Part shown: piece after piece, positions 1 to 64,000 of the stretch
Layout of the letters: the number at the start of each line of letters is the position of its first letter
Numbering within the stretch: the stretch's first letter is position 1
Virus record (IMG/VR): IMGVR_UViG_3300023184_000081
Coordinates: 16,242-80,241 of that record
Strand: one strand, 5' to 3'
Length of the DNA stretch: 64,000 bases
Source: a virus
The notes under the pieces: generated by a model
Databases searched by the model: none
What the model was told of the DNA's origin: nothing
Seen by the model: the letters and a program-made list of their open reading frames with translations, nothing else
Position numbers and translations under genes: made by a program

Positions 1-1
1 T

Positions 2-1183
2 CAGTTGAGCACCGGTGCCGTGGATATATGTATAGTTAATCCGACATCTAGTCCTGCATGTCCAGGATATCAAATTGCTATGTGCGCTATTAATGAATTA
101 TTTACTCCATCATGTCCTGGATATCAGCAAGCATATCTCACTCAACAGTGCGGAATAAATTCATTATATGATACTGCATGTCCAGGATACGCAGCCACTT
201 ATTTACAATATCAATGTTCTTTAAGTCCACTATATTCTTCAACGTGTGAAGGTTACGCAGCTGCATATAAGACACAGCAATGCGATCTGGACGGATTATA
301 CGCAAGAGATTGTCCGAATTATGCGGAAGCCTATGCTAGAAGATATGTTCTAAATATTTCCCCAACTACGTCTTATCAAGCTGGGCCAGCGGCGGGTGGT
401 GACCAGTCATCGTATAATAGTCAGAACTCAAATTCCGGACCAGCAACGATGGGCTATAGTGGTCCTGGTGCAACAAACGTCACAACAACCCAACCAGTAA
501 CTTCGATTAGTAATACTGGACAAGTTTCTACTGGAGTTAATTTGACGAGCAATAGCACAGTTAACGCGATTATCTCCGCGCCACCAATGACTGGTCCAAT
601 GGCAACAAATACCAACAATCCTGTTGCTTCCGCTATTGCTCCGGTTCAAACACAAATGGCTGATGGACCAATGGCAACGTCCGCGCCAGCGCAAAGACCA
701 GCAGAATCGTCACCAGAGCAAAGATCATCTACTGCATCTAACGACGGACCAGCAACTGATAGTTCTACACCTGCTCCAAGGCAATCTTCTACATCGGCTC
801 AAGCAAGTCCTGCGCCGCAGCAGAGTAATACTCAAAGTGCTCCGGCACCAACTGCTCGCCAAGAACTTCAAGCCAAACGAGAACAGGCTGCAAAGGCACA
901 AGCAGTTGAAGCCGGAAAGAACTTGGCAAATGAGATGGGCAAGGCAGCGTCAATGGAACAACAGATCTCCGTGCAAAATGTAGTTCTTCAAGCAATGGGT
1001 TATAGTCCAGGATTCGCTGGGTATACAAAGGGATATATCCCCGACGTTGCAGGATATAAATCGCACACAGCATATGCCAATCAAAAGAATGTGGACAACG
1101 CAAGACTAAGTCGTGGTTTATTTGGTGCCACTGATAGATTACATAATGATATGATCGAATCACAATATCAATTAGAAAAATAA
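2..1183 (+). CDS. Cys-repeat structural-type protein, 5' end cut by window edge
   Basis: The reading frame is open to the left edge, so the true start is probably outside the window. The visible N-terminal part holds about five tandem units of roughly 21 residues built around CPGY with paired cysteines (CPGYQIA, CPGYQQAY, CPGYAATY, CEGYAAAY, CPNYAEAY). A long Ser/Thr/Pro/Gln-rich low-complexity linker follows (about residues 125-300), then a C-terminal part with GYSPGFAGY, KGYIPDVAGY and an amphipathic tail. Similar CPGY-type repeats occur in large hypothetical proteins of marine T4-like phages as I recall them; a virion or fibre role is inference. It lies 11 bp upstream of a membrane-anchored coiled-coil protein. 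Function unknown. Confidence 0.7.
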   Translation, partial: QLSTGAVDICIVNPTSSPACPGYQIAMCAINELFTPSCPGYQQAYLTQQCGINSLYDTACPGYAATYLQYQCSLSPLYSSTCEGYAAAYKTQQCDLDGLYARDCPNYAEAYARRYVLNISPTTSYQAGPAAGGDQSSYNSQNSNSGPATMGYSGPGATNVTTTQPVTSISNTGQVSTGVNLTSNSTVNAIISAPPMTGPMATNTNNPVASAIAPVQTQMADGPMATSAPAQRPAESSPEQRSSTASNDGPATDSSTPAPRQSSTSAQASPAPQQSNTQSAPAPTARQELQAKREQAAKAQAVEAGKNLANEMGKAASMEQQISVQNVVLQAMGYSPGFAGYTKGYIPDVAGYKSHTAYANQKNVDNARLSRGLFGATDRLHNDMIESQYQLEK

Positions 1184-1194
1184 AGGAATTATAA

Positions 1195-1791
1195 ATGGCA
1201 GAAGAAATCAAAGACGTCAATGCAAAGATTGACGATCTAGAGGCAGCGGCAAAGAAATACGCAAGTAAAGATACAGTCATTAGCATTGGCGGATATGCAT
1301 TCACTCCGGCAAAATTGATGGTAGCCTTTACTCTTATATCTTCTATCCTTGGTGGTCTTTATGGCACATTTGAGGTATACAAAGATTATCAGGGCATGAA
1401 GAAAAAGATCGCTGAATATGTTTCACCTGATTTAGCTGAACTATATAAGAAAATAGAAGTGCTGGATGCTAATACTAGCAAGATGACTGAATACACCAAT
1501 AACATTAAGAACGATCTGAAGTCGGACGTTCGTAGATTAGAAACTGTAGTCGAGAGTGTTGAAAGAACTACCAAAACAGATCAACGTATGACCGATACTA
1601 CTGTGAAAGAAATTAAACGAGACGCAGATAATACTTTGAAAGAAATTAAGCGTGATGTTGATACTACGCTGAAAGAAGTTAATCGTGAAATCGTGAAGAA
1701 TCAAAAAGAAACAGCCGCTGATATTCGCACAGTAAGAAGTGAAGTTGACGCCAAGATTAAAAAAGCATTGGATAATCCTCTAAGCAATTAA
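1195..1791 (+). CDS. membrane-anchored coiled-coil protein
   Basis: 198 aa. The start is supported by AAAGGAA upstream of ATG 1195. Residues about 36-62 form a hydrophobic segment (MVAFTLISSILGGLYGTF) preceded by a charged N-terminus. The rest, from about residue 85, is a long heptad-like coiled coil with repeated KEIKRDAD/KEIKRDVD/KEVNRE units, which suggests local internal duplication. It sits between the Cys-repeat protein and a holin-like gene, so a late envelope or structural role is possible. No family recognised. Confidence 0.75.
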   Translation: MAEEIKDVNAKIDDLEAAAKKYASKDTVISIGGYAFTPAKLMVAFTLISSILGGLYGTFEVYKDYQGMKKKIAEYVSPDLAELYKKIEVLDANTSKMTEYTNNIKNDLKSDVRRLETVVESVERTTKTDQRMTDTTVKEIKRDADNTLKEIKRDVDTTLKEVNREIVKNQKETAADIRTVRSEVDAKIKKALDNPLSN

Positions 1792-1795
1792 TCAA

Positions 1796-1803
1796 ACTAA
1801 ATA
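1796..1803 (+). promoter_or_regulatory. possible late promoter variant ACTAAATA
   Basis: ACTAAATAGA lies 24 nt before the holin-like ATG. The same octamer recurs at 12249. It differs from the T4 late consensus TATAAATA at the second base. T4-like phages with CTAAATA-type late promoters have been described, but assignment here is tentative. Confidence 0.35.
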
Positions 1804-1826
1804 GAATATAACTAGAAAGAAATAAC

Positions 1827-2183
1827 ATGGAAGAAAAGAAACAAGAAGATTGGATGCAAAAAAAATGGAGACCTGCTATGGGCTGGACTTATATGGTTAT
1901 TTGTTTATTGGATATGGCAGTGTTTCCAGTTATTTGGAGCTTGGCTCAAGTCTTAACTAAGCAACCTCTTTCGCAATGGATGCCGCTTACATTACAGGGT
2001 GCTGGATTATTTCACATTGCAATGGGTGCAGTATTAGGTATTGCAGCGTTTGGTAGAACTCAAGAAAAAGTAGCTGGTGCCGCAAATAATATTGAACCTG
2101 CAAAACCTACAGCGGCACCAATTGGATTTGTATCAACAACTGCTACAAAGAAACCGGTTCCCGCTGAGGATCAATCACTTTAA
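1827..2183 (+). CDS. holin-like small membrane protein
   Basis: 118 aa. A charged N-terminus (EEKKQEDWMQKKWRP) is followed by two or three hydrophobic segments: about residues 17-40 (GWTYMVICLLDMAVFPVIW), a possible short one at 50-60, and about 60-80 (GAGLFHIAMGAVLGIAAFG). The Ala/Pro-rich tail is soluble. The KWRP-GW start and the three-segment layout resemble the 3TM holin family seen in gene transfer agents and marine phages. It would permeabilise the inner membrane for lysis, but no endolysin is adjacent, so the call rests on sequence pattern only. Another small membrane protein is possible. Confidence 0.6.
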   Translation: MEEKKQEDWMQKKWRPAMGWTYMVICLLDMAVFPVIWSLAQVLTKQPLSQWMPLTLQGAGLFHIAMGAVLGIAAFGRTQEKVAGAANNIEPAKPTAAPIGFVSTTATKKPVPAEDQSL

Positions 2184-2192
2184 GGATCTAAT

Positions 2193-2381
2193 ATGAAGTC
2201 ACTAATTTTGATTGGAACGCTACTATTCTTTGGATTGAATAGTAGTGTGTATGCTGCTGAAAGTAAGAAAGTTTGTAAAAATGTAACTGCAAAAGGTAAG
2301 ACGACTGAAAAATGTAGAACGGTGAAAATTCACAAAAAACTTGATGGCAAAAAGATTCCGGAAAAGGCGAAGAAAAAATAA
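2193..2381 (+). CDS. small exported basic protein with signal peptide
   Basis: 62 aa. It begins with a clear Sec-type signal peptide (MKSLILIGTLLFFGLNSSVYA, cleavage likely after VYA). The mature part is about 40 residues, strongly basic, with two cysteines (VCKNV and KCRTV) that could form one disulfide. AAGGATCTAATATG provides the ribosome site. The stop codon overlaps the next ATG (TAATG), so the two are translationally coupled. Likely periplasmic; function unknown. Confidence 0.7.
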   Translation: MKSLILIGTLLFFGLNSSVYAAESKKVCKNVTAKGKTTEKCRTVKIHKKLDGKKIPEKAKKK

Positions 2382-2692
2382 TGGATAATATATTGATTAT
2401 ACGATTAATTAGTGGTGAAGAAGTTATTGCGAATATGTCACTGTTAGAATCAAGCGTCACCTTAAAAGCACCCGCATCTATAATTATTCAATCTGGACGA
2501 GATGGGCGACCATCTATGGGATTGGCTGACTATTTGATGTTTGCAGATAATAAAGAAATTAGAATTTCAACAGAACATATTCTATTTTCATACGAGCCGA
2601 ATGCAGATATCAGAAATGCGTATAATTCGGCATTTGGTTCTGGAATAGTTGTAGCAAAAACTACAGGAAATATTATTCCTTTTTCAAAATAA
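2381..2692 (+). CDS. small conserved protein, possibly Sm-like beta-barrel
   Basis: 103 aa. It starts MDNILIIRLISGEEVIA and alternates hydrophobic strands with turns, then ends with an amphipathic helix (ADIRNAYNSAFGSG). The opening (x-ILIIRLISGEEVIANM) resembles Sm/LSM-like small beta-barrels of T4-like phages, where binding partners are not known to me. It is coupled to the upstream exported protein and ends just before the gp43 promoter. Fold assignment is inference. Confidence 0.65.
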   Translation: MDNILIIRLISGEEVIANMSLLESSVTLKAPASIIIQSGRDGRPSMGLADYLMFADNKEIRISTEHILFSYEPNADIRNAYNSAFGSGIVVAKTTGNIIPFSK

Positions 2693-2695
2693 GCC

Positions 2696-2724
2696 TTTAC
2701 ATTTAGTTGTATATGAAGTATAAT
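2696..2724 (+). promoter_or_regulatory. early promoter of gp43
   Basis: TTTACA (2696-2701), 17-bp spacer, TATAAT (2719-2724). It begins right after the upstream stop codon and shares GCCTTTACATTTAG with the other early promoters of this window. Confidence 0.8.
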
Positions 2725-2749
2725 ACTATATTGACTTATTGGAAATACT

Positions 2750-5251
2750 TTGAGCAAATTCTATACATCAGCTATTCTATGGGGAGATAATGTTCTTGTT
2801 CGTGGGTATGATGACGACGGAGCATTCTCCAAAAAGATACACTACAAACCGAAACTATTCGCTCTAGCTAAAACTAAATCAGCTGCGACTTGGTCGAGCA
2901 TTGAAGGACTACCTCTAGAACCAATAGAGTTTGATTCAGTCACTGAAGCTAAAAACTTCATCGAAAATTATAAAAATGTTACAGGGTTTCCTATCTATGG
3001 ATTTTCTAGATATGAATATGCGTGGCTGAATGAAGAATATCGAAATGAAGTTGTATACGATGTTGATAGAATTCGTGTCGCTAATATCGATATCGAAGTA
3101 TACTCTGGAAACGGATTTCCGAATGTAAGTTCTGCGAGTGAAGAAATTACTGCAATCACACTTAAGAAAGACAAAATTTTCTATGTGTTTGGCTGTAATA
3201 ATTATGAGCCTGAACGTGACGATGTAAAATATATTCATTGTAAGAATGAAAGGCATCTATTGAAGGCGTTCTTAGATGAATGGGAACGCTACGGCGCTCC
3301 CGATATTCTGACTGGATGGAATATATCTTTCTTCGATATTCCATATCTAGTCAATCGTATTCGTCAAGTTCTTGATGAAAAAGAATGTAAACGTCTTTCG
3401 CCATGGAAGCATATAAATGAGAAGACGACTAAATTCATGGGAAAAGAACATACATTAATAACAATCGTTGGTGTTGCAGTTCTTGATTATCTTGAGATGT
3501 ATAAGAAGTTCACATACACTCAGCAAGAATCTTATCGTCTAGATCATATAGCATTCACTGAACTTGGTGAAAAGAAATTAGATTTTCACGAACTGGGTTA
3601 CGAAACTCTTCATGAATTTTATGAAAACGATTTCGTTAATTACATCAATTATAATATTCGAGATGTTGAGCTTGTAGATAAACTAGACGATAAGATGAAA
3701 CTTATTGAGATGGTTTTAACTCTAGCATATGACGCCAAAGTCAATATGGCTGATACTTTCACGCAAGTTAAGATGTGGGATGTTATCATTCATAATCATC
3801 TATATAAAAAGAATATTGCTATTCCGCTTTCTGGAGGAGGTCATAAGTCCGAACAATTTATTGGTGCTTATGTTAAGGATCCACAAGTCGGATCGAGCGA
3901 TTGGGTAATATCATTCGACTTGAATTCATTGTATCCACACTTGATCATGCAGTATAATATTTCTCCAGAAACTATGCTGAAGGGTAAGAAGGCAGATATA
4001 TCTATTGATCACTTCTTGAGTGATAAACCACTTCCTCTTATCGATGGATATTGTCTTGCACCAAATGGAAGCTATTTTAAAAATGATAAGCAAGGATTCC
4101 TTCCTGAAATTATGGAAAGGCTCTATGCAGATAGAACGATCTATAAAGAGAAGATGATTGTTTCTCAAAAGAAATATGAAGTAGCAAAAACTCCAGAAGA
4201 GAAGAAAAAGTATTCTAAAGAAATATCACGTTTCAAGAATATGCAGTTGGCTAGAAAAGTGCAATTGAATTCTGCTTACGGCGCGATTGGTAATCAGTAT
4301 TTTAGATTCTTTGACATAGATCACGCAACTGCAATTACCATGGGCGGACAGTTAGCTATTCGTTGGGCAGAAAATCATTTGAACATCTATATAAATAGAT
4401 TGTTAAAAACAAATGAAATCGATTATGTTATTGCATCCGATACGGACAGTCTATACATTACTTTTGGTAGGCTTGTGCAGAGTGTTTTTAAAGATAGAGA
4501 CAACATTTCAAAAGAAAGAATTGTCGAATTCTTGGATAGGATTGCACGCGAGAAATTTGAACCTGTTATTGATGATATTTACCAGAGACTTGCTGAAAGA
4601 TGCAGTGCTTTCCAACAGAAAATGAACATGAAGCGAGAGGTTATCGCTGATAGAGGAATATGGACAGCTAAAAAAAGATATATTCTAAACGTGTATGATA
4701 GTGAGGGTGTTCGTTATGCAAAACCTAAACTGAAGATGATGGGCGTCGAAACAGTTAAATCATCCACTCCGTCTAGTTGTAGAGCAGCATTGACAGAGTC
4801 TTTGAATATTATCATGAATAATAGCGAAGAACGAATGCAAGAATATATCAAAGAGTTTAAGAAGAAATTTAAAACTCTACCGTTTGAGGATATATCGTTT
4901 CCAAGAAGTGTTCAGAATGTTCAATTCTATTCTAAGGAAACGAAAGCTATACCGATTGCAGTCCGAGGTGCGATTACATTCAATAAGGCTCTCAAAGATT
5001 TTAAACTAACAAAAAAATATGAGTCGATTAAAGATGGCGAGAAGATAAAATACTGCTATATGAAGATGCCAAATCCATTGCATGAAAATATTTTATCTAT
5101 TGTATCCATTCTTCCTAAAGAATTTAAAATCAATGCATATGTGGATTACGATTTGCAATTCGAAAAGGCGTTTCTTGATCCATTGCGATCAATATTAAAT
5201 GTGATTCACTGGAAAGAAGAACCGATTGCATCTCTAGAAAACTTTTTTTAA
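2750..5251 (+). CDS. 43: family B DNA polymerase (T4 gp43 type)
   Basis: 833 aa, the replicative polymerase with proofreading. The exonuclease domain shows the DxE motif in NIDIEVYS (about residue 114), a second motif around GWNISFFDIP, and YNIRDVELV as the third. Polymerase motif A is DLNSLYPHLIMQYN, motif B is KVQLNSAYGAIGN and motif C is ASDTDSLYI with both catalytic Asp. Length is near that of T4-like marine phages (T4 is 898). The start is TTG at 2750, preceded by TTGGA; no better ATG precedes the conserved N-terminus. It has its own early promoter and is followed by small genes with short gaps. No intein or intron is visible. Confidence 0.97.
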   Translation: MSKFYTSAILWGDNVLVRGYDDDGAFSKKIHYKPKLFALAKTKSAATWSSIEGLPLEPIEFDSVTEAKNFIENYKNVTGFPIYGFSRYEYAWLNEEYRNEVVYDVDRIRVANIDIEVYSGNGFPNVSSASEEITAITLKKDKIFYVFGCNNYEPERDDVKYIHCKNERHLLKAFLDEWERYGAPDILTGWNISFFDIPYLVNRIRQVLDEKECKRLSPWKHINEKTTKFMGKEHTLITIVGVAVLDYLEMYKKFTYTQQESYRLDHIAFTELGEKKLDFHELGYETLHEFYENDFVNYINYNIRDVELVDKLDDKMKLIEMVLTLAYDAKVNMADTFTQVKMWDVIIHNHLYKKNIAIPLSGGGHKSEQFIGAYVKDPQVGSSDWVISFDLNSLYPHLIMQYNISPETMLKGKKADISIDHFLSDKPLPLIDGYCLAPNGSYFKNDKQGFLPEIMERLYADRTIYKEKMIVSQKKYEVAKTPEEKKKYSKEISRFKNMQLARKVQLNSAYGAIGNQYFRFFDIDHATAITMGGQLAIRWAENHLNIYINRLLKTNEIDYVIASDTDSLYITFGRLVQSVFKDRDNISKERIVEFLDRIAREKFEPVIDDIYQRLAERCSAFQQKMNMKREVIADRGIWTAKKRYILNVYDSEGVRYAKPKLKMMGVETVKSSTPSSCRAALTESLNIIMNNSEERMQEYIKEFKKKFKTLPFEDISFPRSVQNVQFYSKETKAIPIAVRGAITFNKALKDFKLTKKYESIKDGEKIKYCYMKMPNPLHENILSIVSILPKEFKINAYVDYDLQFEKAFLDPLRSILNVIHWKEEPIASLENFF

Positions 5252-5259
5252 GGATTAAT

Positions 5260-5631
5260 ATGACCACCCACGCAGTAGTTCCCGCAGAGTATCTTTCATT
5301 GGATTATGGATTTTCGGCTGTTGATGAAAGTGCTATAAAGCCAATTGAGTCCATATCGACGACAGAACAAGCTATTCCTTCTCAGGATATTCAACGTCTT
5401 GAAGAAAAAATAGACGCGCTTACTTCACTAGTATTTCAATTGGAACAACGTGGAGACGAAAATATAACTGAAGCGCAGTTGAAAGATAAGATACACAAAC
5501 TAGAACAGATTATCGTTCCGCTTCTAAATAATCTTTTAAAGACTGCAGATAAGGAATATATCTTATGGCCGAATCGTGGTCCAATAGTTCAAAAACAATT
5601 GGATGCAGTATTAGCTATTACAAGAGGCTAA
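5260..5631 (+). CDS. conserved small phage protein with coiled coil
   Basis: 123 aa. A Ser/Glu-rich N-terminus is followed by a coiled coil (IQRLEEKIDALTSLVFQLEQ) and a conserved-looking C-terminus with EYILWPNRGPIVQKQ. This WPNR ending recurs in hypothetical proteins of T4-like marine phages as I recall them. AAGGATTAATATG gives a good ribosome site. It lies 8 bp after gp43 and abuts the PP-loop gene. Function unknown. Confidence 0.7.
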   Translation: MTTHAVVPAEYLSLDYGFSAVDESAIKPIESISTTEQAIPSQDIQRLEEKIDALTSLVFQLEQRGDENITEAQLKDKIHKLEQIIVPLLNNLLKTADKEYILWPNRGPIVQKQLDAVLAITRG

Positions 5632-6450
5632 ATGATTGATAAGTTACTATGTAATGAGATACAGAAAAATTCTAAATCAGGATCTGTAGCTGTTTTAATG
5701 TCTGGTGGTGTTGATAGTATTTCTTGCGCTTTCTCTGCACATAGATTAGGTAAGAAAGTTCATGTGTATACGTTTCATTTAGAAAACGATCCTTCATATG
5801 ATGCAATAAAGGCTATTGAAGTTGCAAAGATCATGAATTGGGATTATACTTTAACTGAAGTTCCTACTAAAAATCTCGAGAGTGATTTTATACATCTAGC
5901 TACAGATATCAAATGCAAAAAGAAGACTCATTTTGAATGCACATTTCCATTTCTATATGTATATCCGAAGATAAAAGAATCTGAGGTAATTTCTGGAATT
6001 GCAGCTGATGGTCATTATGGAGTTTCTAAGAAAGCGTGTATTCATTACAAATCACCAAAATGTAAATTCGATGAATTCCGTATAGATTATTTTTCACAAA
6101 AAAATCCTGCAGGATTGATTCAACAAAAAATTCTAGCTAAACAATATGGTAAGAAATTCATTGCTCCTTATTTAGAATCAAATGTAATTGATTTCTTTCG
6201 ACGGTATGATTGGTATGAATTGAATAAACCATTTCAAAAACATCATGTAGTGAATTCTTTTCCTGAATTTAAAGAAATAGGTAAGTTTAAGAAACATATT
6301 AATCTTCAATTAGGTTCAAACATAGATAAATTATTTGAAACTCTTTTAGAAAACGATAGAATCAATTTCAAGAAACGAATTCGAGTTATGGATATATGTC
6401 GCGATTGGAGTAAATTAGGTAAAAGTTTATATGAAGATCAAAATCAATAA
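5632..6450 (+). CDS. PP-loop ATPase, asparagine-synthetase-like
   Basis: 272 aa. Residues 19-30 carry the PP-loop LMSGGVDSISC, diagnostic of adenine-nucleotide alpha hydrolases that adenylate a substrate and release PPi. The following strand (VHVYTFHLENDPSYDA) fits the same fold. No glutaminase domain is present, so nitrogen would have to come from free ammonia or another nucleophile. The family includes asparagine synthetase C-terminal domains, QueC and TilS; this one looks closest to the asparagine-synthetase type. It overlaps the next gene by 20 bp. The substrate is unknown; a role in base or tRNA modification is possible. Confidence 0.8.
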   Translation: MIDKLLCNEIQKNSKSGSVAVLMSGGVDSISCAFSAHRLGKKVHVYTFHLENDPSYDAIKAIEVAKIMNWDYTLTEVPTKNLESDFIHLATDIKCKKKTHFECTFPFLYVYPKIKESEVISGIAADGHYGVSKKACIHYKSPKCKFDEFRIDYFSQKNPAGLIQQKILAKQYGKKFIAPYLESNVIDFFRRYDWYELNKPFQKHHVVNSFPEFKEIGKFKKHINLQLGSNIDKLFETLLENDRINFKKRIRVMDICRDWSKLGKSLYEDQNQ

Positions 6451-7318
6451 AGACAGATCATTAGCAATTTTTACGGGGATTACACTTTCATTTGTATCCG
6501 CGTGGTATGCCATAACTGGATTAGCTGCTATATTTTCTGCATCGTTTTGGCCAATCATTATAATGGGAACTACTCTAGAGATAGGTAAAATTATTACAGC
6601 TTCTTATCTATACAGAAACTGGAGTATATTACCCTTTCTGATGAAAACTTATTTTTCTATTGCAGTTATTATATTGATGTTTATCACGAGTATGGGTGTT
6701 TTCGGATTTCTTTCTAAAGCACATATAGATCAGAATCAATCTTCAGGTGACGTTCAATCTAAGATAGAAATGATAGACTCTAAGATAGAAAGAGAAAAGA
6801 GTCGGATAGATACTAGTGCGCTCGCCCTCAAACAATTAGATTCTGCAGTCAATAAAATCATTTCAGATAAAGATGCAGAGCAAGGATTACGTTATAGAAA
6901 GAGTCAAGAAAAAGAACGGTTATCAATAAACAAAGAAATTAAAGATGCACAAAAAACTATTGATGAACTTCAAACAGAAAAGATGCCACTAGCAAAAGAG
7001 ATGCGTGCTGCCGAAAAAGAAGTCGGACCTATTCGTTATGTAGCCGAATTAATCTACGGAGAATCTAACAAAGAAATATTAGAGAAAGCAGTGCGATTTA
7101 TGATCATCGCTTTGGTTTTAGTATTAGACCCATTGGCTTTATTACTCATAGTTTCCGCCAATATTAATTATTCGCAGAAATCCAAACCGACAGATATTTC
7201 TAATAAATATTCTATGGAAGCTCGGAAGTGGTTTAAGAGTAACGCAAATGCAGTAGCAACAGATGGTAAGAATTGGATGGAAATGCCAGACGTAACTGTA
7301 ACAAAAACAAAAAAATAA
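6431..7318 (+). CDS. multi-pass membrane protein with central coiled coil
   Basis: 295 aa. Three hydrophobic segments in the first 100 residues (about 13-35, 38-60, 70-95) are followed by a soluble charged coiled coil (about 105-205) with many Lys/Glu heptads, then a fourth hydrophobic segment (MIIALVLVLDPLALLLIVSA, about 222-243) and a basic tail. The layout resembles hypothetical membrane proteins common in T4-like marine phages. It is translationally coupled to the PP-loop gene. Function unknown. Confidence 0.75.
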   Translation: MKIKINKDRSLAIFTGITLSFVSAWYAITGLAAIFSASFWPIIIMGTTLEIGKIITASYLYRNWSILPFLMKTYFSIAVIILMFITSMGVFGFLSKAHIDQNQSSGDVQSKIEMIDSKIEREKSRIDTSALALKQLDSAVNKIISDKDAEQGLRYRKSQEKERLSINKEIKDAQKTIDELQTEKMPLAKEMRAAEKEVGPIRYVAELIYGESNKEILEKAVRFMIIALVLVLDPLALLLIVSANINYSQKSKPTDISNKYSMEARKWFKSNANAVATDGKNWMEMPDVTVTKTKK

Positions 7319-7321
7319 GCC

Positions 7322-7350
7322 TTTACATATCTCGAAATATAGTTTATAAT
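7322..7350 (+). promoter_or_regulatory. early promoter of uvsX-41 operon
   Basis: TTTACA (7322-7327), 17-bp spacer, TATAAT (7345-7350). The mRNA would have a normal leader with AAGGAG before ATG 7374. Confidence 0.85.
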
Positions 7351-7373
7351 ATACTTTATACAAGGAGTTTCAT

Positions 7374-8483
7374 ATGTCGAAATACGATTTTATCAAAAAC
7401 ATGATTAAGGATCTTGGCGATGTTGATACACATTTGGCGGACGATGGTTTACATTCCTCAGAATATTCTGGAGCTATCGATACTGGCTCTTATATTCTTA
7501 ATGCTGCACTAACTGGAAGCATCTACGGCGGAGTTCCAAATAATAAGATCACCGCATTCGCAGGTGAAAGTGCTACAGGAAAAACATTTTTCGTTCTAGG
7601 AATTGCTAAAAGGTTTCTGGACGATAATAAAGATGCAGCAATTTTCTACTATGACACAGAAGCTGCTGTTACTAAACAGATGATGCTTGATCGCGGGATT
7701 GATACGAAACGAGTTATCATTGTTGAAACAGATACCATTCAGAATTTTAGAACTCATGCGATTAAAGTCCTAGATAATTATGCTAAGATCTCGAAGGATG
7801 ATCGTCCTCCAATGCTTATGATTCTAGATTCCTTTGGTATGTTGTCGAGCACGAAAGAAATTTCTGATTCTACTGAAGGTTCAGAAACCAAAGATATGAC
7901 CAAAGCTGCTTTAGCTAAAGCAACCTTTCGAGTGCTTTCATTGAAGCTGGCAAAAATTAATGTTCCTCTGATCATCACCAATCACGTCTATGCAGCTATC
8001 GGTTCTTTCTTTCCTACAAATGAAATTTCTGGCGGATCCGGATTGAAATACGCAGCATCACAGATTGTAATGCTGTCAAAGAAAAAAGATAAAGAGGGAA
8101 CTGAAGTCGTAGGCAATATCATTCACTGCAAGATGCACAAGAGTCGAATGACAAAAGAAAATAAGATGGTTGATGTTAAACTATCTTATTCTAAAGGTCT
8201 AGATCGCTATTATGGATTGTTGGATCTTGCTGAAAAATACGGTATCATTAAGAAGGTCAGCACTCGTTACGAACTTCCAGATGGAACTAAAGTTTTTGGT
8301 AAAACAATTAATGACGAACCAGAAAAATACTTTACAAAAGATCTCCTTGATCAATTAGAAGTTGCAGCTGCTCGTGAATTTAAATATGGACAAGAAACTA
8401 AGTCCGACGATGGATCAATTGAAACTACACAGAAGAAAGTAAATGAGAATCGAATCGACGATACTGAATCATCTGTTGCATGA
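7374..8483 (+). CDS. uvsX: UvsX RecA-like recombinase
   Basis: 369 aa. Walker A is GESATGKTF (about residues 64-72). Walker B-like MLMILDSFG lies near residue 150, and the RecA-type NHVYAAIGSFFPTNEISGG loop follows. It promotes strand invasion for recombination-dependent replication and repair in T4-like phages, working with gp32 and UvsY (not seen in this window). Strong AAGGAG ribosome site. The 3' end overlaps gp41 by 41 bp, so the two are co-expressed. Confidence 0.95.
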   Translation: MSKYDFIKNMIKDLGDVDTHLADDGLHSSEYSGAIDTGSYILNAALTGSIYGGVPNNKITAFAGESATGKTFFVLGIAKRFLDDNKDAAIFYYDTEAAVTKQMMLDRGIDTKRVIIVETDTIQNFRTHAIKVLDNYAKISKDDRPPMLMILDSFGMLSSTKEISDSTEGSETKDMTKAALAKATFRVLSLKLAKINVPLIITNHVYAAIGSFFPTNEISGGSGLKYAASQIVMLSKKKDKEGTEVVGNIIHCKMHKSRMTKENKMVDVKLSYSKGLDRYYGLLDLAEKYGIIKKVSTRYELPDGTKVFGKTINDEPEKYFTKDLLDQLEVAAAREFKYGQETKSDDGSIETTQKKVNENRIDDTESSVA

Positions 8484-9858
8484 TGATAGCTATGCACGAA
8501 AAGTTATTCCCTTCCTTAAAGAAAAGTATTTTGTAGATTCAAGCGAAAGGCTCGTTTTCAAACAGATCGAGTCTTTCGTTTCAAAATATAATTCACTGCC
8601 AACAAAAGAAGCACTTTCAATTGAGTTAAATAATTTAATCGGAGTTGGTGAGTCTGAACATAAGCAATCTTCAGAACTTATCGACAGCTTAACTCCTCCA
8701 GAAAAGGTTGACGAAACTTGGTTGCTGAATACAACTGAGCAGTTCTGTCAGGAGAAAGCTGTATACAATGCCATTATGGATAGTATTCATATTCTGGATG
8801 GAAAGGAAAAGCATCAGGATAAAGGTAATATCCCACAGATATTGACTGATGCTCTTGCCATCTCTTTCGATAATCATATTGGTCATGATTTTCTAGAGGA
8901 CTTTGCAGAGCGATATGATTTTTATCATCGCGTTGAAGAGAAAGTTCTTTTCGATTTAGATATGATGAATAAGATAACTCGCGGCGGATTTTCTAAGAAG
9001 TCATTGAACATTGTCATGGCTGGAACTGGCGTTGGTAAAACTCTAGCGATGTGTCATTTCGCAGCAGCAAATATGATGCTCGGAAAGAATGTTCTTTATA
9101 TCACCATGGAAATGGCTGAAGAAAAGATTGCGGAACGTATTGATGCGAACCTTTTGAATGTTGCATGTGAAGATCTAGCTAATCTTTCCAAAGATCTGTA
9201 TGAAACAAAAGTTTCTAAGGTCCGCGCAAAAACTGTTGGAAAACTCATCATCAAGGAATATCCAACAGCAACTGCTCACGTTGGTCATTTCCGCCATCTA
9301 CTCAATGAGCTAAATCTGAAGCGAACATTCAAACCAGATATTATCTATCTAGATTATCTGAATATCGCTATGTCTTCGCGAGTTAAACCTGGAGCAAATA
9401 TAAATAGCTACACTTATATTAAATCTATCGCGGAAGAATTGAGAGGATTGGCAGTTGAATTTAATGTTCCTATCGTCAGCGCAACACAAACAACTCGATC
9501 TGGTTTCAGTAACTCAGATCCGGATTTAACTGATACCTCAGAATCCTTTGGTCTCCCAGCCACAGCAGATTTCATGATAGCACTTATATCATCGGATGAA
9601 CTGCAAAATTTAAATCAAATAATGATTAAGCAATTAAAAAATCGATACAATGATCTTACACTTCATTCTAAGTTCGTTGTCGGTATTGATAGATCTAAGT
9701 TTCGATTATATGATGTAGAGCAATCAGCACAGGAAGATCTTATCGTCGATAAGCCAGCGTTCGATAAGAGTAAGTTTGGGTCGCGTGCGAATGAAGAAGA
9801 TTCCATGCGTTGGGCTACTAAAAAAATGGGTCGTAAAGACTTTAGCGGATTTAAATAG
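8443..9858 (+). CDS. 41: DnaB-like replicative helicase (T4 gp41 type)
   Basis: 471 aa. Walker A is MAGTGVGKTLAM (about residues 188-199), Walker B-type strand IIYLDYLNIA (about 302-311), and the RecA-fold sensor SATQTTRSGFSN follows. The N-terminus (YARKVIPFLKEKYF) matches the gp41 start. It unwinds ahead of the polymerase on the lagging strand and pairs with the gp61 primase encoded at 23845. It overlaps uvsX by 41 bp; ATG 8443 is the only start that keeps the conserved N-terminus. Confidence 0.95.
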   Translation: MRIESTILNHLLHDDSYARKVIPFLKEKYFVDSSERLVFKQIESFVSKYNSLPTKEALSIELNNLIGVGESEHKQSSELIDSLTPPEKVDETWLLNTTEQFCQEKAVYNAIMDSIHILDGKEKHQDKGNIPQILTDALAISFDNHIGHDFLEDFAERYDFYHRVEEKVLFDLDMMNKITRGGFSKKSLNIVMAGTGVGKTLAMCHFAAANMMLGKNVLYITMEMAEEKIAERIDANLLNVACEDLANLSKDLYETKVSKVRAKTVGKLIIKEYPTATAHVGHFRHLLNELNLKRTFKPDIIYLDYLNIAMSSRVKPGANINSYTYIKSIAEELRGLAVEFNVPIVSATQTTRSGFSNSDPDLTDTSESFGLPATADFMIALISSDELQNLNQIMIKQLKNRYNDLTLHSKFVVGIDRSKFRLYDVEQSAQEDLIVDKPAFDKSKFGSRANEEDSMRWATKKMGRKDFSGFK

Positions 9859-9866
9859 GGTGTAAT

Positions 9867-10034
9867 ATGGGAAAAACTTGGAGAAAAGAACGCTACGAAT
9901 CAGACGAAAATTCCAATCGTAGTTTTGCTAAAAGCCAAAAAAGGCATTGGGTTGAGCAAGAAATTATTGAGGAATTTGGATATGAGGCATCAGAAGGCGA
10001 AGACGAAGACGAAGAAGTGAAGAATAATAAATAG
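9867..10034 (+). CDS. small conserved acidic-tailed protein
   Basis: 55 aa ORF starting ATG 9867 (GGTGTAATATG) 8 bp after gp41. It begins MGKTWRKERYESDEN, is basic and aromatic in its first half, and ends in a run of Glu/Asp (SEGEDEDEEV). Short MGK-WRK proteins at this place are familiar from T4-like phages. The last codons hold an AATAAATA late-promoter-like octamer. Function unknown. Confidence 0.65.
   Translation: MGKTWRKERYESDENSNRSFAKSQKRHWVEQEIIEEFGYEASEGEDEDEEVKNNK
10026..10033 (+). promoter_or_regulatory. possible late promoter AATAAATA
   Basis: AATAAATAG overlaps the end of the 55-aa gene and lies 25 nt before the metalloprotease-like ATG. It differs from TATAAATA only in its first base. 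Confidence 0.4.
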
Positions 10035-10058
10035 TGATATATCTTCATGGAGAACTAG

Positions 10059-10544
10059 ATGAGGAATTCGATATTATCAGTGCGAAATGCTCCGAAAGGA
10101 ACTCTAAAGCAATTTAGATCAGCTACGCGATCGATATCTGCTCATCTTCTTGGTAGTAGACTTTCCGAATTAATATCTATACATCTAATATTCTGTAAGG
10201 ATCTCTGTAAGAAAGAGTTCGTTTATGGAGATTGTGGCTGGGAAGACGATAGCTGTCCGCCAAGAATGTTTACGATACGCATAGATTCTGGTATGACGAG
10301 GTTCCAACAATTTATTACATTAAGCCACGAATTGGTTCATATGAAACAATTCGCTAAAGGTGAGCTTTATGATTACACTTATCGTCCAGAAATTACTAGA
10401 TGGAAACGAAGAAAAATTAATGTAGAGAAAACAGATTATCAAGATTTGCCTTGGGAAAAAGAAGCATACAAACTGCAAAGAAATTTAATTATTTCGTGGG
10501 CTAAAGAAACAGGGAATATGAAATTCATACACAAGAAAAAATAG
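10059..10544 (+). CDS. zinc metalloprotease-like protein (HExxH)
   Basis: 161 aa. Contains SHELVHMKQFAKGEL, an HExxH zinc site at about residues 91-95, with a likely third ligand Glu in PWEKEAYKLQ about 45 residues later. Two Cys pairs near residues 46-66 (FCKDLCKKEF, CGWEDDSCPP) could form disulfides or bind metal. The ribosome site GGAGAACTAG precedes ATG 10059. A SprT-like or virion-associated peptidase role is inference. It begins the late block that continues into the capsid-targeted genes. Confidence 0.7.
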   Translation: MRNSILSVRNAPKGTLKQFRSATRSISAHLLGSRLSELISIHLIFCKDLCKKEFVYGDCGWEDDSCPPRMFTIRIDSGMTRFQQFITLSHELVHMKQFAKGELYDYTYRPEITRWKRRKINVEKTDYQDLPWEKEAYKLQRNLIISWAKETGNMKFIHKKK

Positions 10545-10556
10545 CCCTTTTGGTAT

Positions 10557-10564
10557 TATAAATA
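10557..10564 (+). promoter_or_regulatory. late promoter TATAAATA
   Basis: Exact T4-type late -10 octamer. The downstream ATG (10570) is 6 nt after it, about where transcription starts in T4 late promoters, so the message may be leaderless. Confidence 0.75.
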
Positions 10565-10569
10565 AGTGT

Positions 10570-11181
10570 ATGTTAAAATTCACAGAATTCATCGCAGAAG
10601 ATATGAGAGCAAGTTCGCTTTCTATTTTCGATATAGATGACACTCTCTTTCGCACAACAACAAAAGTGTTCGTTGTAAAAGGTGATAGACGTGTTAAAAC
10701 ATTAACACCAGCAGAATTTAATGTCTACAAATTAAAATCTGGAGAAGAATTCGACTTCTCCGAGTTTCGTTCGGCTGAAGTATTTAACGCCACTGCGCGT
10801 CCTGTCGATACTGTATTTAAAACAGCAAAGAAGATGCTGAGTAAATTCAGAGACAGTCCTCAGAAAAAAATCATTATCATCACAGCTAGAGCTGATCTAG
10901 ATGATAAAAAACTATTCCTAGCTACATTTAAGAAATATGGATTCGATATCAATCGTGTTCATGTTGAACGTGCAGGCAATAGAAGTATACCGGGTCCGGC
11001 TGCAAAAGCACAGATCACTTCTGAGTATCTACAAAAAGGAAATTACACTGTTGCAAGAATGTTTGATGACGCTGTAAAAAATCTTCAATCATTCCTTGCG
11101 CTCAAAAGAGAATTTCCTAAAGTTAATTTCGAAGCATTCTTGATACATGAGAATGGTTCAATTACTAGATACGGAGGATAG
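10570..11181 (+). CDS. HAD-family phosphatase-like protein with capsid-targeting peptide
   Basis: 203 aa. The N-terminus MLKFTEFIAE matches the T4 capsid-targeting sequence (as in the internal proteins, MKTYQEFIAE) and ends in the gp21 protease motif IAE. The HAD fold follows: motif I DIDDTLF (nucleophile Asp), motif II in IIITARAD, motif IV in MFDDAVKN. It could act on nucleotide 5' phosphates or 3' ends (polynucleotide-kinase-like phosphatase), but the substrate is not shown. Predicted to be packed into the head, trimmed by the prohead protease and delivered to the host; this is inference from the peptide. Confidence 0.8.
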   Translation: MLKFTEFIAEDMRASSLSIFDIDDTLFRTTTKVFVVKGDRRVKTLTPAEFNVYKLKSGEEFDFSEFRSAEVFNATARPVDTVFKTAKKMLSKFRDSPQKKIIIITARADLDDKKLFLATFKKYGFDINRVHVERAGNRSIPGPAAKAQITSEYLQKGNYTVARMFDDAVKNLQSFLALKREFPKVNFEAFLIHENGSITRYGG

Positions 11182-11185
11182 GATA

Positions 11186-11950
11186 ATGGCAAAACTCAAC
11201 GAAGGAGATGTGATTGAAGGCATCTTTACAATTGCGTTAAGTCTATATCTTGCTTATGGAAAAGTTGATAAAATTAAATTAAATAAAATCCGTACTGAAA
11301 TAGACACAAAGATGTTTAATACGGGTCGTTTCAAATACACAGTTGTAAAAGAATATGTTCGTCAAAGAGGAAAAAATCCTCCAGATATTTTCAATGTCAA
11401 TTTCGAAATGAGATTAAAATTTGAATCAACCGTTGGTGCATTCGATAAAGAATATAATCTTTTATATAAATCATCTAAAGAAATTGGTAACTTGGATAAA
11501 AAGATAGATCAATTAATTAACTCTTTTAAAACAGCAAATTTTGCAAAAAAAGCAGACGCGGCAGTAGATCATTTTTTAAATAATAATAAAGGTGAAGTTG
11601 TCACATTTACCGTTATCGCGGATGGAATTGCAGGAGAATCAAGCGGCGGGGGTGTGAAGGGTGACGTTACACTAGAAGTTTATGCCACAGGTAAAAATTC
11701 TAATAAAAAAATAATATCTGGATCTTTACCATTTTCACTTAAATCTGAAAGCGTTACTGTTGCAAATTTATCTCCCTATAATGGCATGTTAGATTTTGCA
11801 GAGGCTATGCAAATTAATTGGAATGCTAAAGATGATTATATTAGACTAAAAACACCATTTAATGGTCCAATTGAGCAAGCAGCTAAATTTAAATTAATAG
11901 CCTCAATGTATAATGAATTAAAAACAGAAATAATTAAAAAAATCAAATGA
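11186..11950 (+). CDS. unknown protein, frame interrupted at an A7 run
   Basis: 254 aa from ATG 11186, chosen over an upstream in-frame ATG because GGAGG lies at the right distance. No family recognised; alpha/beta with many Lys, repeated FKTANFAKKAD-like helices and a glycine cluster (GESSGGGVKG). The frame stops at TGA 11948, four bases after a run of seven A. Skipping one base there joins it to a further open frame of about 97 codons ending at 12242. It lies between two capsid-targeted genes but lacks the targeting peptide. Confidence 0.6.
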   Translation: MAKLNEGDVIEGIFTIALSLYLAYGKVDKIKLNKIRTEIDTKMFNTGRFKYTVVKEYVRQRGKNPPDIFNVNFEMRLKFESTVGAFDKEYNLLYKSSKEIGNLDKKIDQLINSFKTANFAKKADAAVDHFLNNNKGEVVTFTVIADGIAGESSGGGVKGDVTLEVYATGKNSNKKIISGSLPFSLKSESVTVANLSPYNGMLDFAEAMQINWNAKDDYIRLKTPFNGPIEQAAKFKLIASMYNELKTEIIKKIK

Positions 11951-12242
11951 TTCGAATTTCACAAAAACAGCATTTTCTTTTTTAAAGAAAAGTATTTTTG
12001 GTTCTGATCTTGCAAATGTTATTGACATTCAATCAGGAACAGTAAAAGAAATTACAGTAGAATATGTGAATGTTCTTGAAAAAACGATAGAATTGAGTGT
12101 TGAAGCAAAAGGAAATAATTTAGTATTTTCGGATAAGAAAAATAATATTTCTATTTTTCAAATAAGAACAAAACTAAGACCGCCTCCAGCTAATGAAGCA
12201 AAATTCTATTTAGAAGTTGGAAAGGGTATTTATTCAAAATAG
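11943..12242 (+). pseudogene. displaced C-terminal part of the 11186 gene
   Basis: Open frame without its own plausible start, running from the end of the previous ORF to TAG 12242 in the +1 frame. It encodes about 99 residues, beginning SNDSNFTKTAFSFLKKS and ending EVGKGIYSK, with the same Lys/Asn-rich style as the upstream part. Dropping one A from the A7 run at 11936-11942 restores one protein of about 352 aa. A -1 slip does not reach this frame because it stops within 20 codons. Most likely an indel (real or sequencing); programmed frameshifting is less likely. Confidence 0.6.
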
Positions 12243-12248
12243 AAAAAC

Positions 12249-12256
12249 ACTAAATA
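12249..12256 (+). promoter_or_regulatory. possible late promoter variant ACTAAATA
   Basis: ACTAAATAGA lies 53 nt before ATG 12310, identical to the octamer at 1796. An inverted pair (GCAGTTAGGCTTAGG / CCTGCG) sits between it and the ribosome site AAAAAGGA. Confidence 0.35.
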
Positions 12257-12309
12257 GATCATGATTAACCGCAGTTAGGCTTAGGTAAACCTGCGAAAAA
12301 GGATATAAT

Positions 12310-13449
12310 ATGCTAAGATTTACTAGTTTCCTCGCTGAAGCAGCACAACAGCGGGGAATATTACATATAGAGCACCCATCCGATGGAACATTCGACGGTC
12401 CAGACGCTGCTCGTAACGCTCTCAATACTATCAAGGGCGTTGCTTCTGGCAAAACTCCAATCACCCGTAAGATCGACGATAAGATGTCTTATCAAGCGAT
12501 TCGAGACAAAAATGGTCGCGTTGGAGTTAAATACAAAGGCGCAGGATCACATTACAATTTCTCTCATGGAGATATCGATAAGCAACACGGCCATAAGCCA
12601 TATCTTGCTCATCCGCTTCATGCTCTTCTAAGCCACGTTGGAAAAGTTCTTCCAAAAGGTCATGGTGAATATCAGGGTGGCTTTATGAGCACTCCAGAAA
12701 CGAGAGCAACGTCTGGTGGAAAAATTTCTCATACACCAAACACTCTGAAATACGAAACTGATGCTAAATCTGAAGAAGGTAAAAAACTTAAGAAGTCTAA
12801 AGTAAGCACAGTCATTCACACAAAAATAGATGCAGAAGGTCGTGCTCACCCAATTACCGAGTCGATTGATATTACAGAAGCCAAAGGTTTTGGTAGTCAT
12901 CCAGATGTTCATCAGGTAGATCACATCGTTGGAAAAGATGAGCGCAAGTTATCACCAGAACATCAAAAAGCTGTAGACCATCACGTCAAAGAAGCTGAGA
13001 AGTTAATGAAGGATCACACATATGGTCATCTGGCTGGTCATGAAGGTCATCTAAGAACATACATAAATTCAACTGTTCGTTCGGGAGATACTCCTAGCGT
13101 CTCAGGATACAAAGCTCATTTGGCTGCTCATCACGATAAGCAGATCGCTGCAGTTAAGATGGAAAAAACAAAGGCTGCTAAAACAGGCGAGAAAAATAAT
13201 TCTCTAGCGCATGTAGATAAAAATAAAAGCGCGTTTCAACGTTCCTTTGATATTCATCATCACGTTCAACAAGCTACTAATCATTTAGCTAGAGGATTAG
13301 ACGCAGCATCTAAACATCCATTCGAAACTTCTATTGAAGGAAACAAAAGCGGTGGTGAAGGCTATGTAGCGAATGGACTTAAGGTTGTTGATCGTGCAGG
13401 ATTCTCAGCAGCCAATTTAAAAGCGTCTGATAAGTTTAAAAAAGGTTAA
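12310..13449 (+). CDS. DUF6267-like capsid-targeted protein
   Basis: 379 aa. It starts MLRFTSFLAEA, a capsid-targeting peptide with the cleavage motif LAE. The body resembles the DUF6267 family of T4-like phages: HIEHPSDGTF, then ITRKIDDKMSYQAI where family members usually have a KxDG-like nucleotidyltransferase motif, then HGHKPYLAHPLHALL and GHGEYQGGFM. The KIDDK variant lacks the usual Gly, so any ligase-like activity is doubtful. Extremely His/Lys-rich C-terminal half. Predicted injected head protein; function unknown. Confidence 0.75.
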   Translation: MLRFTSFLAEAAQQRGILHIEHPSDGTFDGPDAARNALNTIKGVASGKTPITRKIDDKMSYQAIRDKNGRVGVKYKGAGSHYNFSHGDIDKQHGHKPYLAHPLHALLSHVGKVLPKGHGEYQGGFMSTPETRATSGGKISHTPNTLKYETDAKSEEGKKLKKSKVSTVIHTKIDAEGRAHPITESIDITEAKGFGSHPDVHQVDHIVGKDERKLSPEHQKAVDHHVKEAEKLMKDHTYGHLAGHEGHLRTYINSTVRSGDTPSVSGYKAHLAAHHDKQIAAVKMEKTKAAKTGEKNNSLAHVDKNKSAFQRSFDIHHHVQQATNHLARGLDAASKHPFETSIEGNKSGGEGYVANGLKVVDRAGFSAANLKASDKFKKG

Positions 13450-13451
13450 AA

Positions 13452-14513
13452 ATGAAAACATTTAAATCTTTTTTAAATGAACAAGATCTTTACGAAGAAT
13501 CATTGTTCGAAGAGTTTCTTTCAGAAGCAGCCGATGATGCTTCTAAAGAACATGGTGTTTCAAATAACACTAAAGGTGTTCTTCATGAAATTCTAACTGG
13601 CAAACATCTTAATGGTGAAAAGCATATGGAGAAACATGTCAATGAACATGGCGAAACTCCAACACAAACCCATGATCGTTTGAAGAAAGCAATTCATCCA
13701 AACGACTATAAGCGTATTGATGCCAATGCTAAGTCTGCTGCTGCTCATATTAAGAAGCATATCGAGTCTACTCATCCAGGTCATGCAATTAATGCTGTCA
13801 CTCATACTTCTAAACCTGGAGATACAGAAAAGGTAACTGGTCATAAAGCATCTCAGAAAGAAGATTCTTCTGATATTTATGTTTCCACTAAGCATCCTAA
13901 GACTGGAAAAGTAACTCACCATGGTATAAGTTTAAAAGTTAGCGATAACTCTAACAAAAATATTCCTACATCAAGTCTTGGTATTGAATCTGGTGGTTTA
14001 AAAGCCAAAAAACATTTCGCTGCTCACAAATCTGCGATTCTTAAAGCACATCCTACATTGATTGGTAAAAATAAAGCAGATCGTAAAGAAGCTGCAAAAG
14101 CACACCCTAAGCTGCATGCTGATGTTAAAGAACGCAATAAAACACTATTGAATAAAGTTGCTCATAGCCACGCTGCTGAATTACAGCATCACTTAGATAC
14201 TGGCAATCATGAGAACGTAGTTAAGCATATCCGTGAAGTCATACATGCTCATAAAACTCCTGCTCAAGAAAAGGGAAATAGTTTTATTAAGCATACAACT
14301 TATCAAACTGCCAAAGGCGTTCAGCACCACATTAGCAGCCCAAGTGAAGACCATGAGCATATCCTAAAAGATCATAAAAATCTTTCAGTTAAGTCGAGTG
14401 GTGGTTCTGTTCACTTCTATCACAAAGGTAAGAAATTTGCGTCGCAATCGCATAAATTTGATTCGCAAAGCGATCCACTAAGTTCACTGAAGAGCGCAGG
14501 TAGAGTAACATGA
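13452..14513 (+). CDS. capsid-targeted protein with PD-(D/E)xK-like nuclease region
   Basis: 353 aa. N-terminus MKTFKSFLNEQ carries a targeting peptide ending in LNE, and a second copy-like segment LFEEFLSEAA follows at residues 18-27. The central part has SDIYVSTKHPKTGKV followed by HHGISLKVSD, a D...(S/E)xK arrangement typical of restriction-endonuclease-like folds. Very His/Lys-rich and soluble. It starts 2 bp after the previous gene and overlaps the next by 4 bp (ATGA). An injected nuclease acting on host DNA is a reasonable but unproven idea. Confidence 0.7.
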   Translation: MKTFKSFLNEQDLYEESLFEEFLSEAADDASKEHGVSNNTKGVLHEILTGKHLNGEKHMEKHVNEHGETPTQTHDRLKKAIHPNDYKRIDANAKSAAAHIKKHIESTHPGHAINAVTHTSKPGDTEKVTGHKASQKEDSSDIYVSTKHPKTGKVTHHGISLKVSDNSNKNIPTSSLGIESGGLKAKKHFAAHKSAILKAHPTLIGKNKADRKEAAKAHPKLHADVKERNKTLLNKVAHSHAAELQHHLDTGNHENVVKHIREVIHAHKTPAQEKGNSFIKHTTYQTAKGVQHHISSPSEDHEHILKDHKNLSVKSSGGSVHFYHKGKKFASQSHKFDSQSDPLSSLKSAGRVT

Positions 14514-17500
14514 AAACACTTTTTCAATTATCAGAAGCGACTAAAGCAGATCAACATCATGTGACTGCATTCACACGTATGAATCCTCCAACAACAGGTC
14601 ATATGCAGTTGATTGATAAAGTTCATGCAGTCGCAAAAGATCATGGCGCTGATCATTCAGTTGTTGTGTCACATTCTCAAGATCCTAAAAAAAATCCATT
14701 ATCTTCTGATCAGAAAAAGAAACATCTTAAAAGATTTTCTTCAGAAACTAATGTCATTGCTTCGTCAAAAGAACATCCAACAATTCTTCATCATCTTTCA
14801 TCATTACACAAAGCTGGAGTTACACACGCTCATATCGTTGCTGGATCTGATCGTCACGATGAGATGAGTAAATTGACGAATGCTTATAATGGTAAAAAAG
14901 CAGGTCACGGATATTACAAATTTAAAAAGATAACAATTCATTCTGCTGGGGAAAGAGATCCAGACGCCGAAGGCACATCCGGCGTTAGCGCAACCAAGCA
15001 ACGTGAACATGCAGCTTCTGGAAATTTCAAAGAATTCCGTAAAGGTGTTCCTGCGCATGTGTCTGATGAGCATACCAAAGACTTAATGAATGATGTTAAA
15101 AATGGACAAAAGACTAAGAAAAATGAGGAGTCGGAAATGGAATCATTAGACAATCTATTCGAAGAATTCATGATTGAGGATAGCCAATCATTTTCCGATG
15201 AAGAAATGTGGAATGTTGTAAATGGAATGCATTCTCATGAATTAGATCCGAACGAAAATGATGTAGAATTCGTTGATATTCTAATGGGTGAATCGTATGA
15301 AGAAGACATCGACGAGAGTCGTGTTCTTTCTATTGCGCAACGTCAACGTGCCAAAATGAAATTTAAATCGCGTCAGCCACGTCTAAAAAGAATGCGCGAA
15401 ATCAAAAGAAAAAGAATGGCCACGCCGCAAAGATTGCAGTATCGCGCTAGAACATCTGCGCTTATGATGTTGCGTAAACGAATTGCCGGTGCTAAGGGTC
15501 TCGCTTATCACACACTATCTCCATCACAAAGATATACAATTGACAAAGCTGTTCAACAAAGATTTGGAAAGAATCTAGATAAACTCGTCGGAACGATATC
15601 TAAAAGAACGCTTCCCATGATTCGTAAAAAAGAAATGGCTCGTCTTGCTAAAGCGCGCGGTCAAAAAACTTCTTCGATAATTGGTCCACAAACGATGACT
15701 CAGTCCTATGATGTGAGTGAAGCGCCGGATTATATTTCAACCAACAACGATCATCTCCTGACACCAAAAGTTAATATGCTTCTGCGTCTTGGTTTGGTTG
15801 ATCAAGATGAAATTGAAAGATATCGTCGCGCTCTTAAGATTGGTGAAAAAGCATTATCATCTCCAGAATTACGAAGCAAGATTCTTTCTATGCTTGATAA
15901 AACATTGAAGCTGGCTACAGACGATCCGCAAACATTCGCTAGAATTCGCGCTATGGTTGTGCTCAGAAAAAATTCGCAGAATGAACAAAATTCTCTTGAA
16001 GTGAATCCGCTCGAAATAGATCCTCTTCAAATTGATAAAACAGATCCGACTCCAGATAAAGGTCATTCGCAGCATTTGACTTTGCGCAAGAAGATGATTC
16101 GGCAACATGAAGCGGTGAATCCTGCAGTAGTTGCACAGAAAGCACAAAAGGCACAGAAAGCAAGTGCACTTCGTCAGCAGAAAATTCAACGATCTTTAAA
16201 ACAGAAAGCGTTTACAGAAAAACAACGCCGAGAAAAAGAGCAATTTAATGCAAGCACTGGCAAACCACAGAAAAAATTCTCATCAATGAAAACTAAAACA
16301 TCTGGAGTTTCTTCTCTAGGTGGAATCGCAGCTGCAGCTGCATTTGGAGGAGACAAAGAAATGACAGCAGCTGTTGGTAATGCCGTGCATAAGGGTTATG
16401 GTTGGTTAAAGAAAAAATTAACTTCAGAGTATGATCCATTAGCAGAAGATAAGATTGTAGAGAGTCTATACAAAAAATCAATGAAGTATAATATTTCTAT
16501 AGATACTGTCGTTGAAGTTTATGAAGCTGCTCTTAAACATTCTGGTAACGAAAACATTGCTTTCGATGCAGTTAATTCGTTCTTAGCGAATCAACAGGAA
16601 GCTGTCAACGAGAAGGATTCAGTAGTAATGGATATCCCTCTGTTGATTCGTGTTCTGGAATTAGCTCGCGAAGATTTAAAGAGTGATATGGATTTGCATA
16701 AAGTTGTAGAAAAATTAATCAATATTCGCAACAAAGGTATATTGACTATGGACGACTATGATTATATTGCACACATCAAAGAGCAAGTCGAACAGATTGA
16801 CGAAAAACATTTAGTTAATGTAACTATATCTGATCCAAATCACACTATGGTTTCTAAGCGTAAAGAAACAATGCAAAGACGTGCTTCAGTAACAGCAAAA
16901 GATCGTGAACATGCTATAGATACTGCAATTAATCATTATAAGAAACAAGGTTATAAAGTTCATGACCATCAATATGTTGAAAAAGATTTTGAAAATACTT
17001 CGCCTGCACCTAAAGTGAGTAAAACATCTCTGCTCCAAGATGTAAAAGAAGATGTGGATGCAGATTCCATATTCGAAATCGAAATGTATGTTCCAGAAAT
17101 ACACGAGGCAAGAGGCGATCATCTTCTAACGATTCAAGGTGGTCGTGGCAAGGGAAGAAAGTTCATGCATAAAGACACATCTGTAGATGACCACCTTTCT
17201 GCTATGGAGTTTCACCTTAAAGGATATCATGCCGCTAAGAAAGATAAATTAGACGCGACAAAAAATCATCACGCTAAGATGTATCATAAGCATAAAGATC
17301 AGATCGAAGCTCTGGGTGAAAAGGGTAATCATCTTAAAGAATCCAATGCGCATAAAATCTTGGCTCAAAAAATTCAACAAATGGCTAATCGTAAAAAGAT
17401 GACAGATGATGCTTTAGCAAGACATAACGCTGAGCAGGAAAAAGCTGAGAAAGAAAAGAAGCAAGGTGTGGCGGAAGCATCAGATAGGATGCAAAGATAT

Positions 17501-18085
17501 GGTCAACAAATACTTAAACGTGCTAGAGCTGCACGAGATGCTGAAGCAAATAAAGAAAAACCACAAACATCAACTGATACTAGTTCCACTAGCACACGTG
17601 ATCTTCTCCAGCAACTAAGAAGACCCAATACTAAGAAAAAACGCGTGTCTGAAGAGGGCGGAGCTGGTGTGGCGGAAAAAATCGTAGAGGTAAAGAGATT
17701 TCGCACAACTTATGGCTTTGCGGGCGGTGCTAAAGAACCACGATCAGCTCATGCCAAAGAAGTGGCGCGTAAAAACGCAGAATATTTAAAAACTTTGGGT
17801 CACTTTGAACCAAATGATGATATGGTTGGTACTGCTAAGAAGATTAAAAAACCTGTTAAGGAAGAGGGTGGAGCTGGTGAGTTTGGTACTCCAGAACTCA
17901 CAAAAAACTACGCAAAAGACACACCAGGACAATGCCAAGAAATACTAAATATGAATACTTCCGATATGGGTGATGTAATTAAAGACTTTAAGAAATCCGA
18001 TGCGCCTCAGTTTAAAGGTAAGAGTATCGAAAAGAGACGTCAAATGGCTATTGCTGCAAAATTAAGTTCACAAGATAAGGAATAA
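14510..18085 (+). CDS. 1191-aa capsid-targeted nucleotidyltransferase fusion
   Basis: The start MKTLFQLSEA ends in an LSE cleavage motif. Residues about 18-190 form a cytidylyltransferase-like domain: FTRMNPPTTGHMQL (the TxGH signature), VVVSHSQDPKKNPLS, and SGVSATKQREHA resembling the ISSTxxR motif. The remainder is a chain of charged segments: an Arg/Lys-rich helical region (about 265-390), acidic linkers, EQVEQIDEKHLVNV near residue 760, GVAEASDRM near 985, and EEGGAG repeats near 1050 and 1125. The layout suggests several cargo domains separated by protease-cleavable acidic linkers. ATGA-coupled to the upstream gene. Confidence 0.8.
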   Translation: MKTLFQLSEATKADQHHVTAFTRMNPPTTGHMQLIDKVHAVAKDHGADHSVVVSHSQDPKKNPLSSDQKKKHLKRFSSETNVIASSKEHPTILHHLSSLHKAGVTHAHIVAGSDRHDEMSKLTNAYNGKKAGHGYYKFKKITIHSAGERDPDAEGTSGVSATKQREHAASGNFKEFRKGVPAHVSDEHTKDLMNDVKNGQKTKKNEESEMESLDNLFEEFMIEDSQSFSDEEMWNVVNGMHSHELDPNENDVEFVDILMGESYEEDIDESRVLSIAQRQRAKMKFKSRQPRLKRMREIKRKRMATPQRLQYRARTSALMMLRKRIAGAKGLAYHTLSPSQRYTIDKAVQQRFGKNLDKLVGTISKRTLPMIRKKEMARLAKARGQKTSSIIGPQTMTQSYDVSEAPDYISTNNDHLLTPKVNMLLRLGLVDQDEIERYRRALKIGEKALSSPELRSKILSMLDKTLKLATDDPQTFARIRAMVVLRKNSQNEQNSLEVNPLEIDPLQIDKTDPTPDKGHSQHLTLRKKMIRQHEAVNPAVVAQKAQKAQKASALRQQKIQRSLKQKAFTEKQRREKEQFNASTGKPQKKFSSMKTKTSGVSSLGGIAAAAAFGGDKEMTAAVGNAVHKGYGWLKKKLTSEYDPLAEDKIVESLYKKSMKYNISIDTVVEVYEAALKHSGNENIAFDAVNSFLANQQEAVNEKDSVVMDIPLLIRVLELAREDLKSDMDLHKVVEKLINIRNKGILTMDDYDYIAHIKEQVEQIDEKHLVNVTISDPNHTMVSKRKETMQRRASVTAKDREHAIDTAINHYKKQGYKVHDHQYVEKDFENTSPAPKVSKTSLLQDVKEDVDADSIFEIEMYVPEIHEARGDHLLTIQGGRGKGRKFMHKDTSVDDHLSAMEFHLKGYHAAKKDKLDATKNHHAKMYHKHKDQIEALGEKGNHLKESNAHKILAQKIQQMANRKKMTDDALARHNAEQEKAEKEKKQGVAEASDRMQRYGQQILKRARAARDAEANKEKPQTSTDTSSTSTRDLLQQLRRPNTKKKRVSEEGGAGVAEKIVEVKRFRTTYGFAGGAKEPRSAHAKEVARKNAEYLKTLGHFEPNDDMVGTAKKIKKPVKEEGGAGEFGTPELTKNYAKDTPGQCQEILNMNTSDMGDVIKDFKKSDAPQFKGKSIEKRRQMAIAAKLSSQDKE

Positions 18086-18089
18086 TAAA

Positions 18090-18353
18090 ATGCAAACTTA
18101 CAAGAATCTCTCTTCGGTTATAAGACAGGTAGTAACAGAAGCGCATACAAAAGATCATCCTCCATTTGAACCGGATGAAAAATCATCTTTTAAGAAGCCA
18201 GATAACAAAAATAGAACTGGAATGGATGCTGCTAGAGCACTGGCTCGTAAGGCAATGCAGCAGAAGATGAAAGAGTCGTTCGACTTGGATATCACAGATG
18301 AAGAAGCTGATGATCTTCTAGAACATATCCAAGAAATTTCAAAAGGAGAATAA
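18090..18353 (+). CDS. small head-cargo-like protein
   Basis: 87 aa. Starts MQTYKNLSSVIRQVVTEA, which resembles the capsid-targeting pattern with VTE as a possible cleavage point. The body is charged and helical (AARALARKAMQQKMKE, then an acidic DLDITDEEADDLLEHI). AAGGAATAATAAAATG gives a ribosome site. It sits between the 1191-aa fusion and the repeat protein, so probably shares their fate. Function unknown. Confidence 0.65.
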   Translation: MQTYKNLSSVIRQVVTEAHTKDHPPFEPDEKSSFKKPDNKNRTGMDAARALARKAMQQKMKESFDLDITDEEADDLLEHIQEISKGE

Positions 18354-18354
18354 C

Positions 18355-19374
18355 ATGAAACCAACAACAAATTACGGATTATCCGATTCACTTATCGATG
18401 CAGTAAGAAAATCGGTCGAAGAAGCTCTTGTTGGTGGCCAGAAGAAATTGGACGTCGATAAAGATGGTAAGCTAGAAAAGTCGGACTTTGCTTCTCTGCG
18501 CGCTAAGAAAGATGCTGTCAATACAAAGCCTAAGTTGAAGGAAGAAGACGAACAGATAGATGAAGCTCCCTTGCGCACAGTTAATGCTTTAGTCGGATAT
18601 CCAAAGCTGAATAAAAAGGTCGCTGCAAAAGGAACACCAGGTTCTGAAGATGAAAGAAACAAAGCAGCTGCTGGATTAAGGAGAGATCGCAGTGGTCTTG
18701 GTCGTCGTGCATACACTGGAGACCAGCACTATGATGTTCGTAGGGAAGAAGAACAGATGGACGAAGCAATATATGATAATAAAGATCACGCTCAATCTAT
18801 CACTGATAAACTTAAAAAGAAAAATAATGACGGTAACTACTTTATAAAAGCTGATCATGGCAAACATCGTATTGTCCACGCTTATTATTCTAACTCAAAA
18901 GTTAAGAAAGATATTGCTAGATTAAACGAAGCTGAATTGGACGAAGTCGAACAGATGGATGAAAGTCTCGATTCTATTGCTAAAAAACATGGCATGAAAT
19001 ACACGACTACAGCCTATGGTGCAGGAATGAAACATCCAACTAAAGGCGAAATTTCTATTAATCGTTATGGCGAATGGCATCATAAAGGAACTAATAAAAC
19101 AGGTGATAGTGAAAACGATTTTTCTAGTTTAGATAAACACCTTTCGACAGTTAAAGAAGAAGAACAGATGGACGAGGTTAAACTTGCAGATCTTCCCCGT
19201 CGTAAAGTTGTGGGTAAATCCTATGGTGCAGACTATGTCGATCCAGAAGGCGCTGATGAAACTGCAGCAGATATGAAAAAAGCAGAACCAAAGCGTAAAA
19301 GTGGTCCACAAGGAACCATGAAGAGACGATTTAATACTAAATCTTACGCTAAACTTAAATCACAATACAAATAA
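18355..19374 (+). CDS. repeat protein with four EEEQMDE linkers
   Basis: 339 aa. Four near-identical acidic motifs, EEDEQIDEA, EEEQMDEA, EVEQMDES and EEEQMDEV, occur at about residues 63, 131, 196 and 267, spaced 65-71 residues apart. The segments between them are basic, unlike each other, and about the size of small domains. QIDE fits the (L/I)xE rule of T4 gp21 and QMDE is close. The arrangement looks like a head-packaged polyprotein cut into small basic cargo proteins; this is inference. Good AAAAGGAGAATAAC ribosome site. Same motif style occurs in the 1191-aa protein. Confidence 0.75.
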   Translation: MKPTTNYGLSDSLIDAVRKSVEEALVGGQKKLDVDKDGKLEKSDFASLRAKKDAVNTKPKLKEEDEQIDEAPLRTVNALVGYPKLNKKVAAKGTPGSEDERNKAAAGLRRDRSGLGRRAYTGDQHYDVRREEEQMDEAIYDNKDHAQSITDKLKKKNNDGNYFIKADHGKHRIVHAYYSNSKVKKDIARLNEAELDEVEQMDESLDSIAKKHGMKYTTTAYGAGMKHPTKGEISINRYGEWHHKGTNKTGDSENDFSSLDKHLSTVKEEEQMDEVKLADLPRRKVVGKSYGADYVDPEGADETAADMKKAEPKRKSGPQGTMKRRFNTKSYAKLKSQYK

Positions 19375-19378
19375 AGTT

Positions 19379-19386
19379 TATAAATA
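19379..19386 (+). promoter_or_regulatory. late promoter TATAAATA
   Basis: Exact late octamer 64 nt before ATG 19451, in the only sizeable gap of this block, so it likely drives the two structural-type genes and the genes behind them. Confidence 0.8.
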
Positions 19387-19450
19387 GACAATACTATATT
19401 ATGCAGAGTAGTCAATTTCGACGAAAATGTGAATTCTAGGAGAAAAAGAA

Positions 19451-20200
19451 ATGGCACAATTTGGATTTAGTAGAGAAAACAGTCAGGTAAAAAGTGGCGC
19501 AAACACTGAGGCTTCACTGAAAGCTGGTCAGCAACCATTTGCCGGCATGACTGACGGAAATGAACCATGGAAGCGGAATGTTGTTGCTACAACTGCAGGA
19601 TGGGTTCGTAGAACAAACAAAACACCAACTACCGGAGCAGTTCGTCAGCATGATGAAATTCTTATTGCCGGAAGTCCAGGCCGCGAATATGGCGGTGGTT
19701 CAGTTGCATTTACATATGTAGCTAATACGAATCTGGGTCCTGCAGATATCTCAGAAATATTTGTTAAGCTAAATGCGAATAATGTTATTTCCGCAAACGT
19801 AGCTGCTAACCTTTATGTTGTTTTCAATCAACCCGTTCATTTCAAGGCTTCAGGCAATTCATTCCATCTTCAATTGAGCAATACTGCTGGTGGAAATCAC
19901 GGCCGAGCAGTTTTCGCAACTGGTCGTCGTGCAAACGGAGCAAATAACATTCTTGTATTCGTTATGCCTAAACTTCAAGGTCGCACTGGTTCATTGAAAG
20001 CGACTTATCATATCAATGCAGCTGCTAAATTCTTCGGTCCAACGACTGGTGTTGCAGTAGTAGGAATGCCGCTTTACAATCCTGAAATCGGAATTACAGC
20101 TGCAGCAAATACTACAATCACTGGTGCAGTTGCGAATGGATTGAATAATGGTTTTGGAACTCGTATTACTAACTTTACAGTGTCACCAAGAGGCGTTTAA
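19451..20200 (+). CDS. virion structural-type protein
   Basis: 249 aa. Starts MAQFGFSRENSQVKSG, Gly/Ala/Asn/Thr-rich with many beta-strand alternations (VAFTYVANTN, LYVVFNQPVHF, ILVFVMPKLQG) and no charged clusters or membrane segment, as in capsid decoration or fibre proteins. Strong CTAGGAG ribosome site and own late promoter. 2 bp from the next gene of similar style. Assignment to virion is by composition and context. Confidence 0.65.
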   Translation: MAQFGFSRENSQVKSGANTEASLKAGQQPFAGMTDGNEPWKRNVVATTAGWVRRTNKTPTTGAVRQHDEILIAGSPGREYGGGSVAFTYVANTNLGPADISEIFVKLNANNVISANVAANLYVVFNQPVHFKASGNSFHLQLSNTAGGNHGRAVFATGRRANGANNILVFVMPKLQGRTGSLKATYHINAAAKFFGPTTGVAVVGMPLYNPEIGITAAANTTITGAVANGLNNGFGTRITNFTVSPRGV

Positions 20201-20202
20201 TT

Positions 20203-20733
20203 ATGGCTGATAAAAAGATATCTCAACTGACTGCGCTTTCGACAACTTCGTCGGAAGATCTATTATTGATTGTTGACGATCCAAATGGGACTCCAGCTTC
20301 GAAGAATATTACTGTAAAGAATTTCTTCGGTGCTGTTTCTTCCAACACAGTATTTTCTGGTGCGAAGAACATTATTCGAAGTGCGAATACAGTTTTTCCT
20401 GCTGGAAATACGACGTTCACGAAAACAGTTTCTATGAACGTCGCAGTTTATTTTGGATTGACTTCACAACGCTCTGCTGCACCTACTGTCGCAAGTGCAA
20501 CAACAATTGCCCCAACGACTCAAATTGCATATGTTTCCGGCACAACTGCAATTGTTACTATTACTGCGCCAACTCCAATTTCTATAGGTGGTGGTCAGAT
20601 TACATTGATTCCTACAGGAATCTTTACAACTACAACAGCTGGAAATATTGCGTTGGCATCAACAGCTGTTGTTAGCAAGGCTCTTATTATGACTTATGAT
20701 GCAACTGCTGCTAAATGGTATCCGAGCTACTAA
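20203..20733 (+). CDS. virion structural-type protein, KISQL start
   Basis: 176 aa. The start MADKKISQLTAL followed by DLLLIVDDPNGTPASKNI and VKNFFG is a recurrent N-terminus of tail-fibre or head-fibre proteins of T4-like and other marine phages. The rest is Ala/Thr-rich beta sequence ending KWYPSY. Probably a short appendage protein partnered with the gene just upstream. Exact location in the virion unknown. Confidence 0.7.
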   Translation: MADKKISQLTALSTTSSEDLLLIVDDPNGTPASKNITVKNFFGAVSSNTVFSGAKNIIRSANTVFPAGNTTFTKTVSMNVAVYFGLTSQRSAAPTVASATTIAPTTQIAYVSGTTAIVTITAPTPISIGGGQITLIPTGIFTTTTAGNIALASTAVVSKALIMTYDATAAKWYPSY

Positions 20734-20739
20734 CGAAGT

Positions 20740-21129
20740 ATGCATCAATTGACAGATTCAAACTTTATATTATACGCAGCGCAAAATTATAATAATGCAT
20801 CATGTATCGATGAGAAAGAATTTTACGATGATTTATCAAAGATAAAGAGTTTAAGTAAATTATTCAACCGCTACATGAAAAGTGGCGAGTTGAATGATAA
20901 ATTGATTTTGAATCATCTTATAATTTTATATAATGTTTTCGATCGTCAGGCTATAACTCGAATTCTTGTCTTTAAATTATACAGCTATCTTTATTATCTA
21001 AAGCCATTTTTGATTCTACTTGGATTTTGGCCGGAGAGAATAGAAGGAATTGGCATCAATAATGAAACAATTATTAGTAGCGATATTCCTATGGATAATA
21101 ATGTAGTAAATATACTCAGAAGAATATAG
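20740..21129 (+). CDS. conserved T4-like phage protein of unknown function
   Basis: 129 aa. Contains LTDSNFILYAAQNYNN, EFYDDLSKIKSLSKL and LILNHLIILYNVF with ITRILVFKL, a pattern I recognise from hypothetical proteins conserved in T4-like marine phages. Mostly helical, no membrane segment certain although LKPFLILLGF is hydrophobic. Its stop overlaps the GTG start of the next gene. Confidence 0.75.
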   Translation: MHQLTDSNFILYAAQNYNNASCIDEKEFYDDLSKIKSLSKLFNRYMKSGELNDKLILNHLIILYNVFDRQAITRILVFKLYSYLYYLKPFLILLGFWPERIEGIGINNETIISSDIPMDNNVVNILRRI

Positions 21130-21692
21130 TGGCCTCTCCAATTATCGATATCTATCTAGTCTATGAATTTATAAAAAGACTAGTTACGCCATTCAATAAG
21201 ACTAAAGCGTTTTCTCTTGGTCTTATTGACGCTGATGGTAAAAAACTTAAAAATGCAGTTACGTCTCAAGAAAAAGACGCGATGGGTTATTTTGATCGTC
21301 TTGTATTTAATCTAAAAAGAATTCTAGAAAAAGTTCCTCTTGGTAAGAGTCAGATTGCGTCCTACGCAGCTGCTCTACTTCTATTGAGAGAACGAAACGA
21401 AGCAACTCTAATCGGAGACTATCCATTACAGCTTCGTGAAAAATTATACGAGCAAATGAAAGCTCTAGAATTAAATGAAGATGTCGGAGCAGTAGCTGCG
21501 CCTGCAAACGCAACTGGAGCCGCAGTCTCTGGAACTGGAGATAATGTCGCGTCATTTAAAGGAACTAAAACTAGCAAAACTATTTCTAAAATTCTACGCA
21601 GAAAAGGTATTAAGACTGAAGAAAATAAGTGCAATAAAACACGCGCAGGAATACAGTGTCCGACACATGGTATTAAATCATGTGGTTATTAA
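21129..21692 (+). CDS. conserved T4-like phage protein with C-terminal CxxH/C motif
   Basis: 187 aa, GTG start overlapping the previous stop. Contains YEFIKRLVTPFNKTKAF, then LGLIDADGKKL, FDRLVFNLKRIL and YAAALLLLRE, a conserved core seen in many T4-like marine phages without known function. The end AGIQCPTHGIKSCGY has two Cys and one His that may bind zinc. It overlaps the inner-spanin start by 13 bp. Confidence 0.75.
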   Translation: MASPIIDIYLVYEFIKRLVTPFNKTKAFSLGLIDADGKKLKNAVTSQEKDAMGYFDRLVFNLKRILEKVPLGKSQIASYAAALLLLRERNEATLIGDYPLQLREKLYEQMKALELNEDVGAVAAPANATGAAVSGTGDNVASFKGTKTSKTISKILRRKGIKTEENKCNKTRAGIQCPTHGIKSCGY

Positions 21693-22267
21693 GTTTCATT
21701 CCTACTGAAATTCTTCAATGGATGATTCATGGAATCGTTCTATTAGGTCTCTTCGCATTTATTTCTAGTTACTTTGTACCCGTATATGGAAAGATAATTT
21801 CTCCAATCGCAATATTGATTTTAGCATTTGGTGTATATTGTGAAGGTGGTTATTTTGTTGAAAAAGAATGGCGCAGTAAAGTAGAAGAAATGGAAAAGAA
21901 AGTTGCAGCGGCTGAAGAGAAATCTGCAGTAATAAATACAGTCATTAAAACTAAGATTGTTGAAAAGATAAAAGTAATCAAGGAAACAACCAAAGGGAAT
22001 ATAGAATATGTTGACCGTGTTGTTGCGAGGTATGATAACAAGTGCGTTCTGTCTAATGCTGCTGTCGGGGTGCATAACGCAGCCAGTCAAAATGTCTTGG
22101 CCAAAAGTTCCGGAGCAACTGATGAAGGAGCCTCCGATGTTAAAATCAGTGAGCTCGTCAGAACAGTCACAGAAAACTACGGTCTCTACTATCAAACCAG
22201 AGAGCAAGTAATCGGTTGGCAGATGTGGTACTCGGAACAGAAAAAGATTTTTGAAAGCGTAAAATGA
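21680..22267 (+). CDS. inner-membrane spanin (Rz-like)
   Basis: 195 aa. Two hydrophobic segments near the N-terminus (ILQWMIHGIVLLGLFAFI, about 9-27, and ISPIAILILAFGVYCEGG, about 38-56) anchor it; a long Lys/Glu/Ala periplasmic coiled coil follows (about 60-115), then a Cys (CVLSN) and a helical C-terminus. This is the usual i-spanin layout except for the second hydrophobic segment. The decisive support is the nested lipoprotein gene in another frame at 22008-22211, as in Rz/Rz1. It bridges inner and outer membrane and fuses them at lysis. Confidence 0.8.
   Translation: MWLLSFIPTEILQWMIHGIVLLGLFAFISSYFVPVYGKIISPIAILILAFGVYCEGGYFVEKEWRSKVEEMEKKVAAAEEKSAVINTVIKTKIVEKIKVIKETTKGNIEYVDRVVARYDNKCVLSNAAVGVHNAASQNVLAKSSGATDEGASDVKISELVRTVTENYGLYYQTREQVIGWQMWYSEQKKIFESVK
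22008..22211 (+). CDS. outer-membrane spanin lipoprotein (Rz1-like), nested
   Basis: 67 aa, entirely inside the i-spanin gene in the +1 frame. It has a signal peptide with lipobox CLMLLSGC (Cys at about residue 22), then a proline-bearing mature part (QPVKMSWPKVPEQL, KEPPM) of about 45 residues, which matches Rz1-type o-spanins. Start ATG 22008 (ATGTTGACC) lies in-frame with the lipobox. Nesting inside the i-spanin is the classical lambda-type arrangement. Confidence 0.8.
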   Translation: MLTVLLRGMITSAFCLMLLSGCITQPVKMSWPKVPEQLMKEPPMLKSVSSSEQSQKTTVSTIKPESK

Positions 22268-22686
22268 AAAATTTCAAACAATTTTTAAATGAAGAATTTA
22301 AATTTCGGCGGACACTTGTTATGGATAAACCAGTTCATACCAAGACGATTACCTCAGATGAATTGCTAAAGCACATCGGACGTTCGAAGATAAGATCTAT
22401 GGTTAAACATCCATTTCATCGGGAGTATTTTAACAATGTTTCGCATGCTGGGTATCAATATCATCGTGATTCAAATGGTCATGAGCATGTTCTAGCAGCA
22501 CCAGTTGATCCACAAAAGAAAAAAGACGGAACCGAGATTAGAAGAATGGTTCAGTTTGATTTTTATAAGCGTTCTGTAAATAATGCTCATCTCTTTCATA
22601 ATAAAGATAATGAACGTCACCATCCCGATGATGGTGGTAATAGAATTTGGCGTCACATAAGAAGTCATAAAGAGGATGAAGAATAA
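22264..22686 (+). CDS. capsid-targeted small basic protein
   Basis: 140 aa. Starts MKNFKQFLNEE, a clear targeting peptide ending in LNE. The remainder is rich in His, Arg and Lys (KHPFHREYFNNVSHAGYQY, ERHHPDDGG), soluble, with no family recognised. Starts with ATGA overlap to the spanin gene and couples by TAATG to the next targeted protein. Predicted head-packaged and injected. Confidence 0.75.
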   Translation: MKNFKQFLNEEFKFRRTLVMDKPVHTKTITSDELLKHIGRSKIRSMVKHPFHREYFNNVSHAGYQYHRDSNGHEHVLAAPVDPQKKKDGTEIRRMVQFDFYKRSVNNAHLFHNKDNERHHPDDGGNRIWRHIRSHKEDEE

Positions 22687-23171
22687 TGTTAACCTTTAAA
22701 CAGTTTATAAGAAAACGTCCTCCTGAAAAATATTATGGACCAGACAGACGCGTTGGTCCTCGTAGAACTAAATCTGCAATTCCTGGAAATGTTGTGAAAT
22801 GGGGTGGAAGAAGAAAAGTTGATGAAACAAAGAAAGATCCCTGCTGGAATGGATATAAGATGTTGGGTATGAAAAAGAAGGGGAACAAAAAAGTTCCGAA
22901 TTGTATTCCGGAAGCAGCAGTTGACGCCAAAGGATATAAGAGTTCTACAGGCGGATTAACTCAAAAGGGTCGCGATCATTATAATAGCCAATCTGGCGGA
23001 AATCTCAAAGCACCAGTCACAACTCCTCCTTCGGAATTAAAAGCTGGAAGCAAAGCTGCTAATCGTAGAAAGTCTTTCTGCGCTCGTATGGGTGGAGTAG
23101 ATGGTCCGATGACAAAGCCAAATGGTGAGCCAACACGTAAAGCTCTTGCCCTTAGAAAATGGAATTGCTAG
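22686..23171 (+). CDS. DUF6321-like protein with targeting-type start
   Basis: 161 aa. Starts MLTFKQFIRKRPP, similar to the targeting peptides but without a clean (L/I)xE. Two modules follow: DPCWNGYKMLGMKKKGN..VPNCIPE (about residues 56-77), common in marine phage proteins, and a C-terminal DUF6321-like domain with GYKSSTGGLTQKGRDHYN, GSKAANRRKSFCARMGG and RKALALRKWNC. Basic with conserved Cys; nucleic-acid binding is possible. Its end overlaps the lipoprotein gene by 13 bp. Confidence 0.8.
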   Translation: MLTFKQFIRKRPPEKYYGPDRRVGPRRTKSAIPGNVVKWGGRRKVDETKKDPCWNGYKMLGMKKKGNKKVPNCIPEAAVDAKGYKSSTGGLTQKGRDHYNSQSGGNLKAPVTTPPSELKAGSKAANRRKSFCARMGGVDGPMTKPNGEPTRKALALRKWNC

Positions 23172-23590
23172 TGAAACTGTTAACAACAATCATACTTATT
23201 TTTTCTTTAAGTGGATGCGCGACTATATCTAATCTTTATGATTCATATTTTATGGCACCATATGACACTAATGAACATTTTTTAGTCAATAAGATTAAAT
23301 TTTATTCTGAGTTCTCAAAGAAAAACTGTGCAAATCATGAAGCTGCTAAAAGTTCAGCTACAGAGCTCTTTTCATTATCAAGTCAGTTAAAGAGTTTTAG
23401 TGGAAATCTTCCACGAAATAAATCGACAATCCAAATGACTGATTCTTTATTCGTGCTCGTTGATGAACTATACATAAGATATGATACTGCAAAAGAAGTC
23501 AACAAAACTTATTGTGAGCTGAAACTACAATCGATTTCGGACTCTGCAAATACTATACAAAAAGTTATCGCAAAGAGGAATAGACCATGA
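23159..23590 (+). CDS. small lipoprotein
   Basis: 143 aa. The signal peptide ends in a lipobox (IFSLSGC, Cys about residue 20). The mature part is helical with two further Cys (KKNCANH, KTYCEL). ATG 23159 overlaps the previous gene; GTG 23171 right after its stop also keeps the whole signal peptide and cannot be excluded. Possible roles include superinfection exclusion or envelope modification; nothing in the sequence decides. Confidence 0.7.
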   Translation: MELLVKLLTTIILIFSLSGCATISNLYDSYFMAPYDTNEHFLVNKIKFYSEFSKKNCANHEAAKSSATELFSLSSQLKSFSGNLPRNKSTIQMTDSLFVLVDELYIRYDTAKEVNKTYCELKLQSISDSANTIQKVIAKRNRP

Positions 23591-23793
23591 CACCAGAAGA
23601 ACTAGCAATAAGAGCACAAGACTTAAAACAGATGTTTGAATCTGGAGATTTGAGTAAAGAAGAATTTAAAGAACTGATTGATAACATAATTATAGTAGAA
23701 ACAATAAATAATGATGCATTACGACTTGAAGAAAATATTGCAACTCGAGAAATTATTGTAGGAATTATTGACTTCGCATCGGTGTTAGTATAA
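23587..23793 (+). CDS. small helical protein, SHOCT-like
   Basis: 68 aa. Contains LKQMFESGDLSKEEFKEL, the pattern of short oligomerisation (SHOCT-like) helices. ATGA overlap with the lipoprotein gene suggests joint expression. The gene ends 16 bp before the gp61 promoter. Function unknown. Confidence 0.6.
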   Translation: MTPEELAIRAQDLKQMFESGDLSKEEFKELIDNIIIVETINNDALRLEENIATREIIVGIIDFASVLV

Positions 23794-23809
23794 TATGAAA
23801 AAATAACCC

Positions 23810-23838
23810 TTGTAATTTAGCTTGTAGTATTATATAAT
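23810..23838 (+). promoter_or_regulatory. early promoter of gp61, leaderless start
   Basis: TTGTAA (23810-23815), 17-bp spacer, TATAAT (23833-23838). ATG 23845 is 7 nt after the -10 box, i.e. at the predicted transcription start. Confidence 0.8.
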
Positions 23839-23844
23839 GACTGT

Positions 23845-24852
23845 ATGATGACTCTTCAAATTGATCAAAGATATATCGGGCTAATATCAGCCAAACTCCC
23901 TCTATTCAAGAAAAAAACAGAACGACTGTATAATTGTCGTTGTGTCTTTTGCGGCGATTCTAAAAAGAATCGCCTTCGTTCTCGGGGATATCTTCTAGAG
24001 TATAAGGGCAGTTTTCTTTTTAAGTGCCACAACTGTAATGTTGCAGTCTCATTAGATAAACTAATTGAACATTTAGATCCTAGTCTACAGCGTGCGTATC
24101 GCTTAGAAAAGTTCAAGAGTAAACAAAGTAATGATTACACAATAATTCGAAATGATGTCATTAAGAATATTGTTATTCCTAGAGTCGATTTGAGTGAGTA
24201 TGGACTTATTCCTATTTCAGAATTGTCCTCACATCGTGCTCTTTCTTATTTAGAATCTAGAAAAATTCCAGTAAAATTTTATTCTGAATTGTATTATGTT
24301 CCTTCTATGAAAGAGCTAGAAAGATTCAGTCCGATGTATGAAGGAAAACTTTCTAAAGAAGAAAGAATTGCAATACCATATTATAATAAAGAAAATGAAC
24401 TTGTAGGTCTAAGTTGTAGATCTATGGGTAATTCTTCATTACGATATCTCACTGTTAGAAAAACAAATGATCCTCTTGTTTATGGAATTCAAAATGTTGA
24501 TCTGAATAAAACAGTATTCGTGATAGAAGGTCCATTCGATAGTATGTTCGTCGAAAACTCTATCGCGCCCGGCGGAACGGATTTCATCAAAGCAACAAAC
24601 ATGATACCAAAAGAAAATGCAGTCTTAGTTTTCGACAATCAGCCTAGAAATAAAGAAGTCATACAGCGTATGGAAAAAATGATTTCTTTTGGATATAGGA
24701 TGGTTATTTGGCCTAACACTTGGAACTTCAAAGACATCAATGAGGCAATTATTTCTGGCATGAATTCAAAAGACGTAGAAGACGTTCTAAATAGAAACTC
24801 CCACAAAGACTTATCTCTAAAATTAGCTTTACGAAATTGGAAAAAAATATGA
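23845..24852 (+). CDS. 61: DNA primase (T4 gp61 type)
   Basis: 335 aa. N-terminal zinc-binding domain with CRCVFCGDSKKNRLRSRGYL and FKCHNCN. The central TOPRIM-like part has VFVIEGPFDSMFVENSIAPGG (Glu and the following acidic residues). It lays RNA primers for Okazaki fragments together with gp41. No Shine-Dalgarno precedes ATG 23845 (ATG 23848 is alternative) and the promoter places the start codon at the mRNA 5' end. Overlaps thyX by 4 bp. Confidence 0.93.
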   Translation: MMTLQIDQRYIGLISAKLPLFKKKTERLYNCRCVFCGDSKKNRLRSRGYLLEYKGSFLFKCHNCNVAVSLDKLIEHLDPSLQRAYRLEKFKSKQSNDYTIIRNDVIKNIVIPRVDLSEYGLIPISELSSHRALSYLESRKIPVKFYSELYYVPSMKELERFSPMYEGKLSKEERIAIPYYNKENELVGLSCRSMGNSSLRYLTVRKTNDPLVYGIQNVDLNKTVFVIEGPFDSMFVENSIAPGGTDFIKATNMIPKENAVLVFDNQPRNKEVIQRMEKMISFGYRMVIWPNTWNFKDINEAIISGMNSKDVEDVLNRNSHKDLSLKLALRNWKKI

Positions 24853-25514
24853 CAGTATCACTTATATCCTATTCACAACAACCAGAAGGATGTCGCTGCA
24901 GCGGAAGTTCGTTGTTAGATATCATAGCATTTTGTGCTCGTGTTTCAAATCCAAGTAATCAAAACAATACTGAAACGAATGAAAAACTTATTCGATATCT
25001 GATTAAGAATAATCATTGGTCTCCATTTGAGATGGTCACTGCTTGTTTAGAAATCACAACGACTCGTGATATTGCACGTCAGATTCTTCGTCATCGCTCT
25101 TTCAGCTTTCAAGAATTCAGTCAGCGTTATGCAGATCCAACAAAAGATTTGAATTTCGTGACACGTGAAGCACGATTACAAGATTCTAAGAACAGACAGA
25201 ATAGTATTGAGACTAATGATATTGCTCTAAATTTGAATTGGGAAACACAACAGAGTTATATTATGGACGCAGCGATTAAAACATATCGTTGGGCTATAGA
25301 CAAAGGAATTGCCAAGGAACAGGCTCGCGCTGTTTTGCCAGAAGGACTGATCGAATCGAAATTGTATATGACCGGATCTATACGTTCTTGGATTCACTAT
25401 ATACAACTACGAAGTGGTCCTGAAACTCAAAAAGAACATAGACAAATTGCTTTGGAATGTGCAAACGCCTTAGGACCAATTTTTCCGATGATCACTGAAT
25501 TTGTAAATCAATAA
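24849..25514 (+). CDS. thyX: flavin-dependent thymidylate synthase ThyX
   Basis: 221 aa from ATG 24849 (ATGA overlap); an upstream in-frame TTG is less likely. The ThyX signature RHRSFSFQEFSQRYAD (RHRxxSxxxxSxR) is at about residues 78-93, and the C-terminus has RSWIHYIQLRSGPETQKEHR for substrate and FAD binding. It methylates dUMP to dTMP using methylene-tetrahydrofolate and FAD. It works with the dCMP deaminase at 40183 and the reductase just downstream. No dUMP-hydroxymethylase was seen in the window. Confidence 0.95.
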   Translation: MTVSLISYSQQPEGCRCSGSSLLDIIAFCARVSNPSNQNNTETNEKLIRYLIKNNHWSPFEMVTACLEITTTRDIARQILRHRSFSFQEFSQRYADPTKDLNFVTREARLQDSKNRQNSIETNDIALNLNWETQQSYIMDAAIKTYRWAIDKGIAKEQARAVLPEGLIESKLYMTGSIRSWIHYIQLRSGPETQKEHRQIALECANALGPIFPMITEFVNQ

Positions 25515-25535
25515 CAACAATATTGGAGTTAAAGT

Positions 25536-27320
25536 ATGTCGGAGATTAAGATAGACTATTCGCGTGACAATTTATTCGATGAGCTAGGTATCAAGAGATT
25601 AAAAGAATCATACATGAAGAAGGGTGAGGAATCTCCTCAAGAAAGGTTTGCATATGTATCCAAAATTTTCGGAAGCAATCCGGATCATGCTCAACGTCTT
25701 TATGATTATTCTAGTAAGCATTGGTTATCTTATTCTACTCCCGTTCTTTCTTACGATCATACTGGTCGTGGGCTTCCTGTTTCATGCTATCTTAATTATA
25801 TTGAAGATACTGCGGAAGGTTTAGTAGAGAATCTATCAGAAACAAATTGGCTTTCTATGATGGGGGGTGGTGTTGGAATCGGTTTTGGTATTCGCAGTGC
25901 TGGCGATAAGTCTACTGGTGTTATGGCTCATCTTAAAATTTACGACGCTAGTTCTTTGGCATATCGCCAAGGTCGCACTCGCCGTGGGTCTTATGCTGCT
26001 TATCTTAATATTAATCATCCCGATATTATTTCTTTTCTTGATATGCGCAAGCCTACTGGCGATCTGAACATTCGTTGTCAGAACATGCATCATGGAATTA
26101 ATATCACAGACGACTTTATGCAGATCATTGAGAACTGTATGATTAATCCGGAGTTCGATGATAAGTGGGATTTAGTCGATCCTCACTCAAAAGAAATTCG
26201 TGATACAGTATCAGCGAAAGCTCTTTGGCAAAGCATATTGGAAATGAGAATGCTAACTGGAGAGCCATACATTCATTTCATTGATGAGTCTAATCGTAAA
26301 CTTCCGAAGTGGCTTAGTGACAGAGGACTTCGTGTTCATCAATCGAATCTATGCTCAGAAATCATTCTTCCGACGAATGAAAAGAGAACTGCGATTTGTT
26401 GTCTTTCATCATTGAATCTAGAATATTTTGACGAATGGAAAAGTAATAAACAATTTCTGAGAGATGTTGCTGAGATGTTGGATAATGTTCTTCAGTGCTT
26501 CATTGATAATGCGCCTAAAGAAATTAAACGCGCAAAGTATTCAGCGCAGCGAGAACGTTCAATAGGAATTGGTGCTCTTGGATTCCATGCGTATCTTCAG
26601 AAAAACAATGTTCCATTTGAGAGCGCATCAGCAAAGAGTAGTAATTTGAAAATGTTCAAACACATTCGAAAAGGATTAGATATAGCTAACTTAGAATTAG
26701 GAACAGAGAGAGGATCTGCTCCAGACGCAGAAGGAACAGGTCTTAGACTATCTCATCTAATGTCAATTGCACCAAATGCATCAAGTTCAATTATTATGGG
26801 AAATACATCTCCATCAATTGAGCCATTCAGAGCCAATGCGTATCGTCAGGATACGATGTCTGGCGCTTCTCTGAATAAAAACAAATATCTAGATAAAATT
26901 ATAAAGGATAAATGTGATGCCGATAAAAAGATGGACTACAACGAAATCTGGTCATCCATCATCGCAAATGACGGTTCGGTCCAACACCTTGACATTCTCG
27001 ACGACTGGCAGAGGGATGTTTTCAAAACAAGTATGGAGATCGACCAAAGATGGATTGTGGAACATGCAGCTGACAGACAGAGTTACATTGATCAGTCGCA
27101 ATCCCTTAACCTATTTTTTCGGCCAAACTCCAACATAAAGTATATTCATGCAGTTCATTTTCAAGCATGGAAGCAAAAATTAAAGACGCTGTATTATTGC
27201 CGTTCTGAGAAAATTGGTAAGGCTGATAAAGTTGCTAAGAAAATTGAACGACAAGTGATCGATGAGATTGATCTGAAACAACTTGTCGAAGGTGATTCCT
27301 GTTTGGCTTGCGAAGGATAA
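25536..27320 (+). CDS. nrdA: ribonucleotide reductase large subunit NrdA
   Basis: 594 aa, class I. First active-site Cys in PVSCYLNYI; NLCSEI carries the central Asn-Cys-Glu triad; NTSPSIEPFRANAY is the phosphate-binding region; the tail DSCLACEG holds the CxxC that re-reduces the site. It is about 150 residues shorter than T4 NrdA and begins directly in the helical domain, so the N-terminal ATP-cone (dATP off-switch) is absent. Good TTGGAG ribosome site. nrdB follows after two other genes. Confidence 0.95.
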   Translation: MSEIKIDYSRDNLFDELGIKRLKESYMKKGEESPQERFAYVSKIFGSNPDHAQRLYDYSSKHWLSYSTPVLSYDHTGRGLPVSCYLNYIEDTAEGLVENLSETNWLSMMGGGVGIGFGIRSAGDKSTGVMAHLKIYDASSLAYRQGRTRRGSYAAYLNINHPDIISFLDMRKPTGDLNIRCQNMHHGINITDDFMQIIENCMINPEFDDKWDLVDPHSKEIRDTVSAKALWQSILEMRMLTGEPYIHFIDESNRKLPKWLSDRGLRVHQSNLCSEIILPTNEKRTAICCLSSLNLEYFDEWKSNKQFLRDVAEMLDNVLQCFIDNAPKEIKRAKYSAQRERSIGIGALGFHAYLQKNNVPFESASAKSSNLKMFKHIRKGLDIANLELGTERGSAPDAEGTGLRLSHLMSIAPNASSSIIMGNTSPSIEPFRANAYRQDTMSGASLNKNKYLDKIIKDKCDADKKMDYNEIWSSIIANDGSVQHLDILDDWQRDVFKTSMEIDQRWIVEHAADRQSYIDQSQSLNLFFRPNSNIKYIHAVHFQAWKQKLKTLYYCRSEKIGKADKVAKKIERQVIDEIDLKQLVEGDSCLACEG

Positions 27321-27321
27321 T

Positions 27322-28656
27322 ATGGCATTTAATACAGAAAGTTTTTGTCCGGAACTATATAATGCGATCGAAATCGACGAGCAAGGTGATTTCAAAATAT
27401 GTTGTCTAGCTAACTCTGATGAAAATTTTGGCGTGGCGATGACTCAAGATGGCGTTAAGATGAATATCATGACACATTCTATTTACGAAGCGATCAATAG
27501 TCCCACACACAATGCTCACAGACTTCTATTGAAGGATAATATAAAACCTGAAAGATGTAAGACCTGTTATCAGGAAGAAGCTGCGCATAGAATTGCTGGC
27601 GGTACGCACGATTCGACAAAGCGTCTTGTGAATCTATCAAGAGATTATTATGTAAAAGCTGATCAAGCACACGATTATACAAATCAAGATGGATCGTTGA
27701 CATATCTCTCAAAAATTAAAATGTTAAGTCTTCGTTTTGGAAATTTTTGCAACTTTAAGTGTATTATGTGTAGTCCAAAACACAGTCATTTGTGGGCAGA
27801 TGATCATGTTAAACTATATGGAACTAGAGAATTCGATAAAGGAAATAGTATTTATGAAATACCATTAAATGAGAGAGGAAAGCTAGACGCAAAATCATTT
27901 CCATGGTGGGAAACGGATCAGTGGTGGAAGAAGTTCGATTCAGTGATTCCGACTTTGAGTTCTATGTATTTCACTGGCGGAGAACCATTTTTGATTCCGG
28001 CAATGGGTAAATGTTTGGATCGACTTATAGAAGCAGGAGTTTCAAAAGATATAACTCTACAATATGACAGCAATATGTCGGTTATTAACGATAATATCAT
28101 ACAGAAATTTGAAAAGTTTAAAGGTATTTCTATTGCAGCCAGCGTCGATGATATAGAAGAACGATTCGAGTTAATTAGAGATCCTGGAAAATATGATGTT
28201 GTATTAGATAATATCAAAAACATTTTATCTATGAAAGAGAAAAAACATAACATCAATATCAATATGACAATTACAAGTTGCATTGGAATAGCATCACCTT
28301 ATGTAACTTCTAGAATAATTCCTCTAGCAGAAGAACTAAACTGTGATACTTTTTTTAGATATCTAGAAGGGCCGAAATGGCTGAGTTTGAAATATATGTC
28401 ACCTGGTTCCAAACTTCAAATGATTCGCGAACTAACTTCTATGAAAAATTCAGCATCTAAAGATCTAACAAAACATATTTATCAAACTCAAATTAATTTC
28501 TTGCATAAGTTTATGGATCTGCATGATCCGATATTAATTCAAACCTTTGTCATTAATATGGACAAATTAGATAAACTACGAAATCATGACTGGAAGAAAA
28601 CATTACCAGACGTCTACGAACTACTTTATAAATATTCACCAGAAGCATTTGAATGA
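27322..28656 (+). CDS. radical SAM protein with twitch-type domain
   Basis: 444 aa from ATG 27322, 1 bp after nrdA with AAGGATAAT as ribosome site. The cluster motif is FCNFKCIMC (Cx3Cx2C, about residues 144-151), followed by YFTGGEPFL as the SAM-binding GGE. An N-terminal Cys-rich part (KICCLAN, RCKTCYQEE) could bind an auxiliary Fe-S cluster, as in SPASM/twitch proteins. Found in other T4-like marine phages next to nrd genes; substrate unknown. A role in nucleotide or peptide modification is inference. Confidence 0.85.
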   Translation: MAFNTESFCPELYNAIEIDEQGDFKICCLANSDENFGVAMTQDGVKMNIMTHSIYEAINSPTHNAHRLLLKDNIKPERCKTCYQEEAAHRIAGGTHDSTKRLVNLSRDYYVKADQAHDYTNQDGSLTYLSKIKMLSLRFGNFCNFKCIMCSPKHSHLWADDHVKLYGTREFDKGNSIYEIPLNERGKLDAKSFPWWETDQWWKKFDSVIPTLSSMYFTGGEPFLIPAMGKCLDRLIEAGVSKDITLQYDSNMSVINDNIIQKFEKFKGISIAASVDDIEERFELIRDPGKYDVVLDNIKNILSMKEKKHNININMTITSCIGIASPYVTSRIIPLAEELNCDTFFRYLEGPKWLSLKYMSPGSKLQMIRELTSMKNSASKDLTKHIYQTQINFLHKFMDLHDPILIQTFVINMDKLDKLRNHDWKKTLPDVYELLYKYSPEAFE

Positions 28657-28907
28657 AAACATATATTCATGTGAATCAAAATGTTATACGATCAAATAAG
28701 AAATACGATGCTAATGATCCGATAATAACAGTCAAGCAAGGATCAAAAAATACTTATGGTCATGAAGTAATCATCAACGGTCCGTCGAGAGTTGTATATA
28801 GCAAAGACAATCCTCTCTCTTGTGGTGCAAGAGTTTGGATTGAAACGGAAAACGATGTAACAATATTGGGAGCAGCAAAGTATGAGCGCAGGAAAAGTAA
28901 AAACTAA
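28653..28907 (+). CDS. small conserved protein between radical SAM and nrdB
   Basis: 84 aa. Starts MKTYIHVNQNVIRSNKK with ITVKQGSKNTYGHEVII and GPSRVVYSKDNPLSCGARVWIET, a pattern I recall as conserved next to nrdB in T4-like marine phages. ATGA overlap upstream, 26-bp overlap with nrdB downstream. Mostly beta; function unknown. Confidence 0.75.
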   Translation: MKTYIHVNQNVIRSNKKYDANDPIITVKQGSKNTYGHEVIINGPSRVVYSKDNPLSCGARVWIETENDVTILGAAKYERRKSKN

Positions 28908-29877
28908 ATTAACGGATTCGCGGGATCACTTCAAACCTTTCTCATACAGCTGGGCGTATGATGTATGGCTTAAACATGAGCAATCTCATTGGCTACATTC
29001 AGAAGTTCCGATGGGAGAGGATGTTAAGGACTGGAAGAAAAATCTCACTAAAGAAGAAAAACAATTCTTAACTCAGATCTTTAGATTTTTCACGCAAGGG
29101 GATCTAGATGTCGCTGGTGGATATGTTGAGAATTATTTGCCGTATTTTAAGCAGCCAGAAATCCGTATGATGCTACTTGGATTTGCAGCAAGAGAAGCAT
29201 TGCATGTAGCTGCATATTCTCATCTAATCGAAACATTAGGAATGCCAGATTCTACATATGCTGACTTTCTTGAATACAAAGAAATGCGAGAAAAGCATGA
29301 ATATTTCCTCGAACTCTCAGGAAAGAATGGAACTCTTGAGTCAGTCGCTACTAACATTGCTGCGTTCTCGGCGTTCACGGAAGGTATGCAACTCTTTAGC
29401 TCTTTTATTATGCTTCTTAATTTTACTCGTCATGGTAAAATGAAAGGCATGGGTCAAATAATTACTTGGTCTATCGTCGATGAAACCATGCATGCAGAGT
29501 CTATGATTAAATTGTTTCGGACGTATATTGAAGAAAATAAAGAAATCTGGAATGATGATCTGAAGTCTAAGATTTATGCGATCGCTGAAAAGATGGTAGA
29601 ACTAGAAAATAAATTTATCGATCTTTCATTCTCGACAGGTGGTATCATTGGTCTTACTGCAGATGAAGTGAAAGAATACATTAAATATATCGCAGATCGT
29701 AGATTAATTTCTATGGGTATGCGAGGAATATTTAAGGTAAAGAAGAATCCATTGCCATGGGTAGAAGAAATGATCAATGCTCCGACGCATACTAATTTCT
29801 TCGAAAATCGTGCTACGGACTACGCCAAGGGAGCTCTTACAGGAGAATGGTCTGATGTGTGGGCGCGACCCAGTTAG
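28882..29877 (+). CDS. nrdB: ribonucleotide reductase small subunit NrdB
   Basis: 331 aa, class I. Metal ligands fit GDLDVAGGY (Asp), AAREALHVAAYSHL (Glu, His and the likely radical Tyr), a Glu in FTEGMQLF and DETMHAESM (Glu, His). It generates the tyrosyl radical used by NrdA. The gene is uninterrupted; a GIY-YIG endonuclease gene on the other strand overlaps its last 41 bp, the arrangement often seen when a homing endonuclease sits beside its target. Confidence 0.95.
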   Translation: MSAGKVKTKLTDSRDHFKPFSYSWAYDVWLKHEQSHWLHSEVPMGEDVKDWKKNLTKEEKQFLTQIFRFFTQGDLDVAGGYVENYLPYFKQPEIRMMLLGFAAREALHVAAYSHLIETLGMPDSTYADFLEYKEMREKHEYFLELSGKNGTLESVATNIAAFSAFTEGMQLFSSFIMLLNFTRHGKMKGMGQIITWSIVDETMHAESMIKLFRTYIEENKEIWNDDLKSKIYAIAEKMVELENKFIDLSFSTGGIIGLTADEVKEYIKYIADRRLISMGMRGIFKVKKNPLPWVEEMINAPTHTNFFENRATDYAKGALTGEWSDVWARPS

Positions 29878-30199
29878 GAATAGAAAGATCTCTCAAATAG
29901 CTAAGACGCAATCGAACATTCCACATATCATTTTTCATCAGTGGATTAAGTCTGTTATTCCATTGAAGTATATGTTCAGTTGCTCTAGCGTGAGATCTCT
30001 TTTCGAATTCAGCGATTGTTTCTTTTCTGAAGCCGTGTGATTTAGGATTTGTTTTTATTTCGTCTAAGATGAGCTTTGATGATCCAAAATACTTCTCATA
30101 CTGGGTTCCACTCTTCGAAGAGAATCCGATATAGAATTTTCCATCTGGCCAGTGCGTCACATAGACCTTAAAGATTTTCTTTTCTTTCTTTTTTCTCAT
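29837..30199 (-). CDS. GIY-YIG homing endonuclease-like protein
   Basis: 120 aa on the reverse strand, overlapping the 3' end of nrdB. The N-terminus FKVYVTHWPDGKFYIGFSS is a GIY-YIG variant (VYV...YIG), followed by GTQYEKYFGSS and an Arg-rich helix with Glu (RKETIAEFEKRSHARATEHIL). Size suits a Seg-type freestanding endonuclease reduced to the catalytic domain plus a short tail. A late-promoter octamer lies 27 bp upstream on the same strand, matching late expression of T4 homing enzymes. Confidence 0.8.
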   Translation of the reverse strand: MRKKKEKKIFKVYVTHWPDGKFYIGFSSKSGTQYEKYFGSSKLILDEIKTNPKSHGFRKETIAEFEKRSHARATEHILQWNNRLNPLMKNDMWNVRLRLSYLRDLSIPNWVAPTHQTILL

Positions 30200-30225
30200 A
30201 TATATAATAATGTATAATAATTTGA

Positions 30226-30233
30226 TATTTATA
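30226..30233 (-). promoter_or_regulatory. late promoter TATAAATA (reverse strand)
   Basis: Exact octamer read on the minus strand, 27 bp before the GIY-YIG start codon. Confidence 0.65.
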
Positions 30234-30244
30234 ATGGAGTTACA

Positions 30245-30841
30245 ATGAAAATTAATATAATTGATTCTGCATCATCAGATGACGAACTTCCAGAACATCT
30301 TGGAGGTCATCTAAATAAAACCCATGTAGACGAAGGCGCTCTAGATTTTCTAATTGAAAATTTTGATATCGCAACAATGCTAGATATTGGATGCGGTCCT
30401 GGCGGAATGCTAGATCTAGCTCACAATCGAGGAATTCATTCTGTTGGTCTAGATGGAGACTATACTCTCCCTCGGAGACGGAATGTTCATATTCACGACT
30501 TCACGACTGGACCGTTTTTAAATTGGGAAAATAACGATATTGAATTTGATCTCGGCTGGTCTGTAGAATTTCTAGAACATGTAGAATCTAAATATGTTCC
30601 AGTGATCATGCACGCATTTCAACGATGCAAACTTTTGATGGTTACTGCTGCACCTCCTGGTTATACTGGACATCATCACGTGAACTGCAGAAATCTAGAT
30701 TATTGGGAAGGTGCATTTAATGCTAGTGGATTCTATTATGATGCAGAAATGACAACAAAAATCATTGAGGCATCCTCTATGAAAAAACCATTCTTGCAAA
30801 TGCATGGAATGTTCTATCGGAGATTTCATTATGACAATTAG
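30245..30841 (+). CDS. SAM-dependent methyltransferase
   Basis: 198 aa. Motif I is TMLDIGCGPGGMLDLA (about residues 43-58), then SVGLDGDY and FDLGWSVEFLEHV as motif IV region, typical of class I small-molecule or sugar methyltransferases. GGAGTTACAATG is a good start. It opens a run of glycosyltransferase-like genes and overlaps the next by 11 bp, so the substrate may be a glycan; DNA or tRNA cannot be excluded. Confidence 0.85.
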   Translation: MKINIIDSASSDDELPEHLGGHLNKTHVDEGALDFLIENFDIATMLDIGCGPGGMLDLAHNRGIHSVGLDGDYTLPRRRNVHIHDFTTGPFLNWENNDIEFDLGWSVEFLEHVESKYVPVIMHAFQRCKLLMVTAAPPGYTGHHHVNCRNLDYWEGAFNASGFYYDAEMTTKIIEASSMKKPFLQMHGMFYRRFHYDN

Positions 30842-31550
30842 ACTGTTCATCGGAACATCTGCTAATGGTGAGGATACAGATGCAGAAATGGTATATGAAC
30901 ATTCACTAAGAAAGAACAGTTCTGTTCCCATAGATATCACATGGATGCGTCAAACAAATGATAAGTCTAGTGTGTGGGGTGGTTGGGATACTTCTCTATG
31001 GCCAACACCATTCAGTGGCTATCGTTGGGCGATACCTGAAGTTTGTAATTTTGAGGGTCGTGCAATTTACACAGACGTAGACATGATTAATTTCAGAGAT
31101 CTGAATGAGCTATGGAATATTGATCTTGGAGATAACTGGGTTGGTGCTCGTCTTGGTCCAAGATTTGGTGGACACGAATTCTGTGTTATGGTTATCGACT
31201 GTGCTTCGATGAAAGGAGAGATTGCGTCGATAGAAAGAATGAAAGTTATTCCAGAATCACATTCCAGATATATTCGTGCATTCAGCGGAAGTGAAGTTAT
31301 AAAGAGTATTGATCCAAGATGGAATTGTCTAGACGGAGACGATCTAAAAATAGAAGATATGTGGCAACTTCATTATTCTAGAATGAGCACTCAGCCATGG
31401 CGTCCCACTTGGTATACTGGAGAAAGTGCTGATCATCCTCGTCCAGAGTTAGTTAAACTTTGGTTTGATTATCGTGATAAGCTCTTAGAAGAAGGACACA
31501 AACCTAATGTAGTCAACAATAGTGTAACATATGATTTTATAGGCAAATGA
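30831..31550 (+). CDS. glycosyltransferase-like protein (DxD)
   Basis: 239 aa from ATG 30831 (CGGAGATTTC before it); an upstream in-frame ATG lies deep in the previous gene. IRLFIGTSANGED at the start and AIYTDVDMINF with a DVD metal site resemble GT8-type nucleotide-sugar transferases; FGGHEFCVMVIDC and WRPTWYTGE follow. It likely transfers a sugar to a surface or DNA acceptor. ATGA-type coupling to the next gene. Confidence 0.75.
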   Translation: MTIRLFIGTSANGEDTDAEMVYEHSLRKNSSVPIDITWMRQTNDKSSVWGGWDTSLWPTPFSGYRWAIPEVCNFEGRAIYTDVDMINFRDLNELWNIDLGDNWVGARLGPRFGGHEFCVMVIDCASMKGEIASIERMKVIPESHSRYIRAFSGSEVIKSIDPRWNCLDGDDLKIEDMWQLHYSRMSTQPWRPTWYTGESADHPRPELVKLWFDYRDKLLEEGHKPNVVNNSVTYDFIGK

Positions 31551-32311
31551 TGATAAACTGGAATGTAATTGGCGAGCGTCCTAGAAAATTTTGTCTATTC
31601 ACTTCGTGTGATCCTAAGTATCTAGATGCACATGCTCAAGCATATATTTCTTCTTGTGCTAAAGCTGAAAATAACGTTCATCTTCATGTAATCAATGCAA
31701 GTGTGAATGACTGGACATATATGCAAACTCTTAAGATGGGATATAAACTTATGTTCCCGTCTGGTGAAATGACTATATCTTCAGAGGATACAGATCTACC
31801 AACGATCTCTGATGAACAGAAACGAACATATTATGCGTGTAATAGATTCATTTTTGCTTCTTCAATAATCACTCAGCCAATGTTGATTACAGATATTGAC
31901 TGTTTGATAATGAAACATATAAATCCTCTGGAAACAGATCTTGGAATATTTCTTCGAGAGCCACTTCCAGGCGTTAATGACTGGGAGAAAGAAGGATCTA
32001 GAGTAGCTGCAGGCGCAGTCTTTGTTAAAGAAACTGCAAAAGAATTTTTAGAAGGCGCTGCTCAGATTATTCTAGATAACGAATGGAGATGGTTTTTAGA
32101 TCAGAACGCATTGAATGTTTCGTATCAACATTTCAAAACTAAATACACATGCACTGCGTTCGGAACAGATTTTATGGATTGGGAATTTATTGACGGAACT
32201 ACGATCTGGACTGGAAAGGGAGATAGAAAATACAGCAATCCGAAGTATCTTGGTATGAAGAAACACTATTATGATGCATTTCCTAAACTCTCTGAGGAAT
32301 ATTGGTTATGA
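31547..32311 (+). CDS. glycosyltransferase-like protein (DxD)
   Basis: 254 aa. FCLFTSCDPKYLDAHAQAY resembles the N-terminal Rossmann strand of GT-A transferases, and MLITDIDCLIM supplies a DxD-like metal site. A conserved WFLDQNALN with GTDFMDWEF follows, as in glycosyltransferase family members that copy donor recognition. ATGA overlap on both sides. Acceptor unknown. Confidence 0.7.
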   Translation: MMINWNVIGERPRKFCLFTSCDPKYLDAHAQAYISSCAKAENNVHLHVINASVNDWTYMQTLKMGYKLMFPSGEMTISSEDTDLPTISDEQKRTYYACNRFIFASSIITQPMLITDIDCLIMKHINPLETDLGIFLREPLPGVNDWEKEGSRVAAGAVFVKETAKEFLEGAAQIILDNEWRWFLDQNALNVSYQHFKTKYTCTAFGTDFMDWEFIDGTTIWTGKGDRKYSNPKYLGMKKHYYDAFPKLSEEYWL

Positions 32312-33306
32312 AAAAAGTTTTACTGCTATCGCCCAGATTAGATTGCATGTTTAAGAAGGGTCCGGTTCCTTCTGAAATCGGCTCAATCGCACCAATCAGA
32401 AAGCACTGGAGGAATTTTATAGAACGAGTCATATCTGAATATTCCAACAGAACTGATGTTTCATTTAAAGTTCTAGAACTGCCGCTCTGGCAGTTCACTC
32501 CAGAACTTGTTAATGAACTCAAGCCTGATATTGTATTCGTTCCGCATAAAGAAGCGCACAGCTTTCCTGTAGAAAACTGCGAAGTGTATTACTATATGCA
32601 AACTGCATTTCCGTGGATGTTTTCAGTAGATCGAAAAGGATGGGGTGCTGGATCATCTAAATATCCGTTCGACCGCAGATATATCGGCACTGCTCAAGAC
32701 GCATATAACGGAGCCGACATATTTAACATGCTTCAAAGTCGCATGAACGACAATCAGAGTAAATTTGAACAGCCAATTTATCAGAGCAGAGAAAAGATAA
32801 ATCTACCTGATTACTACGCATTTTTCCCCTGTCAGATTCCACACGACGAAACAATTAAGTTTCATTCCGACGTCACTGTGGAAGAAGCATTAGAAAGAAC
32901 TTGTATAGCGACTCAAGAAATAGGAATGAATTTAGTTGTAAAAGGTCATCCTGTCAATCCTGGTAGTATGCAATCATTAAAAGAAATCGCCAAAAAATAT
33001 CTGCATGTTACTTGGTATGATGATGTATCCATCCATCAATTGATTCAGACTGCTCGCTGCACAGTGACAGTAAACTCTGGCGTCGGATTCGAATCTCTTT
33101 TGCATAAAGTTCCAGTTGTAACATTCGGAAGATCAGAATATGACTGCGTTACATATAAAGTGAATAGCAATACAGATCTCGCAAAAACTATAAAATTAGC
33201 AAGCCATAGCGTTTTCAACTATGAAGAAGTATGTGATTTCTACAATAACTGGTGGAAATATTGTTACGACTCAAAGAACGGAGATGATTTCACGAAACTG
33301 CCATAA
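32308..33306 (+). CDS. capsule-polysaccharide-synthesis-like glycosyltransferase
   Basis: 332 aa from ATG 32308 (ATGA overlap). The C-terminal half has VVKGHPVNPGSM and TVTVNSGVGFESLLHKVPVV, the signature of KpsC/KpsS-type capsule glycosyltransferases (beta-Kdo transferase-like). Together with its two neighbours it forms a small glycan module of the phage. Whether it alters host surface sugars (superinfection exclusion) or phage DNA is open. Confidence 0.75.
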   Translation: MKKVLLLSPRLDCMFKKGPVPSEIGSIAPIRKHWRNFIERVISEYSNRTDVSFKVLELPLWQFTPELVNELKPDIVFVPHKEAHSFPVENCEVYYYMQTAFPWMFSVDRKGWGAGSSKYPFDRRYIGTAQDAYNGADIFNMLQSRMNDNQSKFEQPIYQSREKINLPDYYAFFPCQIPHDETIKFHSDVTVEEALERTCIATQEIGMNLVVKGHPVNPGSMQSLKEIAKKYLHVTWYDDVSIHQLIQTARCTVTVNSGVGFESLLHKVPVVTFGRSEYDCVTYKVNSNTDLAKTIKLASHSVFNYEEVCDFYNNWWKYCYDSKNGDDFTKLP

Positions 33307-33312
33307 TAAATC

Positions 33313-33341
33313 TTGACAATTCATTATAAATAGGGTATAAT
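33313..33341 (+). promoter_or_regulatory. strong early promoter of the porin gene
   Basis: TTGACA (33313-33318), 17-bp spacer, TATAAT (33336-33341). The spacer itself contains a late octamer, so the gene may be read early and late. Confidence 0.85.
33325..33332 (+). promoter_or_regulatory. late promoter TATAAATA nested in the early promoter
   Basis: Exact octamer placed inside the 17-bp spacer of the early promoter; 57 bp before ATG 33390. Confidence 0.6.
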
Positions 33342-33389
33342 ACGTGTTCGAATGAAGTTCCTTTTTAAATTAAAAGTATTGGAGAAAAT

Positions 33390-34097
33390 ATGAAGAAAAT
33401 TATTTTTGCACTATTGTTTGTAAGCGGTATTGCACAAGCGCAAGTAACTGGTAATGTTGGAGTGACTTCCGACTATCGTTTCCGTGGCATCAGTCAAACA
33501 CAAAATTCACAAGCTCTACAAGGCGGAATTGATTATTCTCATAAGAGTGGATTCTATGTTGGCAACTGGAATAGCAGCGTCAGTAGTCTTGTTTATACCG
33601 ACAGCATCGGTCTAGAAAATGACGTTTATGGTGGCTTTAAGAAAGAACTTTTTAAGGGCGTAACCGTCGACGTAGGATCGTATAATTATTACTTTTCGCG
33701 TTCTGGCAATGCTTTCAACAGCAATAGCAATACACATGAAGTCTATGCTGGAGTTTCGACAGGTCCGGTAAGTTTCAAGTATAGTCAGTCTCTTGGTGAT
33801 TACTTCGCCGTTGCTAATAGCAAAGGAACGAAATATGTTCAAGCTGATCTGAATATGCCTATCATAGAAAAACTAACGGGTAATGTTCATTTTGGTCACG
33901 CTTTTATTGCAAATCATAAAGATAGCAATTTTACTGATATCAAACTTGGCGCAACTTACAATATTGTTGGTGTAGATGTAGGCGCGCACTATTACACAAA
34001 TCGTGGAATGACAGCTGCCACAAAATTAGCTGATACAGTTTCTGGAGAAAAACTCTACAAAAACGCATTTGTCTTTTCTGTAGCGAAATCATTCTAA
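33390..34097 (+). CDS. TorF-type outer-membrane porin
   Basis: 235 aa. Signal peptide MKKIIFALLFVSGIAQAQ, then VTGNVGVTSDYRFRGISQT, the hallmark start of the TorF (Gcw_chp) putative porin family of proteobacteria, followed by alternating beta strands with aromatic girdles and a C-terminal Phe (VFSVAKSF), the usual BAM recognition end. It should insert in the outer membrane as a small beta-barrel. Leader with TTGGAG. A Rho-independent terminator follows, so it forms its own transcription unit with a double early/late promoter. Likely host-derived. Confidence 0.9.
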   Translation: MKKIIFALLFVSGIAQAQVTGNVGVTSDYRFRGISQTQNSQALQGGIDYSHKSGFYVGNWNSSVSSLVYTDSIGLENDVYGGFKKELFKGVTVDVGSYNYYFSRSGNAFNSNSNTHEVYAGVSTGPVSFKYSQSLGDYFAVANSKGTKYVQADLNMPIIEKLTGNVHFGHAFIANHKDSNFTDIKLGATYNIVGVDVGAHYYTNRGMTAATKLADTVSGEKLYKNAFVFSVAKSF

Positions 34098-34114
34098 TTT
34101 ATAATGACTTATTT

Positions 34115-34149
34115 GAAAACAAGGGATCTGTTGCTAACCCCTTGTTTTC
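34115..34149 (+). terminator. terminator after the porin gene
   Basis: Perfect 11-bp stem GAAAACAAGGG / CCCTTGTTTTC with a 13-nt loop; the T-rich 3' arm and the following ATTGATGATTTT support termination. Confidence 0.75.
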
Positions 34150-34179
34150 ATTGATGATTTTAAATGACCAAAATACGCC

Positions 34180-34208
34180 TTGACATTTAATCTGATATGA
34201 CTTATAAT
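34180..34208 (+). promoter_or_regulatory. early promoter of the tRNA array
   Basis: TTGACA (34180-34185), 17-bp spacer, TATAAT (34203-34208); 60 bp before the first tRNA. No other strong promoter is visible within the array. Confidence 0.85.
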
Positions 34209-34267
34209 AGTTGTATATTAAATGGTAGCACAAGCAGTAACTGCTCTTTAAAAATTTGGAAAATAGT

Positions 34268-34342
34268 GTCCTGTTTGACTTCTGGTGAGGTCACCACCCT
34301 TTCACGGTGGCAAGAGGGGTTCGAATCCCCTACAGGACGCCA
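34268..34342 (+). tRNA. tRNA-Glu (TTC)
   Basis: Acceptor GTCCTGT/ACAGGAC, anticodon stem CCACC/GGTGG with loop CTTTCAC, T-loop TTCGAAT, encoded CCA. First gene of the array. Confidence 0.93.
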
Positions 34343-34513
34343 TATTGAAGCGCATTATTGTCTATTTCGGCGTTCCTCCGATGGGTCAGAGTGTTTATAT
34401 AGACACCCTGATAAGGAAAACAGTATCCATTGACAAGATATTGGTAGTGCGTTTCAATATGGTAACATGCAACAGCATGAGAGTAACGTGATACTGGCCA
34501 GTAAGCGTTCGGA

Positions 34514-34591
34514 CATGCAATATCTCAAAGCGGAAAGTCATGAGTCCGTAGAGAAAAAGATTTCGGTTCGATTCCGAATTGCGTGTGACCA
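34514..34591 (+). ncRNA. tRNA-like RNA without a D-arm (possible decayed tRNA-Met)
   Basis: CATGCAA pairs with TTGCGTG as an acceptor-like stem. TCTC/GAGA and CGGA/TCCG form one long arm whose loop AAGTCATGAG contains CAT. A perfect T-arm follows (TTCGG TTCGATT CCGAA). There is no D-arm, and the acceptor is followed by TGACCA rather than N-CCA. A second CATGCAA at 34466 and pairing of AATATGGT (34456-34463) with ACCATATT (34588-34595) suggest a larger fold. The 170 bp before it hold no other recognised gene. Confidence 0.4.
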
Positions 34592-34597
34592 TATTAC

Positions 34598-34671
34598 GCG
34601 GGATTAGTTAAATGGTATAATTAGAGTTTTCCAAACTCCAGTCATCAGTTCGATTCTGATATTCCGCTCCA
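34598..34671 (+). tRNA. tRNA-Gly (TCC)
   Basis: Acceptor GCGGGAT/ATTCCGC, loop TTTCCAA gives anticodon TCC, T-loop TTCGATT, CCA encoded. Confidence 0.9.
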
Positions 34672-34680
34672 TTTGTTGTT

Positions 34681-34753
34681 GGGGATTAGTTAAATGGTAT
34701 AACCGCGGATTTTGATTCCGCTATCACAAGTTCGATTCTTGTATCCCCTGCCA
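34681..34753 (+). tRNA. tRNA-Gln (TTG)
   Basis: Acceptor GGGGAT/ATCCCC, anticodon stem GCGGA/TCCGC with loop TTTTGAT, T-loop TTCGATT, CCA encoded. Confidence 0.9.
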
Positions 34754-34783
34754 GAAAATTTTATTTAACAGAAAGGAAATTGT

Positions 34784-34816
34784 ATGAAGCGAAAATCCAA
34801 AACACGCAAGACATAG
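34784..34816 (+). CDS. possible 10-aa basic micro-ORF inside the tRNA array
   Basis: ATG AAG CGA ... TAG encodes MKRKSKTRKT with a good ribosome site (AAAGGA 7 nt upstream); the stop runs into the first base of tRNA-Lys. It is the only stretch in the array with a clear Shine-Dalgarno. It may be an unused by-product or a true small basic peptide. Confidence 0.3.
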   Translation: MKRKSKTRKT

Positions 34817-34892
34817 GGAGTGTGGTGTAAAGGCTTGCACAACGGACTTTTAATCCGCTAAGAGTTAGGTTCGATTCCTACCACTCCCACCA
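34816..34892 (+). tRNA. tRNA-Lys (TTT)
   Basis: Acceptor GGGAGTG/CACTCCC, loop CTTTTAA gives TTT, T-loop TTCGATT, CCA encoded. Confidence 0.93.
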
Positions 34893-34966
34893 TATGAAAA
34901 CACATTCTTTAAGGTCTTGGTCGTTACCAGCCTGGCAAAAACGACGACAGAGTGTGTTTCCATATA
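34891..34966 (+). ncRNA. long hairpin RNA between tRNA-Lys and tRNA-Ser
   Basis: The 18-nt arms 34891-34908 and 34949-34966 pair almost completely. Inside, GTCGTT/AACGAC and CCAG/CTGG form further stems. It begins in the CCA of tRNA-Lys. It is not a tRNA (no T-arm); it may direct processing of the array transcript. Confidence 0.5.
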
Positions 34967-34975
34967 GTAGAAAAA

Positions 34976-35067
34976 GGAGAGTAATGCAGCGGGGTTGGTC
35001 CTGCGACCAGCCTTGAAAACTGGGTTCTGAGAAATCGGATGGGGTTCGACTCCTCTGCTCTCCGCCA
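34976..35067 (+). tRNA. tRNA-Ser (TGA)
   Basis: Acceptor GGAGAGT/GCTCTCC, loop CTTGAAA gives TGA, long variable hairpin TCTGA-GAAA-TCGGA, CCA encoded. Confidence 0.88.
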
Positions 35068-35073
35068 ATTTTT

Positions 35074-35149
35074 GACTCGTTAGCTCAATCGGAAGAGCAC
35101 ATGCCTGTCACGCATGAGGTAAGGGGATCGAAACCCCTACGGGTCGCCA
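35074..35149 (+). tRNA. tRNA-Asp (GTC)
   Basis: Acceptor GACTCGT/ACGGGTC, stem CATGC/GCATG with loop CTGTCAC, T-loop ATCGAAA, CCA encoded. Confidence 0.92.
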
Positions 35150-35157
35150 AGAATTAC

Positions 35158-35251
35158 GGAGATTTGGCTGAGCATGGTTTAAGGCAGCGGATTGCTAATC
35201 CGTCGATCGAGGAAACTTGATCCATTGGTTCGAATCCAATAATCTCCGCCA
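35158..35251 (+). tRNA. tRNA-Ser (GCT)
   Basis: Acceptor GGAGATT/AATCTCC, loop TTGCTAA gives GCT, long variable arm, T-loop TTCGAAT, CCA encoded. Confidence 0.92.
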
Positions 35252-35265
35252 GAATTAAAAGTTTT

Positions 35266-35361
35266 GCTCCCCAGCACTCGGCGTGCGGCATGCCCTTATA
35301 AAGCGTGGAGACTGGTCAGATAGGCTGGAACGGGAAGGTTCAAAACCTTCGGGGAGTACCA
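35266..35361 (+). tRNA. class II tRNA with anticodon TAT, identity uncertain
   Basis: 96 nt. Acceptor GCTCCCC/GGGGAGT, T-arm GAAGGTTCAAAACCTTC, CCA encoded. The anticodon arm ATGCC/AGCGT with loop CTTATAA gives TAT (Ile, AUA). However, it has a long variable hairpin (CTGGTC/GGCTGG), normal only for Leu, Ser and Tyr, and an odd D-arm. Amino acid not decided. Confidence 0.6.
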
Positions 35362-35366
35362 AATTT

Positions 35367-35444
35367 GGTGAGGTGGCAGAGTGGTCAAATGCAAGAGCCT
35401 GCAAAACTCTAAAATCGTCGGTTCGAATCCGACCCTCACTTCCA
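35367..35444 (+). tRNA. tRNA-Cys (GCA)
   Basis: Acceptor GGTGAGG/CCTCACT, loop CTGCAAA gives GCA, discriminator T as usual for Cys, CCA encoded. Confidence 0.9.
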
Positions 35445-35449
35445 AACTT

Positions 35450-35524
35450 GCCCTGTTAGTTCTAGTGGTAAAACGTCGGTTTTGTAATCCGAATTCGGGT
35501 GTTCGATTCACCCACGGGGCACCA
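35450..35524 (+). tRNA. tRNA-Thr (TGT)
   Basis: Acceptor GCCCTGT/ACGGGGC, loop TTTGTAA gives TGT, T-loop TTCGATT, CCA encoded. Confidence 0.9.
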
Positions 35525-35531
35525 AAGAAAT

Positions 35532-35624
35532 GGAAGTATTGATGCTATGGCGTGTGCATCCCGAGACTGTAAATCTCGTCCCTCAGGGTAAACATTACTG
35601 GTTCGACTCCAGTTACTTCCACCA
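35532..35624 (+). tRNA. tRNA-Tyr (GTA)
   Basis: Acceptor GGAAGTA/TACTTCC, stem CGAGA/TCTCG with loop CTGTAAA, long variable arm, CCA encoded. Confidence 0.93.
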
Positions 35625-35631
35625 GATTTAT

Positions 35632-35706
35632 TCCTCGATAGCTCAGCGGTAGAGCAGTTGACTGTTAATCAATTGGTCCGTGGTTCGATCCCACGTCGAG
35701 GAGCCA
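35632..35706 (+). tRNA. tRNA-Asn (GTT)
   Basis: Acceptor TCCTCGA/TCGAGGA, loop CTGTTAA gives GTT, T-loop TTCGATC, CCA encoded. Confidence 0.93.
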
Positions 35707-35715
35707 GTATCAAAA

Positions 35716-35791
35716 CGGTGTGTAGCTCAGCTGGTAGAGTGCGTGGTTTGGGACCATGAGGTCGGGAGTTCGAAACTCTCCACACCGACCA
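35716..35791 (+). tRNA. tRNA-Pro (TGG)
   Basis: Acceptor CGGTGTG/CACACCG, stem CGTGG/CCATG with loop TTTGGGA, T-loop TTCGAAA, CCA encoded. Confidence 0.92.
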
Positions 35792-35796
35792 GAATT

Positions 35797-35883
35797 GCAA
35801 GTGTGATGGAACAGGTATACATAAGAGACTTAAAATCTCTCGCTCGCAAGGGCATGCGGGTTCGATTCCCGCCACTTGCACCA
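35797..35883 (+). tRNA. tRNA-Leu (TAA)
   Basis: Acceptor GCAAGTG/CACTTGC, stem AGAGA/TCTCT with loop CTTAAAA, long variable arm, CCA encoded. Confidence 0.93.
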
Positions 35884-35899
35884 TAGTGATTCAGTATTT

Positions 35900-35975
35900 G
35901 GGGGTGTAGCTCAGTTGGGAGAGCGTATGCTTTGCAAGCATAATGTCGTCGGTTCGATCCCGTCCATCTCCACCA
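35900..35975 (+). tRNA. tRNA-Ala (TGC)
   Basis: Acceptor GGGGGTG/CATCTCC with two G-T pairs, stem TATGC/GCATA with loop TTTGCAA, CCA encoded. Confidence 0.92.
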
Positions 35976-35983
35976 GATTTAAT

Positions 35984-36057
35984 GCCTCGGTAGTTTAACG
36001 GTAAAACGCCATCCTTACACGGTGGATTCGGGAGTTCAACTCTCCAACGAGGTACCA
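35984..36057 (+). tRNA. tRNA-Val (TAC)
   Basis: Acceptor GCCTCGG/ACGAGGT (last pair weak), stem CCATC/GGTGG with loop CTTACAC, CCA encoded. Confidence 0.88.
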
Positions 36058-36066
36058 AAAAGTTTT

Positions 36067-36143
36067 GCCCCGGTGACGGAATTGGCATACGTGTCGGTCT
36101 TAGAAGCCGAATTTTAGGAGTTCGAGTCTCCTCTGGGGCACCA
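36067..36143 (+). tRNA. tRNA-Leu (TAG) with short variable arm
   Basis: Acceptor GCCCCGG/CTGGGGC, stem TCGGT/GCCGA with loop CTTAGAA gives TAG. Only 77 nt: the D-arm is Leu-like but the variable region is about 6 nt instead of the long arm expected for Leu. Confidence 0.8.
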
Positions 36144-36205
36144 TAAGTAACTGCATTGGTAAGGAAAGACAATGTTCATAGACTCTCGAGGGAATATGTT
36201 CATAC

Positions 36206-36221
36206 CTCCGCTGCAGCGGAG
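36206..36221. repeat. 16-bp perfect palindrome between tRNA genes
   Basis: CTCCGCTGCAGCGGAG is fully self-complementary. The 162-bp gap it lies in also has two copies of ATGTTCATA and, at about 36250-36270, a hairpin GGGGAT/ATCTCC with loop TTTAGAC that looks like the anticodon arm of a lost tRNA-Leu. Confidence 0.5.
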
Positions 36222-36305
36222 AAAAGGAGGATGGGCAAGCGATGATTTGGGGATTTTAGACATCTCCTCTAGCTGGATACCCCACCTGCCAGTGCAGTTT
36301 CTTAT

Positions 36306-36381
36306 GGTAATGTAGCATAGTGACTAATGCAGTTCCTTCATACGGAAAAGATCGTTGGTTTGAGTCCAACCATTACTACCA
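36306..36381 (+). tRNA. tRNA-Met (CAT), elongator type or Ile-lysidine type
   Basis: Acceptor GGTAATG/CATTACT, loop TTCATAC gives CAT, T-loop TTTGAGT, CCA encoded. It has a normal first base pair, so it is not the initiator. Met or (if C34 is modified to lysidine) Ile cannot be separated by sequence reading. Confidence 0.85.
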
Positions 36382-36388
36382 AATTTTT

Positions 36389-36465
36389 GCGCCCATAGCT
36401 CAGTGGATTAGAGCCAACGGTTTCTACCCGTTAGGTCGGCAGTTCGAATCTGTCTGGGCGCACCA
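36389..36465 (+). tRNA. tRNA-Arg (TCT)
   Basis: Acceptor GCGCCCA/TGGGCGC, stem AACGG/CCGTT with loop TTTCTAC, CCA encoded. Confidence 0.93.
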
Positions 36466-36471
36466 GTATTT

Positions 36472-36547
36472 ACCATCTTAGCTCAGCGGTAGTAGCAGTG
36501 TGTTGATAACGCATTGGTCAGTGGTTCGATCCCACTAGATGGTACCA
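36472..36547 (+). tRNA. tRNA-Ile (GAT)
   Basis: Acceptor ACCATCT/AGATGGT, loop TTGATAA gives GAT, T-loop TTCGATC, CCA encoded. Confidence 0.92.
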
Positions 36548-36552
36548 AATTT

Positions 36553-36626
36553 CTCGGTGTAGTATAATGGCATTACGGCAGCCTCCAAATCTGCTTATGG
36601 GAGTTCGATTCTCTCCGCCGGGGCCA
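36553..36626 (+). tRNA. tRNA-Trp (CCA)
   Basis: Acceptor CTCGGTG/CGCCGGG, loop CTCCAAA gives anticodon CCA, discriminator G as usual for Trp, 3' CCA encoded. Confidence 0.88.
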
Positions 36627-36628
36627 AT

Positions 36629-36704
36629 ATCTCTATAACTCAGCGGACAGAGTTCTTCGGTCCTAACGAAGCGGTCGCAAGTTCGAATCTTGCTAGGGAT
36701 GCCA
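36629..36704 (+). tRNA. tRNA-Arg (CCT)
   Basis: Acceptor ATCTCTA/TAGGGAT, stem CTTCG/CGAAG with loop GTCCTAA, CCA encoded. Confidence 0.9.
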
Positions 36705-36709
36705 GTTTT

Positions 36710-36787
36710 AGATGGAGAGCTAGTCTGGTGATTCAGCGCGTGCCTGAAGAGCATGAGAACTCAGTTCGATTCTGAGTCCATCTACCA
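36710..36787 (+). tRNA. tRNA-Phe (GAA)
   Basis: Acceptor AGATGGA/TCCATCT, stem CGTGC/GCATG with loop CTGAAGA, CCA encoded. Confidence 0.92.
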
Positions 36788-36796
36788 AAGAACAAT

Positions 36797-36870
36797 GGTG
36801 TTGTTAATGTAATGGTTGCATAACTGTCTGTGAAACAGTTAGAGAGGGTTCGATTCCCCACTTCACCCCA
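36797..36870 (+). tRNA. tRNA-His (GTG)
   Basis: Stem ACTGT/ACAGT with loop CTGTGAA gives GTG. The 5' extra G faces discriminator C, the tRNA-His identity pair. Acceptor has two T-T mismatches. CCA encoded. Confidence 0.88.
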
Positions 36871-36878
36871 ATAAATAT

Positions 36879-36955
36879 CGGTCCTTAACTCAATTGGATA
36901 GAGTGCCAGTCTTCGAAACTGGAGGTTGGGAGTTCGAGTCTCTCAGGATCGGCCA
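36879..36955 (+). tRNA. tRNA-Arg (TCG)
   Basis: Acceptor CGGTCCT/AGGATCG, stem CCAGT/ACTGG with loop CTTCGAA, CCA encoded. Last gene of the array. Confidence 0.92.
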
Positions 36956-36978
36956 ATATTTTAATGAAAGGAGTTTGT

Positions 36979-37449
36979 ATGAAGAAATTAAATTTGCAAG
37001 AGGTTAAAACATTTATAGAAGCGCAAACTCCATCGACCAAAATTTATCTAGGTTGTGATTCTGAAAAGTATAAAGCGAATGGTCAATGGTATGCAGATTA
37101 TATCTTAGCAATTGTTGTGCATATCGACGGATGTCATGGTTGCAAAATCTTCGGTGAAGTTCACACTGAAAAAGACTATGATGCTAAGGCTAGCAAGCCA
37201 TCGCTCAGATTGATGCAGGAAGTTTATAAAGTGGCAGAACTTTATCTGAAACTCGGCGAAGTATTAGAAGGTCGCGATGTAGAAGTGCATCTAGATATTA
37301 ATCCGGATATGGAATATGGCAGCAGCTGCGTTATCAATCAAGCAGTTGGTTACATAAAAGGAATGTGTAATGTCATTCCTCTTGTAAAACCCAATGCTTT
37401 TGCTGCCAGCTATGCTGCAGATAGACTAAAAAGCATAAGAGTCGCATAA
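36979..37449 (+). CDS. DUF458/YkuK-like RNase H-fold protein
   Basis: 156 aa from ATG 36979, which has AAAGGAG upstream. TKIYLGCDSEKY at the start and HLDINPDMEYGSS supply the acidic residues of the RNase H-like YkuK family; KPNAFAASYAADRL closes it. Possibly acts on RNA or RNA-DNA hybrids. It directly follows the tRNA array and is coupled by TAATG to the cupin gene. Confidence 0.8.
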   Translation: MKKLNLQEVKTFIEAQTPSTKIYLGCDSEKYKANGQWYADYILAIVVHIDGCHGCKIFGEVHTEKDYDAKASKPSLRLMQEVYKVAELYLKLGEVLEGRDVEVHLDINPDMEYGSSCVINQAVGYIKGMCNVIPLVKPNAFAASYAADRLKSIRVA

Positions 37450-37787
37450 TGGAAACCATTCGTCCGTGGGGATATTATCGTGTATTGCATGATGTCGATG
37501 GAACTAAGGTGAAAGAACTTGTTGTAAATCCTGGTTGCAGTTTATCAATGCAACGACATAATTTTAGATCAGAACATTGGCATGTCACTGAAGGATGTGC
37601 AGTGATTAATACAAGCATAACTTCTGTGGATCCAATTAACACCACATTGTTTATGCATCAGTCTATTCATATCAATCGGGGTGAATGGCATCAATTAACA
37701 AATCCATTTGATACGCCATGTAAAATAATTGAAATACAGTATGGTGAAAAATGTATTGAAGATGATATTGAGAGACATTCTTATTAA
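37449..37787 (+). CDS. cupin, mannose-6-phosphate-isomerase-like
   Basis: 112 aa. RPWGYYRVLHDVDG and KELVVNPGCSLSMQRHNFRSEHW match the cupin domain of type II phosphomannose isomerases (His in RHNFRSEHWHV are metal ligands), plus a second cupin motif in GEWHQLTNP. It would feed GDP-mannose-type sugars or sense sugar phosphates. Links to the glycosyltransferase genes of this phage are inference. Confidence 0.85.
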   Translation: METIRPWGYYRVLHDVDGTKVKELVVNPGCSLSMQRHNFRSEHWHVTEGCAVINTSITSVDPINTTLFMHQSIHINRGEWHQLTNPFDTPCKIIEIQYGEKCIEDDIERHSY

Positions 37788-37796
37788 AGAAATGCC

Positions 37797-37825
37797 TTGC
37801 CATTTAGCCAACATGAGCGTATAAT
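37797..37825 (+). promoter_or_regulatory. early promoter before 37847
   Basis: TTGCCA (37797-37802), 17-bp spacer with ATTTAGCC, TATAAT (37820-37825); normal leader with TGGAG. Confidence 0.8.
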
Positions 37826-37846
37826 AATACTCTGAATGGAGATAAT

Positions 37847-38044
37847 ATGGCGTATGTATTCACTGAAGACGAACTAGAAGATATCAAACAGATCGTAGAC
37901 GCTAATGGTGAGTGGGGTATTCGATCCGCTTACTATTGGTGGAATGGCCTTGCTAAGGATAAGACAGTTAAAGTCGACGAAGTAGAAAATTTTGCAATAG
38001 CATTTATGTCACAATATAATGAACAATTTGGAGTAACATATTAA
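37847..38044 (+). CDS. small acidic protein upstream of ligase
   Basis: 65 aa, acidic, aromatic (GIRSAYYWWNGLAKDK). TGGAGATAAT ribosome site; the stop overlaps the ligase ATG (TAATG). No family recognised. Confidence 0.7.
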   Translation: MAYVFTEDELEDIKQIVDANGEWGIRSAYYWWNGLAKDKTVKVDEVENFAIAFMSQYNEQFGVTY

Positions 38045-39339
38045 TGAAACCGTGGGAAATAATTACTCGTCTTGAGTCTGACAATTCGCGTCTGTTTAAA
38101 GAATCGGTCATCGCTGAAGCAGTTAAAGAAAATAACATTGAATTTTTTGATGGCATAGGTTATGCTCTCGATTCATTCACCACCTTTGGCGTAAAGAAAG
38201 TTCCGGAGAAAACTAATGAAAATGGCAATGGTGTGTCTTGGTCTGATTTTGATTGTATATGCCAGCGTCTTATCAATCGTGAGCTCACAGGTAATCTCGC
38301 CAGAGATTCGATTGAACAAATGATGAATGATTCTACGAAAGACCAATGGAATAATTGGTATCGTAGAATTCTGATTAAAGATCTTCGTTGCGGTGTTTCT
38401 GAGAAAACTGTGAACAACGTTGTTCCTCCTCTCTTTTCGATTCCGACATTCTCGTGTCAGTTGGCTCATGATTCTGCAAAGCACGAATCCAAAGTTTCTG
38501 GCAAGAAAATGATTGAAAACAAACTTGATGGAGTTCGCGTTATCACGATTGTTAATCCTGATGGTCGTGTTGATCAATATTCTAGGAATGGAAAAGAGTT
38601 ACTCAATTTCCAAAAGATCAAAGATCAAATCAGTGCTATCGCTTCTACCTTTACTCAGCCGATGGTGCTAGATGGTGAAGTAATGTCTAGCAGTTTTCAG
38701 GATTTGATGACGCAAGTGAATCGCAAGAGCAATGTCAATGCTGGCGATGCTATATTGAATCTGTTTGATATTCTTCCTCTGATTGATTTTAAAAAGGGTG
38801 AACACAATGTCATTCAGAAAGAAAGAACTGAATATCTGACAGATTGGTATGAGAACAATATATCTAAACTGCCTAATGTTACTGTTTTGAATCATGCACT
38901 TCTAGATCTAGATACAAAAGAAGGGCAGAAATTGTTCAAGATGTATAATTTTTCTGCGATCGAAAACGGATACGAAGGTCTTATGATCAAGGATCCAGAA
39001 GCGATTTATGAGTGCAAACGAAGTGTTGCGTGGTTGAAACTTAAACCATACATAGAAGTGAGTTTGACCGTAATCTCTACAGAAGAAGGAACTGGAAAGA
39101 ATCTAGGTAAAATGGGTGCACTGATCTGTGAAGGTGTTGATGATGGAAAACTAATCCAAGTCAATGTTGGCTCCGGATTTACTGATCTTCAGCGAGACGA
39201 ATTTTGGTCATGTAAAGTAGATGGTCAAATTGTTGAGGTTCGTGCTGATGCCATAACGCAAAATCAGGATAAGACTTATAGCCTAAGATTTCCGCGTTTC
39301 AAATGTTTTCGTGGGTTCAAAACAGGAGAGAAAATATAA
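38044..39339 (+). CDS. 30: ATP-dependent DNA ligase (T4 gp30 type)
   Basis: 431 aa. Adenylation motif I is MIENKLDGVRV (Lys at about residue 160), followed by QYSRNGKELL (motif Ia), LDGEVM (III), ENGYEGLMIKDP (IV) and AWLKLKPY (V). An N-terminal helical domain precedes and an OB-fold C-terminus follows. It seals nicks in replication and repair. It is the second gene of the 37847 operon. Confidence 0.95.
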   Translation: MKPWEIITRLESDNSRLFKESVIAEAVKENNIEFFDGIGYALDSFTTFGVKKVPEKTNENGNGVSWSDFDCICQRLINRELTGNLARDSIEQMMNDSTKDQWNNWYRRILIKDLRCGVSEKTVNNVVPPLFSIPTFSCQLAHDSAKHESKVSGKKMIENKLDGVRVITIVNPDGRVDQYSRNGKELLNFQKIKDQISAIASTFTQPMVLDGEVMSSSFQDLMTQVNRKSNVNAGDAILNLFDILPLIDFKKGEHNVIQKERTEYLTDWYENNISKLPNVTVLNHALLDLDTKEGQKLFKMYNFSAIENGYEGLMIKDPEAIYECKRSVAWLKLKPYIEVSLTVISTEEGTGKNLGKMGALICEGVDDGKLIQVNVGSGFTDLQRDEFWSCKVDGQIVEVRADAITQNQDKTYSLRFPRFKCFRGFKTGEKI

Positions 39340-39468
39340 GTGAATGTAGTTTACATCATTATGATACCAGTGTATATCGCTTTCATTATAATGTGGTTTG
39401 GCATTATGCCTATAATGTTTTATGGTTTAATCAAATATTTTTTAATATCACTGATGAAGATGATTTAA
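39340..39468 (+). CDS. 42-aa membrane protein
   Basis: GTG 39340 starts directly after the ligase stop; the frame ends TAA 39468, overlapping the next ATG. The product is nearly all hydrophobic (YIIMIPVYIAFIIMWFGIM, then IMFYGLIKYFLISLMKMI): one or two membrane helices. The exact TAATG coupling on the 3' side supports it as a real gene. Confidence 0.6.
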   Translation: MNVVYIIMIPVYIAFIIMWFGIMPIMFYGLIKYFLISLMKMI

Positions 39469-39683
39469 TGAAGACGCCTGCATTTGGAACAAAAGGATAC
39501 ATAATTTTATGTGTAGACGGAAAGTATCGATTTAGAGTCTATACAGAAAAAGATTTTATTGATTACGATTTAGCTCACAGCGATTTATGCGTAGAGATAG
39601 TGGATAAAGATGCGACTTTTTATTCAGACGATCGCGGCGACAGATTGGATCACAACCCCTCAACATTAGGATATGACGAATGA
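39468..39683 (+). CDS. small protein of unknown function
   Basis: 71 aa from ATG 39468, chosen because it overlaps the upstream stop (TAATG); a longer open frame upstream lies inside the ligase and the membrane protein. Beta-rich start (GYIILCVDGKYRFRVYTEK), acidic end. Overlaps the next gene by 4 bp. Confidence 0.65.
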   Translation: MKTPAFGTKGYIILCVDGKYRFRVYTEKDFIDYDLAHSDLCVEIVDKDATFYSDDRGDRLDHNPSTLGYDE

Positions 39684-40186
39684 GTAATTATAAAACACAC
39701 GCAATAAACGAATTCCGTGCTGCAGGATGGATGGATCAGAATGGTAAATACCTTGATGAGATGCAAGAAATGATATGTAATCATGTTCTTGCTCTATTAG
39801 ATGTTTTTGCCGATGAAGGACATTCTGGCACCACTGCGCCATACACTATCGAATTGTTCTCTAAATTAGCAAAGTTTGATCCGATTGTTCCATTGACTGG
39901 TGAGGACTGGGAATGGAGTGAAGTGTCTGATGGCGACAATGGAAAAATGTATCAGAACAAACGATGCGGTGCTGTATTTAAAGACGCAAATCGACATGAT
40001 GGACAACCATATTATCTTGATGGCAAAGTGTTTTGGGAATGGTATAAGAGTGAAGATGGTGAAATGTCTAAGTCATATTTCACAAGTGCCGATTCTCAAG
40101 AGCCTATTGTATTTCCCTACACACCAAAGTCGGAGTATGTGTTTAGGGCAACAGAACAATTTCCAAATGAGGAAATTACAAAATGA
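39680..40186 (+). CDS. conserved phage protein of unknown function
   Basis: 168 aa. Starts MSNYKTHAINEFRAAGWMD, a frequent start of hypothetical proteins in T4-like marine phages, then TAPYTIELFSKLAKFDPIVPL and DWEWSEVSDG. Soluble, aromatic-rich. ATGA overlap with dCMP deaminase. Confidence 0.75.
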   Translation: MSNYKTHAINEFRAAGWMDQNGKYLDEMQEMICNHVLALLDVFADEGHSGTTAPYTIELFSKLAKFDPIVPLTGEDWEWSEVSDGDNGKMYQNKRCGAVFKDANRHDGQPYYLDGKVFWEWYKSEDGEMSKSYFTSADSQEPIVFPYTPKSEYVFRATEQFPNEEITK

Positions 40187-40659
40187 ATAACACAGTTAAA
40201 GCAAGTATAGATCTGAGAGACTGGGATACAAGATTTTTGGATCTTACAGAGCATATTTCCAAATGGAGTAAAGATCCATCTACGAAAGTGGGTGCCGTGA
40301 TTGTAGACTCGCAACGCAGAATCGTATCCACCGGATATAATGGATTTCCTGTTGGAGTTATGGATTCGTATGATCGCTTGACTAATCGCGATAATAAATA
40401 TGAAATGATAATCCATGCTGAAGCCAATGCTATTCTTTTTGCTCATCAACGTATGAATGGTATGACGCTATACACAACTCCATTTCAGCCATGCAGTCGA
40501 TGCGCTTCTCTGATCATTCAGAGTGGAATTTCTAGAGTTATATCGTATGAAATAGAAGAATCGAAAAATCGTTGGGTGGATAGTTTTAAACTAGCGAAAG
40601 AATTATTCGAGGAAGCCGGAGTCGAACTTCTACTTTTGGAAAAGGTGTATAATGTTTAA
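40183..40659 (+). CDS. dCMP deaminase
   Basis: 158 aa. Zinc site HAEANAIL and PCSRCASLI (HAE...PCxxC) is complete, with STKVGAVIVDS and GYNGFPVGV for the substrate loop. It converts dCMP to dUMP, the substrate of ThyX, so together they favour dTMP supply. Short overlap with the gene before and close spacing after indicate an operon. Confidence 0.93.
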   Translation: MNNTVKASIDLRDWDTRFLDLTEHISKWSKDPSTKVGAVIVDSQRRIVSTGYNGFPVGVMDSYDRLTNRDNKYEMIIHAEANAILFAHQRMNGMTLYTTPFQPCSRCASLIIQSGISRVISYEIEESKNRWVDSFKLAKELFEEAGVELLLLEKVYNV

Positions 40660-40816
40660 TTTGATTTTCTCTGCAATGGCTGGATGTTTCGCATTTATAT
40701 GTTCGAACAATTCACAAGAAATTGGAGTGCTTGGAGCAATTGGATGGATTTTAGTTTCTGGTTATTTCTTTTTGTGTGAATTGATTGAACAATATATTCA
40801 GAAAGAAAAACAATGA
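40652..40816 (+). CDS. 54-aa membrane protein
   Basis: ATG 40652 overlaps the end of the deaminase gene. Two hydrophobic helices (NLIFSAMAGCFAFIC and GVLGAIGWILVSGYFFLCEL) flank a short polar turn; basic end KEKQ. The stop overlaps the next ATG. Confidence 0.6.
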   Translation: MFNLIFSAMAGCFAFICSNNSQEIGVLGAIGWILVSGYFFLCELIEQYIQKEKQ

Positions 40817-41004
40817 ATAGAATAGTCGAAATCTCAAATCCATCGGTCGAGCGTATGATTGCCGAATATAGATTAGCTCAAATGACAAAGTCGATTCGAG
40901 TAGATCAGGAAACTGCTGTAGAAATGGAACAGCACGTAAAAGATCTAAAGATCATCAGAGAATCGTTAGATGGTAAGGGTAAGACAGTAGATATAACAAT
41001 TTAG
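40813..41004 (+). CDS. small helical protein
   Basis: 63 aa, charged amphipathic helices (VERMIAEYRLAQMTKS). ATGA coupling to the membrane protein. No family recognised. Confidence 0.6.
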   Translation: MNRIVEISNPSVERMIAEYRLAQMTKSIRVDQETAVEMEQHVKDLKIIRESLDGKGKTVDITI

Positions 41005-41014
41005 AAAGTATGAT

Positions 41015-41584
41015 ATGCCTTCAGTATTTTTAATCGCAGATACACATTTCGGACATAAAGGAATGTGTACGTTTACGCGAAATGATGGAATTACAAAACT
41101 TAGACCATTTGATACGCCTGAAGAAATGGACGAATTCATGGTCAAAGCATGGAATGATAAAGTGAAGCCTACTGATAAAGTATATCATCTTGGCGATGTC
41201 GTCATCAATAAAAAGTCTTTGTCTATTATGGATAGACTCAATGGCGATAAAGTTCTGATTCGAGGCAACCATGATATCTTTCATGACACGGAATACAGAA
41301 AATACTTTCGTGAACTTCGTGCGTATCATGTTATGAACGGAATGATTCTGAGTCATATTCCTATTCATGATGAAAGTCTTGGTCGATTCGGAACTAACAT
41401 TCATGGACATCTACACGCAAATCGCGTAAAGAAGAATGGCGAAATTGATGTTAGATATCATTGTGTATCAGCCGAGCATGTAGATTTTACTCCGATTCTT
41501 TTTGAAGACGTTATCAAACGCATTGTAGAAGAAGGTGGACATGTCGGTTTCAAAAATGGGAATTATCAAAGCCCTGCTAGTTAA
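41015..41584 (+). CDS. calcineurin-like phosphoesterase
   Basis: 189 aa. Metal motifs in order: DTHFGH (about 9-14), GDVV (about 60), GNHD (about 88), SHIPIH and HGHLH (about 129). A binuclear-metal phosphatase or nuclease; substrate unknown. Its last codons overlap a tRNA-like element that continues downstream, so the C-terminal GNYQSPAS may reflect acquired sequence. Confidence 0.9.
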   Translation: MPSVFLIADTHFGHKGMCTFTRNDGITKLRPFDTPEEMDEFMVKAWNDKVKPTDKVYHLGDVVINKKSLSIMDRLNGDKVLIRGNHDIFHDTEYRKYFRELRAYHVMNGMILSHIPIHDESLGRFGTNIHGHLHANRVKKNGEIDVRYHCVSAEHVDFTPILFEDVIKRIVEEGGHVGFKNGNYQSPAS

Positions 41585-41641
41585 ATGGCATAACGATCAA
41601 TTTGTAGTGATCAGTAGGCAGTTCGATTCTGTCACAGGGTA
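41571..41641 (+). tRNA. tRNA-Thr-like element with 8-nt anticodon loop
   Basis: GCCCTG/CAGGGT acceptor (6 bp), T-arm GGCAG TTCGATT CTGTC, anticodon stem GATCA/TGATC with loop ATTTGTAG, containing TGT. The start (GCCCTG.TAGTT) matches the tRNA-Thr of the array. It lacks an encoded CCA and overlaps the preceding CDS by 14 bp. Degraded copy, or a tRNA with an expanded loop. Confidence 0.5.
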
Positions 41642-41662
41642 TCTTAAAACCGGAGAGCAATA

Positions 41663-41827
41663 ATGAGCATATGGGATGAATCGCACGAGAAAAAGCTGAT
41701 GGAGAAACGAATCGCGAATTCCACTAGAAAACGTTCTTACTTTAAAATCTGCTGTATCTTGTACTATGTGTTGATTGGTGTGATTGGTTTATTATTTGGG
41801 GAATGGATTGCGCTGTGGATAAAGTAA
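41663..41827 (+). CDS. 54-aa membrane protein
   Basis: ATG 41663 with CCGGAGAG upstream. Basic N-terminus (HEKKLMEKRIANSTRKRSYFK), one membrane helix (CCILYYVLIGVIGLLFGEW). Overlaps the next ORF by 25 bp. Confidence 0.6.
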   Translation: MSIWDESHEKKLMEKRIANSTRKRSYFKICCILYYVLIGVIGLLFGEWIALWIK

Positions 41828-42249
41828 GTGATACGCCGAGGACGGATGCGATTGCTACAGAAGGATCAATCTACAGTTTTGGCGTAAGAATTACCAAGCT
41901 ATCTAGAGAACTTGAACGCGAACTCGCCGCCGCAATTGAGCAGCGCGACAAGGCTAGTGGAAATGCGTCGAAGGAGTTGATGGACTGCAAGGGTTATGAC
42001 CTATACCCTGACGGCACGATGCGACCGGCTCATGGCTTGGGCGAATGGGTTAAAGCCGAAGACTACGACAAACTCCACGCCGAGATTGCAATGCTGCGGA
42101 AGGATACGGAACGGCTTGACTGGCTTGATACTGTTGACTGCGGGATTAACCAATGTGGTTACGGAGAATACAGAGATTATACTGGGCGTGGATTTATAAA
42201 AAAGATACGCGAAGTGGTTGACGCGGCGATGAAGGAGTGCTGGAAATGA
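41803..42249 (+). CDS. GC-rich foreign-looking protein with DTPRTDA start
   Basis: 148 aa from ATG 41803; GTG 41815 is an alternative. VSDTPRTDAI, then LSRELERELAAAIEQRDKAS, is typical of small accessory proteins of proteobacterial temperate phages. From about 41840 the DNA turns clearly GC-rich (GCGAACTCGCCGCCGC), unlike its neighbours, and so does the next gene. Coiled coil in the middle; function unknown; probably recently acquired. Confidence 0.65.
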   Translation: MDCAVDKVSDTPRTDAIATEGSIYSFGVRITKLSRELERELAAAIEQRDKASGNASKELMDCKGYDLYPDGTMRPAHGLGEWVKAEDYDKLHAEIAMLRKDTERLDWLDTVDCGINQCGYGEYRDYTGRGFIKKIREVVDAAMKECWK

Positions 42250-42548
42250 GCACGCCAAGCGCAGCACAAGCAGCAGGGGAATCTTATGAGCAAAAGATTG
42301 CGCGTCTTGAACGCGAACTCGCCGCGCAGAAGGAGCAGTACCGCGTTCTGACGGATGAAATGCTGGTTATCCATACCCGCTATGAAACGGTCAGGCGTAT
42401 GCGGCCAGCGCAATTCGCTGAACTGTTCAGGGCAAACATTGAACAGAATATTCCGTTCGATGATTTAGTGGACAACGCCGCCACCGCGCAGGGGCGGAAG
42501 GGAGGTGGTCGACAACCGCGCCGGTTGCCGACGAGATTCGTGCGATGA
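42246..42548 (+). CDS. GC-rich foreign-looking coiled-coil protein
   Basis: 100 aa from ATG 42246 (ATGA overlap). Repeats the ARLERELAAQKEQ element of the gene before, then an Arg/Gly-rich tail (GRKGGGRQPRRLPTRF). High GC; part of the same insertion. Ends 11 bp before the convergent late unit. Confidence 0.6.
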   Translation: MSTPSAAQAAGESYEQKIARLERELAAQKEQYRVLTDEMLVIHTRYETVRRMRPAQFAELFRANIEQNIPFDDLVDNAATAQGRKGGGRQPRRLPTRFVR

Positions 42549-42559
42549 AGAAAATATAA

Positions 42560-42808
42560 TTATTTTTTATCTTTAATATGTCTTAGCATCAATACAATAT
42601 TGATCTTTTGATTGAGTCTAATCAAATCATTATCTAACATCCTTACACGATCGATTAGAGCTATCAATATAGTTTCAGCTTCTTTTAAGACAGGTTTGAT
42701 TTCTGTCGTTGCCCATTTCCATACGAAATATATCAAATATCCCATCCCACCAGCTGCCACAATCGGAAATCCGTATTTGTTGATAGCATCTACTATGTTC
42801 ATGTCCAT
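42560..42808 (-). CDS. small membrane protein, paralogue of 42811
   Basis: 82 aa on the reverse strand. N-terminus YGFPIVAAGGMGYLIYFVWKW is a membrane helix, followed by a helical part (ALIDRVRMLDNDLIRLNQK). The gene beside it repeats the layout GFPIAAACAGGYFVF...NNRVRTMNSDVIRID, so the two are tandem paralogues. Third gene of a reverse-strand late unit. Similar proteins occur in T4-like marine phages; lysis or envelope role is inference. Confidence 0.75.
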   Translation of the reverse strand: MDMNIVDAINKYGFPIVAAGGMGYLIYFVWKWATTEIKPVLKEAETILIALIDRVRMLDNDLIRLNQKINIVLMLRHIKDKK

Positions 42809-42810
42809 TT

Positions 42811-43089
42811 CTAATCCTTCCTAGCATCGCTTTGCCCGTCAGCTCTTGCGATACGATCAACATCAGGTTTAATACCTAATGCGTTAGAAACTAAAGTGTC
42901 AATACGAATCACGTCAGAATTCATGGTTCTAACGCGATTGTTAAGTCCTCCGATTAATCCGGTCAGACCTCTAACTGTGGATGTGACGCCCTGCAGAATA
43001 AACCGTAGAGTTAAGAAGACAAAATATCCACCAGCACATGCTGCAGCTATTGGAAATCCTACTTCTGCTACAAGTTTAAAAAAATCCAT
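42811..43089 (-). CDS. small membrane protein, paralogue of 42560
   Basis: 92 aa. ATG at 43089 overlaps the nuclease stop codon (TAATG); an upstream in-frame ATG is less likely. Membrane helix GFPIAAACAGGYFVFLTL, then TVRGLTGLIGGLNNRVRTMNSD, ending in a charged tail. Confidence 0.7.
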   Translation of the reverse strand: MDFFKLVAEVGFPIAAACAGGYFVFLTLRFILQGVTSTVRGLTGLIGGLNNRVRTMNSDVIRIDTLVSNALGIKPDVDRIARADGQSDARKD

Positions 43090-43862
43090 TACAAACCACT
43101 CCAATCACTCAATACAGGCTGTGTGATTTCTATCTTCTGTAAATTAGATGGAAGTTGTGGCATAAAATTTATATTTGTTTCTAGTTCAATCGCTTTAATT
43201 GTTGTAGCATATTTTGGAAGGTCTCGAACTGGTAGTGCTTCATTTGGAAATATAAAAGAGATAACCTTACCCGTTTTGCGATCGATGATAACTTTCCACA
43301 ACTTTGTAGGAACACCAACCTTGTTGTTACCTATAGTCAAATGATTTTGTTCATACAAAGTTCCTGTAACAACATAGATATCTTTTCCTTCAAGAACCCA
43401 ATTTCTGATATAAGTTTCTAGTTGCTTCCATATCCCGCGATTGTGATTTGGAACTTGTGGAACCATATTTGACAGAAAGAAACTTTCACTCATAATTTCT
43501 TCCGATGTTGTATTGTTTCCTGCTGGAGATAGATGCCCGCGATCATATGGATTTCCGGCATAGTCTGAAAGAACAGATTGATGCTCTTTTGGAATTTCTG
43601 GATCTGCCCTGAAATCATCTTCTCGATGAGCAGGACCAGAAACAGATTCTTTGGTTACGTGTTCCACCACATACTCTGCTGTTCTTGTGTCATTGCGATA
43701 ATGAATCGCATAATTCTTTTTGCAAAGATATTGTGAATTCGTTAATTTGCTTACTGGTGCGCCGCGAACAACAAATTGTGGACAATTATCGTCTATCGGA
43801 TTTGCGAATGTTTGTAGAGAAACGCATAAAACCGAAAAAAATATTAAATTTTTCATAGTCAT
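43089..43862 (-). CDS. secreted DNA/RNA non-specific endonuclease
   Basis: 257 aa on the reverse strand. Signal peptide KNLIFFSVLCVSLQTFA, then the NucA/EndA family active site PYDRGHLSPAGN (catalytic His) and FFLSNMVPQVPNHNRGIW (Mg-binding Asn). It would degrade nucleic acid in the periplasm or outside the cell. GGAAG ribosome site; a late octamer lies upstream. First of three coupled genes. Confidence 0.92.
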   Translation of the reverse strand: MTMKNLIFFSVLCVSLQTFANPIDDNCPQFVVRGAPVSKLTNSQYLCKKNYAIHYRNDTRTAEYVVEHVTKESVSGPAHREDDFRADPEIPKEHQSVLSDYAGNPYDRGHLSPAGNNTTSEEIMSESFFLSNMVPQVPNHNRGIWKQLETYIRNWVLEGKDIYVVTGTLYEQNHLTIGNNKVGVPTKLWKVIIDRKTGKVISFIFPNEALPVRDLPKYATTIKAIELETNINFMPQLPSNLQKIEITQPVLSDWSGL

Positions 43863-43929
43863 TATCTTCCGAATAATTTGTTTTTATTATGTATTCAGAG
43901 AGAATCTACGAAATTATCAATCCTGCATC

Positions 43930-43937
43930 TATTTATA
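43930..43937 (-). promoter_or_regulatory. late promoter TATAAATA (reverse strand)
   Basis: Exact octamer on the minus strand 68 bp before the nuclease start; divergent from the early promoter at 43974. Confidence 0.7.
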
Positions 43938-43973
43938 ACGCTAACCTATTGATTTTATTAGCCAAAATAAACC

Positions 43974-44002
43974 TTGACAATTAGCCAAAACCAGCGTATA
44001 AT
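43974..44002 (+). promoter_or_regulatory. early promoter, leaderless start
   Basis: TTGACA (43974-43979), 17-bp spacer starting ATTAGCC, TATAAT (43997-44002). ATG 44009 is 7 nt after the -10 box. Confidence 0.85.
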
Positions 44003-44008
44003 ATTCAT

Positions 44009-44404
44009 ATGAACATTGTAATTCAAACAAGAAATCTGTATCGATTTGAGAATGTATATTTTCTCGGGACGGATGTCGTCGTTCAAAGATCTATCAAGGT
44101 TTTACAGAAGAAAATGGAGCGGATCTGGAAAGAATATAAAGATTCAGATTTTCCCATTCTCTTCGAAAGTAAAGGAACTCCTCACTGTGGAAAATGGATG
44201 TCATATAGTATAGAAAATGAAATTCATTTGGCTCCAGGTCAGCGTGATTATTTGACTCTTGTTCACGAAATGTGTCATGCCATGGGTAAAGGTTATCACA
44301 ACAAAAATTTCGTAGATTTAGAATTTGATATATTGGAAAGATTTTTTAATATCGACCGTGGCGAGCTAGAATTAGCAGCAGGTCTATTTGGAGTGGATAG
44401 ATGA
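44009..44404 (+). CDS. zinc metalloprotease-like protein (HExxH)
   Basis: 131 aa. LVHEMCHAMGKGYHNKNFVDLE is an SprT-like zinc site: HExxH plus a later His and Glu. It may cleave host or DNA-bound proteins; SprT proteins act on DNA-protein crosslinks. The mRNA is predicted to begin at the ATG. ATGA overlap with the next gene. Confidence 0.75.
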   Translation: MNIVIQTRNLYRFENVYFLGTDVVVQRSIKVLQKKMERIWKEYKDSDFPILFESKGTPHCGKWMSYSIENEIHLAPGQRDYLTLVHEMCHAMGKGYHNKNFVDLEFDILERFFNIDRGELELAAGLFGVDR

Positions 44405-44733
44405 GAGCATTGAAAGAAATTACGGAATGGAATGTTGGTTATAAACAACCAAATCATACATATTTGATCGACGATCACGATAACATAATTGCATACAGGA
44501 AATGGCATAAAGGCGAGCAAATCTTTTCAACTAGCAAATTTCCGCTAAATAAAAGATATCGCAAATTTGTAGAGGTTGATGCTGCTCAGTTCAAATATAC
44601 AGCGCCGGAAACCAAAGCTAACATCAAAATTGTTATTGGCAGCAAAGGCGACAAGTATATTATAGATCTAGATAAGTCGACATGCACGTGTAATGGATTT
44701 AAATTTCGGGGAAAATGCAAACATATACCTTGA
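44401..44733 (+). CDS. SWIM-type zinc finger protein
   Basis: 110 aa. The C-terminal KSTCTCNGFKFRGKCKHIP is a SWIM finger (CxC...CxH) for DNA or protein binding. Its stop codon TGA lies inside the TTGACA of the following promoter. Coupled to the metalloprotease gene. Confidence 0.75.
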   Translation: MRALKEITEWNVGYKQPNHTYLIDDHDNIIAYRKWHKGEQIFSTSKFPLNKRYRKFVEVDAAQFKYTAPETKANIKIVIGSKGDKYIIDLDKSTCTCNGFKFRGKCKHIP

Positions 44734-44758
44734 CAATTAGGTGTGTTCCTGATATAAT
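44730..44758 (+). promoter_or_regulatory. early promoter before 44798
   Basis: TTGACA (44730-44735), 17-bp spacer starting ATTAGG, TATAAT (44753-44758). A short 14-codon ORF begins 5 nt after the -10 box; the main gene uses TAGGATTTC. Confidence 0.8.
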
Positions 44759-44797
44759 ACATATGTTCCGAAGGGTCAATATTAATAGGATTTCATT

Positions 44798-45166
44798 ATG
44801 GGTATGATGCCAGTATATTTCACGACTACTTCTTTCAGGAAACGAAAGAAACAGAAGTTCACTAATGCAGCTTCAGCGAAGCTATCACGTGAGAATCAAG
44901 AAAGCTGGAAGAAGCTTCTTCTATCTCATGACGTAAAGAAAATTTCTAAGAATATAAAATCAGTTCAAAGAAAGCCTGTTTCATACCGTGGAAGTGATTT
45001 GCCTAGAATACCTTCTGTCAAAGATACGTGGGAGCCATGTGTTCGACCAGCAGACAAAGTATACACTGGCGATGCGATTGTGGGTATTTCTACGATGCAT
45101 AAGTCTAATGCAGTTCCTGTATTCAATAAACAAGCAGCAATTGATATTTCTAAGATGAGGCGATAG
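44798..45166 (+). CDS. conserved basic phage protein
   Basis: 122 aa. PVYFTTTSFRKRKKQKF at the start and SVKDTWEPCVRP with HKSNAVPVF at the end are familiar from hypothetical proteins of T4-like marine phages. Very basic; nucleic-acid contact is possible. Function unknown. Confidence 0.7.
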   Translation: MGMMPVYFTTTSFRKRKKQKFTNAASAKLSRENQESWKKLLLSHDVKKISKNIKSVQRKPVSYRGSDLPRIPSVKDTWEPCVRPADKVYTGDAIVGISTMHKSNAVPVFNKQAAIDISKMRR

Positions 45167-45168
45167 TG

Positions 45169-45327
45169 ATGAATGCGCTGATAAAAATGTGGGATGACTT
45201 CGATGATTCGTTTTCTCATGTTCTATACGGCGGTGGGAAAGCATTTTCATCAATATTGGTAACTGCAGCTGCGATTGTAATTGAATTGAGCTTCGTCGGA
45301 ATCATGGTTTGGTTGTTTGTATTCTAG
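45169..45327 (+). CDS. 52-aa membrane protein
   Basis: ATG 45169, 2 bp after the previous stop. Acidic start (MWDDFDDSFSH), then one helix (SSILVTAAAIVIELSFVGIM) to the end. Confidence 0.6.
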   Translation: MNALIKMWDDFDDSFSHVLYGGGKAFSSILVTAAAIVIELSFVGIMVWLFVF

Positions 45328-45345
45328 AACAATTTAAGGAGTATA

Positions 45346-45516
45346 ATGATGGATAATATTTTTGTTTGGTTGCGGAAATACGATTTGCAAATCGCTTGGT
45401 TTTTGATTGGTCTTTTCTCTTTTGCAGGTCTCGAGGCATTCAAGAATGATGACATTGTAACTGGTTTGGTTTACTTTGGATTTGCTGCTATTAACTATTT
45501 ACTCGTCAGAAAATGA
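45346..45516 (+). CDS. 56-aa membrane protein
   Basis: ATG 45346 with TTTAAGGAG upstream. Helices IAWFLIGLFSFAGLEAF and IVTGLVYFGFAAINYLL; ends with the next ATG overlapping its stop. Confidence 0.65.
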   Translation: MMDNIFVWLRKYDLQIAWFLIGLFSFAGLEAFKNDDIVTGLVYFGFAAINYLLVRK

Positions 45517-45809
45517 TGGGAATGTTTAATGAGGTAAATTTTTCTATGACATGTCCGGTTTGTGCAACGGAGATTAATGGATTTCAGACCAAGGACGGCA
45601 CTCTTTTGCTCGACAATGTGGAGCCAGACAGTATAGATAATTTCTATTCATCATGTGATAACTGCTACAGAACAGGTGTCAATACATGGATTGAATATTC
45701 TCGGGCACCAAAAGAGATGACTCACCGAGAAAAGAAACTCAGTGAAGAAGAAATTATTGCGATGGGTTTTGTTTTAAAAGTAACTTCGAAATATATGCCT
45801 TTACTTTAA
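45513..45809 (+). CDS. small zinc-ribbon-like protein
   Basis: 98 aa. Two Cys pairs, MTCPVCATEI and SSCDNCYRTG, about 35 residues apart, form a likely zinc ribbon; the C-terminus is helical. ATGA overlap with the membrane protein. No family assigned. Confidence 0.7.
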   Translation: MMGMFNEVNFSMTCPVCATEINGFQTKDGTLLLDNVEPDSIDNFYSSCDNCYRTGVNTWIEYSRAPKEMTHREKKLSEEEIIAMGFVLKVTSKYMPLL

Positions 45810-45828
45810 CTCAAATCTAGCGTATAAT
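45800..45828 (+). promoter_or_regulatory. early promoter, leaderless start
   Basis: TTTACT (45800-45805), overlapping the upstream stop, 17-bp spacer, TATAAT (45823-45828). ATG 45835 is 7 nt after the -10 box. Confidence 0.8.
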
Positions 45829-45834
45829 AACACT

Positions 45835-46686
45835 ATGAAGATCGCACTTTGCTCGGATTTACATCTAGAGTTCGGAGATATTATTCTCAAGAACACTGAG
45901 AACGCAGACGTATTGATCCTGAGCGGAGATATCCTCATTGCCGAAGATCTTCGTAGGACTGCTAAATTTTTGGGAATGACTCCAGAGGAATTTGATCAGT
46001 CGATGTATCAAATCACTTATAGAGTCGAAGCAGCTAAACGGTTCAGAGAATTCTTGAGCAGAGTAAGTTTTGAATTTCCGCATGTGATATATGTTGCTGG
46101 TAATCATGAATTTTATCACGGAAAGTGGAATGAGACCATAGATGTATTGCGTGCTGAATGTGCCAGATATGAAAATATTTATTTTCTTGAGTGTGATACA
46201 AAGGTCATTGAAGATATAACCTTTGCTGGCGGAACACTATGGACTGATTGCAATAAAGGTGATCCGCTGACGCTTCATGGTTTGACCACATATATGTATG
46301 ATTATAGCGCGATCGTAAATGATAATGCTGGTTATACAAAATTGCGTCCGATTCATACTGTTGAACGCCATGATAAAACTAAGAGATACCTCAAGCATGT
46401 ATTGGATAACACTGAGGGAAAAATCGTAGTTGTTGGTCATCATGCGCCAACTGCGCTCAGTGTTCATGAAAGATATGTTCGCGACACTATTGTAAACGGT
46501 GCATTTTATAGCGATCTGAGCGAGTTCATTTTAGATCATCCTCAGATTGTTCTATGGACGCATGGACATATGCACGATCCTTGGGATTATATGATTGGTG
46601 ATACTCGCGTTGTATGTAATCCTCGCGGATATACTGGTCAGGAAAGACGCGCATCTGAATTCAAATTGCAGTATTTACAAGTGTGA
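45835..46686 (+). CDS. calcineurin-like metallophosphoesterase
   Basis: 283 aa. Motifs in order: CSDLHLEF (residues 6-13), LSGDIL, AGNHEFYH, VVGHHAP and WTHGHMHDP. The metal site starts at residue 8, so the start cannot lie further downstream and no Shine-Dalgarno is available. Second phosphoesterase of the window; substrate unknown. Confidence 0.9.
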   Translation: MKIALCSDLHLEFGDIILKNTENADVLILSGDILIAEDLRRTAKFLGMTPEEFDQSMYQITYRVEAAKRFREFLSRVSFEFPHVIYVAGNHEFYHGKWNETIDVLRAECARYENIYFLECDTKVIEDITFAGGTLWTDCNKGDPLTLHGLTTYMYDYSAIVNDNAGYTKLRPIHTVERHDKTKRYLKHVLDNTEGKIVVVGHHAPTALSVHERYVRDTIVNGAFYSDLSEFILDHPQIVLWTHGHMHDPWDYMIGDTRVVCNPRGYTGQERRASEFKLQYLQV

Positions 46687-46690
46687 CGAA

Positions 46691-46837
46691 GTGAAAACCA
46701 TAAGAATATATGGAAAATTTAATTATTGGATAGATATTGAAATGGAAGATGATCAGAATAACGATATGGCTATTATCATTGCCATGACTACTAATTTGGA
46801 TAGATGGAACTGTGAGGAATATAAAGAATATGAGTGA
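46691..46837 (+). CDS. small acidic protein
   Basis: 48 aa if GTG 46691 is the start, which follows the previous stop by 4 bp. Beta start (VKTIRIYGKFNYWIDIEME), acidic, ends inside the next gene's first codons. Confidence 0.5.
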   Translation: MKTIRIYGKFNYWIDIEMEDDQNNDMAIIIAMTTNLDRWNCEEYKEYE

Positions 46838-47180
46838 TTACAATCCAGACAAATGGGTAGTTGTTAAAATTACTCAAAAAGATGTATCTCCCATTTATAA
46901 GGTATTCGCTTCTTGGTATGGCGGCTATAATGGTTCGGATTCTTGGAGAATGAATAGTGGTATCGCCAAAGTTTCTTTCTATCAGGATCTCTATGAAGAT
47001 GTGTATTCTTTTCATGGCTATTCTGGTTCGGTTTATGAATGCAACGATGGGAATTATGGCTGTAGTGTTTATGGCCATAATATTATTCTAGGTATGTGTG
47101 CAGACGCTGAAATGCTAGGTTTTGAAATCGAAATACTTCCTGAAGAAACTAACTGGCTGGAGATAAATTATGCAAATTGA
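46830..47180 (+). CDS. small aromatic protein
   Basis: 116 aa from ATG 46830. Tyr/Gly/Ser-rich middle (ASWYGGYNGSDSWRMNSG, HGYSGSVYECNDGNYG) suggests a compact beta fold. Operon-type overlaps on both sides. No family recognised. Confidence 0.65.
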   Translation: MSDYNPDKWVVVKITQKDVSPIYKVFASWYGGYNGSDSWRMNSGIAKVSFYQDLYEDVYSFHGYSGSVYECNDGNYGCSVYGHNIILGMCADAEMLGFEIEILPEETNWLEINYAN

Positions 47181-47376
47181 AATCGATGAAGCAATTATAG
47201 ATCAAATTATGAAAACTGAATTGCGCGAGTCTATTGACTATCTGAAGATGGATATCAAGAAACTGAAAAAAAATAAATCGCGCGAGAAATATGAAGATGA
47301 GGATTTGAAGCACAACGAACAAATTCTTCCACACCTAGAAGCAGTATACAATTATTTTACTGGGGAAACATTATGA
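47170..47376 (+). CDS. small coiled-coil protein
   Basis: 68 aa. Charged coiled coil (DYLKMDIKKLKKNKSREKYEDE). Overlaps the neighbours on both sides by 4-11 bp. Confidence 0.65.
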   Translation: MQIEIDEAIIDQIMKTELRESIDYLKMDIKKLKKNKSREKYEDEDLKHNEQILPHLEAVYNYFTGETL

Positions 47377-48206
47377 GATCGAATTATTGGACATGCAGCA
47401 AATTTGCTGACTGGCTCCGTGGAACTCCGAAACCACAGGCAGCCAGTAGCAAAGGGTGGGATGAGTGGAACGAAAAAGCTAAAGCTGATCATCCATTTCG
47501 TTTTTGGTTGGCTGATGATTTTCTTGATATAATGCAGAAAATTATTTGCTCGCCAGTAAATCTTCTTTATGATATCAAATATTATATCAATAATCGTTGG
47601 GTTACTCGCACTCATAGTCTAACTGCTCATCCTAAAGATATCAAGCCAGGAGAGTGGAAAGATATTGGTCATCGCTTTCTTCCCTGCTTGTTCAATGAGC
47701 TTGTCGATTATGTTGAGGTAGAGCTAGCATGGTTTCATATAGTATGGGACTCGAAAGCAGAAAAGAAATTTGGTGCTCCTTGGTATGCTACTGGCTGGTT
47801 TCGTTGGCGCACTTGGCGTAGTCGGGCGGCAGGTCTTGCGAATCTAGAATGGCAATGTAATTTGACTATGCAGGAGGATATGGGTGTCAATCCAGATAAC
47901 CCAGAATACGGTAAACCCACTAGCCAATCGATTTCTGCGAAAGAGATATTAGATCTATATACTTGGTGGACAGAAACTTATCGTAATCGACCAGACGCGA
48001 TGAATGCGAGTGGTTGGAGTGAATATTGCGAAGCAAGTAGAATCGCTAATGGTGGAAAACTTAATTTCTCAGAGGAGAATGCTACTCTTAAAAAGATGTG
48101 TAGGGAGTCTCTCGATACGATGCATAAAATCGAAAAACAATATGACGATGAAGATGAAGAAATGCTGATTCGTCTCATTAAGATTAGAAATTCACTGTGG
48201 ACATAG
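47373..48206 (+). CDS. conserved phage protein of unknown function
   Basis: 277 aa. SNYWTCSKFADWLRGT..P, HPFRFWLADDFLDIMQ and YYINNRWVTRTHSLTA form a conserved Trp-rich core known from many phage hypothetical proteins; the C-terminus is helical with an acidic tract. Soluble. Function unknown. Confidence 0.8.
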   Translation: MRSNYWTCSKFADWLRGTPKPQAASSKGWDEWNEKAKADHPFRFWLADDFLDIMQKIICSPVNLLYDIKYYINNRWVTRTHSLTAHPKDIKPGEWKDIGHRFLPCLFNELVDYVEVELAWFHIVWDSKAEKKFGAPWYATGWFRWRTWRSRAAGLANLEWQCNLTMQEDMGVNPDNPEYGKPTSQSISAKEILDLYTWWTETYRNRPDAMNASGWSEYCEASRIANGGKLNFSEENATLKKMCRESLDTMHKIEKQYDDEDEEMLIRLIKIRNSLWT

Positions 48207-48563
48207 ATGAAAAAAGATAAATCTATTTGTCATTTTTGCGGTGAGATTCAAAATGATTTGCGGTGTCCTAGAAACATATGTGGTGATTTAACTATACAGG
48301 TGAGATATATGACAAGAAACGAGATCTATGATTTGGCACGCAGTAATATTATTTCAGTAACGTTCACCAAGAAAGACGGCGAAACACGAACGATGAAATG
48401 CAGTCTCAAAGATGAATATATAGTTAGTGAAGAGAAAAAAGAATCGACTTCGGTTCGTAAACCTAATGACGAAGTTCTTGCTGTTTGGGATCTAGATAAG
48501 AGCGCATGGCGTTCGTTTCGTATTGAATCTGTGAAAGGTGTGGAAATATGGGAACAAAATTAA
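48207..48563 (+). CDS. DUF2693-like protein with N-terminal zinc motif
   Basis: 118 aa. N-terminal CHFCGEIQNDLRCPRNIC is a four-Cys zinc-type motif; the rest, VTFTKKDGETRTMKCSL and VWDLDKSAWRSFRIESV, matches the DUF2693 small beta domain of phages. Possibly nucleic-acid binding. Confidence 0.75.
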   Translation: MKKDKSICHFCGEIQNDLRCPRNICGDLTIQVRYMTRNEIYDLARSNIISVTFTKKDGETRTMKCSLKDEYIVSEEKKESTSVRKPNDEVLAVWDLDKSAWRSFRIESVKGVEIWEQN

Positions 48564-49555
48564 ATATTACTGGTATTATGGAAGAAGCTGAGAGTATCGA
48601 ACCTGCAGCAGATGGAACGTATACTAATCTAGGATCCGCTGGTGGAACTGAGATGATGATGGCTGGTCTTCGTGAGAGAGTATCATCAGAACTCCTAGAT
48701 CAATTCAATTTCATCTGCTCTCGATATCGTCCAGAAAATCTTAGCAAAGATAAAAAGAATATCCTCTGGCTGCACGACACTTGGGACGACCCCGAGAGTG
48801 AACATCTCTCTAAGAAAGAAAATCGTAAGAAATTTTCTAAACTTGTTTTCGTATCACACTATCAGCAAGCAACTTTCAACATGGGTCGTAATGTAGATTT
48901 TGCAGACGGTATTGTTATGCAGAATGCTATTGTTCCGATTCCAGAATTTGAAAAGACTAAGAAACATATCAATCTAATCTATCATACAACTCCACATCGC
49001 GGTCTGGAACTTCTGATTCCTGTATTCGAAAAGCTGTGTGAAGCGATGCCAGATGTCGATTTGAATCTAGATGTGTATTCTTCGTTCAACATCTACGGTT
49101 GGCCAGCACGTGACGAACCATACAAAGAATTGTTCGCACGTTGCACAAAACATCCGAACATAAATTATCACGGATATCAGCCAAACGATGTAGTTCGTAA
49201 AGCGTTGCAAGCCGCTCATATCTATGCATATCCGAATATCTGGCCGGAAACATCTTGCATTTCAGTGATTGAGGCGATGTCTGCCGGATGTTCTGTAGTT
49301 TGCCCAAATTTCGGAGCATTACCAGAAACCTGTGCAAATTTCGCAACAATGTATCCATTCATCGAAAACAATAATGCGCACGCAAATATGTTTGCCAGAG
49401 TTCTGATGATGGCTATCAGAAATCACTGGGATGAGAATAATCAGAATAAACTCAAATTTCAAAAACTGTATTTTGATAATTTCTATAATTGGGATGTGCG
49501 AGCATCGCAATGGGAATCACTTTTGAAGGGTATTTTGAGCCAAAATAAACCTTGA
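48548..49555 (+). CDS. GT4-type glycosyltransferase
   Basis: 335 aa. WLHDTWDDPE, VFVSHYQQATF and the C-terminal donor site ETSCISVIEAMSAGCSVV with PNFGALPE (Glu-x7-Glu) are typical of GT-B family 4 enzymes. It may glycosylate a surface polymer or modified DNA bases. It overlaps the previous gene by 16 bp and is followed by an early promoter. Confidence 0.85.
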   Translation: MGTKLNITGIMEEAESIEPAADGTYTNLGSAGGTEMMMAGLRERVSSELLDQFNFICSRYRPENLSKDKKNILWLHDTWDDPESEHLSKKENRKKFSKLVFVSHYQQATFNMGRNVDFADGIVMQNAIVPIPEFEKTKKHINLIYHTTPHRGLELLIPVFEKLCEAMPDVDLNLDVYSSFNIYGWPARDEPYKELFARCTKHPNINYHGYQPNDVVRKALQAAHIYAYPNIWPETSCISVIEAMSAGCSVVCPNFGALPETCANFATMYPFIENNNAHANMFARVLMMAIRNHWDENNQNKLKFQKLYFDNFYNWDVRASQWESLLKGILSQNKP

Positions 49556-49580
49556 CAATTCTTTCGAATGAGCGTATAAT
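49552..49580 (+). promoter_or_regulatory. early promoter before 49598
   Basis: TTGACA (49552-49557) overlaps the upstream stop; 17-bp spacer, TATAAT (49575-49580). The leader before ATG 49598 would be about 11 nt without a Shine-Dalgarno. Confidence 0.85.
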
Positions 49581-49597
49581 AGTAATACAATATACAT

Positions 49598-50761
49598 ATG
49601 GATAAAGAATTGAAAACTGCTCAAATACGCGCTGCAACGACTACTATCAAGAGAATTATTCCTAATGGTGTGGAAGGTCAGTTGTATGGAACAGAAAAGA
49701 TTTGGGATTCTGAATCGAATCTTAAAGATGATCGAAATATACAACGGATTCACTGCTTCAATTTCTATAACAGTCAGTGTTCAGAAAAAGATGCTCGTGC
49801 ATATGTTGAAACATATATCAAGAATCTTAAGAAACAGCCTAAACAAATCGAAATGATTAATCATGTCAACGACCAAGAATTTTATGGTCCGTTGGCATGG
49901 CTGTGCCGTATGAATTCTGCTGGCTATGTTTTGAGTTCTGAAGAATTGCAGTATATCGAAGATAAATTCAAGAAGTTAATAATCTCTGGTAAGGAAAAAA
50001 ATGAAACACGTCGTGACGTTCAAAAGGTTGCGCCGATTGATATTCAAAAGAGAACTACAGAAGCGATTCATAAGACTGTAGCAGAAATTGATAATAAGGT
50101 CGACGAATTCATTCAATCTAAATTCAAGGATGCGTTTGATTCTTATGCTTTTCTGAAAGATAATTCAGTAAAACCGCTATATGCAAAACGCATCGCTGAG
50201 ATCTATCTGAGAGAGATTAAAGAGATCAAAGAAGTTATTCGTGGAGAAGATGAGCAGCTGAACGAAGCGTATTCCATTTACAAACCTAAAGAAATTAAGA
50301 AGCTGTATTCTTTCTATCAAAAGATTATTGATGATTCTAAATTGTGGGAAGATCATCTGAAGAAAAGCAAATCACCGCGTAAGAAGAAAGTCAAGAGTGC
50401 AGATCAGCTGATTCAACGATTGAAGTATATGAAAGGTGATGCAGAGTTCAAACTCACCAGCATTGAGCCTACGAAACTCATCGGTGCTTGTGAGGCATGG
50501 ATCTTCAATGCAAAGACTCGTCGCATAGATCATTATTTCTCAAATGATGTTGATGGTATCTCTATCAAAGGTTCAACATTGCAGAACATCAATGAGAAAA
50601 CTTCCATAGCGAAGAAGATTAGAAAGCCGTTAGAAATTTCCAAGAATATTGTTATGGCAACTTCTCGTGGTGCCACAAAATATTTCGATGCAATCAAGAC
50701 GAAGCCTATTCAAAGCACTGGACGTCTGAATGCGTTTTCAATAATTCTTCGGGTCGGATAG
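49598..50761 (+). CDS. conserved protein upstream of rnh
   Basis: 387 aa. Lys/Glu-rich and helical with LYGTEKIWDSESNL, FYGPLAWLCRMNSAGYVLS and YMKGDAEFKLTSIEPTKLIG. I recall this type next to the Rnh-like exonuclease in T4-like marine phages. Function unknown; nucleic-acid contact suggested by the basic tail (SIAKKIRKPLEI). Confidence 0.75.
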   Translation: MDKELKTAQIRAATTTIKRIIPNGVEGQLYGTEKIWDSESNLKDDRNIQRIHCFNFYNSQCSEKDARAYVETYIKNLKKQPKQIEMINHVNDQEFYGPLAWLCRMNSAGYVLSSEELQYIEDKFKKLIISGKEKNETRRDVQKVAPIDIQKRTTEAIHKTVAEIDNKVDEFIQSKFKDAFDSYAFLKDNSVKPLYAKRIAEIYLREIKEIKEVIRGEDEQLNEAYSIYKPKEIKKLYSFYQKIIDDSKLWEDHLKKSKSPRKKKVKSADQLIQRLKYMKGDAEFKLTSIEPTKLIGACEAWIFNAKTRRIDHYFSNDVDGISIKGSTLQNINEKTSIAKKIRKPLEISKNIVMATSRGATKYFDAIKTKPIQSTGRLNAFSIILRVG

Positions 50762-50767
50762 ACTAAT

Positions 50768-51631
50768 ATGATACTTGTCGATTTGAATCAGACGATGATT
50801 TCCAATCTGATGATGCATCTTTCATATACGAAAGATGACGTTGTGGAAGAAGAAATGCTTCGCCATATGATTCTTAACTCTCTACGATCCTATCGTTCAA
50901 AATTCTATCAGGAATATGGAGAACTAGTCATATGCTGTGATGCTCAGAATTATTGGCGCAGGAGTATATTCCCACATTACAAAGCAAATCGAAAGAAGTC
51001 GCGAGATTCTTCAGGTCTTGACTGGAATACACTATTCGAATCTCTCAATAAAATTCGTGACGAGATCCGTGATTATCTTCCATACAAAGTCCTACGTATC
51101 GATCGATGTGAAGCTGATGATATCATCGCTGCAATCTGTCATGAGCATGGTAAATTCTTAGGTGGAAATGCTGATAAGATTTTGATTCTTTCTGGTGATA
51201 AGGACTTCGCACAGCTTCAGAAATATTCGAATGTCTATCAGTATGCGCCAGTTCAAAAGAAGATGATCGCGATCAATAATCCTGAGAGCTTTCGTAAAGA
51301 ACATATCATGCTCGGAGATAGATCAGATGGAGTGCCGAATTTCATCTCGGATGATGATACATTTGTAGCAGATAAGCGACAGAAACCTATTCGCCGTGAT
51401 AAAATTGCAGACTGGTCTCGTATGGAACCTGAGCAATTTTGTTCTGGAGAAATGCTTCGTGGATACAAACGAAATCAGATGCTGATTGATCTAGATATGA
51501 TTCCTCAGGATTTACAAAAACAATGTATATCAGAATTCGAATCTGCGAAATGTAATGATCGTTCAAAAATATTTAATTATTTCATACAAAATCGTCTTGG
51601 AAGTCTTACAGAATCAATTTCGGATTTTTGA
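50768..51631 (+). CDS. rnh: T4 Rnh-type 5'-3' exonuclease (FEN1-like)
   Basis: 287 aa. Acidic metal residues are in ILVDLNQTMI (start), EADDIIAAI, SGDKDFAQLQ and GDRSDGVPN, the complete FEN1/T4 RNase H pattern; the H3TH region follows. It removes RNA primers during lagging-strand synthesis, completing the replication set with gp43, gp41, gp61 and ligase. Confidence 0.93.
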   Translation: MILVDLNQTMISNLMMHLSYTKDDVVEEEMLRHMILNSLRSYRSKFYQEYGELVICCDAQNYWRRSIFPHYKANRKKSRDSSGLDWNTLFESLNKIRDEIRDYLPYKVLRIDRCEADDIIAAICHEHGKFLGGNADKILILSGDKDFAQLQKYSNVYQYAPVQKKMIAINNPESFRKEHIMLGDRSDGVPNFISDDDTFVADKRQKPIRRDKIADWSRMEPEQFCSGEMLRGYKRNQMLIDLDMIPQDLQKQCISEFESAKCNDRSKIFNYFIQNRLGSLTESISDF

Positions 51632-51633
51632 GA

Positions 51634-51641
51634 TATAAATA
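51634..51641 (+). promoter_or_regulatory. late promoter TATAAATA before the initiator tRNA
   Basis: Exact octamer; its end is 3 bp from the tRNA 5' end, so transcription would start almost at the mature tRNA end. Confidence 0.75.
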
Positions 51642-51644
51642 AAT

Positions 51645-51719
51645 CGCGGGGTGGGAAAGGAGTATTCCGCTTGGCTCATAACCAAGAGATCGTTGGTGCG
51701 AATCCAACCCCCGCAACCA
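51645..51719 (+). tRNA. initiator-type tRNA-fMet (CAT)
   Basis: Acceptor CGCGGGG/CCCCGCA leaves the C1-A72 mismatch that marks bacterial initiator tRNA. The anticodon arm CTTGG CTCATAA CCAAG gives CAT. Discriminator A and CCA are encoded. Two of three initiator G-C pairs remain. The T-loop is TGCGAAT, not TTCxAAT. It stands alone, far from the main array. Confidence 0.85.
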
Positions 51720-51741
51720 ATTACTATAACATGGAGCATAT

Positions 51742-52161
51742 ATGATAAAAAGTCTTGCTGAAATGATTGATGAAATCGAGAAACAAAAAAATGCCGCATC
51801 TCAAACAAAACTTCTTAAGAAGTATGCCTCAGCTGCAATGAAAGCTGTTGTTGGCTATGCGATGGATCCTGGTGTTAAGTTCCTTCTTCCACCGTCCGAT
51901 CCGCCGTTTCGTCCAATGCCAGATGGATCAGATGCGCAAGGTCGTCTTATTGCAGATCACAGGAAATTTATTTACTTTGTAGATTCTCCAGATGGCAGAG
52001 GCATTAGCGCACTTAAACGCGAACAGATGTTCATTCAGATGTTAGAAACTCTAGATGTTCGTGATGCACAACTGTTGCTTCGGATTAAAAATAAAAAACT
52101 CACGATTAGAATGGACGCGGTAAAAGCTGCATTCCCGTCTCTAACTGCAAAGTGGAAATGA
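51742..52161 (+). CDS. DUF6433-like conserved phage protein
   Basis: 139 aa. KSLAEMIDEIEKQK, VGYAMDPGVKFLLPPSDPP and LKREQMFIQMLETL with AFPSLTAKW follow the DUF6433 pattern of T4-like phages. TGGAG ribosome site. Probably transcribed from the late promoter in front of the tRNA. Function unknown. Confidence 0.8.
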   Translation: MIKSLAEMIDEIEKQKNAASQTKLLKKYASAAMKAVVGYAMDPGVKFLLPPSDPPFRPMPDGSDAQGRLIADHRKFIYFVDSPDGRGISALKREQMFIQMLETLDVRDAQLLLRIKNKKLTIRMDAVKAAFPSLTAKWK

Positions 52162-52757
52162 GCAATAATCCGGCTTTTATCATTGGTAATGGTGAAAGCC
52201 GTAGGAATTTTGATCTAAATGATATAAAGGGTGTTGCTCCTATTTACGGATGTAATGCTCTTTATAGAGATTTCTCTCCAGACTGGCTAGTAGCAGTCGA
52301 TGAGGGAGTCATTGATGAAATAAATTCTTCCAATTTTCCTAAAGAATCTACACTATTCCCTAGATCAAAAGCTGAAGAATACGAACCAGCAGATATGCAT
52401 CCAGGCAGAAACAGATATCCTAGAAACAATTCTGGTATGTATGCCATGCAGCGAGCAATAGAAAAAGATCATAATGTTTTACTGTGCCTAGGATTTGATT
52501 TTCTGATCAATGACAGCTATCTTTCTTGCACAAATTTGTTTGCTGGGACTAAAAATTACGGCGCAGAAACTCATGCGAATTTTGAAGATAATGCTGGACG
52601 GATTCATTATCTTGAATGGTTTGCAAGAAAGAATAAAGATGTTGTTTTTATTTTCGTTCTTGAAGATCTATTCCCAAAAGTTCCAATTGGCGCAAAAAAT
52701 ATTTTCACAATACCATACAGAACTTTAAAATTGAACATACATAGAGACAGTCAATAG
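52158..52757 (+). CDS. glycosyltransferase/MptE-like phage protein
   Basis: 199 aa from ATG 52158 (ATGA overlap). PAFIIGNGESRRNFDL and GCNALYRDFSPDWLVAVD resemble the Rossmann core of DUF115/MptE-like proteins that occur in glycan clusters; NSGMYAMQRAI and VLLCLGFDF follow. The role is not certain; it directly precedes the DNA-modification island. Confidence 0.65.
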   Translation: MSNNPAFIIGNGESRRNFDLNDIKGVAPIYGCNALYRDFSPDWLVAVDEGVIDEINSSNFPKESTLFPRSKAEEYEPADMHPGRNRYPRNNSGMYAMQRAIEKDHNVLLCLGFDFLINDSYLSCTNLFAGTKNYGAETHANFEDNAGRIHYLEWFARKNKDVVFIFVLEDLFPKVPIGAKNIFTIPYRTLKLNIHRDSQ

Positions 52758-52772
52758 CATTGGAATTATATT

Positions 52773-54134
52773 ATGACGAAGCAGATAGTATTAAGTGAAC
52801 AGATTGACTGTGAGCATTTGTTAGGTAAATTTCTAGATCATGACGCATACAATTATATTGTTAATGAAGATTGTGACGTGTATAAGCCATTGGGTCCTGG
52901 CGAAAGTCCTCACGAAAATAATTGTCTTTTGAAGTTTCGTAAGAACGTATTTCCTAAGAGCATTACAGACCCTGCATATATTGGATTGCGGGAGGGTGCT
53001 AGTCAATCTGATAACCGTGGTCTTGCTGCTGGAACTCATCGCGATGAATTTCAGATAATGCCAACCGAAACTGGACATGGTAAACGTCGATGGGTAACCA
53101 AACTAGAAAAAGCTATCATCAATTATTTTTTGGCTGGGTCACCAGTATCTGCGTCAGGTGGAGATCAGGTACCTGATATTTTGCGTGAGACATCTAATGA
53201 TCCATTAGAAGGACGAGGAGCCACTGGAGGCGGCAATATTAAAGGTGGATCTATTTGGATTGTAAAGAAAACCACAGAGTTTGATTTTACAGAATGGATG
53301 AATTCCACAAAAGAATTGTCTAGAGAAGATAGAAAGAAGTCTGCTATTGAAGTTCGCAAGTTGATATCAGATACATCTTATGGTAATTCTGTCTACTCTG
53401 GAACGGCTGGATATTTTGATCGTTATCCGCGTATTCCTTTTTGCAGAGAAACTGCTTGGAGTGCCGCAAATGCAGATCTATTCCAAAAAGGATATCCTCT
53501 ATTCGAAGCAGCATCTGATGTATTCAAAGACAATTTTCCGATCAGATGGAATGGACAGAATGACTCTGTTAAGAAACTGAAAGATCCTGGCTGGCGTATT
53601 GGTAATTCAGTTTACACGACCATAACGATCAATAAAGATTTCAGAACAGCTTGTCATAGAGATGCTGGAGATCTATGCGAAACAGAACGAATTAATCTTC
53701 CCGCAGGATTTAGTAATCTCACAGTATTGAGCGATGGAAAGAACTTTGATGGTATGTATCTATGCATGCCAGAGTATAAAGTTTGCGTAGATGTGAAACC
53801 GGGCGATCTATTGCTTATGGATGCTCATCAGATTCATGGCAACGTTCCTCTGATCTCATCAGATGAAGGATTTGAAAGAATTTCTGTTGTTATGTATTTC
53901 AGATCATCTATGTTAGATTGTTCTTCTGTTGAACAAGAAAATCTTCGTAGAAAATTTGTTTATGCAAGAAAAGATAATAACAGTCATGATCAATGGCACG
54001 AAGGTTGGAATGGAGTGTCAGCTGGAATGTGGGAAACTAAAGAATGGTCCGACTATCTAAGCAATAATGGATTTCCAGAAGAAGCGTCTAAAGTATCTAA
54101 GAGTGAAAATATAAGCGTTTTGGACTTCCTATGA
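52773..54134 (+). CDS. TET/JBP-like 2-oxoglutarate Fe(II) dioxygenase
   Basis: 453 aa. The catalytic core at about residues 290-370 shows FRTACHRDAGDL (HxD iron ligands), GFSNLTVLSDGK, GDLLLMDAHQIHGNVP (distal His) and ERISVVMYFRS (Arg for 2-oxoglutarate), in the order of the TET/JBP family. The N-terminal part with YFDRYPRIPFCRETAWS is shared with phage members. It would oxidise 5-methylcytosine to hydroxymethylcytosine, or thymine to hydroxymethyluracil, in DNA. The next three genes overlap in series and look like later steps. Confidence 0.9.
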   Translation: MTKQIVLSEQIDCEHLLGKFLDHDAYNYIVNEDCDVYKPLGPGESPHENNCLLKFRKNVFPKSITDPAYIGLREGASQSDNRGLAAGTHRDEFQIMPTETGHGKRRWVTKLEKAIINYFLAGSPVSASGGDQVPDILRETSNDPLEGRGATGGGNIKGGSIWIVKKTTEFDFTEWMNSTKELSREDRKKSAIEVRKLISDTSYGNSVYSGTAGYFDRYPRIPFCRETAWSAANADLFQKGYPLFEAASDVFKDNFPIRWNGQNDSVKKLKDPGWRIGNSVYTTITINKDFRTACHRDAGDLCETERINLPAGFSNLTVLSDGKNFDGMYLCMPEYKVCVDVKPGDLLLMDAHQIHGNVPLISSDEGFERISVVMYFRSSMLDCSSVEQENLRRKFVYARKDNNSHDQWHEGWNGVSAGMWETKEWSDYLSNNGFPEEASKVSKSENISVLDFL

Positions 54135-54916
54135 AAATCTATGCTACAGCTACCATATGTGGAAAATGGAAGCTTCCATTCTATATTCCATTGGTTGATG
54201 AAGATAAGACATCAAAGCATGAACGATCATACATGCATTATGTTTCTCAGCATTCCGATCTTGTAGCTGCAAAATGTAATGCTACAGAATGGCTGCTTGG
54301 TGGGATTCTACCTATAGATTGCAAGCTAGTTGTTAGAGAATATTTTGGTGGTGCTGGAATAATGTCCACCATAATTCGAGGCATGTTTGAAGTGAACTCA
54401 CATTATATTGGAGAGCGTGATAAACAGTGCGTGATTCAATTAGAGAAAGCATTTCCACAAGCTATTTGTGAAGAAGCTGATGCTTTAGAATCCATGACTA
54501 GAAGTGAATATGCAGATATAGATATGTTGGATTTTCCATCGTCTAGTATTATTCACACAAAGCGCGCAGGTCAAAAATGGACAAATGGATTTGAAAAAGT
54601 CCTATCACGAAAACCAAATGCGATTATATGGACTGATACATCTGTAACATATCCTATATCAATTCATGGTTCTAGATACGAAACAGAAATTGGTGGACCG
54701 ATTACAACTCAGAGTGAATATCTGATGCGCTATTCGGAGTGGCTCTACAATACACATGGATATTCTATTTGCAGAGCAGCATATCGCGCGCGCAATGCGG
54801 TCTATCTTCTAGCTCAGCCAGGAGCATTTTACTTAGAAGAAAAACATTTTCCTATCATTGGAAATGAGAATGGATTTGTTATGGATAATGTTAAATCTAT
54901 ATTGGATTTTGTATGA
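54131..54916 (+). CDS. Rossmann methyltransferase-like protein of the modification island
   Basis: 261 aa, ATGA overlap upstream. VVREYFGGAGIMSTIIRG resembles SAM-binding motif I, then GERDKQCVIQLEKAF and MLDFPSSSIIHTK at the motif IV position. The PC catalytic dipeptide of cytosine-C5 methyltransferases is absent (FPSS), so a C5 reaction is unlikely. It could act on a modified base. Assignment is moderate. Confidence 0.65.
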   Translation: MKIYATATICGKWKLPFYIPLVDEDKTSKHERSYMHYVSQHSDLVAAKCNATEWLLGGILPIDCKLVVREYFGGAGIMSTIIRGMFEVNSHYIGERDKQCVIQLEKAFPQAICEEADALESMTRSEYADIDMLDFPSSSIIHTKRAGQKWTNGFEKVLSRKPNAIIWTDTSVTYPISIHGSRYETEIGGPITTQSEYLMRYSEWLYNTHGYSICRAAYRARNAVYLLAQPGAFYLEEKHFPIIGNENGFVMDNVKSILDFV

Positions 54917-56064
54917 TCAATGTAGACTCAACGCATCCAATAGGAAATTGGTGTAATCTAAATAAAGTGGCTGAGGTTACAGATCTAAAGAAGGGAATGG
55001 ACTTTAGACTACCAAAATATCGTAGAGAAGTCTTCATGCGATTCTATGAGTTTCATCTACAGAATAGAAGTCATCCTGGTGGCGTATACTTTATGTTTCC
55101 ATGGCTGCAGAAGAAATATAATCTGGATAATGAACAGATGTTGTGGATGACATTCATCAATGGTATGAGTCAGCATATAGTTACAACATGGATGCTTTTT
55201 GAAAAGTTTCCAACATTCAGATCTGATCCAGATCTTATGCAGAAATATATCAGAGACAACTGGGCTCAGCTTGGTTGGGATATGGATAGACGTTATGTTA
55301 AGAATAAATTCGGAAAAGCTCTAGAATGCTATCAGAAGTTGATAGGTAAAAAAACTCAAATCGAATATTGGAATGGTCTGTGCAACACAACTGATGAGAA
55401 ACAGAACTTCAGAAATTGCTGGACAACTGTAATGACTGAATTTCATTACTTCGGTAGATTGTCATCATTCAGTTATCTAGAATATCAGAGGATCGTTGGA
55501 CTGAATATAGATTGTGATCGTCTGTTTCTAGAAGATATGAGTGGAAGTAAATCGCATAGAAATGGTCTAGCTGTAGTTCTTGGTCGTGATGATTTAGACT
55601 GGCATGATAAACTCAATCCGGATTTTCAGGGATATACACCAGATCATATATCTTGGCTGCAGTCACAAGGAGAAGCCCTTCTGATAGAAGCACAAGAAAG
55701 ATTCAAAGATAAAGAATACCTCAAGGATGTTTCCTATTTTACATTAGAGTCTACGCTTTGTTGCTACAAGAGCTGGCATAGAAAGAATAGACGATATGCT
55801 AATGTGTATATGGATATGTTCCATGATCGTATCAAAAAAGCTGAGGCTGCATCACAAGGCAATTATGATTTTTCATTATTTTGGGATGCACGAAAAGAGA
55901 ATCTTCCTGAGCATCTATTATTAGAATGTGTAGAATCTGATCCAGGATTATGTCCAGAAAAACAAAATCATTATCGCGATACTGGACAGGTCATTATGAT
56001 GGATAAGATGTGGTCGTGTTTTGAAAATAACTTTAATAAATCTGGTCTGAGGGAGTTTCTGTGA
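54913..56064 (+). CDS. 5-hmU DNA kinase helical-domain / AGPT-Pplase-like protein
   Basis: 383 aa. MRFYEFHLQNRSHPGGVYF, then MLWMTFINGMSQHIVTTWM and LFEKFPTF match the DNA-glycosylase-like helical domain found in 5-hydroxymethyluracil DNA kinases and alpha-glutamyl/putrescinyl-thymine pyrophosphorylases of hypermodifying phages. The P-loop kinase comes as a separate gene immediately after (GTG overlap), which in other phages is fused or adjacent. Reader/positioning or transferase function is inference. Confidence 0.75.
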   Translation: MINVDSTHPIGNWCNLNKVAEVTDLKKGMDFRLPKYRREVFMRFYEFHLQNRSHPGGVYFMFPWLQKKYNLDNEQMLWMTFINGMSQHIVTTWMLFEKFPTFRSDPDLMQKYIRDNWAQLGWDMDRRYVKNKFGKALECYQKLIGKKTQIEYWNGLCNTTDEKQNFRNCWTTVMTEFHYFGRLSSFSYLEYQRIVGLNIDCDRLFLEDMSGSKSHRNGLAVVLGRDDLDWHDKLNPDFQGYTPDHISWLQSQGEALLIEAQERFKDKEYLKDVSYFTLESTLCCYKSWHRKNRRYANVYMDMFHDRIKKAEAASQGNYDFSLFWDARKENLPEHLLLECVESDPGLCPEKQNHYRDTGQVIMMDKMWSCFENNFNKSGLREFL

Positions 56065-56606
56065 AAAAAATTATTGCTCTTGGTGGCGAACCTGCAACTG
56101 GTAAGACAACATTGATGTGGAGAATTATTGATAGCGCAACAGATTGGCAGAAGATTGAACCAAAGAAAACTCTTTCAGCAATTCGTTCAGAATCTCTCGA
56201 TCTAACCATACTGGGTAAGTATGATCGAGGCCTCGAATTCGCAGGAACAGATCGTCTATCAATGAGTGTTCAACCTGCAGCTACAGAGTTCATCAAAGAA
56301 GCCACAGGAAATATTCTATTTGAGGGAGATAGGTTATTCAATAGAAAATTCATCGACGCTATCATATCGTGCAATTGTCTATTCTCTCTAATCTATATTG
56401 AAGCGAGTCGCAATGAGCTTCAAAATCGACATATCGATCGAAAAGACACACAGACAGAAACGTTCCTTAAGAGTAGGCAAACTAAGTATAGCAATATCGT
56501 AAGGAGTTTAGATCTTATGGATATCATTCATACATTCAAGAATGATAATATGGATCAGCAGACAATTATTTACGATTTTATAAGAGCAAATATATTTAAT
56601 AAATAG
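56061..56606 (+). CDS. P-loop kinase of the modification island
   Basis: 181 aa, GTG start overlapping the previous stop. Walker A ALGGEPATGKTTLM (about residues 6-19); ILFEGDRLFN holds an Asp-containing strand, and SRNELQNRHIDRKD an Arg-rich lid. Fits a small nucleotide or base kinase; with the helical-domain neighbour it is a good candidate for 5-hydroxymethyl-pyrimidine DNA kinase. Confidence 0.8.
   Translation: MKKIIALGGEPATGKTTLMWRIIDSATDWQKIEPKKTLSAIRSESLDLTILGKYDRGLEFAGTDRLSMSVQPAATEFIKEATGNILFEGDRLFNRKFIDAIISCNCLFSLIYIEASRNELQNRHIDRKDTQTETFLKSRQTKYSNIVRSLDLMDIIHTFKNDNMDQQTIIYDFIRANIFNK
56598..56605 (+). promoter_or_regulatory. possible late promoter AATAAATA
   Basis: AATAAATAG overlaps the kinase stop codon; ATG 56611 lies 6 nt after it, as at the 10557 late promoter. 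Confidence 0.4.
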
Positions 56607-56610
56607 CATT

Positions 56611-56808
56611 ATGAAAACAGCTAAACTTCCAATTTATTCTTTAGATACAGTTCTTGTAGAAGGTTGGTTCATACGCTGCTCTATAATGAAGGGCAACATA
56701 CTTGTTGTTATGTTGAATTCAATAACTGAAGAATGTCGGATTGGCTTTTTTAAAACTGAAAAAAAAGCCAATCGTTTTGTGAATGATATAATATATGCTC
56801 TCGGATAA
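56611..56808 (+). CDS. small protein of unknown function
   Basis: 65 aa. Beta strands (VLVEGWFIRCSIMKGNILVVML) then a helix with KTEKKANRFVND. 14-bp overlap with the next gene. No Shine-Dalgarno is visible. Confidence 0.6.
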   Translation: MKTAKLPIYSLDTVLVEGWFIRCSIMKGNILVVMLNSITEECRIGFFKTEKKANRFVNDIIYALG

Positions 56809-57211
56809 AATAAAATCTCTGCCCCATTCTGGAAGAACGCTACAAGATCATCTAAATGGAACTGCTGATATACTACGTTATTGGCTCTGTTCTGATGACG
56901 TTGTCAATGCAGGTCTGTATCACTCAGTCTACGGAACTTCAAGCTATAAGAATATAGCTACAACAAACAGAGATGAAGTTATCGCTCTGATCGGCGTATA
57001 TGCAGAATCTCTTGTGTATACATTCTGTAACACGAATCACAATAGAATGCTTCATTTTATTGAAAATCGAAATAAAGAATTGATTTTAGTAGAATGTGCT
57101 AATCTCATGGAACAGAAAAGCAGAAATTTTCAGATATTAGAAAAGGCAGTAGACTATGTTCCAAAATACATCGGAGACGATATAGGTTTCTACATAATGG
57201 ATAATCACTGA
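56795..57211 (+). CDS. DUF6817/HD-like protein
   Basis: 138 aa. LPHSGRTLQDHLNGTADIL and CSDDVVNAGLYHSVYGT resemble the DUF6817 family, whose His/Asp pattern (H...DH...H) recalls HD hydrolases. It may hydrolyse a nucleotide or phosphate intermediate of the modification pathway; this is a guess from position. Confidence 0.75.
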   Translation: MLSDKIKSLPHSGRTLQDHLNGTADILRYWLCSDDVVNAGLYHSVYGTSSYKNIATTNRDEVIALIGVYAESLVYTFCNTNHNRMLHFIENRNKELILVECANLMEQKSRNFQILEKAVDYVPKYIGDDIGFYIMDNH

Positions 57212-57221
57212 GGAATAGATC

Positions 57222-57398
57222 ATGACTACAGAAATAGATAAAATGATACAGAAATTGGAACTTGCAATGCATCATAATGCATATCTAACATTTGATGAGA
57301 TGGAAGAAATGCATACGTTTCTTCATAATCTCAAAGAAAATTCTCCTCGTCCTGCTATATTTTCGGAACAAGAACAATCTGAACTGTTTACAAAATGA
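57222..57398 (+). CDS. 58-aa helical protein
   Basis: ATG 57222 with GAGGAATAGATC upstream; charged helix (DKMIQKLELAMHHNA) and an acidic middle. ATGA overlap with the following gene supports translation. Confidence 0.6.
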   Translation: MTTEIDKMIQKLELAMHHNAYLTFDEMEEMHTFLHNLKENSPRPAIFSEQEQSELFTK

Positions 57399-58090
57399 GC
57401 AGAATCCATGTGAGAGGACAGATGGGTGTTCAGATTCTTCAAGTGGCAGTGGGACTGTCGAAGGAGTCTGATAAAGATACAGATGATTGTGTTATCTGTA
57501 TCAATAACGAAAAGACAGAAGTTCTTTCGTCCGAGAAATTATCTAATCAATTGCATCATGTGTTCGACGCTAAATGCAGAGTCATAGATATAGACTCCAA
57601 AGATAAGACTCCATATTGGGTCGAGGGTGCAGCAACTTCTATCTTTGAGAACAGAGATAATATATTCAAATATCTTGTTCCACGATTCGATATGATAGAA
57701 AAATTATTTCCTATTCAGCTTCCTGCAGTTCATATCAGAGGGAAAGATAAGAATGTAGCGTCTATCGAATCGTGTAGAAAACTTTTAGCCATGGCTGGAT
57801 CGGACGCTGTAATTTATACAGACGATAAAGAGAAAGCCAAAGAAGTATCACCAGAACATAAAGTAAGTCAAAACGAATTGGACATTGATGACTGGATTGA
57901 TATGTATAATTCCGCGATTATATACGCTGCGCCTTCTGCATTTATCATGAGCATGCTTTTGTTCAATCCTCATAAGACGATGGTCTTTATGAATGAAGAA
58001 ATGTGCGACGGGGAATATCCTGCATCGGCCGGAGATTTTCTATTCCTCAGAGAAGCTATGAAATTTTGTCCGAATGTGTCTATTGTCTAA
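57395..58090 (+). CDS. fucosyltransferase-like (GT11-type) protein
   Basis: 231 aa. IHVRGQMGVQILQVAVGLS at the start is like the GN-x-LFQ opening of alpha-1,2-fucosyltransferases; VHIRGKDKNVAS corresponds to the HxRRGD motif, and YNSAIIYAAPSAFIMSMLL to the C-terminal sugar-nucleotide loop. The key HxRRGD is altered, so donor use is uncertain. Confidence 0.65.
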   Translation: MSRIHVRGQMGVQILQVAVGLSKESDKDTDDCVICINNEKTEVLSSEKLSNQLHHVFDAKCRVIDIDSKDKTPYWVEGAATSIFENRDNIFKYLVPRFDMIEKLFPIQLPAVHIRGKDKNVASIESCRKLLAMAGSDAVIYTDDKEKAKEVSPEHKVSQNELDIDDWIDMYNSAIIYAAPSAFIMSMLLFNPHKTMVFMNEEMCDGEYPASAGDFLFLREAMKFCPNVSIV

Positions 58091-58091
58091 T

Positions 58092-58931
58092 ATGAAAATA
58101 AAAGATCTTGAGAGTATATTCAAAAGCTCTGCTAAATCTGCAGATAAGCTACAGGGATTCGTTCCTGATATGCATATCGATCGGGCGCAAAAGGCGCATG
58201 AAGCTCAACTGCAACGTAGAGAAAAACACGGACACAAAACTGAATATTCCAAAAAGTTCGATGAAGAAGGAATTGTAGTCATTCCGAATTTCATGAGCGA
58301 TATGACTGGATTTGTAGAGGAGATTGAAAAGTTTCCTATCGCTGAGAATAAGAATGAACATAATTTACTTTTCGGTGAACCAAGACCTTGGATTCAATCT
58401 CGAGATGATGATGGTTCTCGTCTATACAATATCGTCATGGACTGTCATGCTCTACACACTCTAGACCCACAATTCAAACAAAATACATTCGTTCAGCGTC
58501 TACAGAATAGCCCAGATAATAATGATGTGCAGAAAATTATGCACATGGATACGTTCTTTCCGACTGTTAAATTTTGGTTCTTTCCTCAAGATGTAACAAT
58601 AGATGATGGTCCATTCTGTTATGTGCCAAAATCAAATATTCTTACAGATAAAAGAAAAGAGTGGATGCGAAAACAGTGGGAAGATATTATTGACGGTAAG
58701 GTAGATCCACGAAGAACATATGGTCATGCAGAGGGGTCTCTACGTGTATTCGATGAAGAATTAATTGAGATGGGATTCGATCCAGAATGTAAAGTATATC
58801 CAGTCAAAGCGAATACATTAGTGATCGCTAACACGTTTGGATTCCACGCTCGCGGAGAGGTATCTAATACAGTGATCCGTCAAGCAATTCATGGGTCGAT
58901 CAGATTGTCGAAACCGTTCGAAATTTTCTGA
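58092..58931 (+). CDS. PhyH-like 2-oxoglutarate Fe(II) oxygenase
   Basis: 279 aa from ATG 58092, just after the previous stop; ATG 58074 is an in-frame alternative. MHMDTFFPTVKFWFF gives HxD; DGPFCYVPKSN and ANTFGFHARGEV with distal His, then RQAIHGSIRLS, complete the phytanoyl-CoA dioxygenase (PhyH) pattern. It hydroxylates a small molecule, lipid or sugar. Second oxygenase of the window, unrelated in sequence to the TET/JBP one. Confidence 0.85.
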   Translation: MKIKDLESIFKSSAKSADKLQGFVPDMHIDRAQKAHEAQLQRREKHGHKTEYSKKFDEEGIVVIPNFMSDMTGFVEEIEKFPIAENKNEHNLLFGEPRPWIQSRDDDGSRLYNIVMDCHALHTLDPQFKQNTFVQRLQNSPDNNDVQKIMHMDTFFPTVKFWFFPQDVTIDDGPFCYVPKSNILTDKRKEWMRKQWEDIIDGKVDPRRTYGHAEGSLRVFDEELIEMGFDPECKVYPVKANTLVIANTFGFHARGEVSNTVIRQAIHGSIRLSKPFEIF

Positions 58932-59197
58932 TGTATGATTTTTTCATTACAGACTATAGAAGCCACAAATTACGGTTCATATTTGAATCTATTGCTTGGT
59001 TGATTTCTATCGGTTGTTGCATCGCAATGGCAGTAACAGTTCCGAATCCTCCGCTACTGATTCTCTATCCAATATGGATGACAGGCTGCGTAATCACAGC
59101 TGGATGCTCTTATTCTCGCGGATCGTTTTGGCTTTTCGCTAATTATATTATTCTAACACTGATAGATTCTGTTGGACTTATAAGGATGATGCTATGA
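58931..59197 (+). CDS. small three-helix membrane protein
   Basis: 88 aa. Helices FIFESIAWLISIGCCIAMA, LLILYPIWMTGCVITAGC and WLFANYIILTLIDSVGLI. Overlaps both neighbours (TGATG, ATGA). Could be a transporter-like helper of the metabolic genes next to it. Confidence 0.7.
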   Translation: MYDFFITDYRSHKLRFIFESIAWLISIGCCIAMAVTVPNPPLLILYPIWMTGCVITAGCSYSRGSFWLFANYIILTLIDSVGLIRMML

Positions 59198-60066
59198 GTT
59201 TATTCAATTCTCGTTATCCGATCGTATGCGCTCCAATGAATCAGGTGAGTGACGCAAGATTAGCTGTGGCATGTAATAAAGCTGGAATCATTCCGAGTCT
59301 AGTAACAAATCATCAAATAGAAAAACAACTAAAAGAATATCGTGATTTTTGTCCGAATGGAGATATAATTTTATCTAGCAATTTGATGAATGCGACGATT
59401 ATCAATGGATTCGAAGGACTCATTGCGCTCTTAAAAGATTATAGAGTATCACATATACAGTTGTTGAAAATCTTAAACGATACTGAATTTAAAATGTTGG
59501 AAAGAATTCTAGATAACAATATTAAGGTAATATTTAAATCTCTAGAACCAATGCAATTAGCAGAGATGCAACCTTACTATGATGCAATAGATTTAAAAAG
59601 CCCAGACGCTGCATCCAGAGTGATACATACAGGTCAAACAACGATGGAAAGATTCTTAGAACAGAAAGCCACAAATCCGGATATTCCCATTATCGTGACT
59701 GGAGGGATATCCACATCTGCAGATATTAAAATGTATCTAGACGCAGGTGCAGAAGCAGTGGGATTAGGAACAATGTTCGCTCTCTCTAAAGAGTCTGCAA
59801 TACATCCTTATAAGAAAATGGAGATGATAAGAAAATCTTTCAGTGATGTTACATCTGTTAGAACTAACTTGAATTTTGGAAAGAATCGTATGAACGCGAT
59901 CGTATTTTCAGAGACGCCAGATACAGATGGAAATAATACAGAAGGATTAATACTGGGAAGAGATACAACGGATCGTGGATTACTCTTTGCAGGAAAAGCT
60001 CTAGATAACATCACTGCAATAGAATCCGTTCAAACAATTGTCGATAGACTCACGAAGGAGTTATAA
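59194..60066 (+). CDS. nitronate monooxygenase/TIM-barrel flavoprotein-like
   Basis: 290 aa. YPIVCAPMNQVSDARL at the start and PIIVTGGISTSADIKMYLDAGAEAVGLGTMF near residues 168-195 are the N-terminal and FMN-phosphate-binding signatures of the nitronate monooxygenase / IMP-dehydrogenase-like barrels. Substrate unknown; unusual in a phage. It follows the membrane protein by ATGA overlap. Confidence 0.8.
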   Translation: MSLFNSRYPIVCAPMNQVSDARLAVACNKAGIIPSLVTNHQIEKQLKEYRDFCPNGDIILSSNLMNATIINGFEGLIALLKDYRVSHIQLLKILNDTEFKMLERILDNNIKVIFKSLEPMQLAEMQPYYDAIDLKSPDAASRVIHTGQTTMERFLEQKATNPDIPIIVTGGISTSADIKMYLDAGAEAVGLGTMFALSKESAIHPYKKMEMIRKSFSDVTSVRTNLNFGKNRMNAIVFSETPDTDGNNTEGLILGRDTTDRGLLFAGKALDNITAIESVQTIVDRLTKEL

Positions 60067-60067
60067 T

Positions 60068-60508
60068 ATGAAATATGTAGAAATGCATCGAAGAAGCCTG
60101 GCTAAAACAATCACAGTTCGTGTGTGTTTCACACTGAGTCATCTGTTGAACGGCTTTATCGTGATGGGAACATTCGCAGCTGCAGCACAAATCGCATCAA
60201 TCGCAACACTGATCAATATGTTCCTATTTTGGGCACATGAGAGAACGTGGAATTGGTTTCAGTGGAACAGAAAGCCAGAGATAGACGATAAATTCTTCAA
60301 AGATGGTCATCCGAGAACGATAAGCAAATCTGTAACATGGAGATTATTGATAACTGCATCTAACTTTCTGATACCATATCTGTTGACGGGATCGATCGGA
60401 AAGGCACTCGCATTCCTCACACTCGCAACGATCTTCAACGTCATTATATACTATACGCACGAGAGAGTCTGGAATCGATTTTCCTGGGCTAAGACAATAA
60501 GAGAATAA
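60068..60508 (+). CDS. DUF2061-type membrane protein, two repeats
   Basis: 146 aa from ATG 60068 (GGAGTTATAAT). Two DUF2061-like units: RSLAKTITVRVCFTLSHLL...HERTWNWFQW and KSVTWRLLITASNFLIPYL...HERVWNRFSW, each ending in the HERxWNxF box. Four membrane segments. Function unknown. Confidence 0.85.
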   Translation: MKYVEMHRRSLAKTITVRVCFTLSHLLNGFIVMGTFAAAAQIASIATLINMFLFWAHERTWNWFQWNRKPEIDDKFFKDGHPRTISKSVTWRLLITASNFLIPYLLTGSIGKALAFLTLATIFNVIIYYTHERVWNRFSWAKTIRE

Positions 60509-60513
60509 ATTCG

Positions 60514-61098
60514 TTATGGTTCTTTTAATAAAAATCCAAGCCTATCTTCTGCAGGACTAGAATAAAACTCATCACGCCAAATAGGTATAATAGTGATAGC
60601 ATCATGATTAGCAAAGTCATCATTATATCTAAAATGCACCTCAATTACCCTATTGCCTATCACTTCTACATTGAACCATTCGTATCTATTCGCAACAGCT
60701 TGCAGTATTTCGGGCAATGTAAATATATCGTCAATCTTTGTCCACCGACTAAATCTGTTCAGTCGCATCGGATCATTTCTAAACCCCTCAACTGCAAGTG
60801 TCTGTTTCCCCCAATTATAATCAAAACTTAAATGACGTCCAGTGAATATCTCACACCAGAAATATCCATCTGGAATGGAATCTGAATCCAGATATTGTAT
60901 TGTAGCACCAATACTCATCGATCGTAGATTCATAATAGGACGCACTATATACTGACCAGGAACAGATGGAGATATACCCGCAGGACCGCATGTATAATCT
61001 AATTTTTTTGCCAAGATTAGTTTATCCATACACCAAAGATCATCTGTGGCTATGCTATTGAATACATGTGTATCATCAATTTGAGGTATAGTAGTCAT
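60514..61098 (-). CDS. conserved phage protein of unknown function
   Basis: 194 aa from the internal ATG at 61098; the longer frame adds a hydrophobic stretch that has no ribosome site. DDLWCMDKLILAKKLDYTCG and QYIVRPIMNLRSMSIGA are reminiscent of proteins seen in several marine phages; VEVIGNRVIEVHFRYND later. Soluble, alpha/beta. Convergent with the DUF2061 gene. Confidence 0.7.
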   Translation of the reverse strand: MTTIPQIDDTHVFNSIATDDLWCMDKLILAKKLDYTCGPAGISPSVPGQYIVRPIMNLRSMSIGATIQYLDSDSIPDGYFWCEIFTGRHLSFDYNWGKQTLAVEGFRNDPMRLNRFSRWTKIDDIFTLPEILQAVANRYEWFNVEVIGNRVIEVHFRYNDDFANHDAITIIPIWRDEFYSSPAEDRLGFLLKEP

Positions 61099-61124
61099 TT
61101 TAATTATATAGAGGAAAGAAAAGA

Positions 61125-61349
61125 ATGAAAGCCAAGAAAAGCGCAGTAGGATTGAATTCTGATAACGAGACGAGCAGATCAATACGCATAGGAATATCAA
61201 AAGCGATGCCTAGTGCAACGACCATAACAAATGCGTATAGGAAAGCAAAAGAAAATGATCCAACAATACAGTATAGAATGACAGTGAGCGAATGGAGAAA
61301 AGGATATCTACGGTCGCTAAAGAAAGCCAAGAAACGCAAGGAACAATAA
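61125..61349 (+). CDS. small very basic protein
   Basis: 74 aa, ATG 61125 with GAGGAAAG upstream; divergent from the 61098 gene. Ends in KGYLRSLKKAKKRKEQ; candidate nucleic-acid binder. It ends at a hairpin shared with the convergent gene. Confidence 0.6.
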   Translation: MKAKKSAVGLNSDNETSRSIRIGISKAMPSATTITNAYRKAKENDPTIQYRMTVSEWRKGYLRSLKKAKKRKEQ

Positions 61350-61362
61350 AACATTCCTTGCG
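61335..61362. terminator. hairpin between convergent genes
   Basis: Perfect 9-bp stem CGCAAGGAA / TTCCTTGCG with a 10-nt loop. Read on the minus strand it is followed by TTTCTTGGC, so it most likely terminates the 61606 gene; the plus side lacks a T tract. Confidence 0.6.
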
Positions 61363-61372
61363 TCAGATCATA

Positions 61373-61606
61373 TTAACTCGTAGGACCACTGACAAATTTA
61401 TTCAATTCCTCAGCCTTAGCAATAATCTCAGCAGAAGAAGGAAATGTAGGCATAGTAGGATACGGAAGAGTTCCACGATTAGAATCATTCAGCTTGCAAT
61501 GATATTCATCGCTTAGGTTATTGCGCATTTCATAGATGGGCTGAGAAAGGATTTCTCTAGCCAACTGAAGTAGATCAAATCGAATTTCATACGGGGTTTT
61601 ACTCAT
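61373..61606 (-). CDS. small conserved phage protein
   Basis: 77 aa on the reverse strand. SKTPYEIRFDLLQLAREIL and PSSAEIIAKAEELNKFVS are the two helices conserved in hypothetical proteins of T4-like marine phages as I recall them. AGGAGAACACACT is its ribosome site. A late octamer lies 124 bp upstream on the same strand. Confidence 0.8.
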   Translation of the reverse strand: MSKTPYEIRFDLLQLAREILSQPIYEMRNNLSDEYHCKLNDSNRGTLPYPTMPTFPSSAEIIAKAEELNKFVSGPTS

Positions 61607-61729
61607 AGTGTGTTCTCCTGTGTGATGTTACTGTGTGTTATGCAACAAAATTGCTGCATACAATTATATAGGGGAAAGAGAGTCGAATTGTGGTAGAAGC
61701 CAAGAATAATGCGATAGAGAAAAAGCCAG

Positions 61730-61737
61730 TATTTATA
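61730..61737 (-). promoter_or_regulatory. late promoter TATAAATA (reverse strand)
   Basis: Exact octamer on the minus strand; the only gene it can serve is 61373-61606. Confidence 0.6.
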
Positions 61738-61761
61738 GGGTTTTTCTGCTAGGTATATGCC

Positions 61762-61790
61762 TTGACAATTAGCCAGAAGGAGCGCATAAT
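61762..61790 (+). promoter_or_regulatory. early promoter, near-leaderless start
   Basis: TTGACA (61762-61767), 17-bp spacer starting ATTAGCC, CATAAT (61785-61790). ATG 61800 follows the -10 box by 10 nt. Confidence 0.85.
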
Positions 61791-61799
61791 AGCTGTATA

Positions 61800-62003
61800 A
61801 TGCTTAGATACACTGCTACGATCATCACCCTTCTGGGAGCTCTCGCGACTGCGTTCCGCTGCGATCCGCTCAACATCTATCTGCTCAACGTCGGAACGAT
61901 GCTGTTCCTGATATATTCCTTTAAACTCAAAGACTTATCGCTCATCATAGTGAACAGCGGTCTGCTCCTGATATATGCTGTCGGGCTGCTCGTAACCCCT
62001 TGA
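61800..62003 (+). CDS. 67-aa membrane protein
   Basis: Hydrophobic throughout (YTATIITLLGALATAF, YLLNVGTMLFLIYSF, SLIIVNSGLLLIYAVGLL), probably three helices, with no Shine-Dalgarno and a predicted leader of about 3 nt. First unit of the packed early region. Confidence 0.65.
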   Translation: MLRYTATIITLLGALATAFRCDPLNIYLLNVGTMLFLIYSFKLKDLSLIIVNSGLLLIYAVGLLVTP

Positions 62004-62018
62004 TTCCTAACGAGAAAA
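61992..62018 (+). repeat. 27-bp repeat, copy 1
   Basis: Matches 62279-62305 at 24 of 27 positions. Both start GTAACCC, end TAACGAGAAAA and lie at or just after the end of a small gene. Confidence 0.6.
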
Positions 62019-62026
62019 CATATGCC

Positions 62027-62055
62027 TTGACAATTAGGCATTTCGCGTATATAAT
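62027..62055 (+). promoter_or_regulatory. early promoter before 62088
   Basis: TTGACA (62027-62032), 17-bp spacer starting ATTAGGC, TATAAT (62050-62055); leader with AAAGGAA. Confidence 0.85.
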
Positions 62056-62087
62056 AACTGTGTCAAATATGAAAAAGGAATCAAAAA

Positions 62088-62276
62088 ATGTTTAAAGTAA
62101 CAATTACCGACGAATTTGAAGAACAAATTGTTTTGAGCGTAGATAACGCTAAGGCTCTTTTAAAGTTAATTAAAGAATACACCAGCACCAAGAGCTTAGA
62201 TTCTACCCCGATATACTCCATCCTCACGGAGCTAGACGAAGAATATTACAATAACCGCGGATTTTATATGGGTTGA
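62088..62276 (+). CDS. 62-aa acidic protein
   Basis: MFKVTITDEFEEQIVL, helix KALLKLIKEYTST, ends with Gly. AAAAGGAATCAAAAA is the ribosome site. Function unknown; strongly expressed by promoter quality. Confidence 0.7.
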   Translation: MFKVTITDEFEEQIVLSVDNAKALLKLIKEYTSTKSLDSTPIYSILTELDEEYYNNRGFYMG

Positions 62277-62278
62277 TT

Positions 62279-62305
62279 GTAACCCATTGATTAATAACGA
62301 GAAAA
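62279..62305 (+). repeat. 27-bp repeat, copy 2
   Basis: Second copy of the 61992 repeat, three base differences, directly after the 62-aa gene. Confidence 0.6.
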
Positions 62306-62313
62306 GAAGCAGA

Positions 62314-62442
62314 ATGAAGAAACCCCTTAAGAATCAAAAGGTTAACGCTACACTCCAGTATCTCCGGAGATTCCCTGACGTGCAGACGTGGTTGAAGCCG
62401 CTGACAATAATAAAGCAAAAGAAGCCCAAAAAAGCCTTGTAA
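62314..62442 (+). CDS. 42-aa basic protein
   Basis: ATG 62314. MKKPLKNQKVNATLQYLRRF...KQKKPKKAL, strongly basic. Its final codons GCC TTG TAA form the -35 box of the next promoter. Confidence 0.5.
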   Translation: MKKPLKNQKVNATLQYLRRFPDVQTWLKPLTIIKQKKPKKAL

Positions 62443-62465
62443 ATTAGGCCAATGAGCGTTATACT
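62437..62465 (+). promoter_or_regulatory. early promoter, leaderless start
   Basis: TTGTAA (62437-62442), 17-bp spacer, TATACT (62460-62465). ATG 62472 is 7 nt after the -10 box. Confidence 0.8.
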
Positions 62466-62471
62466 GGTTGT

Positions 62472-62642
62472 ATGATAAATAAAAAGATTACAAGACTCCA
62501 CAAGCTGGCTCTCAAAGCGGCTGTTGCGCGTGACAAGTTCGAGGAAGCACTGGCCAAGGCGCAGCGCGAACGCAACTGGGTCGACATCTGCATCGCCGAA
62601 GGGATCGATCCCCAAGCAAATGCAGGTGACTGGATGTGTTGA
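62472..62642 (+). CDS. 56-aa protein, GC-rich, leaderless start
   Basis: ATGATAAATAAA start (MINKK), then KLALKAAVARDKFEEALAKA, a charged helix, and WVDICIAEGIDPQANAGD. There is no later in-frame ATG except two codons before the stop, so translation must begin at the mRNA 5' end. Codon use is GC-rich after the first codons. Confidence 0.65.
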   Translation: MINKKITRLHKLALKAAVARDKFEEALAKAQRERNWVDICIAEGIDPQANAGDWMC

Positions 62643-62683
62643 TAAGCCTTGACAATTAGCCACAAATACTCTATAATAGCTGT
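62642..62683 (+). repeat. 42-bp exact direct repeat holding a promoter, copy 1
   Basis: Identical to 62935-62976; each copy includes a whole early promoter from the upstream stop codon to about +5. Confidence 0.9.
62649..62677 (+). promoter_or_regulatory. early promoter, leaderless start
   Basis: TTGACA (62649-62654), 17-bp spacer starting ATTAGCC, TATAAT (62672-62677). ATG 62684 is 7 nt after the -10 box. Confidence 0.88.
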
Positions 62684-62938
62684 ATGATAAATAAAATGAT
62701 AAAAGGAACTGAAATGGAATTGTTTGTATTGTTGGGTGATATTGATAACCAATTGGAGTGTCTGGGTGTTTACGAATCACGTGAAGCGGCTGTCGCTGCA
62801 GCGCGCACTGCGAAGTATTTGGATGATCCCGATATCCAAGATTTCGTGATTGAGCGTCGCGTGGTGGGTGCAACCCCGAAGTGGGGGTTCATGGAAGACT
62901 TCCGCGAAGTCCTCGATCTGGGTGCGTATACAAAATAA
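62684..62938 (+). CDS. 84-aa acidic protein
   Basis: ATG 62684 at the predicted mRNA 5' end (MINKMIKGTEM), or ATG 62714 (MELFVLLGDID) which has AAAAGGAACTGAA. Body LECLGVYESREAAVAAARTA and VIERRVVGATPKWGF. The two starts might both be used. Confidence 0.7.
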   Translation: MINKMIKGTEMELFVLLGDIDNQLECLGVYESREAAVAAARTAKYLDDPDIQDFVIERRVVGATPKWGFMEDFREVLDLGAYTK

Positions 62939-62976
62939 GCCTTGACAATTAGCCACAAATACTCTATAATAGCTGT
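62935..62976 (+). repeat. 42-bp exact direct repeat holding a promoter, copy 2
   Basis: Second identical copy, 293 bp downstream of copy 1, flanking the 84-aa gene. Confidence 0.9.
62942..62970 (+). promoter_or_regulatory. early promoter of the Lys/Ala-rich protein
   Basis: TTGACA (62942-62947), 17-bp spacer, TATAAT (62965-62970). This copy has a normal leader (GAGAAAGAAACTAT) before ATG 63001. Confidence 0.88.
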
Positions 62977-62999
62977 TCAATAACTGAGAAAGAAACTAT

Positions 63000-63491
63000 A
63001 TGAAAAACACTACGAAAACCGCAACACAAAAGGCCCTCGAGTTCAAGCGTCAGGAGCTGAAGGATATCAAAGCGACCGCGAAGCGTGCCCAGTCGCAGCT
63101 GAAGAAGGACGTCGCGGAGCTCCGTTACGAGCTGAAGACGCTGCGTGCGAACGTCAAGGCTGACAAGGCTATCGTTCGCGATCAGCGCAAGCAGGCTGTT
63201 ATCGATCGCAAAGCTGCGCGCAAAGCGGCCCGTGACGATCTTATCGCGGCTCGCATGCAAAAGCGCGGCGAGCGTGTGCTCAAAGCGAGCGATCGCCTGA
63301 ATGCGCGGTCGGAGAAAGCCGCAGAACGTGCAGCGAAGAAGGCCGCGCGTATCGATGCGATCCAAGCGAAACTGGATGCTCTGAAGAATCCGGTCGGCAT
63401 CAACGCGAAGAAAGCTGCGAAGAAGCCGAGCAAAGTCACGATCGTCAATCCGTTGGCGGCTCTTGACGCAGCGATGAAGAAGGCGGCCTAA
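63000..63491 (+). CDS. Lys/Ala-rich, histone-H1-like basic protein
   Basis: 163 aa, nominal frame from 63000; ATG within the first codons (AAACTATATG). Extremely rich in Lys, Ala and Arg (RKAARKAARDDLIAARM, AAERAAKKAARIDAIQA, KNPVGINAKKAAKKPSK), helical with few hydrophobic residues, like eukaryotic-H1-type bacterial nucleoid proteins. GC-rich codons. Strong early promoter. May coat or compact DNA early in infection; inference. Confidence 0.75.
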   Translation: MKNTTKTATQKALEFKRQELKDIKATAKRAQSQLKKDVAELRYELKTLRANVKADKAIVRDQRKQAVIDRKAARKAARDDLIAARMQKRGERVLKASDRLNARSEKAAERAAKKAARIDAIQAKLDALKNPVGINAKKAAKKPSKVTIVNPLAALDAAMKKAA

Positions 63492-63568
63492 CCCCTTGTT
63501 TTATATGACTATTTGCAACCCCTTGATTACATTGGAGATTTTCTTTTCACAATAAGCCAAGAAAAGCC

Positions 63569-63597
63569 TTGTATATTAGGTGAGTCCGCGTTATACT
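63569..63597 (+). promoter_or_regulatory. early promoter, leaderless start
   Basis: TTGTAT (63569-63574), 17-bp spacer starting ATTAGG, TATACT (63592-63597). ATG 63604 is 7 nt after the -10 box. Confidence 0.8.
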
Positions 63598-63603
63598 GGT
63601 TGC

Positions 63604-64000
63604 ATGATAAATAAACAAGTGAGCGTAGCGAATATGAAGATCGACTTCTGTAAGACCACTGGCAAGTTTCTTGGTTTCATCGACGGGAAACTGATCACGA
63701 AATCCAAGAGTAAAAAGCGCGTGGAGCGTATCTGCCGCGAACACTCAGCTGGAACGGAGTTCGTGACGGGTTCCACCAACGACAGCCGCTTCGGAATCAA
63801 CGAACGATTCGACTTCGTCGGTGACCTCGTCACGATGGTTTCAAATAAGACGTCGGCTTCAGCGATTATCACTGGCGAGGGTGGGTTGGGTAAGACCTAC
63901 ACCGTCGTCAAGACGCTGGAAGCGAACGGTCTGGAAGACGCGAGCAACCTGATGGAAGCGGAAGACGAAGACGAAATCATGGAACGCGACGATAAGCAGT
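63604..64000 (+). CDS. P-loop ATPase-like protein, cut by right edge
   Basis: Open frame of 132 codons to the window end. It begins ATGATAAATAAA (MINKQ) like two of its neighbours, then VGDLVTMVSNKTSASAIITGEG and Walker A GEGGLGKTYTVVK at about residues 95-107, then an acidic stretch EAEDEDEIMERDD. ATPase of AAA type, function unknown. ATG 63634 is an alternative start. GC-rich codons. Confidence 0.75.
   Translation, partial: MINKQVSVANMKIDFCKTTGKFLGFIDGKLITKSKSKKRVERICREHSAGTEFVTGSTNDSRFGINERFDFVGDLVTMVSNKTSASAIITGEGGLGKTYTVVKTLEANGLEDASNLMEAEDEDEIMERDDKQ

What the first reader, a model, noticed from the sequence alone, without database searches (positions are those of the whole stretch)
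51634..51719. Phage initiator-type tRNA with its own late promoter
A tRNA-CAT with the C1-A72 mismatch, CTCATAA anticodon loop and encoded CCA stands apart from the 25-gene array, 3 bp after an exact TATAAATA. Elongator tRNA-Met is encoded separately at 36306. Known biology: leaderless mRNAs depend strongly on initiator tRNA. A phage that supplies initiator tRNA late and also carries leaderless mRNAs is a suggestive pairing. Deviations to explain: only two of three G-C anticodon-stem pairs, and TGCGAAT in the T-loop.
Basis: partly seen in the sequence, partly recalled or inferred. Interest (0 to 1): 0.88.

Follow-up and report, generated by a model that had tools for sequence, protein, structure and literature searches.

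The report
Swappable phage initiator tRNA gene
This T4-like virus of bacteria carries its own copy of the special tRNA that starts protein synthesis, in a fixed genomic slot where relatives carry different versions of the same kind of tRNA; the nearby promoter is real but probably belongs to the next gene, and the suggested link to leaderless messages does not hold up.

Summary
In detail: 51645-51719 is a tRNA-CAT with C1-A72 mismatch, R11:Y24, G2-C71/C3-G70, CTCATAA and CCA, 3 nt after TATAAATA. Seven contigs carry a tRNA in this slot. They fall into three dissimilar types whose stems covary, yet 1-72 is unpaired in all. An initiator-type tRNA is clearly favoured there.

Both "deviations" are recurrent in phage initiators. 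In scans that ignored the anticodon stem, 8/56 viral versus 64/75 cellular initiator-type tRNAs kept all three G-C pairs; G30-C40 persists. TGCGAAT fits the UGNRA T-loop, and all 19 viral initiators with G55 carry A18 instead of G18.

"Own late promoter" is doubtful. TATAAATA survives in five tRNA-less sister contigs, and by T4 geometry would start RNA at tRNA nucleotide 3. Readthrough plus RNase P processing is likelier; a leaderless tRNA is not excluded.

The leaderless pairing fails: a near-leaderless start is kept on tRNA-less sister contigs, and a 155-kb contig has leaderless starts but no detectable initiator tRNA.

Verdict: a phage initiator tRNA of a widespread, apparently little-described variant class, possibly shaped by host nucleases that cut initiator tRNA. 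Function is inferred, not shown.

The parts
51645..51719 (+). initiator-type tRNA gene (anticodon CAT, C1-A72 mismatch, G11-C24, encoded CCA)
   Evidence: ARAGORN and Rfam; cloverleaf covariation among slot homologues with 1-72 never paired
51634..51641 (+). TATAAATA, T4-type late promoter element; predicted start 51647 (tRNA nt 3) by T4 spacing
   Evidence: conserved in 12 contigs, five of them without the tRNA; T4 positions -13 to -6 from PMC1524935 and A(-13) in PMC2988020
50768..51631 (+). T4 RNase H-like 5'-3' exonuclease, upstream neighbour; stop codon 13 nt before the tRNA
   Evidence: PHROG 107; Pfam 5_3_exonuc_N and RNaseH_C
51742..52161 (+). DUF6433 gene, downstream neighbour, preceded by ATGGAG; likely served by the TATAAATA
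   Evidence: PHROG 461, PF20025; the promoter stays in front of it in tRNA-less sisters

Best explanation
The gene encodes a phage initiator tRNA that can be charged with Met, formylated by the host enzyme and used to start translation of phage proteins. It sits in a dedicated slot between the RNase H-like gene and DUF6433, into which this lineage has placed at least three different initiator tRNAs by recombination. It most likely matures by RNase P from transcripts that read through from the RNase H gene, while the TATAAATA serves mainly the downstream genes. Loss of the 29-41 G-C pair and the UGNRA T-loop with A18 are shared variations of phage initiator tRNAs: G30-C40, contacted by the ribosome head, is kept, while the neighbouring pairs are free or selected to vary. 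Shown: sequence identity elements, covariation, slot conservation, class statistics. Inferred: charging, formylation, use in initiation, route of transcription, selective reason.
For: Slot homologues of three dissimilar tRNA types: 13 stem pairs change on both sides (0/500 shuffles reach this), while 1-72 is unpaired in 6/6 and R11:Y24 is kept. Type C in the slot (L006) is identical from nt 2 to nt 73 to tRNAs of 10 other phage contigs, so it was imported as a cassette. Stem-agnostic scans analysed: all three G-C pairs in 8/56 viral against 64/75 cellular initiator-type tRNAs (Fisher 7e-17); 30-40 G-C kept in 53/56 viral. G55 goes with A18 in 19/19, matching the UGNRA motif whose G contacts an outside A (PMC2258182). 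Contact of A1339 with G30-C40, and its weight, from PMC11497404. Promoter retained in tRNA-less sisters.
Against: No expression, charging or formylation data. The full set of three G-C pairs, highly conserved in cellular initiators (PMC7949028), is not met. Five sister contigs do without a tRNA here, so it is dispensable at least in this place. L006 has lost the encoded CCA. MFE folding does not recover the full cloverleaf of type A. Viral sequences in the comparison are not phylogenetically independent.
Confidence: 0.74

Rival explanations
1. One reading: a late promoter makes the initiator tRNA specifically late, to support the phage's leaderless mRNAs.
For: Exact TATAAATA 3 nt upstream. Near-leaderless late starts are real: the gene at 10570 has ATG 5-8 nt after TATAAATA in 29 homologues.
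Against: Predicted start is inside the tRNA. The promoter is kept in tRNA-less sisters. A near-leaderless start with identical 5-nt spacing is kept on tRNA-less contigs L004/L005. G001 (154,689 nt) has ATG 5 nt after TATAAATA at two sites but no initiator tRNA. GC-rich CGCGGGG follows the element, whereas T4 late promoters are AT-rich there (PMC2988020).
Confidence: 0.07
2. Leaderless tRNA: the late promoter starts at tRNA nt 1 or 2, so the tRNA is made without a 5' leader and without RNase P. The unpaired nt 1 makes this tolerable.
For: Spacing of only 3 nt. G1 (a purine start after T) in 4 of 7 slot contigs, against 8 of the other 109 unique viral initiators. The type C cousins outside the slot carry C1 (7) or A1 (3) and only the slot copy carries G1.
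Against: T4 spacing puts the start at nt 3 (PMC1524935). The window and L003/L007 have C1. G1 could simply be slot flank left at the recombination junction.
Confidence: 0.12
3. Anti-defence: the tRNA replaces host initiator tRNA cut by VapC-type nucleases, and its altered stem pairs 29-41 and 31-39 make it resistant.
For: VapC toxins cut initiator tRNA between anticodon stem and loop, and extra initiator genes partly rescue (PMC8522696). 31-39 is altered in 24/56 viral against 1/75 cellular. Phage tRNAs with anticodon-loop changes are proposed to be nuclease-resistant (PMC10264068).
Against: The loop itself is the unchanged CTCATAA, and in the window 31-39 is still G-C. PMC10264068 reports that phages generally avoid encoding tRNA-fMet where VapC cuts. 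Host and its nucleases are unknown. Compatible with, rather than opposed to, the best explanation.
Confidence: 0.3
4. Passenger: a drifting or elongator-acting tRNA, or a tRNA-like 5' element of the DUF6433 mRNA, with no role in initiation.
For: Absent from five sister contigs; CCA lost in L006; late transcripts would carry most of the tRNA at their 5' end.
Against: Compensatory stem changes with 1-72 unpaired in all; three tRNA types in one slot, all of initiator type.
Confidence: 0.07

Closest known systems
Bacterial initiator tRNA (tRNA-fMet, e.g. E. coli metZWV/metY)
   Same: CAU anticodon in CTCATAA, 1-72 mismatch, G2-C71/C3-G70, R11:Y24, encoded CCA
   Different: 29-41 is U-A instead of G-C; 7-nt D-loop with A18; UGNRA T-loop with G55; R11:Y24 is G-C rather than A-U
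Initiator-type tRNAs in named phages, deposited as plain tRNA-Met: Mycobacterium PegLeg, Caulobacter CcrColossus, Alishewanella Slicko01
   Same: R11:Y24 and the same U-A/G-C/G-C anticodon stem
   Different: 1-72 is a weak U-A pair there; TTC T-loops; not in this slot
Initiator tRNAs of other uncultured phages, mostly in tRNA arrays (L228, L148, L218 for type A; L267, L268 for type C)
   Same: 83-90% identical (type A) and nt 2-73 identical (type C); type A shares the A18/G55 elbow
   Different: no TATAAATA next to them; N1 is C or A, not G
T4 late promoter (gp55/gp33/gp45 system)
   Same: exact TATAAATA; gp45-like clamp and clamp loader encoded on the same record
   Different: spacing to the tRNA is too short for a normal 5' end; gp55 and gp33 not identified here

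Membership tests
Bacterial initiator tRNA (tRNA-fMet) | CAU anticodon | tested here: met
Bacterial initiator tRNA (tRNA-fMet) | no Watson-Crick pair at 1-72 | tested here: met
   C-A in the window; C-A, C-U or G-A in all slot homologues
Bacterial initiator tRNA (tRNA-fMet) | purine 11:pyrimidine 24 | tested here: met
   G11-C24; G-C or A-U in all slot homologues
Bacterial initiator tRNA (tRNA-fMet) | G2-C71 and C3-G70 (formylation determinants, PMC7949028) | tested here: met
   invariant in 6/6
Bacterial initiator tRNA (tRNA-fMet) | three consecutive G-C pairs 29-41, 30-40, 31-39 | tested here: not met
   two of three. Not strictly defining: 11 of 75 cellular and 48 of 56 viral initiator-type tRNAs also lack it. 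Hence filed as an initiator-type variant, not as a canonical tRNA-fMet
Bacterial initiator tRNA (tRNA-fMet) | formylated and used at the P site | not testable with these tools
   needs biochemistry
T4-type late promoter of the tRNA | TATAAATA consensus | tested here: met
   conserved in 12 contigs
T4-type late promoter of the tRNA | start site about 6 nt downstream, at or before the first nt of the product | tested here: not met
   predicted start at tRNA nt 3 from -13..-6 numbering; actual start not measured
T4-type late promoter of the tRNA | late sigma gp55 and coactivator gp33 encoded | tested here: inconclusive
   PF16805 (gp33) not found but no control rang; gp55 not searched; the record is a fragment; gp45-like clamp found
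Leaderless-mRNA partnership | initiator tRNA and leaderless starts occur together | tested here: not met
   a near-leaderless start is kept on tRNA-less L004/L005; G001 has leaderless starts and no initiator tRNA

The most novel reading that the evidence does not exclude
Phage initiator tRNAs form a widespread functional class that has kept the 1-72 mismatch and G30-C40 but dropped the flanking G-C pairs, and in a subclass swapped the G18-U55 elbow contact for A18-G55. The selection came from host nucleases or surveillance acting on host initiator tRNA, giving the phage a protected, swappable route to start translation. In this slot it may even be made as a leaderless tRNA from a late promoter.
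Probability: 0.3. Interest if true: 0.82.

Novelty: new variant of a known kind. Interest (0 to 1): 0.6.

Why it matters
The three G-C pairs are regarded as a highly conserved signature of initiator tRNA. Phages appear to have run a large natural experiment that keeps only the middle pair and, in part, uses a different elbow contact. That makes the role of each pair in P-site selection, and possible resistance to initiator-tRNA nucleases, directly testable. It also warns that phage tRNAs deposited as plain tRNA-Met include many initiator types.

Tried and rejected
(2) Pairing with the phage peptide deformylase found on the same record: PF01327 in 3 of 16 long records picked through initiator-type or related tRNA-Met hits against 2 of 8 others, so no association. 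(3) Phage-encoded Met-tRNA formyltransferase: none on the 80-kb record. (4) Named phages near this one: no nucleotide match in the phage collection. (5) The first anticodon-stem scan was biased because it queried the window's own stem, so I repeated it with a pattern that leaves the stem free. (6) A parsing script with a wrong acceptor search range was discarded and redone. (7) Secondary-structure folding of single sequences was uninformative. (9) gp33 search gave no usable answer.

Full report
What is there. The window is part of an 80,241-nt virus record from a T4-like phage: family-B DNA polymerase, UvsX-like recombinase, DNA primase, gp45-like clamp, clamp loader and RegA-type translation repressor are all encoded. 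At 51645-51719 ARAGORN and Rfam call a tRNA-CAT. Read by hand it is CGCGGGG TG GGAA AGGAGTA TTCC G CTTGG CTCATAA CCAAG AGATC GTTGG TGCGAAT CCAAC CCCCGCA A CCA. TATAAATA is at 51634-51641.

Is it an initiator tRNA? Relatives were fetched with three neighbouring proteins. In the same slot, between the RNase H-like gene and DUF6433, seven contigs including this one carry a tRNA and five close sisters carry none. The tRNAs fall into three types that differ strongly in acceptor, anticodon and T stems. On their alignment 13 of 21 pairs change on both sides, none of 500 shuffles does as well, and the 1-72 position is unpaired in all six distinct sequences (C-A, C-U, G-A). R11:Y24, G2-C71, C3-G70 and G30-C40 are also kept. 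Type C (L006) is identical from nt 2 to nt 73 to tRNAs of ten other phage contigs that carry C1 or A1, so the slot has been refilled by recombination. A slot that receives different tRNAs, all with an open 1-72, is strong evidence for initiator function, although function itself was not measured.

The two deviations. To ask whether the missing G-C pair is odd, I scanned viral contigs and cellular genomes with one pattern that fixes the anticodon loop and parts of the variable and T loops but leaves the stem free. Among unique CAT tRNAs with R11:Y24 and a mismatched 1-72, all three G-C pairs are present in 8 of 56 viral and 64 of 75 cellular sequences (Fisher 7e-17). By position: 29-41 is G-C in 17/56 viral against 65/75 cellular; 31-39 in 32/56 against 74/75; 30-40 in 53/56 against 75/75. 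The pair kept is the one gripped by A1339 of 16S rRNA, and swapping it costs 20-fold in vivo (PMC11497404). The T-loop TGCGA fits the UGNRA motif, in which the G commonly contacts an outside A (PMC2258182). In agreement, all 19 viral initiators with G55 have A at position 18 instead of G (D-loops and T-loops listed; position 18 assigned by me from the loop sequence). G55 appears in 20 of 155 viral initiator-type tRNAs and 22 of 1001 other viral tRNAs.

The promoter. T4's TATAAATA spans -13 to -6 (PMC1524935; PMC2988020). That puts the start at 51647, nt 3 of the tRNA, and a GC-rich stretch follows where T4 late promoters are AT-rich. Near-leaderless genes in this phage group put ATG 5 to 8 nt after the element, in keeping with a start near +6. 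The element is kept in the five sisters without tRNA and stands before DUF6433, so it most likely serves the downstream genes. The upstream stop codon is 13 nt from the tRNA, so readthrough and RNase P can make it. One observation leaves room for a leaderless tRNA: G1 is found in four of seven slot contigs but in only 8 of the other 109 unique viral initiators.

The leaderless pairing. The near-leaderless start at 10570 is real and conserved (29 homologues). But a second one, at 56611, keeps its 5-nt spacing on contigs L004 and L005, which lack the tRNA in this slot. A 154,689-nt contig with leaderless starts has 21 tRNAs and none of initiator type. The pairing is therefore not supported; these records are fragments, so a distant initiator gene cannot be excluded everywhere.

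Mechanism. Most likely the tRNA is charged and formylated by host enzymes and starts phage proteins, with reduced or attacked host initiator supply as a possible reason. VapC toxins cut initiator tRNA at the stem-loop junction (PMC8522696). A hypothesis that phage tRNAs resist such nucleases is published, but its authors state that phages generally avoid encoding tRNA-fMet where VapC is known (PMC10264068). The abundance of initiator-type tRNAs in IMG/VR found here points the other way. In ten literature searches of the held library I found no paper describing this class; that is not proof of novelty.

Named examples. Initiator-type tRNAs with the same U-A/G-C/G-C stem are deposited as plain tRNA-Met in Mycobacterium phage PegLeg, Caulobacter phage CcrColossus and Alishewanella phage Slicko01. 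The gene is therefore a variant of a known kind, not a new kind.

Noticed in passing
L387:3512-4051 (same virus record, about 12.7 kb before the window): Phage peptide deformylase (PHROG 2890; PF01327 E 4.6e-37). Tested for association with initiator tRNA: none seen.
   Followed up: yes
window 10557-10570 and 56598-56611: Two conserved near-leaderless starts: ATG exactly 5 nt after TATAAATA / AATAAATA; the first has 5-8 nt in 29 homologues, the second is kept in tRNA-less sisters.
   Followed up: partly
19 viral initiator tRNAs (e.g. in L148, L218, L228, L138, L241; window 51645-51719): A18 and G55 replace G18 and U55 together in every case, an elbow swap that fits the UGNRA T-loop motif.
   Followed up: partly
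window 36306-36381: CAT tRNA with loop TTCATAC, G1-U72 and C11-G24: could be elongator Met or tRNA-Ile(CAU); identity not settled.
   Followed up: no
window 34975-35064 and 34514-34586: Sub-threshold tRNA-like Rfam matches inside the array (34.9 and 25.3 bits), possibly tRNAs that ARAGORN missed.
   Followed up: no
window 41571-41641: tRNA-like match with a four-base anticodon call (ttgt) overlapping the end of the phosphoesterase gene at 41015-41584.
   Followed up: no
window 51614-51808, minus strand: A 64-aa ORF (GGWIRTNDLLVMSQ...) antisense to the tRNA looks like a spurious ORF read through a tRNA gene, not a gene.
   Followed up: no
window 33390-34097: Gcw_chp (PF09694) protein of a type known from bacteria, with TATAAATA at 33325 upstream.
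   Followed up: no
L387:5249-5932: tRNA methyltransferase (PHROG 4752) on the same phage record; might modify phage or host tRNAs.
   Followed up: no

Follow-up and report, generated by a model that had tools for sequence, protein, structure and literature searches.

A TET-family oxygenase operon predicted to hypermodify thymine in the DNA of a T4-like phage

Thymidine hypermodification in Salmonella phage Vi01 and Pseudomonas phage M6, as Lee et al. reportedly described in 2018 and 2022, combines a dUMP hydroxymethylase with a 5-HMUDK, an AADT and PLP or radical SAM enzymes. The locus considered here raises the question of how hypermodifying phages with no nucleotide hydroxymethylase obtain the hydroxymethyl group. 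The answer proposed, which can be tested, is that a TET oxygenase probably oxidizes thymine in situ. The window (the whole stretch of DNA analysed, 64,000 nucleotides of an 80-kb viral contig from IMG/VR) contains four plus-strand genes at 52773-56606, neighbours sharing four bases each (ATGA, ATGA and GTGA overlaps), and a flanking gene:

52773..54134, + strand: TET/JBP-type 2-oxoglutarate/Fe(II) DNA oxygenase (TET), 453 aa, Tet_JBP 2e-15; predicted thymine 5-hydroxylase
54131..54916, + strand: class I SAM methyltransferase-fold protein (X); predicted to methylate the amino-acid adduct or a group close by
54913..56064, + strand: amino acid:DNA transferase (AADT), PF18724 5e-18; predicted to exchange phosphate for an amino acid at the 5-hydroxymethyl group
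56061..56606, + strand: P-loop kinase (Ploopntkinase3), PF18751 3e-10; predicted to act as the 5-hydroxymethyl-pyrimidine DNA kinase in systems that use TET
56795..57211, + strand: DUF6817 (HD-like) protein, PF20680 3e-22; flanking, outside the module

The genes lie where a first-pass annotation of this DNA had placed them, and the four overlapping frames, the TET/JBP-like dioxygenase with a complete HxD...H...R motif and the P-loop kinase that it described were all borne out. The oxygenase scores 56.8 bits against the Tet_JBP profile, for which the curated cut-off is 34.9, and its catalytic residues (H295, D297, H355 and R369) are invariant across 25 relatives. Comparison of the single sequence with the PDB gave nothing informative; profile and fold searches worked, and the top 26 PDB matches returned by Foldseek for the model (mean pLDDT 76) were all TET2, CcTet, NgTET1 or CMD1. 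The protein is also 37-38% identical to proteins of Cr30 and DLP_6 that carry the annotation 'SNF2'. The kinase has the Walker A motif GEPATGKT. Phages of Mycobacterium, Microbacterium and Methylophilales have homologues of it near TET; in the TET phage Cr30 the homologue lies at a different place in the genome. The product of the gene at 54913, initially taken for the helical domain of a 5-hmU DNA kinase, is instead an AADT, 40% identical to Mycobacterium phage gene 3 and 25-28% identical to the AADTs of Ackermannviridae; a profile search of the entire contig found no match to the helical domain itself (HMUDK_hel, PF18723).

X, correctly described from the outset as a methyltransferase-like Rossmann protein, gave an AF2 model (pLDDT 88) whose Foldseek matches are Trm1/RsmD-type class I SAM methyltransferases. 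Searched by sequence against the PDB it found RNA methyltransferases only, all weakly, and its family has no convincing PHROG match and none in Pfam or NCBIfam. Residues E70, G74, G76, D97, D134 and P136 are invariant; the Pro-Cys motif of C5-methyltransferases is missing, which rules out X as an enzyme of that kind. The family was found in 59 IMG/VR loci, AADT being the next gene in 38 of 40 testable distinct copies, and no homologue was found in 50,697 phage records or in bacterial genome contigs. As the searches of phage isolates and bacterial genomes gave no copy, the function assigned to X is drawn from context and fold, from which it is predicted to represent a new methyltransferase family that modifies the adduct or a neighbouring group. 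Motif IV is D-x-P-x-S-S in the TET clade, whereas it reads DFPFF or DFPYF in the TET-less clade and in locus L032; X may therefore have other chemistry or be inactive.

The TET-X-AADT-kinase order is seen again in dozens of uncultivated phages, in contigs whose proteins are 34-92% identical, a recurrence far beyond chance, and so is the more general order TET-X/PLP-AADT-kinase; in six contigs the PLP and AADT genes are fused. Here TET, AADT and Ploopntkinase3 stand together in one operon, the combination known from actinophages as ParB-TET-AADT-kinase (Mycobacterium VioletZ and Heath; Rhodococcus Tonitrus, PMC11955845). The route to the kinase step had been called unusual; it is less so than claimed, since these sets occur in cultured actinophages, one of them annotated as thymidine hypermodification (PMC11955845).

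The company that AADT keeps in different phages points to the source of the hydroxyl group. On the 80-kb contig, probably an incomplete genome, ThyX is present and intact and no hydroxymethylase (PF00303) was found, in keeping with the earlier reading of a normal ThyX and no nucleotide hydroxymethylase. All seven AADT phages sampled from the Ackermannviridae/Vibrio group, in a comparison of few lineages, encode a thymidylate-synthase-family hydroxymethylase and no TET, and HMUDK_hel is present in each of the four tested. The phages VioletZ, Heath and Cr30 and the large contig G001, which have TET and AADT, contain no hydroxymethylase and no C5-methyltransferase; the thymidylate synthase of Cr30 is a canonical ThyA (373 bits), and HMUDK_hel is absent from VioletZ, Cr30 and G001, as it is here. 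Five X-AADT contigs are TET-less, and every one encodes both HMUDK_hel and a hydroxymethylase in which the uracil-type Asn occupies the position of Asp179 in T4 dCMP hydroxymethylase; in L126 the genes for these two proteins adjoin those for PLP, X and AADT. PLP1 of the TET loci, which elsewhere occupies the slot of X, is 47% identical to PLP enzymes of Ackermannviridae (Vi01-like). Close relatives whose TET is 90-92% identical carry either a glycosyltransferase or a GATase-amidoligase cassette in place of X-AADT-kinase, which is what one would predict were TET to provide the same hydroxyl handle for all of them. DUF6817 is retained in L013 and L014, where a glycosyltransferase stands in place of X-AADT-kinase, and thus probably does not belong to the module; the family had been named correctly in the first-pass annotation, and its inclusion in the island is unsupported. 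From this comparative evidence thymine is most likely the substrate of TET here, and is favoured over 5mC.

We put the probability at roughly 0.7 that the locus is a thymine hypermodification operon acting on DNA after replication, in the order TET, kinase, AADT and X. TET would act on thymines in phage DNA, hydroxylating their methyl groups to give 5-hydroxymethyluracil, the Ploopntkinase3 protein would phosphorylate the hydroxymethyl group to phospho-5hmU, the phosphate would be displaced by an amino acid through AADT, and X would transfer a group from SAM, most probably to the adduct. Better-known phages produce the altered base ahead of DNA replication. Here TET and Ploopntkinase3 would stand in for the two enzymes that serve Vi01-like phages, the dUMP hydroxymethylase and a 5hmU-DNA kinase of the HMUDK type, with the AADT portion of the pathway common to both. 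The idea of an island in which hydroxymethylation occurs on DNA itself, with kinase and transferase steps following, is retained from the first-pass annotation; the choice between thymine and 5mC, which it left open, is tilted by the comparison towards thymine. The modification probably serves to conceal the DNA of the phage from restriction by its host.

One could argue instead that a C5-methyltransferase makes 5mC, that TET converts it to 5hmC and that the kinase, AADT and X decorate this base. Phage TETs acting on 5mC are said to have been reported from experiment by Burke et al. (PNAS, 2021), and Methylophilales phage Melnitz has a C5-methyltransferase, TET, ParB and a kinase homologue in a row, the first of these without the CmoX Arg, so that the TET-kinase pair may work on 5mC in that phage. 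The present contig also encodes one C5-methyltransferase homologue, which was first adopted as support for 5mC and dropped once it was recognized as CmoX-like, as part of the following set:

5632..6450, + strand: CmoY homologue (ATP-dependent amide ligase), 51% identity over 267 aa to S-B43 CmoY
contig 4038-5252, outside the window: CmoX homologue, 51% identity, SPPC motif, Arg378 equivalent to SpCmoX Arg350
contig 5249-5932, outside the window: CmoA homologue, 48% identity, TIGR00740 6e-32, below the curated cut-off

The features of a CmoA-CmoX-CmoY system (the SPPC Cys, the Cx-SAM Arg and the ligase) are thus all present at 48-51% identity, and for wild-type SpCmoX Cx-SAM is the sole accepted donor (PMC12783734); by homology, the CmoX-like protein of the contig is predicted to use Cx-SAM too. 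The only C5-methyltransferase homologue on the contig adjoins cmoA, with cmoY elsewhere, and looks like a CmoX carboxymethyltransferase, so that it is probably not a maker of 5mC; as the contig is probably incomplete, a true 5mC methyltransferase or a hydroxymethylase could lie in the missing part. As complete TET-AADT phages are without a C5-methyltransferase, and X and AADT are found next to a uracil-type hydroxymethylase as well, we regard the 5mC route as unlikely. Judged by its gene content, the phage probably modifies cytosine separately, through CmoA-CmoX-CmoY, to 5-glycylcarboxymethylcytosine (5-carboxymethylcytosine-glycine); the GC-dinucleotide odds of 1.16 carry no signal for or against CmoX.

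Could the two systems meet on one base, TET oxidizing the CH2 of CmoX-made 5-carboxymethylcytosine and the kinase and AADT decorating the alpha-hydroxy product? The CmoA, CmoX and CmoY homologues do share a contig with the TET operon, and CmoX-CmoA contigs close to the present phage come from the same metagenomes as its TET relatives. Such crosstalk is nevertheless very improbable: VioletZ, Heath, Cr30 and G001 have TET-AADT-kinase without C5-methyltransferase homologues, CmoY is predicted to use up 5-carboxymethylcytosine, and we know of no TET that acts on such a base. There is likewise only a slim chance that the operon serves a target other than DNA bases, such as tRNA or protein. The nearest folds of X include tRNA and rRNA methyltransferases and the window holds ~25 tRNA genes, but TET and AADT belong to families of DNA-base enzymes, and in other phages X-AADT forms part of a genuine 5hmU-DNA operon.

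Thymine hypermodification initiated by TET is thus the preferred reading of the operon. A broader picture, to which we give somewhat better than even odds, is that two bases are modified after replication, each by way of a chemically distinct handle. Thymine would receive a hydroxyl from TET, followed by the action of kinase/AADT and methylation by X, and cytosine in GC steps would receive a carboxyl from CmoA/CmoX, to which CmoY would add glycine. In this picture TET and a separate kinase family are a general replacement of the nucleotide-level hydroxymethylase/HMUDK front end, one that feeds interchangeable tailoring cassettes. A single phage may accordingly carry both hypermodified cytosine and hypermodified thymine, of which, to our knowledge, there is no description. 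If correct, these proposals would make such phages an extensive supply of thymine-hydroxylating TETs; they would also yield a second kinase family, the new methyltransferase family X and modular DNA-tailoring cassettes that could serve as DNA-labelling tools.

Compared with Synechococcus phage S-B43 (PMC12783734), the contig has the same three Cmo homologues with the key Cys and Arg, but ~16 kb separates cmoY from cmoXA, which are neighbours in S-B43, and the contig has a separate TET operon in addition. With phage TET systems that convert 5mC to 5hmC it shares a TET-family oxygenase on DNA followed by tailoring enzymes; it differs in that no 5mC-type methyltransferase was found and thymine is the predicted substrate. 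AADT (PF18724) and phosphorylation by a P-loop kinase are held in common with Vi01 and M6, whose PLP enzyme recurs in loci related to the present one. In contrast to those phages, the present contig, probably incomplete, has neither a hydroxymethylase nor HMUDK_hel, hydroxymethylation being assigned to TET on DNA; the kinase comes from another family, Ploopntkinase3, and X replaces or joins the PLP enzyme. The TET-AADT-kinase order is that of the actinophage sets, but here X is present, ParB is absent and the module is carried by a T4-like phage of the cyanophage/Kyanoviridae type (DNA polymerase 50% identical).

The contig (80,241 bases in IMG/VR, of which 16242-80241 form the window) derives from a phage whose DNA polymerase is approximately 50% identical to those of T4-like cyanophages. 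It carries an operon in which four genes are joined by 4-base overlaps (ATGA, ATGA and GTGA), an arrangement that at the sequence level indicates translational coupling.

Genes of the operon (window coordinates)
52773-54134: TET, oxygenase; Tet_JBP 2e-15; catalytic H295, D297, H355, R369
54131-54916: X; class I SAM methyltransferase fold (AF2 model, pLDDT 88)
54913-56064: AADT, amino acid:DNA transferase; PF18724 5e-18
56061-56606: P-loop kinase; PF18751 3e-10; Walker A GEPATGKT

The enzyme families, the TET and kinase catalytic motifs, their conservation and the replacement patterns described below are likewise evident from sequence. The four TET catalytic residues are invariant in 25 relatives, and the best 26 PDB matches to its AF2 model (mean pLDDT 76) are TET2, CcTet, NgTET1 and CMD1. 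The first-pass annotation had correctly recognized a TET/JBP-like dioxygenase with a complete HxD...H...R motif, a methyltransferase-like protein, a P-loop kinase, the gene overlaps and a normal ThyX. The protein it described as the helical domain of a 5-hmU DNA kinase, however, is the AADT; that helical domain (HMUDK_hel, PF18723) was not found by HMM search of the contig, which is probably incomplete. Upstream of TET, a GT4 glycosyltransferase (48548-49555) and a weakly sialyltransferase-like protein (52152-52757) are kept in close relatives, and 23 predicted tRNA genes are densely arrayed at 34267-36955.

We propose that TET would convert T into 5hmU in DNA, which would then be phosphorylated and subsequently substituted with an amino acid. 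X would add a methyl group, although the group it methylates is a guess. By analogy with known hypermodified phages the modification may have an anti-restriction role.

The same TET-X-AADT-kinase order is seen in dozens of IMG/VR contigs, at protein identities as low as 35-45%, and is not due to chance. Among 45 distinct X copies in IMG/VR, where fragments are short, AADT directly follows X in 38 of the 40 testable, and TET lies directly upstream in 19/23; among the exceptions are a TET-less clade and two loci where the kinase-TET pair is inverted. X matched no Pfam or NCBIfam family, none of 50,697 phage records and none of the bacterial genome contigs searched. Between TET and AADT, other loci have a PLP enzyme (fused to AADT in L042, L044, L046, L047, L050 and L051), both X and PLP (L031 and L032) or no gene (L029, L052 and L053). 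X retains the SAM-site glycines; its motif IV reads D-x-P-x-S-S within the TET clade, whereas the TET-less clade and L032 have DFPFF/DFPYF, and thus the target of X may differ between the two clades.

The identity of the modified base was explored by comparing AADT phages. A divergent thymidylate-synthase-family enzyme occurs in all seven Ackermannviridae/Vibrio AADT phages sampled, none of which contains TET or a C5-MTase; the four tested all have HMUDK_hel and lack Ploopntkinase3. The TET- and AADT-containing set, comprising the complete phages VioletZ, Heath and Cr30 and the 173-kb contig G001, lacks the divergent hydroxymethylase and C5-MTases, and the Cr30 ThyA is canonical (373 bits). 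HMUDK_hel was not found in VioletZ, Cr30 or G001; the kinase is of the Ploopntkinase3 kind in VioletZ and G001, and was assigned to it in Cr30 solely by similarity to the window kinase. Most absences derive from HMM searches that included positive controls. Since the phages compared represent few lineages, this replacement pattern, though strong, does not amount to a formal independent test.

X-AADT also occurs without TET in five contigs (L126-L130), all containing HMUDK_hel and a thymidylate-synthase-family gene. Asn or Asp at the position of Asp179 in T4 dCMP hydroxymethylase separates the dUMP from the dCMP enzymes of the family, and these five hydroxymethylases have the uracil-type Asn. 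In L126 (5027-10259) PLP, X, AADT, the 5hmdU-DNA-kinase P-loop, HMUDK_hel and the hydroxymethylase lie in a row; the related L127 has two copies of X. The PLP enzyme of TET loci shares 47% identity with its counterpart in Ackermannviridae, a group in which phage Vi01 has 5-NeOmdU (PMC6449724). The replacement pattern, the TET-less X loci and the likeness of the PLP enzymes together argue that, at its AADT end, this is the thymidine pathway, and that TET and Ploopntkinase3 would substitute for the front end. The ordinary ThyX of the contig is consistent with oxidation on DNA.

It could be argued that TET acts instead on 5mC. No 5mC maker was found on the probably incomplete contig, and its sole C5-MTase homologue is CmoX-like, retaining SPPC and an Arg378 aligned to SpCmoX Arg350.

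Cmo homologues
Contig 4038-5249 (outside the window): CmoX; 51% identity to S-B43 CmoX (PDB 8YF3, 3e-113)
Contig 5249-5929 (outside the window, directly after CmoX): CmoA; 48% identity; TIGR00740 6e-32, yet under that model's curated cut-off
Window 5632-6450: CmoY; 51% identity to S-B43 CmoY

In the system described in PMC12783734, CmoX carboxymethylates C in GC steps with Cx-SAM as the donor; the wild-type enzyme does not accept SAM, and CmoY attaches glycine. Thus, the phage is predicted to carry 5-glycylcarboxymethylcytosine. The metagenomes with close TET relatives also contain homologues closely related to this CmoX and adjoined by CmoA. In Methylophilales phage Melnitz-3 (L065:4010-8090), however, TET stands in a row of four genes, after a C5-MTase that lacks the CmoX Arg and before a ParB-like gene and a P-loop kinase homologue. 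Thus, TET and the kinase may work from 5mC there, with 5mC to 5hmC to phospho-5hmC as a possible pathway. Melnitz is a possible counter-case to a universal thymine rule.

Among close relatives whose TET is 90-92% identical, the gene next after TET begins X-AADT-kinase in L007-L009, is a GT4-type glycosyltransferase in L013 and L014, and is a GATase in L015 and L016. The glycosyltransferase (L013:5313-6650; likewise L014) replaces X-AADT-kinase in an otherwise syntenic locus, and L016 adds an amidoligase-like gene, GNAT, a ParB-like gene and a divergent AADT and kinase to the GATase. In 80 further, mostly more distant TET loci the same cassette types return, some with sugar-nucleotide genes. 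If TET supplies a common hydroxyl handle, one would expect just this combination of a constant oxygenase and exchangeable amino-acid, amidoligase or sugar cassettes. A GT4-type gene also directly follows TET in L132, L152 and L203-L207. In L016, L024 and L150-L201 TET is followed by GATase, the amidoligase-like gene, sometimes GNAT and the ParB-like gene, with AADT and kinase coming last. We know of no description of this tailoring cassette.

ParB-TET-AADT-kinase sets are already present in cultured actinophages, and that of Tonitrus is annotated as thymidine hypermodification (PMC11955845). Public annotations of TET and P-loop kinase homologues include 'SNF2 DNA repair protein', 'queuine tRNA-ribosyltransferase', 'terminase small subunit' and 'HicA-like toxin' (L080:1595-2179; KU682439, KF301602, MG450654, NC_055860). 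As far as could be checked, the X family, the replacement of hydroxymethylase/HMUDK by TET/kinase, cassette exchange around one TET and the predicted co-occurrence with the CmoA-X-Y cytosine system are new, although some of this may already be contained in Iyer et al. 2013 and Lee et al. 2018/2022.
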